From contig NZ_LUKG01000006.1 of NCBI RefSeq assembly GCF_001601815.1, forward strand, positions 33,914 through 70,086: a DNA stretch of 36,173 bases, given 5' to 3'. Below, piece after piece: positions 1 to 36,173 of this stretch. The notes below the pieces were generated by a model that was not told the DNA's origin, searched no databases, and saw nothing but the letters and a program-made list of their open reading frames with translations. Every line of letters starts with the position of its first letter. Within the stretch, counting starts at the first letter, position 1. The position numbers and the translations under genes are program-made. The DNA is from Flavihumibacter sp. CACIAM 22H1 (GTDB lineage Bacteria; Bacteroidota; Bacteroidia; Chitinophagales; Chitinophagaceae).

Positions 1-2
1 TA

Positions 3-161
3 GGCGCGATATTGGGATTACCAGGTAAATTCCTGGCTTTTTTTGGGAGCCTGATTGCCGCATCGCTGCCGGTAACCGGATTTTTGTTATGGCGAGGCAG
101 GAGAAAAAAGAAAGCTGCTGCTCCCAGCCTTCGGCAAAAACCCGTTTTTCAGCCAGCCTGA
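3..161 (+). CDS. PepSY-associated membrane protein, C-terminal fragment
   Basis: The window opens inside a reading frame that gives 52 residues before a TGA; the start lies upstream of the window, so the ORF track does not list it. The visible part has an ILGLPGK motif, one hydrophobic segment ending in PVTGFLLW, and a basic tail (RGRRKKK). This pattern is typical of the last transmembrane helix of PepSY-associated TM proteins, which in Bacteroidota often sit beside TonB-dependent siderophore receptors and are thought to act in iron uptake or reduction. The family call rests on the helix and its flanking motif only, because the PepSY domain itself is outside the window. Confidence 0.7.
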   Translation, partial: GAILGLPGKFLAFFGSLIAASLPVTGFLLWRGRRKKKAAAPSLRQKPVFQPA

Positions 162-193
162 TAGTACTGACATAGGGTTGACAAAAGCCTGAG

Positions 194-201
194 TAAATTT
201 G
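194..201 (+). promoter_or_regulatory. Bacteroidota -7 box TAAATTTG
   Basis: TAAATTTG matches the Bacteroidota -7 consensus TAnnTTTG. A TTG lies upstream at 178-180, but the spacer is 13 bp rather than about 19, so the -33 part is doubtful. The box overlaps the GTG at 201 that the ORF track uses as a start, which argues that translation begins at the ATG at 219. Confidence 0.4.
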
Positions 202-218
202 TGACAAATAATAATTCA

Positions 219-680
219 ATGAGCCAGGCCATTTCTTCCCCCTTTTTAGTTGCCGGTATAAGTGTCAGAACCTCCAACGAAGCCGGTAGAGCAGGAACCG
301 ATATCCCGAACCTGTGGAATACCTTTATCAACCAGGGTATTGTAACGCAGCTCTCTAACCGAATTGCGGATACCATCTACTGTGTATACACTAACTATGA
401 ATCGGATTATACCCAGCCTTATACTGCCCTGATTGGTTGCCGGGTTTCAACAGTGGAGGGACTTCCGGAAGGATTTACATCCGTTGAAATTCCTGCAGGT
501 ACATACGAAGAAATAGTAGTGAAAGGGAATTTGCTGGAAGGGATTGTTTTTGATGCCTGGACGAAAATATGGAACCGTCCTTTAGCAAGAACTTATCAGG
601 CCGATTTTGAAGTATACGACGAAAAATCCGCTGATAGTTCCAATGCAGAAATCAAGATTTATATAGGTGTTCAAAATTGA
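219..680 (+). CDS. GyrI-like / effector-binding domain protein
   Basis: A stand-alone protein of 153 residues resembling the AraC_E_bind/GyrI-like small-molecule binding fold. Typical features are the N-terminal strand before the helix containing IPNLWNTF, the YTNYESDY stretch, the VEGLPEGFTSVEIPAGTYEEIVVKG segment seen as repeated family blocks, and the acidic tail FEVYDE before the final strand. No DNA-binding domain is fused to it, so it is a single-domain ligand-binding protein rather than a complete regulator. I chose ATG 219 over the GTG at 201 because that GTG sits in a probable -7 box. Its last 10 bp overlap the convergent nuclease-family gene. The ligand is unknown. Confidence 0.7.
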   Translation: MSQAISSPFLVAGISVRTSNEAGRAGTDIPNLWNTFINQGIVTQLSNRIADTIYCVYTNYESDYTQPYTALIGCRVSTVEGLPEGFTSVEIPAGTYEEIVVKGNLLEGIVFDAWTKIWNRPLARTYQADFEVYDEKSADSSNAEIKIYIGVQN

Positions 681-1432
681 ATGGTTGCCTGTACCGGTAA
701 ATGATCTGAATATAGTACGGGAGGAAGGTTTTTTTTTTCTGCAATGCCGTTGAGGTTTCGGGTAACAAAAATATAGTCAATTGTTTTTATTGGCGCTTCG
801 GCCGGAAAACTGGGTTGATTCAGATCGTTTACAGGCTGCAATGCTGTTTTTAGCAGTTGTATCTCTTCCTGGTCGGGTGTTGCATTCAGATCACCCATAA
901 AAACAGCAGGAAGGTTTTTCTTTTTTAGGTAATTCAATACTTCCCTGGCTTGCACTAAGCGGGTAGCAGGGTCCAGTGAAAAATGAGCATTGGCCAATAA
1001 TAGGGTGCCTTTTCCGGGAATTGCTATTTCCGCAGTAATCAATGCAAGTGATTGTCGCAGGGTATCTGGTTTTAACAGGCTTAAGCGAATGTTTTCAATC
1101 TTTTTTATCGGGTAGCGCGATAAAATTCCTTGTCCATAAGCGCCTTCCTGAAAAGCAAAATGACGTACAAACGCATAATGCATGCCCGTTATTTGGGCCA
1201 GTCTTTTCATCTGGTCTGTTTTACCGGATCGCTGGCAAACACTGTCTACCTCCTGAAGTCCAACGATAGCAGCGCCGGATCCACGAATAAAAATTCCCAT
1301 GGAATCGAGCGTGGCCTTTTCATCCTTATCAGTGCCATGATGAATATTGTAACTCATCAGGGTAAGGCTGTCCTTCCCGCTATTGTTGTGCACAGGTAAG
1401 GAAAGCCATAGGAAAAAAACGATCTGCAACAT
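671..1432 (-). CDS. secreted endonuclease/exonuclease/phosphatase family protein
   Basis: A 253-residue metal-dependent phosphoesterase of the EEP superfamily. The catalytic set is visible in order: N29 in SYNIHHG, E61 in LQEVD, H150 in NAHFS, D181/N183 in GDLN, D219 in IDYIF, and the D243-H244 pair in SDHLP. The first roughly 15 residues are hydrophobic and look like a signal peptide, so the enzyme is probably exported. Substrates in this superfamily include DNA, phospholipids and inositol phosphates, and nothing here separates them. It starts 6 bp after the small gene upstream, so the two are probably cotranscribed. It converges with the GyrI-like gene. Confidence 0.85.
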   Translation of the reverse strand: MLQIVFFLWLSLPVHNNSGKDSLTLMSYNIHHGTDKDEKATLDSMGIFIRGSGAAIVGLQEVDSVCQRSGKTDQMKRLAQITGMHYAFVRHFAFQEGAYGQGILSRYPIKKIENIRLSLLKPDTLRQSLALITAEIAIPGKGTLLLANAHFSLDPATRLVQAREVLNYLKKKNLPAVFMGDLNATPDQEEIQLLKTALQPVNDLNQPSFPAEAPIKTIDYIFVTRNLNGIAEKKNLPPVLYSDHLPVQATIQF

Positions 1433-1438
1433 AGCGTG

Positions 1439-1714
1439 TTAAGCTTCCAGTTTTTTTACTTCTTCCCAAACAAAATCTTCTATTTCATCAAATAGAAAAC
1501 GTTCGTGTTTCCCTTTGGTTTGCTCTTCAAATTTATTGGTAAGATCCAGCGCCAATTTGTACAAATCTGCTGTGGCCGACTGATCAATTGATTCATTAAA
1601 ACTTGTTGGTTTTTTCCCTTCTTCAAGACTTCGGATATAACAAAGTACTTCCACTACTTCAAAATGTGTTTTTTGCCAGGATTCAAATCCGTTCGGAAAT
1701 TCAGGAATAGTCAT
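1439..1714 (-). CDS. small acidic hypothetical protein
   Basis: A 91-residue protein that I do not recognise. It is rich in Glu and Asp, lacks a signal peptide or membrane segment, and appears helical; it ends in a charged stretch (FVWEEVKKLEA). The ORF track extends 20 codons further upstream, but that extension is hydrophobic and unlike the rest, so ATG 1714 (MTIPEFPNG) is the likelier start. It precedes the nuclease-family gene by 6 bp and probably forms an operon with it. The cytoplasmic location suggests no direct link with the exported enzyme. Confidence 0.6.
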   Translation of the reverse strand: MTIPEFPNGFESWQKTHFEVVEVLCYIRSLEEGKKPTSFNESIDQSATADLYKLALDLTNKFEEQTKGKHERFLFDEIEDFVWEEVKKLEA

Positions 1715-1872
1715 AGCTTGTTTTTTTACATGGAATAGCAGTATCTTAAATATAAGGGTTTTGCCGGAAAGCAATCACTAGTGCAACGTTAATAATGCCA
1801 GTACCAGGCTTCCTGCAATACCCGGTTGTTATTTTTATTGTACATTACTGTAGTTACCATAAAATTTATTCC

Positions 1873-2265
1873 ATGAAAACAAGTTTTAAACCAGCAGGAT
1901 ATAACTCGGTATCGCCTTATTTCATTATAAAAGATGCGGAGCAGTTTGTGCAGTTAATGACAGCAATTTTTGATGCCGGCCTGCTAAGAAAATACAATCG
2001 GCCCGATGGATCTATCATGCATGCAGAATTAAAGCTTTACGATTCGGTTATTATGCTGGCTGAAGCAACTGAACAATACCCGCCTGTTCCCATGGTATTG
2101 CATGTTTATGTGCAGGACCTGGATACGGTGTTTACCCGCGCCAAAGAAGCGGGCTGTAAGGTGCTGGAAGAACCAAAGCAACGAGAAGGCGATCCGGACA
2201 GAAGAGCTACATTTATGGACTTTGGAGGAAACATGTGGTCGGTAGGAACCCAATTGGCTGTTTAA
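1873..2265 (+). CDS. VOC (glyoxalase/bleomycin resistance, PhnB-like) protein
   Basis: A 130-residue vicinal-oxygen-chelate fold protein. It begins with the typical SVSPYFIIKDAEQFVQ block, has the VQDLDTVFTRAKEAGCKV segment of the second beta-alpha-beta module, and ends with FMDFGGNMW, the usual terminal strand. VOC proteins bind metals and include glyoxalases, dioxygenases and drug-binding proteins; this single-domain form is closest to the uncharacterised PhnB/YdhR-type group, so no reaction is assigned. The ORF track start lies 26 codons upstream in sequence that does not match the family; ATG 1873 is preferred. The DinB gene follows 11 bp later. Confidence 0.8.
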   Translation: MKTSFKPAGYNSVSPYFIIKDAEQFVQLMTAIFDAGLLRKYNRPDGSIMHAELKLYDSVIMLAEATEQYPPVPMVLHVYVQDLDTVFTRAKEAGCKVLEEPKQREGDPDRRATFMDFGGNMWSVGTQLAV

Positions 2266-2276
2266 AAAAATAAACC

Positions 2277-2732
2277 ATGGAGGCAACATTTAAAGCCTGG
2301 AAAGCAGGCAGGAAGTTATTTGTGAAATTTTTTGAGCAGTATAACCTGGATCAGTTGAATGCAATACCCGCCGGGTTTAGTAATAACCTTATCTGGAATA
2401 TAGGCCATATTATAGTGGCGCAGGAATCGCTGGTTTACCGGGGTTCTCACCAGGTTATGTCAATTTCGGAAGAGCTGATAAATGCCTATAAACCCGGAAC
2501 CAGGCCACTGCGGCCTGTCTCGAAAGAGGAAGTAAGTCAATTAAATGACCTGCTGATAGCACAGATTACCCGCACGGAAACTGATTTTAAACAGGGGATT
2601 TTCACCTCTTACATAGAGCGGGAAACAGTTACCGGCTTTCACCTGGGGTCTATTGAAGATGCGCTGGAGTTTAATAATTTTCACGAAGGCTTGCATTTAG
2701 GGTATATGATGAGCATCCGAAAGTTTATATAG
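2277..2732 (+). CDS. DinB-family protein
   Basis: A 151-residue four-helix-bundle protein of the DinB/YfiT-like superfamily. The three metal-binding histidines are visible: H44 in NIGHI, and H136 and H140 in the C-terminal FHEGLHLG helix. In characterised relatives such folds bind divalent metals and several act as thiol S-transferases (for example bacillithiol-dependent ones), but most Bacteroidota members have no known substrate. It sits 11 bp after the VOC gene, so the two are probably cotranscribed, and both stop before the hairpin terminator at 2777-2802. Confidence 0.85.
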   Translation: MEATFKAWKAGRKLFVKFFEQYNLDQLNAIPAGFSNNLIWNIGHIIVAQESLVYRGSHQVMSISEELINAYKPGTRPLRPVSKEEVSQLNDLLIAQITRTETDFKQGIFTSYIERETVTGFHLGSIEDALEFNNFHEGLHLGYMMSIRKFI

Positions 2733-2776
2733 TTAAGCCAAGGGGCCGAATGCTCCGGGTAGGAAATACGTAACAA

Positions 2777-2802
2777 AAAAACCCGCCAAATGGCGGGTTT
2801 TT
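2777..2802. terminator. bidirectional rho-independent terminator
   Basis: AAAAACCCGCC and GGCGGGTTTTT form a perfect 11-bp stem around an AAAT loop. A-rich and T-rich flanks make it work on both strands, ending the VOC-DinB unit on the plus strand and glnN on the minus strand. Confidence 0.9.
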
Positions 2803-2824
2803 ATAGGTCGTAAAAAACGATTCA

Positions 2825-5014
2825 TTAGCGGATGAAAAGCATCTCTCTGTACTTGGGCAGGGGCCAGTTGGCATCGTCTACCAGGAGTTCGAGCTTGTCT
2901 ACACGGTAACGGATGGCATCGAAGAACGGTGCTTTTACCTGGCTTTCGTAGGCAATAGCTTTGGTACGGGTATTGTCCATTGCATTGCAAACTTTGCGTG
3001 CTTCAATCATTTTCTCTACCAGGTCAGATAGGATATTGATATGCTCGCTGATCTTTTCCAGGATTTGCAGCTGGTTGGCATAGCTGCTTTCTTTCAGCCC
3101 GATTTCTTTTAATCCCTTAATATTATTGATAAGTATATTCTGGTATTTTACCGAAGCGGGTAATACATGGCTGGTGCAGAGTTCGCCCATGATCCTGGCT
3201 TCGATTTGTACATTCTTGATGTATTTCTCCAGCTCAATTTCATGGCGTGCTTCCAGCTCCACGTGCGAAAGCACTTCGTTGCTTTCAAACAGGTGTTTTG
3301 CTTTTTCTGTAACCATTGCATCCAATGCAAGAGGGGTTGTTTTCAGGTTGGGCAAACCGCGTCTTTCAGCTTCCTTAGCCCATTCATCGCTGTAACCGTC
3401 GCCTTCAAACAATACTTTGTCACTGGCTACAATGTATTCCCGGATCACGTGCATAATGGCGATCTCTTTTTTCTCCCCTTTTTCAATCAGGACGTCCACG
3501 TCTTTTTTGAATTTTTTAAGGGTATCAGCCATAATGGTATTTACGGTAGTCATTGCATTAGCACAGTTTGCGGTAGATCCAACTGCACGGAATTCAAACT
3601 TGTTACCAGTAAAGGCGAAGGGCGAAGTACGGTTACGATCGGTATTGTCAAGCAGCAGTTCAGGAATGCTTCTGTGCAGATCCAGTTTCAGAATTGCCTC
3701 ATCCTGCTCATCAAATTTATCCCCTACACGCTCTTTGATTTCGTTTAGTACTTTGGTCAGGTATTGGCCAATGAAAACGGAAATAATTGCGGGGGGAGCT
3801 TCGTTGGCGCCCAGGCGGTGATCGTTGCTGGCAGAAGCAATGCTGGCACGCAGCAAATCGGCATAATCATGTACCGCCTTAATGGTATTTACAAAAAAGG
3901 TCAGGAACATGAGGTTGGTCTTCGGCGTTTTACCGGGAGCCAGCAGGTTAACTCCGGTATCGGTAGACATACTCCAGTTATTGTGTTTACCGCTACCATT
4001 GATTCCGGCAAATGGTTTCTCGTGCAACAGCACCCGCAATCCATGACGGCGGGCAACCCGGTTCATAACATCCATCAGAAGGGTATTATGGTCTACCGCC
4101 ACGCTAACTTCTTCAAAAATCGGTGCACATTCAAACTGAGCAGGCGCCACCTCATTATGGCGGGTTCTTAATGGAATACCCAGTTTATACGATTCGTTTT
4201 CGAAATCGCGCATGAAAGCATATACACGCTCGGGGATGGAGCCAAAATAATGGTCTTCCAACTGCTGTCCTTTTGCAGGCGCATGTCCGAATACAGTACG
4301 GCCGCTCAGCACCAGGTCAGGGCGCGCATTAAACATGCCTTCGTCAATAACGAAATATTCCTGTTCCCAGCCCAGGGTGGCAGAAACACGGCTTACATTT
4401 TTATCGAAATAATTGGCAACTTCTACTGCACTTTTATTCAGTGCTTCCAGTGATTTCAGCAGGGGGGCTTTATAATCGAGCGTTTCACCCGTATATGAAA
4501 CAAAGATGGTTGGAACACAAAGGGTTTTGCCTTCGCCGATTTCCATAATAAATGCAGGAGAAGAAGGATCCCAGGCAGTATATCCGCGGGCTTCAAAAGT
4601 TGCACGGATTCCACCGCTTGGGAAGGAAGATGCATCAGGCTCCTGTTGAATCAGGGCAGCCCCGTCAAATTCTTCGATAGCAGTACCATCTCCTTTTAAC
4701 GTAAAAAAGGAATCATGTTTCTCAGCTGTCGTTCCGGTTAATGGCTGAAACCAGTGTGTGTAGTGAGTTACCCCTTTTGTTTCAGCCCACTGGCGAATAC
4801 CTGCAGCAATTTGATTGGCAACTGTGCGGTCGATTTTTTTGCCGCCTTTAATAGACGTTAAAAGGCTTTTGTAGGCTTCATCGCTCAGGAATGCCCGGGC
4901 TTTTTGAAGCGTAAATACGTTTTCGCCGAATAAAGCAGTGATTTTGGCAGAACCGGGACCCTTCACTTCCTTTCCCTGGCTGATGTTGTTGATAGCACTA
5001 ACACGTAATGACAT
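2825..5014 (-). CDS. glnN: type III glutamine synthetase
   Basis: Cytoplasmic enzyme joining ammonia to glutamate with ATP to make glutamine. Its 729 residues fit the GSIII class (about 700-730), much longer than GSI or GSII. Visible blocks are the N-terminal GSIII region, GWEQEYF (about 215-221), RHNEVAPAQFE (about 285-295), GINGSGKHNNWS (about 337-348) and NDHRLGANEAPPA (about 397-409), covering glutamate- and metal-binding and the ATP site. A roughly 98-bp AT-rich gap separates it from the membrane protein gene upstream, so it probably has its own promoter; I found no exact TAnnTTTG box there. It ends at the bidirectional terminator. GSIII is the usual glutamine synthetase of Bacteroidota. 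Confidence 0.97.
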   Translation of the reverse strand: MSLRVSAINNISQGKEVKGPGSAKITALFGENVFTLQKARAFLSDEAYKSLLTSIKGGKKIDRTVANQIAAGIRQWAETKGVTHYTHWFQPLTGTTAEKHDSFFTLKGDGTAIEEFDGAALIQQEPDASSFPSGGIRATFEARGYTAWDPSSPAFIMEIGEGKTLCVPTIFVSYTGETLDYKAPLLKSLEALNKSAVEVANYFDKNVSRVSATLGWEQEYFVIDEGMFNARPDLVLSGRTVFGHAPAKGQQLEDHYFGSIPERVYAFMRDFENESYKLGIPLRTRHNEVAPAQFECAPIFEEVSVAVDHNTLLMDVMNRVARRHGLRVLLHEKPFAGINGSGKHNNWSMSTDTGVNLLAPGKTPKTNLMFLTFFVNTIKAVHDYADLLRASIASASNDHRLGANEAPPAIISVFIGQYLTKVLNEIKERVGDKFDEQDEAILKLDLHRSIPELLLDNTDRNRTSPFAFTGNKFEFRAVGSTANCANAMTTVNTIMADTLKKFKKDVDVLIEKGEKKEIAIMHVIREYIVASDKVLFEGDGYSDEWAKEAERRGLPNLKTTPLALDAMVTEKAKHLFESNEVLSHVELEARHEIELEKYIKNVQIEARIMGELCTSHVLPASVKYQNILINNIKGLKEIGLKESSYANQLQILEKISEHINILSDLVEKMIEARKVCNAMDNTRTKAIAYESQVKAPFFDAIRYRVDKLELLVDDANWPLPKYREMLFIR

Positions 5015-5112
5015 GAGAAATAGTTTTTAGCTGTGAATTTTTCCGTTTAAGAATAAATTTCCGCTAAGTTGCTTAAAAAATTAATAATATTCTAATGGAA
5101 GTCTAAAGATTT

Positions 5113-6399
5113 TCAGGAGTTTATTCGATTTTTATAAACATTGAAAAAATTGTAATATATAACCTCTTTGCCCAGCGCTCCAATGCTCAGCAACCAAACC
5201 AGCAAGGTTTCGGGAATTACCCGGTAGCGGATTACCGCTCCGGGAAATGGTATCGTATAACCTATTGATAAATAAAAGGTAAAGCTGAAAAAGGCAAGCG
5301 CCCAGATCATACTGTGGGGTACCAGTTCAACCCGGCCGGGAAATCGTTTCAGTACTAAGGCCAGCAGAAGACATATTATGAAAATATTTTGTGCAACCAT
5401 GCCGTATTGTAAGATACCCTTGGCTTCCCAGGGATAAGGGCGAAGAAAAATATTATCCAAAGCAGCCGGTAAATTTCGCATATAACTAACCGGGCTGGTA
5501 GTTAAGGCAGGCAGGGCTACCCGGGTATTTCCTTCCAGGGCAAAAAAATCCTGTTGAACGGATAAGACGGCGCGGGGCAAATTAAGGGCGCCGGGCAGTA
5601 ATCCCGATAAAAAGAACAGGAACATGGCAATTAAATGAACGCCAAAAAACGCTTTATACAACGATGCTCCTTTTTGGCTTACCAGCCACCAACAGGTAAT
5701 TGGAAGCAATAACAAAAACGCGAAACTGGCTTTTACAACAATTATTCCCAGCCAGGCCAGTATACTGATAAACCAATGAACAGGCCGCCCTTTACCCGAG
5801 AAAATAACGGATAAGCGGGCAATAAGCAGGCTGAAGAAGAAAAACAAAACAGCATCGCTGCGGATACCACTTAGCCAAAAAAGGGCGGGCGGGTAAAGGA
5901 AAATGACCAGGAATGTCCAGCTTTTATACTTTGGTACTAAATGGGCCAGGACCTGGTATAACCAAAAGCCACCCCAGAAGCTCATAAAACTAAAAGCCAC
6001 AACATTTATATAATAGTTGCCCTGGGAATAAAAGTTAAAAACGCCCAATGGTTTATTGATTAATGCTTTTTCCAGTTTCATACGGAAATAGGAAAGCCCT
6101 TCTTTCCAGCCCCAATCCTGGATATATTGATCCAAGCGTATGTCATAAGTAAAGACCCGTAGCGGGTTTATCTTCATCTGCGCCCATTCTGCCAGCGTAT
6201 CGTCATGGATTACCCAGGTATCATCGCCCCCATACCATGTTAGGAACAACCATCCGTAAACACAACCCATAATGGTTTTCAGGGAAAATACTAAGGCAAG
6301 TTGGGCAGGGCTTAGCCGGAATGCTGCATTTCGGGTAAGGCGTACCAGCAGTAAATAGAAAAAAAACCAAGCCATTAAAAATAGAACAACTGGCAACAT
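5113..6399 (-). CDS. polytopic inner-membrane protein, possibly glycosyltransferase or polymerase-like
   Basis: A 428-residue protein with roughly ten hydrophobic segments spread over its length, including MLPVVLFLMAWFFFYLLL at the N-terminus. After the second or third helix it has an acidic aqueous stretch (YGGDDTWVIHDD) and later LYPPALFWLSGIRSDA, a pattern reminiscent of GT-C-type mannosyltransferases and O-antigen polymerase-like proteins, where acidic residues in the first large loop are catalytic. No decisive motif is visible, so the function is inferred mainly from its position: it is divergent from a GT4 glycosyltransferase across a short shared promoter region. It could act in surface glycan assembly. 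Confidence 0.6.
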   Translation of the reverse strand: MLPVVLFLMAWFFFYLLLVRLTRNAAFRLSPAQLALVFSLKTIMGCVYGWLFLTWYGGDDTWVIHDDTLAEWAQMKINPLRVFTYDIRLDQYIQDWGWKEGLSYFRMKLEKALINKPLGVFNFYSQGNYYINVVAFSFMSFWGGFWLYQVLAHLVPKYKSWTFLVIFLYPPALFWLSGIRSDAVLFFFFSLLIARLSVIFSGKGRPVHWFISILAWLGIIVVKASFAFLLLLPITCWWLVSQKGASLYKAFFGVHLIAMFLFFLSGLLPGALNLPRAVLSVQQDFFALEGNTRVALPALTTSPVSYMRNLPAALDNIFLRPYPWEAKGILQYGMVAQNIFIICLLLALVLKRFPGRVELVPHSMIWALAFFSFTFYLSIGYTIPFPGAVIRYRVIPETLLVWLLSIGALGKEVIYYNFFNVYKNRINS

Positions 6400-6416
6400 C
6401 CCGTAATTGATTTGTA

Positions 6417-6436
6417 TTCAAATCTATACATTTGAA
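6417..6436. promoter_or_regulatory. back-to-back -7 boxes forming an inverted repeat
   Basis: TTCAAAT, a 6-bp spacer and ATTTGAA make a perfect inverted repeat. On the plus strand it holds TACATTTG (6427-6434) and on the minus strand TAGATTTG (6426-6419), both matching TAnnTTTG. These face the GT4 gene and the membrane protein gene respectively. A TTG at 6407-6409 gives a 17-bp spacer for the plus-strand box; no clear -33 box is seen for the minus strand. Confidence 0.45.
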
Positions 6437-6455
6437 ATATTAATAATAGTTTTTT

Positions 6456-7589
6456 GTGAGAATCAGTAAACGAGTGAAGATTGCTTTTGTATCAAATAAT
6501 GCCTGGTCGATTTATAATTTCAGATTGGATGTTATTAAAACCTTGCTGGAAGATGGTCATGCGATCACCATTATAACTCCGTTTAACGCCTATGTAGAGA
6601 AGATTATTGAATTGGGCTGTGAGCATATTGCGATTGATTTCGATAATAAATCGATCAACCCATTAACCGATATCCGTTTTTTCCTGCGTTTAAACAGGTT
6701 ATACAAAAAACTTCAGCCGGATTTAATTTTTCATTATGTGGCTAAACCCAATATTTATGGCACCCTTGCCGCCAAGAGAAACAATATAGCTTCTGTGGCC
6801 ATAGTTACCGGGTTGGGTTTTGCATTTTCAAGAAAAAACCTGCTGTATGCCGTTGTTAAGTTGTTGTACCGGTTTTCGCTCAACGGAGCAAGAGATGTAC
6901 TGTTTTTGAATAATGATGATGCACAGCTATTTGCAAGGGAAAAAATAGTTCCGCTGAAAAAGATCAATGTACTGCCTGGCGAGGGAATTAACACCGATTA
7001 TTTTGCTCCCCAACCCAGCCGGGAAAACAAGAAGCGGTTCCGCTTCCTCATGTCTTGCAGAATGCTGAAAAGTAAAGGGGTCGAAGTTTTCGTTGAAGCA
7101 GCGCGTCTGCTAAAGTTAAAGGGACATGTTTTCGATGCTATTATCCTGGGTTTTTTTGAGGAAAACCATCCGGACTCTATTGCTCCCGCTGTAGTGGAAT
7201 CCTGGCAACAAGATGGACTGGTAAATTATCTTGGTTTCCGGGACGATGTACGTCCGGTTTTGGCAGAGGCAAGCGCTTTTGTATTTCCATCTTTTTATAA
7301 CGAGGGGGTTCCCCGGAGCTTACTGGAAGCAGCCAGCATGGAATTACCCATTATTACTACCCATAACAAGGGGTGCCGGGATGTGGTGGTTGACAAGGTG
7401 AACGGCTTTCTTTGTAAACTGGAAGATCCCTTTGACCTGGCGTCAAAAATGGAGGAAATGTTGTTGATGGACCCGGTTGCCCGGGAAAATATGGGGCAAA
7501 AAGGCCGGGAATTGGTGCGTTCAAAGTTTGGTATGGAAAAAGTAATTCATGAATACCGCCGGATCGTTGCTCAACTAGACGGATGCTGA
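6456..7589 (+). CDS. GT4-family glycosyltransferase
   Basis: A 377-residue GT-B-fold retaining glycosyltransferase. The N-terminal acceptor domain begins with VKIAFVSNNAWSIYNF, and the C-terminal donor-binding domain includes SCRMLKSKGVE (about 200-210) and the EX7E-type motif with E283 and E291 in NEGVPRSLLEAAS. It resembles enzymes that add sugars to lipid-linked oligosaccharides or surface polysaccharide. GTG 6456 is the start in the track; a second GTG at 6474 is also possible because family similarity begins there. It shares a divergent promoter region with the membrane protein and overlaps the next, convergent glycosyltransferase by 15 bp. Donor and acceptor are unknown. Confidence 0.88.
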   Translation: MRISKRVKIAFVSNNAWSIYNFRLDVIKTLLEDGHAITIITPFNAYVEKIIELGCEHIAIDFDNKSINPLTDIRFFLRLNRLYKKLQPDLIFHYVAKPNIYGTLAAKRNNIASVAIVTGLGFAFSRKNLLYAVVKLLYRFSLNGARDVLFLNNDDAQLFAREKIVPLKKINVLPGEGINTDYFAPQPSRENKKRFRFLMSCRMLKSKGVEVFVEAARLLKLKGHVFDAIILGFFEENHPDSIAPAVVESWQQDGLVNYLGFRDDVRPVLAEASAFVFPSFYNEGVPRSLLEAASMELPIITTHNKGCRDVVVDKVNGFLCKLEDPFDLASKMEEMLLMDPVARENMGQKGRELVRSKFGMEKVIHEYRRIVAQLDGC

Positions 7590-8489
7590 CTGCCGCTTAT
7601 ATTTTTCCAGAAAGGCCAGTATACCTGAATTTTTCAACTGATAATCAAGGGTCCATTTGCTGAGGTCGGGAAAATGGTAAGAAAAACTCGTTAATGCCTC
7701 CCAGGTCGGTGCCTTTTCCCCGTTAAGAAAAAAATAAGTTCCCCCATAGTTCCGCTGGAACTCGCGTACCCAGGCATAGTCTGTACTAATTACAGGCAGT
7801 TTTGCAGCCGCATAGGCCAATAATTTAGCAGAAGGCTGTTGATTAAAGGGCGCTGTGTCTGGTTGAAAATTAAGGCCGAACCTGGCCTGTTGCAGGTAAC
7901 TATCTACAGCTGTAGGGGGTACCGTATCCTGGAAATGTATCCATTGGTAAGGAAATTTTTTAACGAGTTGCTTTCGGAGTGGCCCCAATACTAATAAGGA
8001 ACGCCCTTCCAATTTTCCCCCGGGTGCAAACCAGCTCAGCCATTTTTCCGGTTGCCGGCTGGCTTCGGTAGTACCGGCATAAACGAAGTCATAGATCTTT
8101 TCCGGGTTACCGCTGGGCTGGTCCACAGGAAAATATATGGTAGTCCGGATTCCCCAGGGCAATTGGTCGGTAAAGTTCAATCCTGCCCGGGTGTATTCAT
8201 TTAAAAATAAGCGGAAATCGGGCCGGATATTGATCCATTTCTTGAGTTGGTCTTTTAGCCGGCCAAACCTGCCGGCAGAACGCGAGGCATATTCATGTAT
8301 CAGCAGGGCAGAAGGGTTGGTTCGCCGGGTATGGATGCCCATGAAATGCCATTCGATATCTGCGGGATTTTTGCTGAGTTCAGCCAGGGAGCATTCGCGT
8401 GTCTGGTAGCCCAGGTTGGTAAAATACTGTCTGTAGGCAGCAATTTCGGGCAGAATAGCAGTGGATGCATGAACAAAAGCGATGGTCAT
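7575..8489 (-). CDS. glycosyltransferase-like protein
   Basis: A 304-residue protein without a signal peptide. The C-terminal half has the look of a GT-B donor domain: FVYAGTTEASRQP, a LLVLGPL strand, then GLNFQPDTAPFNQQPSAK and LLAYAAAKLPVISTDY, resembling the usual run of sugar-nucleotide contacts in GT4/CgeB-like proteins. The N-terminal half (FVHASTAILPEI) looks like a shortened acceptor domain. It lies opposite the GT4 gene, with 15 bp of tail-to-tail overlap, and is divergent from purL. It is plausibly part of the same surface-glycan function; substrates cannot be told. Confidence 0.65.
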   Translation of the reverse strand: MTIAFVHASTAILPEIAAYRQYFTNLGYQTRECSLAELSKNPADIEWHFMGIHTRRTNPSALLIHEYASRSAGRFGRLKDQLKKWINIRPDFRLFLNEYTRAGLNFTDQLPWGIRTTIYFPVDQPSGNPEKIYDFVYAGTTEASRQPEKWLSWFAPGGKLEGRSLLVLGPLRKQLVKKFPYQWIHFQDTVPPTAVDSYLQQARFGLNFQPDTAPFNQQPSAKLLAYAAAKLPVISTDYAWVREFQRNYGGTYFFLNGEKAPTWEALTSFSYHFPDLSKWTLDYQLKNSGILAFLEKYKRQSASV

Positions 8490-8553
8490 AGAGATAACAA
8501 ATTACAATAAACAAATAAATCCCTTCCTATTTTACCGGCTCGGTCCGGTACCT

Positions 8554-8561
8554 TACCTTTG
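8554..8561 (+). promoter_or_regulatory. -7 box TACCTTTG for purL
   Basis: Exact match to TAnnTTTG, 28 bp before the purL ATG. A TTTA at 8531-8534 lies 19 bp upstream as a degenerate -33 element. The box falls inside the ORF-track extension of purL, which supports ATG 8590 as the true start. Confidence 0.6.
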
Positions 8562-8589
8562 CGCTTTCTTACACTATCTGCCAAAAAAC

Positions 8590-10821
8590 ATGGAAGTAAC
8601 CGTAAAAACAGCCCAGCAACTTCGATTAACTGCCGAAGAATTTGAATTAATCAAAGAAAAGCTGGGTCGCACTCCCAATTTTAATGAACTCTGTGCTTTC
8701 TCCGGGATGTGGAGTGAGCATTGCAGCTATAAGAATTCGATCAAATGGCTCAAAACCCTGCCACGTGAAGGTGGAAAAATGCTGGTAGCGGCGGGCGAAG
8801 AAAATGCAGGACTAATGGATATGGGCGATGGTTTTGGGGTGGTTTTCAAAATTGAAAGCCATAATCACCCCTCCGCTATTGAACCTTTCCAGGGGGCTGC
8901 AACCGGGGTAGGAGGAATTCACCGCGATATTTTTACGATGGGGGCTCGCCCCATTGCCGCTTTGAATTCACTGCGTTTTGGAAAGCTGCAGGAAAATAAA
9001 ACACAGCACCTGCTGGGCGGCGTAGTACATGGAATCGGCCATTATGGCAATTGTTTTGGCGTACCTACAGTTGGAGGAGAAATCTATTTTGAACAATGTT
9101 ATCATACTAACCCGCTGGTGAATGCAATGAGCGTGGGTATTGTAAAAGCGGGCGGAACCGTAAGTGCTACAGCGGAAGGAACCGGAAATCCGGTAATGTT
9201 CGTGGGTTCAGCAACCGGAAAAGATGGAATTGGAGGGGCTTCTTTTGCTTCGGCTGATATTACAGCAGAAAGTGCTGAAGAGCTACCAGCCGTTCAGGTA
9301 GGTGATCCTTTCCAGGAAAAGAAACTGCTGGAAGCCTGCCTGGAGGTTATTACTACCGGTGCAGTGGTGGGCATGCAGGATATGGGTGCTGCCGGCATTA
9401 TTTGTTCAACCGCTGAAATGAGTGCAAAAGGCGGCGTTGGCATGCGGATTGATTTAGATAAAGTACCTACCCGCCAGGCCAATATGAAAACCTGGGAGCT
9501 GCTCTTAAGCGAAAGCCAGGAGCGCATGCTGATGGTGGTAGAAAAAGGGAAGGAAGCCCTTGTGGAAGCTATTTTTGAAAAATGGGATCTGCCCTGCTCT
9601 GTGATCGGTGAAGTAACGGATGATGGCTTGCTGAATTTTTTCATGAACGGAGAATTGGAAGCCTCCATACCAGCAGACGTATTAGTACTTGGAGGCGGTG
9701 CGCCACAATATGACCGGGCGTATGAAGAACCGGTTTATTTTGAAAAAATCAAAGCATTTGACCCCGGCACAGTTCCTCAGCCGGCAGATTATAAAGCAAT
9801 TGCCGCTCAATTGGTAAACATTCCTAATATAGCTTCCAAACGCTGGGTGTACGTGCAATACGACAGTATGGTAGGTACGGGTAATACCTCTACCAATGCG
9901 CCGAGTGATGCGGCCGTGGTGCTGGCTAAGCCGTCTGAAAAAGCATTGGCGGTAACGACCGATTGTAACAGCCGGTATGTATACGCGGATCCCTATAAGG
10001 GAGCTATGATAGCGGTAGCAGAGGCCGCGCGCAATATCGTTTGTTCCGGAGGAGAACCCCTGGGCGTAACCAATTGCCTGAATTTTGGAAACCCGTACGA
10101 TCCACAGGTCTATTACCAGTTTGTGCATGCTATCAAAGGAATGGGTGATGCCTGCCGGCGTTTTAATACCCCTGTTACCGGCGGTAACGTTAGTTTCTAT
10201 AACCAGAATCCGGATGGACCGGTGTACCCGACCCCAACCATCGGTATGGTAGGGTTACTGGATTCTTACCAGGATAGAATGACGCTGGGTTTCCGGGAAG
10301 CAGGTGACCTTATATACCTGATCGGGAAATCAACCAGCGATATCAATAGTTCGGAATACCTGAATAAAATTCTCAGCATTGAGTTTTCTCCGGCTCCTTA
10401 TTTTGAGCTGGAAGAAGAAGTTGACCTGCAGGCAACAGTATTAAAGCTGATCCGTTCCAAACAAATCCTTTCCGCACACGATGTAAGCGAAGGCGGACTC
10501 TTTATCACCCTTCTGGAAAGCGGATTTGTAAACGGACTGGGATTTGATATCCGCACTGCTTCTCATATCCGCAAAGATGCCGACTTGTTTGGCGAAGGCC
10601 AAAGCCGCGTTGTAGTATCCGTACAGCCATCGCAACAGGCCGAATTCGAAGCTGGTTTAAAGGGTACTGAATTTCGGTTATTGGGTACTGTTACCAGTGC
10701 CGAACTGAACATTGACGGAGAAGCCTGGGGTTCCGTAGACGATTGGAAAAACCAGTATGATACGGCTATTGAGAAATTACTGGCCGGACATGAATCTGAA
10801 CATGCGCTCAGTGCATTATAA
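8590..10821 (+). CDS. purL: phosphoribosylformylglycinamidine synthase subunit PurL
   Basis: Fourth step of de novo purine synthesis: FGAR plus glutamine and ATP to FGAM. The 743-residue length marks the small PurL form, which needs separate PurQ and PurS subunits (not in this window). Visible family blocks are FSGMWSEHCSYKNS near the N-terminus, KIESHNHPSAIEPFQGAATG in the first ATP-binding half, MQDMGAAGI, and the second-half counterparts CSGGEPLGVTNCLNFGNP and HDVSEGGLF. The track start is 36 codons upstream and includes the promoter; ATG 8590 (MEVTVKTAQQ) is chosen. It leads a run with the PAS protein, hldD and proC, separated by 15, 28 and 18 bp. Confidence 0.97.
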   Translation: MEVTVKTAQQLRLTAEEFELIKEKLGRTPNFNELCAFSGMWSEHCSYKNSIKWLKTLPREGGKMLVAAGEENAGLMDMGDGFGVVFKIESHNHPSAIEPFQGAATGVGGIHRDIFTMGARPIAALNSLRFGKLQENKTQHLLGGVVHGIGHYGNCFGVPTVGGEIYFEQCYHTNPLVNAMSVGIVKAGGTVSATAEGTGNPVMFVGSATGKDGIGGASFASADITAESAEELPAVQVGDPFQEKKLLEACLEVITTGAVVGMQDMGAAGIICSTAEMSAKGGVGMRIDLDKVPTRQANMKTWELLLSESQERMLMVVEKGKEALVEAIFEKWDLPCSVIGEVTDDGLLNFFMNGELEASIPADVLVLGGGAPQYDRAYEEPVYFEKIKAFDPGTVPQPADYKAIAAQLVNIPNIASKRWVYVQYDSMVGTGNTSTNAPSDAAVVLAKPSEKALAVTTDCNSRYVYADPYKGAMIAVAEAARNIVCSGGEPLGVTNCLNFGNPYDPQVYYQFVHAIKGMGDACRRFNTPVTGGNVSFYNQNPDGPVYPTPTIGMVGLLDSYQDRMTLGFREAGDLIYLIGKSTSDINSSEYLNKILSIEFSPAPYFELEEEVDLQATVLKLIRSKQILSAHDVSEGGLFITLLESGFVNGLGFDIRTASHIRKDADLFGEGQSRVVVSVQPSQQAEFEAGLKGTEFRLLGTVTSAELNIDGEAWGSVDDWKNQYDTAIEKLLAGHESEHALSAL

Positions 10822-10836
10822 CCTGTAACGCCACCC

Positions 10837-11850
10837 ATGCCTTCTGTTAGTGATTTGTTTCAGTTGTTTGAAATGACCCCCGACCTTGTTTGCATAGCGG
10901 GCAGAGACGGATATTTCAAAAAAGTAAACAAAGCAGTGATTGATAAATTGGGTTATACGGAGGAAGAGCTGTTTTCCCGTTTGATTTCCAGTTTTGTACA
11001 TCCCGATGACCGCGAAGAAACGGCCCGTACCAGAGCTGAATTGATCAGCGGTAAAAAACTACTCAACTTTGAAAACAGGTATATCACCAAAAACGGGGGA
11101 GTTGTTTGGCTGGAATGGACATCTATTTTTCATTCCGGTAAAGACATGGTTTTTGCCATCGCCAAAGATATTACCAAGCGAAAAAAAGTGGAGAAAGATA
11201 TAGAGGCGGAATACCATAAGTTTAAAAGTTTGGCGGGCCATTTTAAAACCAGCATGGAAGCAGACCGAAAATTCCTGGCGGCTGAATTACACGAGGAAAT
11301 GGCCCAGCTTGCCTCGGTTATCAAAATGGATATTGACTGGGTAGGAAGACGGGAGGATGGTTTATCCCCTGCCAGTAGAAACCGCCTGGAACATGCGGCC
11401 GGCATAACGGAACTGCTGATTGCGACCATACGACGCATAACTTTTAGCATCGGGTCTACCATGCTGAGCCATGTCGGTCTGAAAGCCACGCTCGACTGGC
11501 AGTGCAGAGAATTTTCTTTGTTAACGGGCATTCCCTGTAAGTTCCTGAGCACCGTGGAAGAGGATAAAACGGTGGGGGAGGTAGAGCTGGATTTTTTACG
11601 GATCAGCCAGGAAGCGCTGACCTCCATTATGATGAATACGGAGGTTCGGCAGGTAGGCCTGGCCCTGGACCATATCGGGGCTAAAGTGTATTTAACCATA
11701 CAGGTAGATTATAAAGTGATTATTAATAGAGACCTGTTTTCCGAAAGCCTGGAACGGATACGTGACAGGGCCAGTTATATAAACGGTCAAACCGAAATTG
11801 ATCTCGATCCTGCCGGGTGCACAATTATTCGGGTTATCGTAGACAAATAA
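10837..11850 (+). CDS. PAS-domain histidine-kinase-like protein with degenerate ATPase domain
   Basis: A 337-residue soluble protein. Residues about 8-118 form a PAS domain (FEMTPDLVCIAG through IAKDITKRKK). A helix with ELHEEMAQ follows, with H152 at the place of the HisKA_3-type phospho-acceptor. The C-terminal region aligns in outline with a HATPase domain: RISQEALTSIM at about 255-265 corresponds to the N-box, but the usual asparagine appears to be S263. No DxGxG or GxG nucleotide-binding box is visible before RIRDRASYINGQ. It may therefore sense and signal without ATP-dependent autophosphorylation, or be a partner of another kinase. It starts 15 bp after purL. No response regulator is nearby. 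Confidence 0.75.
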   Translation: MPSVSDLFQLFEMTPDLVCIAGRDGYFKKVNKAVIDKLGYTEEELFSRLISSFVHPDDREETARTRAELISGKKLLNFENRYITKNGGVVWLEWTSIFHSGKDMVFAIAKDITKRKKVEKDIEAEYHKFKSLAGHFKTSMEADRKFLAAELHEEMAQLASVIKMDIDWVGRREDGLSPASRNRLEHAAGITELLIATIRRITFSIGSTMLSHVGLKATLDWQCREFSLLTGIPCKFLSTVEEDKTVGEVELDFLRISQEALTSIMMNTEVRQVGLALDHIGAKVYLTIQVDYKVIINRDLFSESLERIRDRASYINGQTEIDLDPAGCTIIRVIVDK

Positions 11851-11878
11851 ATTAGTTTTTCCCCAGTACCTTTATTGC

Positions 11879-12859
11879 ATGGATAATAAAACGGTCATTA
11901 TTGTAACCGGAGCTGCCGGGTTTATAGGCAGCTGTCTAGTAGGTTTTTTAAACCTGAAAGGCTATACCAACCTTATTTTGGTAGATGAGTTTTCGAGTGC
12001 CGTCAAAGAGGCAAATCTATCTGGTAAATTATACATCGATAAAGTTGACAGGAACCTGTTTTTTGAATGGTTGCAGGAACATAAACCCACTATTTCGTTC
12101 GTGTTTCATATCGGGGCCCGAACAGATACTACGGAGTTTGACTATTCCGTACATCAGCGCCTGAACGTGGAGTATTCCCAGAAATTGTGGAATTACTGCG
12201 TAGTACATACGATTCCATTGGTATATGCTTCTTCCGCAGCTACTTATGGAAACGGGGAATTGGGCTATCAGGATTCACATGAGCTGCCTTTTCAACTGGA
12301 GCCCCTGAACCCCTACGGTGTTTCCAAAAATGAATTTGATAAATGGGTATTGCATGAAGCCATGCACCCGCCCTTTTGGGCAGGCCTGAAATTTTTTAAT
12401 GTTTATGGCCCCAATGAATACCACAAGGGAAGAATGGCTTCGGTGATCTGGCATTCCTTTAACCAGATCAGGGAACAGGGAAAAGTGAAATTATTCAGAT
12501 CGCACCGGCCCGATTTCAAAGACGGGCAGCAACTGCGTGATTTTGTGTATGTGATGGATGTTATTAAGGTTTGTTTCTGGCTCATGATTAACCAGCCTGC
12601 CTCGGGTTTGTATAATCTTGGTACCGGAAAGGCCAGAAGTTTTGAAGACCTGGTTAAAGCCACTTATGCAGGACTGGATAAAGAAGCCCTGATCGAGTTT
12701 ATCGATATGCCGGAAGATATCCGGGAAAAGTACCAGTATTTCACCGAAGCAGCCATGCATAAATTACAGGCAGCGGGTTATTCAGAGCCCTTTTACAGCC
12801 TGGAAGAGGGCGTGGAAGACTATGTACGCAACTACCTGGTGGGTGGACACTACTATTAA
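11879..12859 (+). CDS. hldD: ADP-L-glycero-D-manno-heptose-6-epimerase
   Basis: A short-chain dehydrogenase/reductase-fold epimerase of 326 residues that inverts C6 of ADP-D-glycero-D-manno-heptose for lipopolysaccharide inner core synthesis. The NADP-binding loop is GAAGFIGS (about 11-18); the family block IGARTDTTE is at about 78-86, followed by the catalytic S-Y-K set in YASSAATYG and NPYGVSK (Y146, K150). Late blocks NVYGPNEYHKG and LRDFVYVMDV are also characteristic of HldD. It begins 28 bp after the PAS gene and ends 18 bp before proC, which suggests cotranscription with purL. Alternative: another nucleotide-sugar epimerase, but the motif set favours HldD. Confidence 0.92.
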   Translation: MDNKTVIIVTGAAGFIGSCLVGFLNLKGYTNLILVDEFSSAVKEANLSGKLYIDKVDRNLFFEWLQEHKPTISFVFHIGARTDTTEFDYSVHQRLNVEYSQKLWNYCVVHTIPLVYASSAATYGNGELGYQDSHELPFQLEPLNPYGVSKNEFDKWVLHEAMHPPFWAGLKFFNVYGPNEYHKGRMASVIWHSFNQIREQGKVKLFRSHRPDFKDGQQLRDFVYVMDVIKVCFWLMINQPASGLYNLGTGKARSFEDLVKATYAGLDKEALIEFIDMPEDIREKYQYFTEAAMHKLQAAGYSEPFYSLEEGVEDYVRNYLVGGHYY

Positions 12860-12877
12860 AGCAAGCAACTATCAAAT

Positions 12878-13681
12878 ATGAGCAAAACCATAGCCATAAT
12901 CGGCGGGGGAAACCTTGGTATCTCCATTGCAGAAGGATTAACGGCAGGGGGATTTTTATCCCCCTCACAGATTACAGTTACCCGCCGAACAACCACCCTG
13001 CTACAGCCTCTCCAACAAAAAGGGATGCAGATCACCAGCGATAACCTGGCCGCAGCCGCCGGCAGTGAAGTGATTCTATTGGCCGTAAAGCCCTTCCAGA
13101 TTAAAGAAGTGATCCGTGAAATAGCACCTGCATTAACCAGTGATAAATTGCTGATATCCGTAGTAACCGGAGTAAGCATGCAGGAAATGCGGTCGGAAAT
13201 AGGCATAGCTAACTCACCGGCTTTGTTCAGAGCCATGCCTAATACAGCAGTTGCCATCCGGGAAAGTATGACCTGTATCAGCCATTCCGGAGCCAGCCAG
13301 GCACAGGTCGAATGGGTATTGGAGCTGTTTAACCAGGTAGGAAGGGTGGTGGCCATTGATGAAAAACTTATGGACGCAGCTACCGTTTTGGGGGCCTGCG
13401 GAACAGCGTATGCCATGCGGTATATCAGGGCAAATATCCAGGGGGGTATAGAAATCGGGTTTGATGCTAAAACGGCCAGCCTTATAGCTGCCCAAACGGT
13501 TAAAGGAGCCGCAGAACTGCTTTTGCAGAAAGGTACCCACCCGGAATATGAAATTGATAAGGTAACCACCCCTAAGGGCTGTACGATTGCCGGGCTTAAT
13601 GAAATGGAACACCAGGGTTTCAGCTCATCCCTTATTAAAGGGATATCAGCCAGTTATGTGAAAATTCAGGCAGATAAATAA
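12878..13681 (+). CDS. proC: pyrroline-5-carboxylate reductase
   Basis: Last step of proline synthesis: NAD(P)H-dependent reduction of 1-pyrroline-5-carboxylate. The 267-residue length is normal. The N-terminal Rossmann motif is IGGGNLGIS; LLAVKPFQ is the typical strand after the cofactor domain, FRAMPNTAVAIRESMT marks the substrate region, and the C-terminal TTPKGCTIAGLNEME block is the family signature variant (the usual TSPGGTT is TTPKGCT here). It is the last gene in the purL run; the AT-rich 95 bp that follow lead to the next small gene. Confidence 0.95.
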   Translation: MSKTIAIIGGGNLGISIAEGLTAGGFLSPSQITVTRRTTTLLQPLQQKGMQITSDNLAAAAGSEVILLAVKPFQIKEVIREIAPALTSDKLLISVVTGVSMQEMRSEIGIANSPALFRAMPNTAVAIRESMTCISHSGASQAQVEWVLELFNQVGRVVAIDEKLMDAATVLGACGTAYAMRYIRANIQGGIEIGFDAKTASLIAAQTVKGAAELLLQKGTHPEYEIDKVTTPKGCTIAGLNEMEHQGFSSSLIKGISASYVKIQADK

Positions 13682-13754
13682 TATTTGATTCAAATGTTCG
13701 TTTATTAAATCAGCGGGTATAAGGGATTTCCCCTAGATATTAGGAATTTTTTTA

Positions 13755-13762
13755 TACCTTCG
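13755..13762 (+). promoter_or_regulatory. -7-like box TACCTTCG
   Basis: TACCTTCG differs from TAnnTTTG at one position, and sits about 40 bp ahead of ATG 13801. The same TTCG variant occurs before yidC. No convincing -33 element was seen. Confidence 0.35.
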
Positions 13763-13800
13763 CCTTTCCTAAACCTGTGAACAACCCAGAATCTAATAGT

Positions 13801-13980
13801 ATGAAGCGAAATTTAAGTGTATGGATCCTTTTTGTAGAGATTTTAGCCATCGTGGTCATACACGCAAATAAAGATCAGGCGGAAAAAATTAAAGAAATCT
13901 TGTTGAAACGTAATCATTCAGCCTTTATAAAAGCCACTCCGATTCAACCGTCTGCTGTTTCGCAGCTGACGATCAAATAA
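13801..13980 (+). CDS. small single-pass membrane protein, orphan
   Basis: A 59-residue protein that I do not recognise. It starts MKRNLSVWILFVEILAIVVIH, a single hydrophobic segment after a basic N-terminus, so it is either a membrane anchor or a signal peptide. The rest contains NKDQAEKIKEILLKRNHSAF, a short amphipathic stretch, then a Pro/Ser-rich end. A GTG at 13777 would add eight polar residues; ATG 13801 gives the cleaner membrane-protein start. It has its own -7-like box and a strong terminator 27 bp after the stop, so it looks like a real single-gene transcription unit. A precursor peptide is another possibility, without direct support. Confidence 0.5.
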   Translation: MKRNLSVWILFVEILAIVVIHANKDQAEKIKEILLKRNHSAFIKATPIQPSAVSQLTIK

Positions 13981-14006
13981 TAAGCAATAATCACCAAAAG
14001 GAAAAA

Positions 14007-14044
14007 ATAGGCATCCGGGATTCCGGGTGCCTATTGTCTTTTTA
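14007..14044 (+). terminator. rho-independent terminator after the small membrane protein
   Basis: ATAGGCATCCGG (14007-14018) and CCGGGTGCCTAT (14023-14034) form a 12-bp stem with one G-U pair and a GATT loop, followed by TGTCTTTTTA. A-rich sequence precedes it, so the reverse strand could also terminate. Confidence 0.85.
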
Positions 14045-14047
14045 TCC

Positions 14048-14055
14048 TATCTTTG
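14048..14055 (+). promoter_or_regulatory. -7 box TATCTTTG upstream of pyrG
   Basis: Exact match to TAnnTTTG immediately after the preceding terminator. No TTG is found at the ideal 19-bp distance. It would start a transcript near 14060, giving pyrG a leader of about 160 nt, or a separate small RNA. Confidence 0.5.
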
Positions 14056-15867
<1,812 letters not shown>

Positions 15868-15888
15868 GAAAAGGGAACCGCCGGTTTA

Positions 15889-15905
15889 CCATTTACTATT
15901 CACTA
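15889..15905 (-). repeat. short dispersed repeat copy (17 bp)
   Basis: Read on the minus strand, this intergenic stretch is TAGTGAATAGTAAATGG, identical to 31290-31306 on the plus strand. It contains a GAATAGT-type iteration, as expected of a dispersed intergenic simple-repeat family. Confidence 0.5.
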
Positions 15906-15937
15906 TAGACGCAATATTATTCAGCCACCTTTTCCTT

Positions 15938-15945
15938 TATCTTCG
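15938..15945 (+). promoter_or_regulatory. -7-like box TATCTTCG for yidC
   Basis: TATCTTCG is one mismatch from TAnnTTTG and lies 22 bp before the yidC start. No clear -33 TTTG was seen at the usual distance. Confidence 0.35.
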
Positions 15946-15967
15946 CAACTCTTAAAAATATTACTGG

Positions 15968-17815
15968 ATGCAAAGTATGGATCGGAATACGATAATCGGT
16001 TTTGTGCTGTTGGGGGTTCTTTTATTTGTTTATCTGTTTATTTCTTCCAAGAATAGCAGGGAATTAGAAGCCCAACGCCTCCGTCAGGAAGATTCCCTGG
16101 CAAAAATTGAACTGGTTAAACAACAAGCTGCCCAGGCCAAGGCAAAAGACAGCATTGCGGCTTCTGCCCAGGTACTTGATTCCAATGCTACCGGATGGGC
16201 CAGGCACCTGGCTGGTTCAGAAGGCTTTCATACCGTTGAAACAGACCTGCTGAAAGTACGATTCAGTAATAAGGGAGGGCAACCGGTTCAGGTAGAACTG
16301 AAAAAATACAACCGGGCAGACAGTAGCCTGGTATCAATAATTGAAGACGGAAGTGATCAGTTTAGTTACCCCGTACTAACAGCCACCAATCAAAGTACCC
16401 CTTCTGCTGAGTTGTTTTTTCAACTCAAGTCTGCCCAGCAGGATGCCAATGGCAACCATATTGTGGTATATGAAGCGGCCGGTAACGCGGGTGAATCCAT
16501 TCAACAGGAATACATCATCAAACCTGGTTCCTATTTAATCGACTTTACGATTCGGCTTAACGGAACCACTTCTATGATTGCCCAGCAGAATTTCCAGTTG
16601 CAATGGAATGTAGCAGCGCAGCAGCAAGAAAAAGATGCCAGGTACGAAAGAGAACAATCCCAGCTTATTCTGGTAGAAGATGGAGAATACGACTATTTTA
16701 ACCTGATGTCCAATAACCAGAAAAGCTTTGAAAATACGGTTCATTGGGCAAGTATCAAACAGCGCTTTTTTAATGCTACCCTCATTAATAAAGACAAATT
16801 TGACAAAGCAAAATTTGACTGGACAACTCCCAAAGAAGATAGTGCTCGTTTAATTGTTGCTACCAAAGCCAGTTTTGAAAAGAAACTGCCCGCAGGTACC
16901 CAGGCCACTATTCCGCTTCAGTTCTATTTTGGTCCGAACGACTATAAAATTCTGCGCAATATCGGGGTAGAAAAAATGGATAAGATTGTAAATCTTGGAC
17001 AGGGACCCTATGCTTTTGTACGACCCATCAACCAGTACATTGTAATGCCCGTTTTTGATTTTATCAAAAAATATTTTGTTTCATTTGGGTTGGTTATTGC
17101 CTTGCTGACCATCTTTATCCGGCTGATTACATCTCCCCTGGTGTACTCAAGTTATCTGAGTGGCGCTAAAATGAAGGCATTGCGCCCTGAAATAGATGCA
17201 CTTAAAGCAAAATATGGCGATGATCAGCAGACATTTGGGATGGAGCAAATGAAGTTGTTCCGGGAGGCCGGCGTTAACCCGCTGGGCGGATGTATTCCCG
17301 CTTTACTGCAGATCCCGATCTTCTTTGCATTGTATAGCTTTTTTAACTCTTTTGTTGACCTGCGGGGAGAATCCTTCCTCTGGGCCGCTGATTTGTCGAC
17401 CTACGATGTAATCACCCAACTGCCGTTTAAGATTCCCTGGTTTGGTGATCATATCAGCCTGTTTACCCTTACGGCTGTTATTACCAGTTTCCTGATCTCC
17501 CTGTATAATATGAATATGACACCGGATCAGAATAATCCGATGTTGAAATACATGCCTTATTTCTTCCCGGTATTGTTGCTCTTCTTCTTTAACCGGCTTC
17601 CATCGGCCCTTACCTGGTATTATACGGTTTCCAACCTGATTACCCTGGCATTACAGTGGGTGATTCAAAATTATATTATCGATCACGATAAAATTGTAGC
17701 GCAGTTAGCAGCCAATAGAGCTAAACCGAAGAGCAAATCAAAATGGCAGGAAAAAATGGAACAAATGCAGGAAACGCAGAAGCGTGTGCAGGAAATGCAG
17801 AAAAAAGGCAAATAA
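15968..17815 (+). CDS. yidC: membrane protein insertase YidC
   Basis: Inserts proteins into the inner membrane, alone or with SecYEG. The 615 residues have the Gram-negative YidC layout: N-terminal helix (NTIIGFVLLGVLLFVYLFI), a large periplasmic P1 domain to about residue 340, then the conserved five-helix-type core with LTIFIRLITSPLVYSSYLSG, a cytoplasmic hairpin (MKALRPEIDALKAKYGDD), NPLGGCIPALLQIPIFFALYSF and FFFNRLPSALTWYYTVSN. The tail is very basic and Gln/Met-rich, typical of ribosome-binding tails in this phylum. ATG 15968 or ATG 15977 (MDRNTI) could start translation; the latter fits homologues better. The next gene begins 47 bp later. Confidence 0.97.
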   Translation: MQSMDRNTIIGFVLLGVLLFVYLFISSKNSRELEAQRLRQEDSLAKIELVKQQAAQAKAKDSIAASAQVLDSNATGWARHLAGSEGFHTVETDLLKVRFSNKGGQPVQVELKKYNRADSSLVSIIEDGSDQFSYPVLTATNQSTPSAELFFQLKSAQQDANGNHIVVYEAAGNAGESIQQEYIIKPGSYLIDFTIRLNGTTSMIAQQNFQLQWNVAAQQQEKDARYEREQSQLILVEDGEYDYFNLMSNNQKSFENTVHWASIKQRFFNATLINKDKFDKAKFDWTTPKEDSARLIVATKASFEKKLPAGTQATIPLQFYFGPNDYKILRNIGVEKMDKIVNLGQGPYAFVRPINQYIVMPVFDFIKKYFVSFGLVIALLTIFIRLITSPLVYSSYLSGAKMKALRPEIDALKAKYGDDQQTFGMEQMKLFREAGVNPLGGCIPALLQIPIFFALYSFFNSFVDLRGESFLWAADLSTYDVITQLPFKIPWFGDHISLFTLTAVITSFLISLYNMNMTPDQNNPMLKYMPYFFPVLLLFFFNRLPSALTWYYTVSNLITLALQWVIQNYIIDHDKIVAQLAANRAKPKSKSKWQEKMEQMQETQKRVQEMQKKGK

Positions 17816-17862
17816 GCCAACTAAAAATGGTTATTTTCCGTCTGATTTACAGCAAGATCAAC

Positions 17863-18519
17863 ATGAAAATAGCATTTCTTAGCCTCCTGGGCCTCTTCTG
17901 CTTTACCGGAATCCAGGCGCAAAAAAGAGTTTCAGACCTTACCATCGTTTACGATGCGGTTATTACTACCGGAACCGCTGAACCCAAACTGGCGGATGCG
18001 TTCGACGGTGCAACCACCACCGTTTACCTGAAAGGTGGACTGAGCCGGTCAGAGATGCAAAGCGCCCTGGCAAGTTTTACGACCATACACGATGCCCGAA
18101 CCGGCAGTGCGGTAGTGCTACAGGAAGTGGGCGGACAAAAAGTCCTGATCCGGATGACGGCAGAGGACTGGAAGGATAAAAATCGCCGGTACGAAGGAAT
18201 CAGTTTTACTACAACCGACGAAACCAAACAATTGGCAGGGTATACCTGTAAAAAAGCGGTGGCTTCTTTGAAGGACGGGTCAACGTTCACCGTGTATTAT
18301 ACCGAAGAATTACAACCGGAAAACAACCACTATAACTCCCAGTTTACAAATCTTCGGGGCTTACCCCTTGAATATGAATTACAACAAGGTAAACTTACCA
18401 TTAAATACGTAGTAGCCCAGGTGTCTCTGAACCCGGTACCAGTTTCGAAATTCGATATCCCCAAATCAGGTTTTCGTGAAATGAGTTATGAGGAGAGTAA
18501 GAAGGGGAGGAGGAATTAG
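17863..18519 (+). CDS. exported DUF4412/GLPGLI-like protein
   Basis: A 218-residue secreted protein of unknown function. Residues 1-19 form a signal peptide (MKIAFLSLLGLFCFTGIQAQ). The body has the beta-rich layout of DUF4412/GLPGLI proteins: an opening strand VSDLTIVYDAVI, the LAGYTCKKAVASLKDG block (about 124-139) with its single cysteine, a YTEEL segment, LRGLPLEYEL, and the closing KFDIPKSGF motif. The ORF track starts 40 codons earlier inside yidC; ATG 17863 is at the signal peptide. It lies 47 bp after yidC and may be cotranscribed. The C-terminal tail is basic and encoded by a polypurine run. Confidence 0.75.
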   Translation: MKIAFLSLLGLFCFTGIQAQKRVSDLTIVYDAVITTGTAEPKLADAFDGATTTVYLKGGLSRSEMQSALASFTTIHDARTGSAVVLQEVGGQKVLIRMTAEDWKDKNRRYEGISFTTTDETKQLAGYTCKKAVASLKDGSTFTVYYTEELQPENNHYNSQFTNLRGLPLEYELQQGKLTIKYVVAQVSLNPVPVSKFDIPKSGFREMSYEESKKGRRN

Positions 18520-18557
18520 GGGGAGGGGAATGAAGAAGGACAAGGGGGAATAAAAAA
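18489..18557 (+). other. polypurine, G-run-rich tract
   Basis: About 69 bp with almost only A and G on the plus strand, containing runs of four or five G (GGGG, GGGGG, GGGG, GGGGG). It covers the last codons of the DUF4412/GLPGLI-like gene and the spacer after it, up to the terminator hairpin. Confidence 0.6.
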
Positions 18558-18573
18558 TGCTCCATTCGGAGCA
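18551..18573 (-). terminator. rho-independent terminator of the exported orphan gene
   Basis: On the minus strand TGCTCC-GAAT-GGAGCA is a 6-bp stem with a four-base loop, followed by TTTTTTA. It lies 32 bp after the stop of the gene at 18605-18991. Confidence 0.8.
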
Positions 18574-18604
18574 GCAGCAAGAAGTTCTTTTAATAGGGGA
18601 AAAA

Positions 18605-18991
18605 TTATTTGTGCATCCGCAACTTCAGGTTCAACATCTGCGTACTGTTACAAGCCGTTGTTTTACCAATTGTAATGCGACTGCTATACGGCATAATGTA
18701 AGTGGTATTCCCTTTTTGATAGGTAACCAGGGTGTTCACACTCAGCTGATTCTGGTTAATTTTCGTAGTCGAAAAGCCTAAACTTCCTTTGTAAGAAGGG
18801 CCTGCTTTCAATGTAAAACCAGTAGTGGTTTTAATCGGAACAAAATGTTCAGTTGGTTTGCTGGCTGTTTTTTTGGCTTTTTTCTCCCCTCCCATACTGG
18901 CAACCGCTAAACCGGTAATTCCTAGTAAAACCGCTGCCGCCAGCAGTTTTCTACCGTGTTTAGAGATTCTTGTATGGAGGTTTAACAACAT
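18605..18991 (-). CDS. exported hypothetical protein
   Basis: A 128-residue protein with no family that I recognise. It has a basic N-terminus followed by a hydrophobic segment (LLAAAVLLGITGLAVAS), then a Lys/Ala/Ser-rich linker (GEKKAKKTASKPTE), and a C-terminal region with short strand-like segments (TTTGFTLKAGPSYKGSL and LVTYQKGNTTYIMPY). It is likely exported or membrane-anchored. The track start at 19024 adds 11 codons, but a -7 box at 18999-19006 lies within that extension, so ATG 18991 is preferred. It is a single-gene unit with its own terminator and converges with the DUF4412/GLPGLI-like gene. Confidence 0.55.
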   Translation of the reverse strand: MLLNLHTRISKHGRKLLAAAVLLGITGLAVASMGGEKKAKKTASKPTEHFVPIKTTTGFTLKAGPSYKGSLGFSTTKINQNQLSVNTLVTYQKGNTTYIMPYSSRITIGKTTACNSTQMLNLKLRMHK

Positions 18992-18998
18992 ATTAGTA

Positions 18999-19006
18999 CA
19001 AAAATA
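18999..19006 (-). promoter_or_regulatory. -7 box TATTTTTG, minus strand
   Basis: On the minus strand TATTTTTG matches TAnnTTTG and lies only 7 bp before ATG 18991, which would make the message nearly leaderless. A TTG on the same strand at 19024-19022 gives a 15-bp spacer, shorter than usual. Confidence 0.3.
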
Positions 19007-19137
19007 AACAAAAAATTTGGACAATTCCTAACCATTCGTCACAAACTTTATAATCTATTTAACGCTCGTTTATAAAAAATGTTACAGAAACTTGGAATTT
19101 TTTTTTGTTTAAGGTAAATTAGGAGAACCTATCATTC

Positions 19138-20559
19138 ATGAAAGAATACCCCTTTCGACAGGATAAAGAGGATATGGAGGAATTATTGAGGTTGTATAAC
19201 GACAGGAAATCCGGCCGTTCCAGCAGCTTTCTCGATGAGGAATCCTTCGAAAAAATCATTAATTATTTTGATGAGAAAGAAGATTTGGCCCAAGCGCAGG
19301 AAGCCTGCGACATGGGGGTAGAGCAGTTTCCCTACTCTTCTGCACTGCTTTTCCGCAAAGCGGATATCCTCATTGCTACCCGTAAATACCGGGATGCACT
19401 GGATGTGCTGGACCTGGCAGAATTGCTGGATAGCAGAGATATTGATCTATACATACTTCGTACCGACGCCTACCTTGCCCTGGATGAGCAGGAAAAAGCA
19501 ATTCATCTGCTAGAGAATGCATTGCAGGAATTTGAAGGGGAAGAGCGGATTGAACTGCTTTTTGAACTGGCAGATGTCTACGACGATTACGAACAGTTTG
19601 AAAAGATTTTTGATTGTCTCCAACTAATCCTGGAACAGGAGCCTACCAATGAGGAAGCGCTATACAAAATCTGTTTCTGGACAGATTTTACCGGACGAAA
19701 TGAAGAAAGTATACGCCTGCACCAGAAAATTCTCGATGAACACCCCTACAATGAACTGGCCTGGTTTAACCTGGCTGCCGCCTACCAGGGGCTCAAACTT
19801 TATGAAAAAGCAATCGATGCCTATAAATACGCTATTACTATAGATGAGAAATTTGACTATGCCTACCGCAATATGGGCGATGCCTATATCCGCCTTCGTA
19901 AATTCAAAGAGGCTATTGACGTATTGGAGAAAGTGCTGGAACTATCCAGGCCAGAAGATGTAATTTTTGAGGCAATTGGGCATTGCTATGATAAACTTAA
20001 GAACTATGCGCAGGCACGGATTTATTACCGTAAAGCTGTTCACCTGAATCCGGACGACAGCAAATTATACTACAAAATTGCCTGTACCTATATTAATGAA
20101 GAACAATGGCCCCAGGCTGTAAAACAACTGGAAACAGCGATGCAGATCCATAAATCGGTTCCTGAATTTAACCTTGCTATGGGAGAGTGTAAAGTTCAAC
20201 TGGGAGAAACGAGGGATGCGATCTTTTATTTTTCCAATGTGGTACGGTCGCGTCCTAAAAGTGTGCAGGGCTGGGAGGCATTGATCCGGTGTTTGTACCT
20301 GAATAAGTTTTACGAGGAGGCAATGGAACAGGTGATGGCTGCCCTGCAGCATACCGACGGTAAACCCTTGTTCATTTACTATAAAAGTGCCATCCTCTTT
20401 GCGTTGGGTAAATCCAAGGAAGCCCTGCTCTACCTCGAACGAGGGCTTCAGAAAGCGCCCAAACAGTTAAAGGAATTTGTGGCGCTACACCCTACTATAC
20501 TGCAAAATCAGCTGGTAGTTGACCTCCTGGCAAGACATCGGAAATCAGGAAAAGCATAA
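19138..20559 (+). CDS. tetratricopeptide-repeat protein
   Basis: A 473-residue cytoplasmic protein built almost entirely of TPR-like helix pairs. Clear repeat units include the ones around NELAWFNLAAAYQGLKLYEKAIDAY, FDYAYRNMGDAYIRLRKFKEAIDVL, EDVIFEAIGHCYDKLKNYAQARIYY and SKLYYKIACTYINEEQWPQAVKQL. The N-terminus is acidic and lacks a signal peptide. TPR proteins serve as protein-binding scaffolds; no enzymatic domain is attached and the partner is unknown. The upstream 110 bp are AT-rich, and GGAGA at 19122-19126 could serve as an early ribosome site. It stands 52 bp before the ComA-family gene. Confidence 0.9.
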   Translation: MKEYPFRQDKEDMEELLRLYNDRKSGRSSSFLDEESFEKIINYFDEKEDLAQAQEACDMGVEQFPYSSALLFRKADILIATRKYRDALDVLDLAELLDSRDIDLYILRTDAYLALDEQEKAIHLLENALQEFEGEERIELLFELADVYDDYEQFEKIFDCLQLILEQEPTNEEALYKICFWTDFTGRNEESIRLHQKILDEHPYNELAWFNLAAAYQGLKLYEKAIDAYKYAITIDEKFDYAYRNMGDAYIRLRKFKEAIDVLEKVLELSRPEDVIFEAIGHCYDKLKNYAQARIYYRKAVHLNPDDSKLYYKIACTYINEEQWPQAVKQLETAMQIHKSVPEFNLAMGECKVQLGETRDAIFYFSNVVRSRPKSVQGWEALIRCLYLNKFYEEAMEQVMAALQHTDGKPLFIYYKSAILFALGKSKEALLYLERGLQKAPKQLKEFVALHPTILQNQLVVDLLARHRKSGKA

Positions 20560-20575
20560 TGTGGCGGCTGTTTCC

Positions 20576-20583
20576 TATTTTTG
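20576..20583 (+). promoter_or_regulatory. -7 box TATTTTTG before the ComA-family gene
   Basis: Exact match to TAnnTTTG, 28 bp before ATG 20612. No clear TTTG occurs at the ideal distance upstream. Confidence 0.45.
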
Positions 20584-20611
20584 CGCGGTTTCTCTACAAA
20601 AAAAAGTGTAA

Positions 20612-21382
20612 ATGAATTTTAACTTATCGCAGATTCCGGAACGGGTAGCCAAACCCCGTAAGAGCGGAATTACCATGGTTATGGATAAGGGGCTGAGTAT
20701 TGAAGAAGCAAAAAATTTCCTCAGTGTAGCCCACCCGCACGTAGATATTATAAAGTTGGGATTCGGAACCTCCTTTGTTACCCCTAATCTCCGGGAAAAA
20801 ATAGAAGTTTATAAATCCTTCAACCTGCCCGTTTACTTCGGGGGTACCCTATTCGAAGCCTTCCTGATCCGTAATCAGTTTGAAGATTTTATTGCCGTCT
20901 GCAAAGATTATGCAATTGATTATATGGAAGTAAGCGACGGGTCGATTACCATTCCACATGCAGAAAAATGCGGTTATATAGAGAAATTGACCAAGCATGG
21001 CACGGTTTTGAGCGAAGTGGGCAGCAAGGATGCAGCACATATCATCCCGCCTTATAAGTGGATAGAACTGATGCGGGCGGAATTGGAAGCCGGATCAAGC
21101 TATGTTATTGCGGAAGCCAGGGAAGCAGGTAATGTGGGCATTTACAGGGGAAGTGGGGAAGTACGGGAAGGATTGGTACAGGAAATCCTGACCCAGATAC
21201 CTGAAGAAAAAATTATCTGGGAAGCACCGCAAAAAGCACAGCAACTCTACTTTATAGAACTGATTGGCTGTAATGTAAACCTGGGAAATATTGCCCCCTC
21301 CGAAATGATTTCGCTGGAAGCCATGCGGGTAGGTTTACGGGGAGATACATTCCATCTTTTCCTGAATAAAGAAATGGCCTGA
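20612..21382 (+). CDS. phosphosulfolactate synthase (ComA family)
   Basis: The ComA family adds sulfite to phosphoenolpyruvate to make (R)-2-phospho-3-sulfolactate, known as the first step of coenzyme M synthesis in methanogens. This protein has 256 residues and the characteristic blocks VDIIKLGFGTSF, VYFGGTLFEAF, YMEVSDGSITIP, TVLSEVGSKD, VIAEAREAG and a late LGNIAPSEMISLEAMRVGLRGDTF. Bacteria of this phylum are not expected to make coenzyme M, so its product may feed another sulfonate such as sulfolactate or cysteate; this is inference. The start at ATG 20612 is 28 bp after a -7 box. Its stop codon overlaps the aroE start by one base, which implies coupled translation. Confidence 0.9.
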   Translation: MNFNLSQIPERVAKPRKSGITMVMDKGLSIEEAKNFLSVAHPHVDIIKLGFGTSFVTPNLREKIEVYKSFNLPVYFGGTLFEAFLIRNQFEDFIAVCKDYAIDYMEVSDGSITIPHAEKCGYIEKLTKHGTVLSEVGSKDAAHIIPPYKWIELMRAELEAGSSYVIAEAREAGNVGIYRGSGEVREGLVQEILTQIPEEKIIWEAPQKAQQLYFIELIGCNVNLGNIAPSEMISLEAMRVGLRGDTFHLFLNKEMA

Positions 21383-22119
21383 TGCGGTTATTCGGATTAA
21401 TCGGCTATCCACTTAGTCATTCTTTTTCAAAAAAATATTTCACCGAAAAATTTGAAAAGGAAGGTGTGGAGGCGTTGTATGAAAACTATCCGATTTCTTC
21501 CATTGAGCAATTTTCCGGCTTGCTGGCCCAGCAACCAGCACTGGAAGGCATCAATGTAACTATTCCCTATAAAGAAGCGGTTATTCCTTTTTTACACAAG
21601 CAATCCGAGGTCGTAAAAAAAACCGGCGCCTGCAATTGCATCCGCATTCGAAATGGTGTGCTGGAAGGTTTTAATACGGACGTGGTCGGGTTTGAACAAT
21701 CGCTCCTGAAATCGCTCGATACCGATCATAACAGGGCATTGGTATTGGGAACCGGTGGCGCTTCCAAGGCAGTTCAATATGTTTTGGAAAAACTCGGCAT
21801 ACCTTTTACCCTGGTGAGCCGGAAAGCAGATCCGTCGACGGGCAGTAAAACCTATGCAGAACTGAGCTTTTCGGAACAGCAAGCTGCCAGGTTGTGGATC
21901 AACACAACACCGCTTGGAATGTTTCCGGATATAACAACCTGTCCGCCGATGCAGTATGACAGCATCACCCCCCGCCATTATTTGTATGATTTGGTGTATA
22001 ATCCTGCCGAAACAGCTTTTCTCACCAACGGGAAAGACAGGGGGGCTATCATTGAAAATGGGAAGGACATGCTACTGATACAGGCAGAAGAAGGCTGGAA
22101 GATCTGGAATTCGGACTAA
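21382..22119 (+). CDS. aroE: shikimate dehydrogenase
   Basis: NADPH-dependent reduction of 3-dehydroshikimate to shikimate in aromatic amino acid synthesis. At 245 residues it is a compact AroE. Substrate-binding blocks SHSFSKKYF (residues 12-20) and NVTIPYKE are present, with the catalytic lysine in the latter; NTDVVGF carries the conserved Asp; LGTGGASKAV is the cofactor loop; INTTPLGMFPD and YDLVYNPAETAFL follow. The TGATG junction with the ComA-family gene shows tight coupling. The 3' end overlaps the convergent thioesterase gene by 4 bp. Confidence 0.95.
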   Translation: MRLFGLIGYPLSHSFSKKYFTEKFEKEGVEALYENYPISSIEQFSGLLAQQPALEGINVTIPYKEAVIPFLHKQSEVVKKTGACNCIRIRNGVLEGFNTDVVGFEQSLLKSLDTDHNRALVLGTGGASKAVQYVLEKLGIPFTLVSRKADPSTGSKTYAELSFSEQQAARLWINTTPLGMFPDITTCPPMQYDSITPRHYLYDLVYNPAETAFLTNGKDRGAIIENGKDMLLIQAEEGWKIWNSD

Positions 22120-22556
22120 AGCGGCTGCCTGGTTAATTCTTCTTTGGCGCGTACCGGCAATGCGGCAACTTTTTTGGCTGTATAGTTATAGCAAACCATG
22201 GCCGTTTTGGCCAATGCCACCAATACGGGCTTATCAGGTCCCTGCTTTTCCAACTGGTAATAGAGTTCAAATCCCACGCGGCTGAATTCGGTGGCTGCCA
22301 GTTTTACCAGAACCGTATCTCCATAGAATAATTCCTGCCGGAATTCGATTGCTGCATCACTCATTATCAGGCCAACTCCTTCCATGTTCAATTCAGTGTA
22401 GCCGGCTTTGCGCAAAAATTGAATCCTGGCTTCATGAAGCATGCTTAAAATGGTATCGTTGCCCACATGACCGCCGTAATTCAAATCGGTTATACGAACC
22501 GGTATCGCTGTTTCAAAATGAAAATCAGGGGGCATTGCCAGCTTAATTCTTGCCAT
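22116..22556 (-). CDS. 4HBT-type acyl-CoA thioesterase
   Basis: A 146-residue hotdog-fold protein. The N-terminal TDLNYGGHVGNDTILSMLHEARIQFL block matches the 4-hydroxybenzoyl-CoA thioesterase/YbgC-type motif, in which the acidic residue and following helix form the active site. Later VGLIMSDAAIEFRQELFYGD and VALAKTAMVCYN are the paired strands of the fold. Thioesterases of this group release free acid from acyl-CoA; the acyl chain here is unknown. It is the last gene of the minus-strand sigma-factor operon, 11 bp after the anti-sigma-like gene, and overlaps aroE tail to tail. Confidence 0.85.
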   Translation of the reverse strand: MARIKLAMPPDFHFETAIPVRITDLNYGGHVGNDTILSMLHEARIQFLRKAGYTELNMEGVGLIMSDAAIEFRQELFYGDTVLVKLAATEFSRVGFELYYQLEKQGPDKPVLVALAKTAMVCYNYTAKKVAALPVRAKEELTRQPL

Positions 22557-22567
22557 GGTGAAAATGC

Positions 22568-23416
22568 TTATTGTTCCTCCAGGATTTCTTTAAAATGGAG
22601 CAGGTCGAACAGGTTTCCCGGATCGGGTATGTAATGTGATTGCAGCAACTGTTTTTCAATGCTGCTAAAGGGATGATTCAGGGCATTATAAGATTCGTTG
22701 GTATTGGTAAGCTCATAGTATACAGGCGCGTATTTTGCCGAAAGGCGAACCTGGTTTCCGTTTTGCGAAGCAACCCGGATATACCGCAAATCTCTTTGTT
22801 GAACCGGAAGGCTTTGCAGGGAAGAAAAATTCATTTGCCTGGAAATTTCCTGCTGCCAGTTACTGCTTTGATGAGCAGCATAAAGGGCCAGCCTTTTAAC
22901 CATTGAATAGCCTGGATCTTTTCGTTTGGAGGAGCGGCCGGGCCTGTTGCCGGGAAGCGCTGGCCCGACATTGGACTCGACAGGAGCCGAATCGGTAAAA
23001 ACGGTGTTTTCGGCGGGGCTGTTAACCCCGGGTGGAAGGGCCGGTGCTGCTTTTTCTGCCGGAATGGGAAGGGCTGCCGTGGTTAATTCATCGGCCCCTG
23101 AAAAGGACCGGCTGCTGACCAGCCAGACGATACAACCAATAACCGCTGCCGCCGCACCATAACGGACCAGGTAGGGAAAGAGCGGGCGAACCGGAACATC
23201 GCCCCGTTTAAAAGCAGGTACCGGCGTTTCCTTCTCAATAGCAGCTGCAATGGTGCTCCAGGCAGCAGCTGGTGGCGTTGCTTCCATAGATTCCATACGC
23301 AGGGCCAATCTTTTTTCGGCATTTACTTCTTTTAATTCCCGGGATACAATTTCCCAGGAGCCGGGTGGTGGACTAGCCTCCCATTGGTTCATTCTATTGC
23401 TCAGCGGATCCATCAT
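22568..23416 (-). CDS. anti-sigma-factor-like single-pass membrane protein
   Basis: A 282-residue protein encoded directly after, and overlapping, the ECF sigma factor. It has a cytoplasmic N-terminal half, one hydrophobic segment (YGAAAAVIGCIVWLV, about 87-101), and a long outer domain rich in Pro and Ala. The N-terminal part contains two related motifs, EASPPPGSW (about 13-21) and EATPPAAAW (about 45-53), recalling the short Pro-Trp motif found in Bacteroidota anti-sigma-type proteins. No classic zinc-binding HxxxCxxC is seen. The position and topology suggest that it holds the sigma factor at the membrane. ATG 23416 and ATG 23413 are equally possible starts. Confidence 0.7.
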   Translation of the reverse strand: MMDPLSNRMNQWEASPPPGSWEIVSRELKEVNAEKRLALRMESMEATPPAAAWSTIAAAIEKETPVPAFKRGDVPVRPLFPYLVRYGAAAAVIGCIVWLVSSRSFSGADELTTAALPIPAEKAAPALPPGVNSPAENTVFTDSAPVESNVGPALPGNRPGRSSKRKDPGYSMVKRLALYAAHQSSNWQQEISRQMNFSSLQSLPVQQRDLRYIRVASQNGNQVRLSAKYAPVYYELTNTNESYNALNHPFSSIEKQLLQSHYIPDPGNLFDLLHFKEILEEQ

Positions 23417-23964
23417 TTGTTGGCTTGTTTACGTTGTTCTCCTAAAAAGCCGGCAACCTTTTTTTGCAAAATGGCTTTTGCCCTGGCCAATTGCGATTTG
23501 CTGGTTCCTTCACTTATGGAAAGGAGCTCGCCAATTTCTTTATGTGAATATCCTTCAATCACATATAAATTAAATACAGCCCGATAACCGGGCGATAATT
23601 CCTGTACCAACTGCACAATATCCCGTTCGGCCAACTGGTCGAGTACAGAAACGGAAGCATCTTCAATACCTCTTTCTTCCTGGTCCGAGATACTGTTCAT
23701 GTGCACCTTTTTGCGGTATTGCTCGATGGATGTATTTACAAAAACACGCCTCATCCAGCCTTCAAATGAGCCTTCGTGTCTGAACTTGTCCAGGTTTCGG
23801 AAAACTTTAATAAAACCCTCCTGCAACAAATCCTGGGCATCATCATTATTTCCGGCATACCGTAAGCATACCGCATACATTTTGGGTGCATACTTGCGGT
23901 AAAGTGCTTCCTGCATTTTAGGTTCACCTGCAATACTACCTTTGATTAAGTCGCTATCATTCAT
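23413..23964 (-). CDS. ECF-type RNA polymerase sigma factor
   Basis: A 183-residue sigma-70-family factor with only regions 2 and 4. Region 2 includes the DDAQDLLQEGFIKVFRNLDKF stretch and the SFEGWMRRVFVNTSIEQYRKK helix; region 4 is the helix-turn-helix in YSHKEIGELLSISEGTSKSQLARA. The ORF track extends 34 codons upstream into rdgB; ATG 23964 overlaps the rdgB stop as ATGA, while its own stop overlaps the anti-sigma-like gene. It should redirect RNA polymerase to a regulon, probably released by an envelope signal through the downstream gene. Self-regulation cannot be judged because promoters are not evident within the operon. Confidence 0.93.
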   Translation of the reverse strand: MNDSDLIKGSIAGEPKMQEALYRKYAPKMYAVCLRYAGNNDDAQDLLQEGFIKVFRNLDKFRHEGSFEGWMRRVFVNTSIEQYRKKVHMNSISDQEERGIEDASVSVLDQLAERDIVQLVQELSPGYRAVFNLYVIEGYSHKEIGELLSISEGTSKSQLARAKAILQKKVAGFLGEQRKQANK

Positions 23965-24548
23965 AGTTTGGTTGCCTGTTCTACTAAAAAATCCACCAGT
24001 TGGTCGGTGGCTTTTCGGCGGTGACTGTATACCTGTTTCTCTTCCAGCGACATATCGGCGAAACACCGGGATGCACCTTCCGGAATAAACACCGGGTCGT
24101 ATCCGAATCCCCGGTTTCCGCTGGGGTGTTCACTGATCCTGCCTTCACAAATTCCTTCAAATTGATATTCCTTTCCGTCTAAAATTAAGGAAATGACCGT
24201 TCTGAAGCGGGCGCTTCGGTCTTTTTCCTGCCCAAGCTTTTCCAATAGAAGCCGGATATTTTCTTCCGCGCTCGCATCCGGGCCCGCGAAGCGGGCGGTT
24301 TTGACACCCGGGGCTCCCTTTAATGCAGTCACTTCCAATCCGGTATCTTCGCTAAAGCAGTTCCTTCCTGTTAAGCGGTGGATTACACCCGATTTTTCGC
24401 GGGCATTCTCTTCCAAACTGGGATGAGGCTCGGGAATATCCTGCCCGATACCTGCTTCCTCCAGTGTTTTTAACTGAATATCAATCGGTAATAAAGGCCG
24501 GATTTCTTCTATTTTATGACGATTATTGGTGGCAAAAATTAACTCCAT
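23961..24548 (-). CDS. rdgB: non-canonical purine NTP pyrophosphatase
   Basis: Hydrolyses dITP, XTP and similar nucleotides to the monophosphates, keeping them out of DNA and RNA. The 195-residue protein starts with the family signature FATNNRHKIEEI and has the substrate-binding FSEDTGLEVTALKGAPGV, RGFGYDPVF and the C-terminal HRRKA motif. It starts 20 bp after the unknown protein gene and shares an ATGA overlap with the sigma factor, so translation is coupled. A housekeeping enzyme placed this way links the sigma factor to a constitutive transcript. Confidence 0.96.
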   Translation of the reverse strand: MELIFATNNRHKIEEIRPLLPIDIQLKTLEEAGIGQDIPEPHPSLEENAREKSGVIHRLTGRNCFSEDTGLEVTALKGAPGVKTARFAGPDASAEENIRLLLEKLGQEKDRSARFRTVISLILDGKEYQFEGICEGRISEHPSGNRGFGYDPVFIPEGASRCFADMSLEEKQVYSHRRKATDQLVDFLVEQATKL

Positions 24549-24568
24549 CGGTGATTAAGGTTTTGTTG

Positions 24569-25126
24569 TTAGATACCAAGCATTGCTTTCAAGCCCTCCC
24601 ATAGTTGTCGTTTAAGCGGTTTTACAGCTTCACTGCTCTGGTTTAACTGGTCAAGGCCGGGCGCTATCATATAAGCTACCGAATTTATGCGGGTAGGGCT
24701 GAGCAGGGGCGTATCGGCCGGGAGGCCGGCCGGAACAATGCCGGTAAAGTTCAATAGAAGCTCGGGCAGCAGTTCTTCGGTCAGTTGAGCCAGATCGGGA
24801 GTTTGTTTGGCCAGGTTCACAATAGCAATGTCTGCTGCATTCAGTTGGCAGGCTTTCAGCACGGATCCCAGAAATTCAAAAGCCGTTTCGGAAATATGCA
24901 CTGCCTCTGGGTAGTGAACCAGCACTACAAAGCGCCGGCTGTTCCGACCGAGAAATTGTATGGGCGGCGGCGGTGTAGGAGCTGTTTCGGGATGGGGGCC
25001 GGGAGCGGGCGCTTCTGCAATGGGGAAGGCGCCTGATGGCCGGGCGCTGTCACCTGTAAGAACAAGACTGGAGGAATAGAGTCCGGCCAGTTGTGTTCCG
25101 GTAAGCTTAATAGAGTTCAATGACAT
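24569..25126 (-). CDS. conserved-looking hypothetical protein
   Basis: A 185-residue soluble protein with no family that I can name securely. It has an N-terminal LTGTQLAGLYSSSLV helix, a Pro/Ala-rich linker (EAPAPGPHPETAPTPPPP) and a C-terminal alpha/beta domain (FVVLVHYPEAVHISETAFEFL, then ACQLNAADIAIVNLA). The latter recalls the small uracil-glycosylase-like fold of the DNA polymerase III psi subunit, but this is a weak impression. The track adds 100 codons upstream, which overlap ilvE on the opposite strand and look non-coding; ATG 25126 is preferred. It heads the operon with rdgB and the sigma factor. Confidence 0.6.
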   Translation of the reverse strand: MSLNSIKLTGTQLAGLYSSSLVLTGDSARPSGAFPIAEAPAPGPHPETAPTPPPPIQFLGRNSRRFVVLVHYPEAVHISETAFEFLGSVLKACQLNAADIAIVNLAKQTPDLAQLTEELLPELLLNFTGIVPAGLPADTPLLSPTRINSVAYMIAPGLDQLNQSSEAVKPLKRQLWEGLKAMLGI

Positions 25127-25148
25127 GAAAAATTCCGGGAATTTAGTG

Positions 25149-25162
25149 CTAACAATTGTTAG
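25149..25162. promoter_or_regulatory. perfect 14-bp palindrome, possible operator
   Basis: CTAACAATTGTTAG is a perfect palindrome in the 102-bp divergent region between the unknown protein gene and ilvE. A near-identical CTAACAACTGTTAT lies at 35038-35051 in the divergent sugar-locus region. It may be a repressor-binding site. Confidence 0.35.
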
Positions 25163-25228
25163 TAATTTAGGCTGAGTAGTTTGGTTACCCAGTAAATTCG
25201 TTGTTTCTTTGCAGCAAATGTACCAAAT

Positions 25229-26293
25229 ATGATTGCAGCATTTGATATATCGGTTACTAAAATTGAACGTAGCCGCCTGAACGAAACGCCACTGGAAAAT
25301 ATCCCCTTTGGCCGCTATTTTACAGATCATATGCTGGAGGCTGAATATGCTGATGGTGAATGGAAATCGGTTGAAATTAAGCCCTACCAGCCCTTGAGTT
25401 TGGATCCTTCCCTGGCCGCGCTTCATTATGGACAGGCAATTTTTGAGGGAATTAAAGCCTACCGGGATGAGGCTGGAAATGCGTTTGTTTTCCGCCCCTA
25501 CGATAATTACCGCCGCTTCAATACCTCAGCCGCCAGGATGAATATGCCGGAAGTGCCGGAAGAACTTTTTATGGAGGGAATGCGGAAGCTTATTTCCCTG
25601 GATAAGAATTGGATTCCGACTATTAAGGAGCACTCTCTTTATATCCGCCCCTTTATGTTTGCGACCGATACCATGTTGGGCGTTCGTCCTTCTGCCACTT
25701 ATAAGTTCCTGATAATTCTGAGTCCAACCGGCCCGTATTTCGCCGCTCCCATGAAAATTCTGGTGGAGGAACATTATACAAGAGCTGCGCCGGGTGGTGT
25801 TGGTTTTGCGAAAAATGCGGGTAATTACGGAGGCAGCATGCTGGCTGTGACGGAAGCGCAGAAACAAGGCTATGACCAGGTATTATGGACCGATGCGTTC
25901 GAACATAAATGGCTGCAGGAAGTAGGCATGATGAATGTGTTTTTTATCATCAATGGCACCGCCGTAACCCCTTCCCTGGAAGAAGGCACCATCCTGCACG
26001 GGGTAACCCGCGATAGTGTGCTGACGGTATTAAAGGAGATGGGGTTAAAAGTGGAAGAGCGCCGGATTAATATCGACGAATTGCTGGCAGCGTATGGCAA
26101 AGGGCAATTGCAGGAAGTGTTCGGAACTGGTACTGCAGCGGTTATTTCCATGGTGAAAGAACTGAAATACAAAGAGTTTCAGATGAGTTTTAATGTTGAT
26201 AACAGTCCTGTTGCCAAAGAAGTGAAAGAACGCCTTACGGCTATCAGGGAAGGTAAAACCGCTGATTTACATCAGTGGATGTGGAAAGTTTAG
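25229..26293 (+). CDS. ilvE: branched-chain amino acid aminotransferase
   Basis: PLP-dependent class IV aminotransferase making or degrading leucine, isoleucine and valine with 2-oxoglutarate and glutamate. The 354 residues fit the longer BCAT group. The YGQAIFEGIKAYR block (about 67-79), YIRPFMF (about 138-144), the catalytic lysine K195 in GFAKNAGNYGGS, EVGMMNVFF and GTGTAAVI are all visible. It starts close to a TTTCTTTG stretch and a 14-bp palindrome in the divergent region. The rpsL promoter lies in the 63-bp gap behind it, so it is transcribed separately. Confidence 0.95.
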   Translation: MIAAFDISVTKIERSRLNETPLENIPFGRYFTDHMLEAEYADGEWKSVEIKPYQPLSLDPSLAALHYGQAIFEGIKAYRDEAGNAFVFRPYDNYRRFNTSAARMNMPEVPEELFMEGMRKLISLDKNWIPTIKEHSLYIRPFMFATDTMLGVRPSATYKFLIILSPTGPYFAAPMKILVEEHYTRAAPGGVGFAKNAGNYGGSMLAVTEAQKQGYDQVLWTDAFEHKWLQEVGMMNVFFIINGTAVTPSLEEGTILHGVTRDSVLTVLKEMGLKVEERRINIDELLAAYGKGQLQEVFGTGTAAVISMVKELKYKEFQMSFNVDNSPVAKEVKERLTAIREGKTADLHQWMWKV

Positions 26294-26301
26294 AATTTAA
26301 T

Positions 26302-26332
26302 TTTGTTTTTTCGGTAAGGGGTTCTACCTTTG
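26302..26332 (+). promoter_or_regulatory. consensus Bacteroidota promoter of rpsL-rpsG
   Basis: TTTG (26302-26305), a spacer of 19 bp, then TACCTTTG (26325-26332): both elements and the spacing match the Bacteroidota housekeeping promoter. It would start a transcript about 20 bp before the rpsL ATG, leaving a very short leader. Confidence 0.85.
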
Positions 26333-26356
26333 CCGTCCCAAATAAATAAGGTTAGA

Positions 26357-26743
26357 ATGCCTACAATTCAGCAATTAGTAAGAAAAGGTAGAGAAATCAT
26401 CAAGGCAAAAAGCAAGTCCAGAGCGCTGGATGCTTGTCCTCAACGCAGAGGTGTTTGTACCCGTGTGTACACCACTACGCCAAAAAAACCGAACTCTGCA
26501 CTTCGTAAAGTAGCCAAGGTTCGTTTAACTAATAAAGTAGAAGTGATCGCCTATATTCCGGGTGAAGGTCATAATCTGCAGGAACACTCGATTGTTCTTA
26601 TCCGTGGTGGTCGTGTGAAGGATTTGCCAGGTGTACGTTACCATATTGTTCGTGGTAGCCTTGATACAGCCGGTGTGAAAGACAGAAAGCAGAGCCGTTC
26701 TAAATACGGAACTAAGAGAGACAAACAAACTGGTAAAAAATAA
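26357..26743 (+). CDS. rpsL: 30S ribosomal protein S12
   Basis: uS12, at the decoding centre of the small subunit. The 128 residues start [13 protein letters not shown] and include the hallmark [13 protein letters not shown] and [24 protein letters not shown] blocks. The lysines in PKKPNSA and RVKDLPG, where streptomycin-resistance changes usually occur, are the wild-type residues. The ORF track places the start nine codons upstream, in the transcription-start region; ATG 26357 is correct. It is the first gene of a two-gene unit with rpsG, separated by 17 bp. Confidence 0.98.
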
Positions 26744-26760
26744 TATAAAATAGTTCTCCG

Positions 26761-27228
26761 ATGCGTAAAGCACAAGCCAAAAAACTTCCTCTGGCGCCCG
26801 ATGCCAGGTACAATGATAAACTGGTTACCCGTTTTGTCAACAATATCATGTGGCAAGGGAAAAAAAGCGTAGCCTTTGAAATTTTCTATGATGCCGTTGA
26901 CAAGGTGAGCAAAATCACCAATGAAGATGGGTATGAAATCTGGAAAAGAGCAATTGCCAACGTAACGCCTGCTGTTGAGGTACGTAGCCGTCGTATCGGT
27001 GGTGCAACCTTCCAGATTCCTTCTGAGGTTCGTCCGGATAGAAAAATTTCCTTAAGCATTAAGTGGCTGATCCGTTTCAGTCGTGAGCGTAATGGCCGTA
27101 GTATGGCTGATAAGCTGGCGAATGAGATCGTTGCTGCCAGCAAAGGTGAAGGTGGAGCTTTCAAAAAGAAAGAAGATACACACCGTATGGCTGAAGCAAA
27201 CAAGGCATTCTCACATTTCCGCATCTAA
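26761..27228 (+). CDS. rpsG: 30S ribosomal protein S7
   Basis: uS7, a primary 16S rRNA-binding protein of the 30S head. The 155 residues are normal length, begin [14 protein letters not shown] and hold the familiar [32 protein letters not shown] and RHS-like [16 protein letters not shown] segments. In many bacteria rpsG is followed by fusA; here a strong terminator at 27253-27285 comes first and an unrelated gene follows, so the ribosomal unit has only two genes. Confidence 0.98.
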
Positions 27229-27252
27229 CAACATTCTAACATACCTTTTCGT

Positions 27253-27285
27253 AACCGGTCTGTCTTGGGCAGACCGGTTTTTTTT
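27253..27285 (+). terminator. strong rho-independent terminator after rpsG
   Basis: AACCGGTCTG and CAGACCGGTT form a perfect 10-bp stem around a seven-base TCTTGGG loop, followed by a run of T. It ends the rpsL-rpsG unit. Confidence 0.95.
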
Positions 27286-27352
27286 GTGCCTGTCGGTTAT
27301 ACATATTTCGTACTTTCATCGTCCTATAATAACTACCCAAAAACAGAATGCT

Positions 27353-28234
27353 ATGTCTACCAGAAGAAGCTTCCTGAAGCAGGCTGCCCTGCTTACCCCG
27401 GCTGCTTTAGCCTTACCCGATTTGTTATTTGCAGAGAAAAAGCTACGATCTGTAGGAATTCAATTGTATACATTGAGAGACCTGGTTGCCAAAGACCCCC
27501 GATCTACCATTGAGCAGGTAGCGGCGGCAGGGTATAAGGAGGTGGAATTGTATGGGTTTGGCGGTGGAAAATTCTTTGGAATTCCGGTAGCAGAGCTTGC
27601 TTCTTTTATGTCCAATTTGGGCCTCTCTGTGCCAAGTGGCCATTATATGCCGTCCAAGTTTTTATTCACAGAAGAGGATGCGGGAAAGGCCGAATTAGAG
27701 GAACATATCCAGGCAGCCCTTACTATGAAGAGCAGTTATCTTACCATTCCCTATTTACCCGGAGATAAAAGAGCCAACCTGGATGATTATAAGAAGATTG
27801 CCGCAAAATTGAATATTGCCGGGGAAGCTTGCAAAAAAGCAGGTATTCAGCTGGCTTACCATAACCATGATTTTGAGTTTACCAATCATGGCGGACAAAC
27901 GGGGTACGATCTGATGACTTCAGCAACTGATGCCGACCTGGTTAAATGGGAATTAGACCTCTACTGGGTTGTGTATGCCGGGCTGGATCCGGTTCAGCTC
28001 TTTACAAAATTAAAAGGGCGGGTTCCGATGTGGCATGTAAAGGACATGGATAAAGCCAATCGTTCGCAAAACACCGAAATAGGTAATGGAACGATCGATT
28101 GGAAACGGATTTTTAAGGCCGCTAAAACCTCCGGCTTGAAGCATTTCTTTGTTGAACAGGAAAACAACTATGCACCGGATTATATTAAAAGCATCCAGCG
28201 CAGCATTGGGTTTATTAAAGGAAACCTGGTATAA
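27353..28234 (+). CDS. Tat-exported xylose-isomerase-like TIM-barrel protein
   Basis: A 293-residue sugar isomerase/epimerase-type protein. The N-terminus is a twin-arginine signal (STRRSFLK followed by a hydrophobic stretch ending LLFA), so the folded, probably metal-loaded enzyme is sent to the periplasm. The barrel shows VGIQLYTLRD (about 34-43), YHNHDFEF (about 169-176), WELDLYW (about 199-205), WHVKD (about 227-231) and FVEQEN (about 266-271), the usual positions for metal and substrate ligands. The ORF track begins 90 codons upstream across the rpsG end and its terminator; ATG 27353 is clearly the start. It converges with the ThuA gene of the sugar locus. Confidence 0.88.
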   Translation: MSTRRSFLKQAALLTPAALALPDLLFAEKKLRSVGIQLYTLRDLVAKDPRSTIEQVAAAGYKEVELYGFGGGKFFGIPVAELASFMSNLGLSVPSGHYMPSKFLFTEEDAGKAELEEHIQAALTMKSSYLTIPYLPGDKRANLDDYKKIAAKLNIAGEACKKAGIQLAYHNHDFEFTNHGGQTGYDLMTSATDADLVKWELDLYWVVYAGLDPVQLFTKLKGRVPMWHVKDMDKANRSQNTEIGNGTIDWKRIFKAAKTSGLKHFFVEQENNYAPDYIKSIQRSIGFIKGNLV

Positions 28235-28242
28235 GGTATAAA

Positions 28243-28267
28243 GAAGTGATTCTAACCGAATCACTTC
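28243..28267. terminator. convergent-gene hairpin
   Basis: GAAGTGATTC and GAATCACTTC form a perfect 10-bp stem with a TAACC loop between the convergent TIM-barrel and ThuA genes; the right arm covers the last ThuA codons. The tail after it on the plus strand (TTCATTATTT) has only a modest T content, so termination efficiency may be moderate. Confidence 0.6.
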
Positions 28268-29028
28268 TTCATTATTTCCCGGATTCCATTTTCCACATGC
28301 ATTAGAAACTTCTCATCCTGGTAGGCTTCACTGGTATGGCCGAGGCCGGTATAGAACATTTTTCCCCCATCAAAATCCTGGTACCAGGCAATTGGGTGGT
28401 AAGAGCCCATCTTTCCGCCCTGATAGGATTTTTCATCCAACTCCAGCAACACTTTAATGGCTGGTGATACTGATTTGTAATTGTACCATTCATCTTTATG
28501 GAGCCAGTTGGAACCAAGATGGGCTGTAGCCGGGTGTTTTTCTTTTACCAGGATACTGGCTGTTTGTATAGCCGGATGCGATTCAAAATAACCGCCTATC
28601 AGTTGGTTGTACCAGGGCCATTCATATTCACAATCTGCTGCGGCATGAATACCTGCTACACCGCCGCCACTCCGAACATACTGCTGCAAGGCCGCTTCTT
28701 CGTTTTTGCCAAATACATTGCCAGTGGTATTGAGTAATACTATGGCATGGAATTTCTTTAAATTTTCAGCATTGAAAACCAAACTGTCTTCCGTTGCGGT
28801 AATATCCCAATTATTACGGGCTCCGATTTTCTGAATGGCCTTAATTCCATCCGGAATGGATGCATGGCGAAATCCCCGGGTGGCAGAAAATACCAGTATG
28901 GATTTTCTGCTTTGCTGCACGGTGGTACTGCCGGAACCTATTGCCTTTGGGCTGGGTAGGGGAGCATCCTGCAGTAATAAGGCCGCTGCAAGTACCGGAG
29001 AAAAGAATAGCAGATGCAATGATTTCAT
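28261..29028 (-). CDS. exported ThuA-domain protein
   Basis: A 255-residue ThuA/glutamine-amidotransferase-like protein with an N-terminal signal peptide (LHLLFFSPVLAAALLL). Family blocks are FSATRGFRHASIPDG (about 48-62), NTTGNVF, AGIHAAADCEYEWPWYNQLIGG, the KDEWYNY stretch, SYHPIAWYQ and MFYTGLGHTSEAY. ThuA was first linked to trehalose use in rhizobia, where 3-keto sugars are intermediates; the exact reaction of this exported Bacteroidota type is not established. It is last on the minus-strand sugar operon but sits behind an internal terminator at 29048-29074, so it may also have its own transcription start. Confidence 0.9.
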   Translation of the reverse strand: MKSLHLLFFSPVLAAALLLQDAPLPSPKAIGSGSTTVQQSRKSILVFSATRGFRHASIPDGIKAIQKIGARNNWDITATEDSLVFNAENLKKFHAIVLLNTTGNVFGKNEEAALQQYVRSGGGVAGIHAAADCEYEWPWYNQLIGGYFESHPAIQTASILVKEKHPATAHLGSNWLHKDEWYNYKSVSPAIKVLLELDEKSYQGGKMGSYHPIAWYQDFDGGKMFYTGLGHTSEAYQDEKFLMHVENGIREIMKK

Positions 29029-29047
29029 GATTTCATTGTTTCAGATG

Positions 29048-29074
29048 AAAAAAAGCTGCTTCTTTCGAAGCAGC
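29048..29074 (-). terminator. terminator between the DUF1080 and ThuA genes
   Basis: On the minus strand GCTGCTTC-GAAA-GAAGCAGC is a perfect 8-bp stem with a GAAA tetraloop, followed by seven T. It lies 7 bp after the DUF1080 stop, upstream of thuA. Confidence 0.85.
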
Positions 29075-29080
29075 CTTTCT

Positions 29081-29815
29081 TTATAACTTTCGGATTTTGA
29101 TGTTTTTATACCATACATTGTCGCCATGGTCCTGCAAGGCAATATGACCACTGTGGAAAGTTCCGAAATCTTCCATGTTTCTGAACTTGCTGTTCGCCAG
29201 CAGGTTCTTCCAGTTCTCATCCCAGAGCGTGGTTTTTACAACGGTGGTTCCGTTTAATTTTAATTCCAACTGCCCATCTTTCTGAATAATTTCAGCCAGG
29301 TTCCATTCTCCAACTGGTTTTACTGTTTCTACAGACGATTTAATGATGTCGTATAAATCACCTGCACGGTGTTTTTGAATTTTACCATCATTATGGCCAT
29401 CGTTGTCAAGAACCTGCATTTCCATGCCGGTATGCCAAACATGTTCGTATTTTGAACGGTCGTCTTTAATGTTGAAGATGATACCACTGTTTCCTTTGGG
29501 AGATATTTTCCATTCTACTTTGAAGTGGTAGTTCTCAAAAGCATCGTTGGTTACAATATCACCACCGCCGGACGTTTGCCAGCCAGCTTTATTACTGGCG
29601 TCCAGGTACAAAGTACCATTGGCTACTTTCCAGGCAGCGCCTACTTCATTTTTACCATAGGTATGCCAGCCATTGGTAGTAGTACCGTCAAATAGTAATA
29701 CCCATCCTTCTTTTTTTTCTTTCTTGGAAAGTGTATTATCTGCTGTCAGCTCTTTTGAGCTGGAGCAGGCACCTGAACCAATCAATGCCAAACCAACCAG
29801 GAGTGTGCGGATCAT
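29081..29815 (-). CDS. DUF1080 lipoprotein, 3-keto-disaccharide hydrolase family
   Basis: A 244-residue lipoprotein (lipobox SGAC, acylated Cys at 17) with one DUF1080 (3-keto-disaccharide hydrolase) domain, a jelly-roll glycosidase-like fold. Typical blocks are EGWVLLFDGTTTNGWHTYG, GDIVTNDAFENYHFKVEWKISPKGNSGI, EMQVLDNDGHNDG, VGEWNLAEI and FGTFHSGHIALQDHGD. Members cleave glycosides whose C3 is already oxidised to a ketone. It lies one base before the cytochrome gene's end and would act in the periplasm, after the GMC dehydrogenase. The actual substrate is unknown. Confidence 0.92.
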   Translation of the reverse strand: MIRTLLVGLALIGSGACSSSKELTADNTLSKKEKKEGWVLLFDGTTTNGWHTYGKNEVGAAWKVANGTLYLDASNKAGWQTSGGGDIVTNDAFENYHFKVEWKISPKGNSGIIFNIKDDRSKYEHVWHTGMEMQVLDNDGHNDGKIQKHRAGDLYDIIKSSVETVKPVGEWNLAEIIQKDGQLELKLNGTTVVKTTLWDENWKNLLANSKFRNMEDFGTFHSGHIALQDHGDNVWYKNIKIRKL

Positions 29816-29816
29816 A

Positions 29817-30206
29817 TTACTTGGTTTTTAATGACAGGATATATTTTACCATTGTTTTTGCGTCGTCTTCCGATACCTGCGGGTGCGGGGTCATAGGTAC
29901 TTCTCCCCATACGCCACTGCCACCTTTGATAATTTTTCCGGCCAGTTCTGCAATTGTTGCATCATTTGCCGTGTATTTATTAGCAACATCCTGGTAAGAG
30001 GGGCCAATTGCTTTTTCATTTACTTTATGGCAGGTAAGGCAATCGCTTCCTGCAATCAGTTCAATTCCTTTTTCTTCGTCTGCAGAAGGGCCTGCAGTTG
30101 CCGCCTGTTCTGTAGCCGGAGCATCGGCTTTCTTCTCTTCCGCAGCCTGGTTTCCACAAGCAAAGGCGATGGCGCTAATGCCTGCCAAAATCACATACTT
30201 TTTCAT
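29817..30206 (-). CDS. lipoprotein c-type cytochrome
   Basis: A 129-residue monohaem cytochrome c. The signal ends in a lipobox with Cys17 (AFAC), then comes an Ala/Glu/Lys-rich linker, and the haem-binding CLTCH at residues 56-60. The GEVPMTPHPQVSE stretch supplies the likely axial Met105, as in cytochrome c551/c552 types. It is anchored to the periplasmic face of a membrane and could carry electrons from the GMC dehydrogenase to the respiratory chain, a role that matches its place between the isomerase and DUF1080 genes, 1 and 10 bp away. Confidence 0.93.
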   Translation of the reverse strand: MKKYVILAGISAIAFACGNQAAEEKKADAPATEQAATAGPSADEEKGIELIAGSDCLTCHKVNEKAIGPSYQDVANKYTANDATIAELAGKIIKGGSGVWGEVPMTPHPQVSEDDAKTMVKYILSLKTK

Positions 30207-30216
30207 GTTTGTTTGT

Positions 30217-31272
30217 TTATTGAATACCTAAAATCTTTTTATTGAATGCTTCATCGGATCCGGTTCCGGCAAAATCGTCGAAGGCTTTTTCCGTGACCCG
30301 GATGATATGATCCTGTATAAAGATAGCACCTTCTTTCGCACCATCTTCCGGATGTTTCAGGCAACATTCCCATTCCATAACGGCCCATCCTTTATAATCG
30401 TAGGCAGCCAGTTTGCTGAAGATGCTGCTGAAATCTACCTGTCCGTCTCCCAATGAACGGAATCGTCCGGCCCTGTTAATCCAGCTTTGGTAACCACCAT
30501 ACACCCCCTGTCTTCCTGTGGGGTTAAATTCCGCATCTTTTACATGGAACATGCGGATTCGTTCGTGATAAATATCTATGTAGTCGAGGTAATCGAGGCA
30601 TTGTAATACAAAATGGGAGGGGTCGTATAACAGGCAGGCCCTGGCGTGGTTGTTTACTTCCTTCAGGAACAGCTCATAGGAAACCCCATCGTGCAGGTCT
30701 TCTCCGGGATGTATTTCATAACAAAGGTCTACCCCGTTTTCATCAAAAACATCCAGGATTGGTTTCCATCGTTTTGCCAGCTCCTTAAAACCGGTTTCTA
30801 CCAATCCGGCCGGCCGTTGCGGCCAGGGATAAACGGTATGCCATAGCAAGGAACCACTGAAAGTAGCATGGGCATTCAGTCCCAGGTTCTGCGAAGCTTT
30901 TGCTGCATACTTTAGTTGTTGAACTGCCCATTCGGTACGGGCTGTTGCATTACCATGAACGGCCGCCGGAGCAAATCCGTCAAATAGTTCATTGTAAGCC
31001 GGGTGTACAGCCACCAGCTGTCCTTGTAAATGCGTCGATAATTCTGTTATGGATAGCCCGCATTCTTCTACCGTGCCGCGTATTTCATCGGCATAGGTTT
31101 TACTTTCGGCTGCTTTTTGTAAGTCAATGCATCTTGCATCCCAGGTAGGGATCTGAACGCCTTTAAAGCCGAGTGCTTCTGCCCACAGGCAAATAGACTG
31201 TAGGTTATTAAAGGGGGCCTGATCGCCCAGAAACTGGGCTAAAAATATACCCGGACCTTTTAGTGTTGTCAT
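30217..31272 (-). CDS. sugar phosphate isomerase/epimerase-like TIM-barrel protein
   Basis: A 351-residue AP-endonuclease-2-like TIM-barrel protein without signal peptide, so it should be cytoplasmic. Likely metal ligands are E186 (YEIHPGED), D217 (YDPSHF), H243 (FHVKDAE) and E300 (VMEWE). Enzymes of this superfamily include YcjR, which epimerises 3-keto sugars, and the LgdB-type enzymes of levoglucosan breakdown. The association with a Gfo/Idh/MocA enzyme 39 bp upstream is the same pairing seen in those pathways. The reaction in this organism (isomerisation, epimerisation or elimination) cannot be fixed. Confidence 0.88.
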   Translation of the reverse strand: MTTLKGPGIFLAQFLGDQAPFNNLQSICLWAEALGFKGVQIPTWDARCIDLQKAAESKTYADEIRGTVEECGLSITELSTHLQGQLVAVHPAYNELFDGFAPAAVHGNATARTEWAVQQLKYAAKASQNLGLNAHATFSGSLLWHTVYPWPQRPAGLVETGFKELAKRWKPILDVFDENGVDLCYEIHPGEDLHDGVSYELFLKEVNNHARACLLYDPSHFVLQCLDYLDYIDIYHERIRMFHVKDAEFNPTGRQGVYGGYQSWINRAGRFRSLGDGQVDFSSIFSKLAAYDYKGWAVMEWECCLKHPEDGAKEGAIFIQDHIIRVTEKAFDDFAGTGSDEAFNKKILGIQ

Positions 31273-31289
31273 GGAGGGGTGTTTGTGAA

Positions 31290-31306
31290 TAGTGAATAGT
31301 AAATGG
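31290..31306 (+). repeat. short dispersed repeat copy (17 bp)
   Basis: TAGTGAATAGTAAATGG, identical to the minus strand of 15889-15905. It lies in the 39-bp gap between the isomerase and Gfo/Idh/MocA genes, next to further GTGAAT units (31285-31290 and 31307-31312). Confidence 0.5.
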
Positions 31307-31311
31307 GTGAA

Positions 31312-32469
31312 TCAGAGGGTGGTCCATTTTAATTCGCTCTGGCTGCTTTCCACCACTTTTTCGATGAATAGCATGCCCCGGATTCCGGCATCAATACCCG
31401 GAAAATCGAGCCACTCCTGTTTGGGTTCGGTTTCATTGAGTCGGCATTGTAAAGTAAATGCAAAGTTCCGGTAGATATTGGCAAAAGCTTCCAGGTATCC
31501 CTCCGGATGCCCCGGAGGCGTTCGGGTTCCCAATTGAGCAAAACTGCTGAGGTAGGGAGAACCGGCCCGGTATACCTGGGTAGGTTCGTGTAACCATTTT
31601 ACCAGAAGGGTATTGGCATCTTCCTGTTTCCATTCAATGCCACCTTTTTCTCCATACACACGGATCTTCAGGTTATTTTCTTCACCTGCTGCAACCTGCG
31701 TGGCAAATAGGTTGCCGGTTACGCCATTTTCCATCCGCAGTAATACAGAACCATCATCATCCAGCAATCTGCCTGGTACGGTTATCTGCAGGTCAGCACA
31801 AATAGCTTCTACTTTCAAACCGGTTACATATTCTGCCATATTGAACGCATGGGTGCCAATATCACCCATGCAGCCCGAAATTCCACTACGTTTGGGGTCC
31901 GTTCTCCAGGCAGCCTGCTTATAGTTACTACCTTCTCTAAATTCGGTTAACCATCCCTGTGGGTATTCAACATACACTTTGCGAAGTTTCCCGATTTTTC
32001 CGGCTGCCAGTAATTGCCGGGCTTCCTTGATCATAGGATAACCGGTATAGGTATGTGTAAGACAAAACAGTGCGCCGGTTTTTTCGATCACCTGTTTCAG
32101 TTCCACTGCCTCTGCATAGGTGAACGTGACAGGCTTATCCAAAACCACATGAAAACCGTTTTCCATGGCTAGTTTGGCCGGCCCGAAATGCATATGATTG
32201 GGCGTTACTATAGCTATGAAATCCATTCGCTGATCCGCGGGTAATTCCTTTTCTGTGCGGATCATTTCTTCGTAAGAGGCATAACTGCGAATAGCTGGTA
32301 AGCGCAGGGCTGCGCCAGTTGCTTTGGATTTTTCCGCACTGCTGCTGAAGGCTCCGCATACCAACTCAATTTCACCATCGAGCCAGGCTGCCATGCGATG
32401 AACAGCGCCAATAAAAGCATCCAGGCTGCCACCTACCATGCCCATTCGTAATTTTCTTGCAATCGCCAT
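31312..32469 (-). CDS. Gfo/Idh/MocA-family oxidoreductase
   Basis: A 385-residue NAD(P)-dependent sugar oxidoreductase without an export signal. The Rossmann start is RMGMVGGSLDAFIGAVH, the AIVTPNHMHFGPA strand-loop follows, then the family lysine in VVLDKPVTFT, and the GDIGTHAFNMAEYVTG helix carrying the second catalytic His. Related enzymes oxidise glucosides at C3 (E. coli YcjS) or reduce and oxidise inositols. It lies between the dehydrogenase pair and the isomerase in the operon, suggesting action on a 3-keto sugar after uptake. Substrate unknown. Confidence 0.92.
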   Translation of the reverse strand: MAIARKLRMGMVGGSLDAFIGAVHRMAAWLDGEIELVCGAFSSSAEKSKATGAALRLPAIRSYASYEEMIRTEKELPADQRMDFIAIVTPNHMHFGPAKLAMENGFHVVLDKPVTFTYAEAVELKQVIEKTGALFCLTHTYTGYPMIKEARQLLAAGKIGKLRKVYVEYPQGWLTEFREGSNYKQAAWRTDPKRSGISGCMGDIGTHAFNMAEYVTGLKVEAICADLQITVPGRLLDDDGSVLLRMENGVTGNLFATQVAAGEENNLKIRVYGEKGGIEWKQEDANTLLVKWLHEPTQVYRAGSPYLSSFAQLGTRTPPGHPEGYLEAFANIYRNFAFTLQCRLNETEPKQEWLDFPGIDAGIRGMLFIEKVVESSQSELKWTTL

Positions 32470-32499
32470 GTAATCGTATTTAATTAACGGATCGTCTTT

Positions 32500-33159
32500 T
32501 TATTTATAACTGACGCATTCCTTGTTTTCTTTTTCGGTGTAGGCCAGGTTGTATTGTTTCAATACGTCTTCTGGCACTCCATTCCACTGGTTGGGTTTAT
32601 TACCTGCGTAACCGATGTCCTTAACACCGATTTCTGAGGTATAAAAACCGGTACAGGTAAGGTCTCGCATCAGGTTGAAAAAATTTACCCCGGGCCTCAT
32701 TTCTGCTTTTGCTTTATTAGGATATGCTATCTGATCTACCATGGCAATCCGTTGTTGCTCACTGCAATCCTTAAACGATTTTTCAAATTGGCGAAGGCAT
32801 TGTAAATCAAGCCAACGCAAGCCTCCCCGCATAGGGGTTTGATGCTCGGGCATATCCTTAACAATGAATTCTATAAAATCAGGCACTTTAGCATCTGTTG
32901 CGCTGCCGCTGACTTCGTCTTTCGGAATAATGATATCGGCAAGAAGGGCGATCGTTGCCATTTCGTGTGCATTAAAATATTTTTCCGCGTTGATTTTATT
33001 GAAATGCTCGGTTTCCTCCGGCATCCGGTCAATTTTGCCTGTAGTTCCTTCGGTTTTGGCGGGTTCGGCTTTTTTGTCTGTTTCTTTACAGGCATCCAGC
33101 AGAAGTCCGGTAGAAATGGTTCCCAGTGCAATTGCTTTGAGTGATTTTCTTCTGTCCAT
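32500..33159 (-). CDS. gluconate 2-dehydrogenase subunit 3-like (hitch-hiker) protein
   Basis: A 219-residue small subunit of a membrane-associated sugar dehydrogenase. The N-terminus has a twin arginine (MDRRKSLKAI), a hydrophobic stretch and a lipobox-like LLDAC with Cys24, so it is likely Tat-exported and lipid-anchored. The folded part contains FNAHEMATIALLADIIIPKDEVSGSA, characteristic of the family, and FNLMRDLTCTGFYTSEIG. In related glucoside 3-dehydrogenases and FAD-glucose dehydrogenases this subunit carries the signal that exports the catalytic GMC partner, which has none. It lies 12 bp after the GMC gene. Confidence 0.92.
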   Translation of the reverse strand: MDRRKSLKAIALGTISTGLLLDACKETDKKAEPAKTEGTTGKIDRMPEETEHFNKINAEKYFNAHEMATIALLADIIIPKDEVSGSATDAKVPDFIEFIVKDMPEHQTPMRGGLRWLDLQCLRQFEKSFKDCSEQQRIAMVDQIAYPNKAKAEMRPGVNFFNLMRDLTCTGFYTSEIGVKDIGYAGNKPNQWNGVPEDVLKQYNLAYTEKENKECVSYK

Positions 33160-33171
33160 ATCAGGGGAATT

Positions 33172-34911
33172 TTACAGGTTATTCTTTTTAAGCTGATCAA
33201 CAATATAGTCGCTGGCGCGCATGGACAAGGCCAGGATTGTCCAGGTTATGTTTTTATCGGCCTGTGACACAAAGGGGGCGCCGTCTACTACAAACAGGTT
33301 TTTGCAATCATGCGCCTGGTTCCATTTGTTGAGGGCAGAGTTTTTCGGATCGTTGCCCATTCTTGCGGTACCTGCTTCATGAATGATTTTTCCCGGCGCG
33401 TGCAGGCCGTAATTATTTTCCGGACCATCGTCGCCTCCCCAGGTAATAATGGCTCCCATGGAGTGCATAATTTCCTTAAAGGTTTCCTTCATGTGTTTTG
33501 CCTGATTGATTTCATGCTCGCTCCATTTTACATTGAATTTCAGCACAGGAATACCGTATTTATCCACCACATTTGGATCAATTTCGCAATTGTTATGACG
33601 GAAGGCAACGGCTTCTCCACGACCTGCCATTCCGATGGATGCACCATAGAAAAAGCGCTGGTCTTCTTTCAACGAAGCACCATAGCCACCTGCTTCTTTT
33701 TGTTTTCCGTGTACAAGGAATTTTCCATTCATGCTCTGAATACCCATACCAAACCCATAAGCAGGTTGTCCTTGTCCGCCCCAGTATTCGATGTGGTATC
33801 CCCGGGGAAAATCCAGTTTTTTGTTATCCAGCCACCAGGGAGAATATACGTGCATACCGCCCACACCGTCTTCGTTGTAGCGTTTCCGATCAAAGAGCTG
33901 TGGTAATACACCACCCATGTCTGCACCGGTAGAATCGTGCAGGTATCTTCCTACTACATCCGAGGAGTTTGCCAGTCCGTTCGGATGGCGTTGCGATTTC
34001 GAGTTCAGCATCAGTCGGGCACTTTCACAGGCACTGGCTGCCAGTACCACTACCCGGCCATTTACCTGGTATTCCATCATATCATCCTTACTCACGTAGG
34101 AAATGCCGGTCGCCAGTCCCTCTTTGTCGGTAAGTACTTCCCTTGCCATGGCATTGGGTATTACGTCAATATTACCCGTTTCAAGCGCTGGTTTTACCAA
34201 TACGGAAGAGGAAGAGAAGTCGGCATATACCTGGCATCCGCGTCCACACTGGCCACAATAGAAGCAGGCGCCTCTTTTATCATTAATAGGTTTGGTAAGC
34301 ATAGACATCCGCGAAGGGATTACCCGAACGCCTGCTTTGGTTGCGGCATTTTTTATAAACAGTTCATGCAGCCGGGGTTTGGGAGGCGGAAGGAAAACGC
34401 CGTCCGGATCATTATCCAGTCCCTCGTTGGTACCGAATACACCAATCAGTTCGTCTACCCGGTCATAATAGGGCTTAATATCATCATAACTGATGGGCCA
34501 GTCTTCTCCCAAACCATCGATACTTCTTCGTTTAAAATCCTTCGGTCCGAACCGAAGCGAAATTCTGCCCCAGTGGTTGGTGCGGCCACCCAGCATTCTG
34601 GCTCTGAACCAGTCCCATTGGGTACCCGCTGCCTTGGTATAGGGTTCGCCATCAATATCCCATCCCCAGTAACAGGCATCAAAATCGCCGAAGGGGCGAA
34701 AACGTGTTGCTGCGCCCCGGCGCGGAGACTCCCAGGGATTTTTTAACTGAGTTATATTTTTGGCAGGATCGTATAATGGCCCTGCTTCCAGTAAACAAAC
34801 TTTCAATCCGGCTTTGGCCAGCATGTAAGCAGCCATTCCGCCGCCGGCACCTGAACCAACAATAACCACATCGTATTTTACCGTTTGTTTTTTAATCTGT
34901 AATTCGCCCAT
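33172..34911 (-). CDS. GMC-family FAD-dependent sugar dehydrogenase, catalytic subunit
   Basis: A 579-residue flavoprotein. The FAD-binding Rossmann motif is [16 protein letters not shown], followed by LEAGP and the second FAD region [12 protein letters not shown] (about 105-116). An unusual cysteine set, C216-C219-C222-C226 in [11 protein letters not shown], resembles the Fe-S or electron-exit cluster of glucose and glucoside dehydrogenases. The C-terminal HEAGTARMG (H511) and NITWTI (N554) supply the usual active-site His-Asn. It has no signal peptide and is followed by the Tat-bearing small subunit. With the cytochrome it would oxidise a glycoside, probably at C3, in the periplasm. It heads the minus-strand operon, divergent from the MFS gene. 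Confidence 0.93.
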
Positions 34912-35023
34912 TGTTTGCTTGCAATTTGAATTAAGTAGGAGGGTTAAAATTAGGGGATAAAACCAAAAGCGGCCTGAAAATACGGAGGGATTTGGATACT
35001 TTAATCATCTGTTTTGGATATGA

Positions 35024-35031
35024 TAAATTTG
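35024..35031 (+). promoter_or_regulatory. -7 box TAAATTTG upstream of MFS gene
   Basis: Exact match to TAnnTTTG in the 233-bp divergent region (34912-35144), about 114 bp before ATG 35145. No TTTG at the ideal distance was found. No exact -7 box was found for the minus-strand GMC gene. Apart from the two palindromic motifs listed separately, I see nothing else in this region. Confidence 0.35.
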
Positions 35032-35037
35032 TTTAAC

Positions 35038-35051
35038 CTAACAACTGTTAT
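35038..35051. promoter_or_regulatory. imperfect palindrome related to the ilvE-region one
   Basis: CTAACAACTGTTAT matches 12 of 14 bases of the palindrome at 25149-25162; the arms TAACA/TGTTA are intact. It lies immediately after the -7 box at 35024-35031, where a repressor could block transcription of the MFS gene. Confidence 0.3.
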
Positions 35052-35103
35052 TTCCTTTTTTTTAACCATTGGCCGATTCCCTGATTGAAATATCCATGAA
35101 AGC

Positions 35104-35115
35104 CATAAATTTATG
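35104..35115. promoter_or_regulatory. 12-bp AT-rich palindrome
   Basis: CATAAATTTATG is a perfect palindrome 29 bp before the MFS start codon. It may be an operator, but palindromes of this base composition also arise by chance. Confidence 0.2.
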
Positions 35116-35144
35116 ACTGCTCTATAGTTAATAACCTTAATGAT

Positions 35145-36173
35145 ATGCAAGCCAACATCAATCGAAACAAACTGTTTGTAGCCAGTTGTCTTTCCCTCTT
35201 AGTTACATCTTTATCGTTTGGAATTCGTGCCGGTATCCTGGGCACATTAGGAACACAATTTAATTTAGGGGCTTCTGAACTGGCCTCTATTGCAGCTACT
35301 GCTTTCTGGGGTTTCCCGCTTGCCGTTGTCATTGGGGGAATGGTGGTAGACAGCATTGGCATGAAAAAACTTTTGCTGATTGCCTTTCTTTTTCACCTTG
35401 CCGGAATTTTGCTAACCGTATTTGCCGGTGGTTTCTGGACATTATTTTTATCAACACTGTTAATCGGCATTGCAAATGGTACGGTCGAAGCGGCTTGTAA
35501 TCCGCTTGTAGCAACCTTGTACCCCGATAATAAAACAACCAAGCTCAATCATTTCCATCTTTGGTTCCCGGGTGGAATTTTTATCGGAACACTGATCGTG
35601 TTTTTGTTCGAGAAGCTCGGTATTGGGTGGCAGGTGCAGGTGGGCATGATGCTGATTCCGACCGTGATTTATGGATACCTGTTTTCCAAGCTCGATTTCC
35701 CCGTTACAGAACGGGTTGCCTCGGGTGTTTCAACGGGGGAAATGTATAAATCTGTATTGAGCCCCCTGTTTATATTTATGTTTATCTGCATGTTTGGTAC
35801 GGCCATTACCGAGCTCTTTACCGGGCAATGGGTAGGAGTACTTTTAGGAAATGTGAGTGATAACCCGATCTTAATCCTCACCATCACTACGGGCGTAATG
35901 GTAGTTGGCCGTGGTTTGGCTGAACCCATTGTACATCGCTTTTCACCACAGGGCGTATTATTGATGTCTGCAATTATGGCGGCTATCGGCATTTATATGA
36001 TGAGTACGGTAACGGGTAGCAGCTTGTATATTGCCGCACTTATTTTTGGTATCGGGGTATGTTATTTCTGGCCTACCATGTTGGGCTTTGTAGCAGAAAA
36101 TATTCCCAAATCAGGTGCCTTGGGCCTGAACCTGATGGGCGGAGCCGGTATGTTTGCGGTTTCTATTTACACC
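35145..36173 (+). CDS. MFS transporter, partial
   Basis: The reading frame is open for 343 codons from ATG 35145 to the window end, so the ORF track omits it. It shows the first eight to ten transmembrane helices of a major-facilitator protein: SLSFGIRAGILG at helix 1, GGMVVDSIGMKK as the typical loop 2-3 motif, LLIGIANGTVEAACNP, HLWFPGGIFIG, and GTAITELFTGQWVG in the second half. The sequence type is like FucP/sugar-proton symporters. It is divergent from the sugar-oxidation operon and probably imports its substrate or a product. The C-terminal part lies beyond the window. Confidence 0.88.
   Translation, partial: MQANINRNKLFVASCLSLLVTSLSFGIRAGILGTLGTQFNLGASELASIAATAFWGFPLAVVIGGMVVDSIGMKKLLLIAFLFHLAGILLTVFAGGFWTLFLSTLLIGIANGTVEAACNPLVATLYPDNKTTKLNHFHLWFPGGIFIGTLIVFLFEKLGIGWQVQVGMMLIPTVIYGYLFSKLDFPVTERVASGVSTGEMYKSVLSPLFIFMFICMFGTAITELFTGQWVGVLLGNVSDNPILILTITTGVMVVGRGLAEPIVHRFSPQGVLLMSAIMAAIGIYMMSTVTGSSLYIAALIFGIGVCYFWPTMLGFVAENIPKSGALGLNLMGGAGMFAVSIYT

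Follow-up and report, generated by a model that had tools for sequence, protein, structure and literature searches.

A locus of Flavihumibacter sp. CACIAM 22H1 predicted to encode glycoside cleavage through 3-keto sugars

Gene content and organization

The genes described here lie at the end of a 36,173-nucleotide stretch of DNA from Flavihumibacter sp. CACIAM 22H1, which we refer to as the window. All nine encoded proteins match Pfam profiles above the curated cut-offs, with families and export signals as first read, and the gene coordinates are consistent with the list of open reading frames. Seven genes are on the minus strand. They run from a GMC flavoprotein dehydrogenase subunit (type 1), a predicted glycoside 3-dehydrogenase (33172–34911; GMC_oxred_N/C), through a Tat/lipobox small subunit (32500–33159; Gluconate_2-dh3, 128.3 bits), a cytoplasmic Gfo/Idh/MocA oxidoreductase that is likely a 3-keto-hexose reductase (31312–32469; GFO_IDH_MocA), a cytoplasmic 2-hydroxy-3-keto-glucal hydratase (30217–31272; AP_endonuc_2), a lipoprotein cytochrome c that is the likely electron acceptor of the dehydrogenase (29817–30206; Cytochrom_C, 37.4 bits; CLTCH motif) and a DUF1080 lipoprotein predicted to cleave 3-keto-glycosides as a hydrolase or eliminase (29081–29815) to an exported ThuA-domain protein, an accessory (28261–29028; ThuA, 246.8 bits). 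The intergenic gaps are 12, 30, 39, 10, 1 and 52 bases, and we therefore take the seven genes to form one operon.

Two plus-strand genes flank the operon: a Tat-exported, xylose-isomerase-like TIM barrel (27353–28234; AP_endonuc_2) and an MFS transporter (35145–36173; MFS_1), which is divergent from the operon across a 233-base spacer and continues beyond the window end. Pfam matches and signals agree with the earlier note on this arrangement. The TIM-barrel and ThuA genes converge, and between them is an unstranded 12-pair inverted repeat (28241–28269), a possible terminator. On the plus strand, 3′ of rpsG, a strong intrinsic terminator (27253–27279; 12-pair stem with 7 GC pairs, followed by a T tract) stands between the ribosomal genes and the TIM-barrel gene, which makes cotranscription of the latter with rpsL-rpsG unlikely. 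A scan for Bacteroidota-type promoters gave no more matches than expected. An assembly gap within the MFS gene marks the end of the window. The cluster continues beyond it and includes a second pair of GMC protein and small subunit as well as a Tat protein that resembles epimerases.

Export signals

Reading the sequences directly, we found a Tat signal (STRRSFLK) on the TIM barrel at 27353, a Tat signal combined with a lipobox (MDRRKSLK...LLLDAC) on the small subunit, lipoboxes on the DUF1080 protein (GSGAC) and cytochrome c (AFAC), a Sec-type signal on ThuA, and no signal peptide on the GMC protein, the hydratase or the Gfo protein. Relatives follow the same pattern in sets that include some duplicate loci: a twin arginine is present in 71 of 77 exported TIM barrels and all 16 small subunits, and a hydrophobic signal is absent from 126/126 hydratases and 14/14 GMC proteins. 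The genome encodes TatC, and we predict that the GMC subunit passes through the Tat system as cargo of the small subunit. The signals point to export for steps 1 and 2 of the pathway proposed below (oxidation and cleavage), and the proteins of steps 4 and 5 (hydration and reduction) carry none.

Hydratase and reductase

The cytoplasmic TIM barrel of the operon had been suggested to be a YcjR-type isomerase. It is instead a 2-hydroxy-3-keto-glucal hydratase, with 69.1% identity over 350 residues, its full length, to the solved enzyme in PDB 8ro4, and it occurs in a single copy in the genome. Its presence implies that an eliminated glycal is formed, and not just a hydrolyzed 3-keto sugar.

The Gfo protein shares 52% identity over 242 residues with PDB 3v5n, the structure of the Gfo protein that adjoins the hydratase in Sinorhizobium meliloti (99.6%). 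It is of the same type as the neighbors of the hydratase in Sinorhizobium, Agrobacterium and Pelagibacterium, and residues K112, D203 and H207 are invariant in the homolog alignment. A role as a YcjS- or Lgd-kind 3-dehydrogenase, proposed earlier, does not fit the profile scores: 98.7 bits against a cut-off of 650 for levoglucosan dehydrogenase (NF052479) and 31.2 bits against 750 for the BT_2158 glycoside 3-dehydrogenase family (NF058561). The protein is best read from these similarities as a 3-keto-sugar reductase catalyzing the last step.

Conservation across genomes

The cluster is syntenic among Flavihumibacter species. In each of the 10 genus genomes that could be read through to fusA, it sits between that gene and rpsG, and the TIM-barrel gene follows rpsG in 15 of 15 genus genomes. 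The idea that the str operon is broken in Flavihumibacter alone was rejected, as the rpsG-fusA gap measures 0.7 to 6 kb or more in other genera of the family. Across Bacteroidota, the Gfo gene is directly upstream of the hydratase gene in 66 of 71 loci; cytochrome c follows the hydratase in 57 and DUF1080 accompanies it in 42, giving a complete Gfo-hydratase-cytochrome-DUF1080 block in 40. A GMC gene lies within 10 kb of the hydratase in 35 of 55 loci, and some loci have the hydratase and Gfo genes with neither a GMC gene nor a cleaving enzyme inside 10 kb, which counts against the pathway proposed below. With synteny across the genus and a core that recurs across the phylum, the arrangement is not due to chance. 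Soil and aquatic Bacteroidota that carry the block have numerous DUF1080 genes.

Cleaving enzymes and the proposed pathway

The exported TIM barrel matches AtOGE, the O-glycoside β-eliminase of Agrobacterium (PDB 8bvk; E = 7e-22), as well as 8tcd, 8tcs and 8tct. Overall identity to AtOGE is just 33% over 164 residues. The AtOGE active-site residues, which include the catalytic His134 (PMC10628242), are nevertheless all present: H132, H134, E161, D163, H189 and E233 correspond to H170, H172, E200, D202, H228 and E268 of the TIM barrel, and these six metal or catalytic residues are 100% conserved in 30 of its homologs. We consider this protein a likely Mn-dependent 3-keto-O-glycoside β-eliminase. 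Its export and fold were correctly recognized in the earlier note; as a likely β-eliminase, it would be a core enzyme in spite of its position at the flank.

The DUF1080 protein scores 162.9 bits against PF06439 (3keto-disac_hyd), where the gathering cut-off is 26.8, and has PDB matches to 4jqt, 3osd, 8rr2 and 8tda. A genome search returned 12 DUF1080 domain matches. As a point against the route proposed below, the other DUF1080 genes may duplicate the function of the TIM barrel and DUF1080 protein of the cluster. Mutual exclusion of DUF1080 and the OGE-like TIM barrel across loci found no support (p = 0.42).

Together, the identity to 8ro4, the AtOGE residues and the Gfo type argue for periplasmic oxidation and elimination, import, and cytoplasmic hydration and reduction. 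In the first step, the GMC subunit would leave the cytoplasm through Tat in complex with the signal-bearing, lipid-anchored small subunit, oxidize a glycoside at C3 in the periplasm and pass electrons to the lipoprotein cytochrome c. In the second, cleavage of the 3-keto-glycoside would fall to the TIM barrel and/or the DUF1080 lipoprotein; for the TIM barrel at least, the active-site residues suggest Mn-assisted β-elimination, which would give 2-hydroxy-3-keto-glucal and the free aglycone. The MFS protein would then import the glycal or a 3-keto sugar. In the cytoplasm, the hydratase would convert the glycal to 3-keto-glucose, a step for which homology is strong, and the Gfo/Idh enzyme, judging by homology and gene order, would reduce this to the hexose with NAD(P)H. 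We judge it probable, with good confidence, that this compartment-split route of oxidation, elimination, hydration and reduction operates, with glycoside hydrolysis as its net result. Homologs and gene order likewise bear out the earlier proposal of C3 oxidation outside the cytoplasm, non-classical cleavage and product import. Two distinct cleaving enzymes, together with the additional dehydrogenase pair just outside the window, suggest that the route accepts a wide variety of anomers and aglycones.

It is also conceivable, though we think it unlikely, that DUF1080 is the main cleaving enzyme and hydrolyzes the 3-keto-glycoside directly in the periplasm. Imported 3-keto-glucose would then be reduced by Gfo, the hydratase would rescue by-product glycal, and the TIM barrel, under its own promoter, would be minor or unrelated. 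The family is named as a hydrolase by Pfam and in PMC9007349, its gene belongs to the operon, whereas a terminator sets the TIM-barrel gene apart as its own transcription unit, and 17 of 55 loci have DUF1080 but no TIM barrel. However, no partner of Gfo is more constant than the hydratase, which is kept even where DUF1080 is absent; this would be odd for a by-product enzyme. Both the full conservation of the TIM-barrel active site and the position of its gene after rpsG in all genus genomes also count against this reading.

ThuA

ThuA often accompanies the cluster as an accessory but is dispensable to it. A ThuA gene lies close to the hydratase gene in 15 of 55 loci, a frequency well over the roughly 1% that chance would give for a 4.9-Mb genome with two such genes. 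Its alignment shows invariant residues H128, D132, E134, H151, D179, E180, H211 and H231. In 14 of 80 loci, counted by ORF length and a cytochrome match with the domains confirmed for one, ThuA is fused near the hydratase to a GSDH-type sugar dehydrogenase and cytochrome c; such a fusion also occurs elsewhere in the Flavihumibacter genome. These observations would fit a ThuA that performs a needed step, for example the cleavage of α-linked 3-keto-glycosides such as 3-ketotrehalose, which would make this a trehalose or sucrose pathway. We find that quite improbable, as ThuA is absent from 40 of the 55 loci and from the otherwise intact clusters of two species of the genus, and our literature search found no biochemical function for the domain. 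Among viral contigs, no relatives of ThuA were found.

Of 12 fusion loci, 10 lack a nearby GMC gene, compared with 10 of the remaining 43 loci (Fisher p = 0.0003, a value inflated because most of the ten fusion genomes belong to one genus). Replacement of GMC by a ThuA-GSDH-PKD-cytochrome c fusion in Chitinophaga was not supported, as close GMC genes occur elsewhere in 10/10 genomes.

Dehydrogenase and transporter

The GMC protein has a C-x5-C-x3-C Fe-S-type motif at 216 and HEAGT at 511, and its best solved relatives are the large subunits of Burkholderia-type glucose dehydrogenase and fructose dehydrogenase. Glucose and fructose dehydrogenases act at C1 and C5. From homologs and gene order, we nevertheless predict that the GMC protein and its small subunit form a glycoside 3-dehydrogenase. 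A periplasmic sugar or polyol dehydrogenase of the fructose, gluconate or glucose type, with the other enzymes handling an unrelated keto-sugar such as inosose, would agree with these relatives and with weak IolE- and IolG-type matches of the TIM barrels and Gfo, but is very improbable: the matches are far under cut-off (53.7 and 69.4 bits for the two TIM barrels against 290 for IolE, myo-inosose-2 dehydratase, TIGR04379; 58.3 against 355 for IolG), the hydratase closely resembles an enzyme for a C3-keto glycal, and the DUF1080 linkage agrees with C3 chemistry.

A further point against the proposed role is that the GMC protein of the window is only 34% identical to the second GMC protein beyond it. 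The latter is 68.5% identical to the GMC protein of an Agrobacterium-type (GlycDH-like) operon, whereas the window protein belongs to another subfamily, at 33%; the comparison used the GMC protein of the operon type in Ketogulonicigenium. Rarity of the window subtype was rejected, as it was found in 50 of 199 genomes of the family and order, usually away from the hydratase. The MFS protein shares 53% identity with one encoded between the hydratase and DUF1080 genes in Pseudoalteromonas, and we guess that its cargo is the released sugar, which it would import.

Comparison with known systems

Counterparts of almost all the steps are known, and we regard the locus as a well-resolved addition to a known pathway, not a new pathway. 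Its novelty had been overstated: the logic of the pathway has already appeared in print (PMC10628242, PMC9007349), and plasmids in public databases contain the same sets of genes. Agrobacterium tumefaciens has a four-enzyme glycoside pathway, GlycDH/OGE/HYD/Gfo, in which OGE yields the glycal and evidence for HYD and Gfo is preliminary (PMC10628242). Both systems combine a GMC protein with a Tat small subunit, an Mn TIM-barrel eliminase, a hydratase and a Gfo reductase, the roles in Flavihumibacter being predicted ones. Flavihumibacter adds DUF1080, the lipoprotein cytochrome c, ThuA and the MFS importer, and its GlycDH-operon-like GMC protein is the one beyond the window.

Genetic work in Caulobacter crescentus showed that LacABC and DUF1080 matter for lactose use, as do a transporter, a reductase and two epimerases; that study left open what becomes of the 3-keto sugar, and LacABC-DUF1080 counterparts were noted in Pedobacter, Indibacter and Algoriphagus (PMC9007349). 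Such a system is recognized by a LacA of at least 40% identity that occurs together with cytochrome c, DUF1080 and a small subunit of the LacC type; compared by class, all four are present at the locus, with a GMC protein in the place of LacA. Compared with Caulobacter, the Flavihumibacter hydratase and Gfo protein supply, by homology, a fate for the 3-keto sugar, and ThuA is extra.

The cluster may join the DUF1080/LacABC route to the Agrobacterium elimination route, with DUF1080 proteins acting as eliminases and the MFS protein carrying the 3-keto-glycal, a reading that we offer tentatively and hold to be rather more doubtful than secure. If it is true, the periplasmic DUF1080 lipoproteins of Bacteroidota would be eliminases, not plain hydrolases, and the MFS protein would move a reactive 3-keto-glycal over the inner membrane before hydration and reduction, an unusual kind of sugar uptake. 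The hydratase ties the Proteobacteria literature on 3-keto-glycosides to a block conserved across Bacteroidota. For the 3-keto sugar of the Caulobacter and Pedobacter work, the locus suggests a fate that can be tested; it also predicts clearly which compartment hosts each step and places the widespread ThuA domain in a tractable pathway.

The TIM-barrel enzymes of the Bacteroides BT2156-BT2160-type system act on 3-keto-glycosides. That system shares DUF1080 and the TIM-barrel relatives 8tcd, 8tcs and 8tct with our locus, but it oxidizes with the NAD-dependent Gfo/Idh 3-dehydrogenase of the BT_2158 family, which the window Gfo protein does not match. BT2157, its DUF1080 protein, is a 3-ketotrehalose hydrolase (PMC9007349).

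A near-complete gene set is found in Xanthomonas sacchari, and close versions are carried on Pseudoalteromonas and Xanthomonas plasmids. Plasmid p1 of Pseudoalteromonas shioyasakiensis (NZ_CP077771) has Gfo-HYD-MFS-DUF1080-GMC-Sub3-TIM with a GMC protein of the same subtype, on one strand throughout and with ThuA and cytochrome c absent from the annotated cluster. Identities to the Flavihumibacter proteins are 67% for HYD, 54% for Gfo, 53% for MFS, 47% for GMC and 36% for DUF1080.

Enzyme assignments and the proposed route

The decisive identification of the cluster is that of its cytoplasmic TIM barrel (30217-31272, minus strand), a predicted 2-hydroxy-3-keto-glucal hydratase, which shares 69.1% identity over 350 residues with PDB entry 8ro4, named '2-hydroxy-3-keto-glucal hydratase'. 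Its nearest named relative is that of Flavihumibacter petaseus (93%). The exported TIM barrel (27353-28234, plus strand) aligns with 8bvk, the O-glycoside beta-eliminase of A. tumefaciens (AtOGE). The metal ligands of AtOGE are His132, Asp163 and His189, with Glu233 weakly coordinating, while His134 is catalytic and Glu161 belongs to an alternative metal site (PMC10628242). All six residues are kept, as H170, H172, E200, D202, H228 and E268, and are invariant in 30 homologues. The Gfo/Idh/MocA oxidoreductase (Gfo) is 52% identical over 242 residues to PDB entry 3v5n, which is itself 99.6% identical to the Gfo adjoining the hydratase on S. meliloti pSymB. Assignment of Gfo as a levoglucosan dehydrogenase or a BT_2158-type glycoside 3-dehydrogenase was rejected.

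Gene content and order, export signals, the close identity of the hydratase and the conserved active site of the putative eliminase can be read from the sequence itself. In the route we propose, the GMC complex would oxidize C3 and pass electrons to cytochrome c, the exported TIM barrel would carry out elimination and the DUF1080 protein cleavage, and the MFS transporter would import the product, with hydration and then reduction to the hexose presumably following. For the A. tumefaciens enzymes, elimination has been shown directly, and hydration and reduction were called preliminary (PMC10628242); in Caulobacter, genetic data show LacABC and DUF1080, along with a transporter, a reductase and two epimerases, to be jointly important for lactose (PMC9007349). 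This chemistry and these genetics support the earlier note's reading of C3 oxidation outside the cytoplasm, non-classical cleavage and import, with corrections such as the recognition of the cytoplasmic TIM barrel as a probable hydratase. Both the logic of the pathway and almost all of its parts have been described before; added here are a per-gene assignment in a Bacteroidota cluster and the tying of the hydratase to the DUF1080/LacABC work.

Gene layout and compartments

The window occupies C6:33914-70086 of a 4.87 Mb genome. All nine genes listed in the earlier note are present, with unchanged coordinates and Pfam matches above the cut-off. Seven are transcribed from the minus strand in the order GMC, small subunit, Gfo, TIM barrel, cytochrome c, DUF1080 and ThuA, with gaps of 1-52 bases. 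The Tat-exported TIM barrel lies convergent on the plus strand at one end of this run, and the MFS gene diverges from the other across a 233-base spacer. One inverted repeat of terminator character lies 3' of rpsG (27253-27279) and another (28241-28269) between the two convergent genes, those of the TIM barrel and ThuA.

A Tat signal and lipobox mark the small subunits, a Sec-type signal marks ThuA, and both cytochrome c and the DUF1080 protein are lipoproteins; no export signal is present on GMC, Gfo or the hydratase. The pattern also holds in relatives, judged there by a simple motif and hydropathy test rather than a trained predictor. Together with the TatC encoded in the genome, it points to oxidation and cleavage outside the inner membrane, with hydration and NAD(P)H reduction predicted inside.

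The locus beyond the window

The window stops at an N run within the MFS gene (36173, or L125:10086 in the longer stretch L125). The same 15 residues (NLMGGAGMFAVSIYT) flank this assembly gap, a repeat typical of a scaffold gap. The locus extends past the window, where the MFS strand encodes a TIM barrel with a Tat signal, whose relatives include D-tagatose/D-psicose 3-epimerases and the 3-keto-D-glucoside 4-epimerase 6wn6, and a second GMC (560 residues) with a second Tat/lipobox small subunit (L125:12035-14304). A short histone-H1-like gene with Lys/Ala/Pro repeats (L125:14366-14869, opposite strand) separates the latter from fusA.

At its left edge, the block directly follows rpsL and rpsG. 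For rpsL, the listed frame (26330-26743) opens with a TTG that lies nine codons ahead of the probable ATG start (26357, MPTIQQLV). In 15/15 genomes of the genus, rpsG is followed by the exported TIM barrel, and all ten Flavihumibacter genomes whose sequence was read as far as fusA (L125, L204-L212) have the whole block in the rpsG-fusA interval; L126 falls outside this count, as that stretch ends before fusA. The cluster (about 14 kb) interrupts the usually contiguous str operon (26330-27228 and L125:15139, equal to G000:C6:75139); in other genera of the family, rpsG and fusA are 0.7 to 6 kb or more apart, with different content in between. In F. petaseus, the TIM barrel comes after rpsG (L214) but the hydratase cluster lies elsewhere (L009), apparently on the same contig. 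In L212 (genome G066), the Gfo match is absent between hydratase and small subunit, the remaining cluster being intact.

GMC subunits

The window GMC has a C-x5-C-x3-C motif, common to all six relatives compared, and an HEAGT segment. Its predicted C3 specificity rests on context, because its strong PDB relatives are only the large subunits of glucose and fructose dehydrogenase complexes. It is of a Pseudoalteromonas subtype (47%); the second GMC, 34% identical to it, is of a Ketogulonicigenium subtype (68.5%), as in Agrobacterium-like operons, and this subtype is duplicated in tandem in L208, L209, L211 and L212.

Conservation across genomes and the place of ThuA

The hydratase occurs in about 70% of family genomes sampled (42/61). 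Of 71 named loci whose flanks were long enough, 66 have Gfo immediately upstream of the hydratase, 57 have cytochrome c and 42 DUF1080 downstream, and 40 have all four genes. Within 10 kb of the hydratase (55 loci), we find GMC at 35, an exported-type barrel at 31, MFS at 20 and ThuA at 15. Outside the phylum, the set is almost complete in Xanthomonas sacchari; Pseudoalteromonas has the order Gfo-HYD-MFS-DUF1080-GMC-Sub3-TIM (HYD, hydratase; Sub3, small subunit) and Ketogulonicigenium HYD-Gfo-GMC-Sub3-TIM.

ThuA is linked to hydratase loci well above chance but is not required, since two species of the genus keep an otherwise intact cluster without it. Near the hydratase in Chitinophaga and others is a fusion of about 1140 residues joining ThuA, a GSDH-type sugar dehydrogenase, PKD and cytochrome c; in one Chitinophaga locus (L015:13476-16889), it lies 3' of hydratase, DUF1080 and ThuA. 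That it stands in for the GMC enzyme is unsupported, because the genomes concerned carry GMC genes elsewhere. The source genome also encodes this fusion, on another contig (G000:C16; L238:5109-8549).
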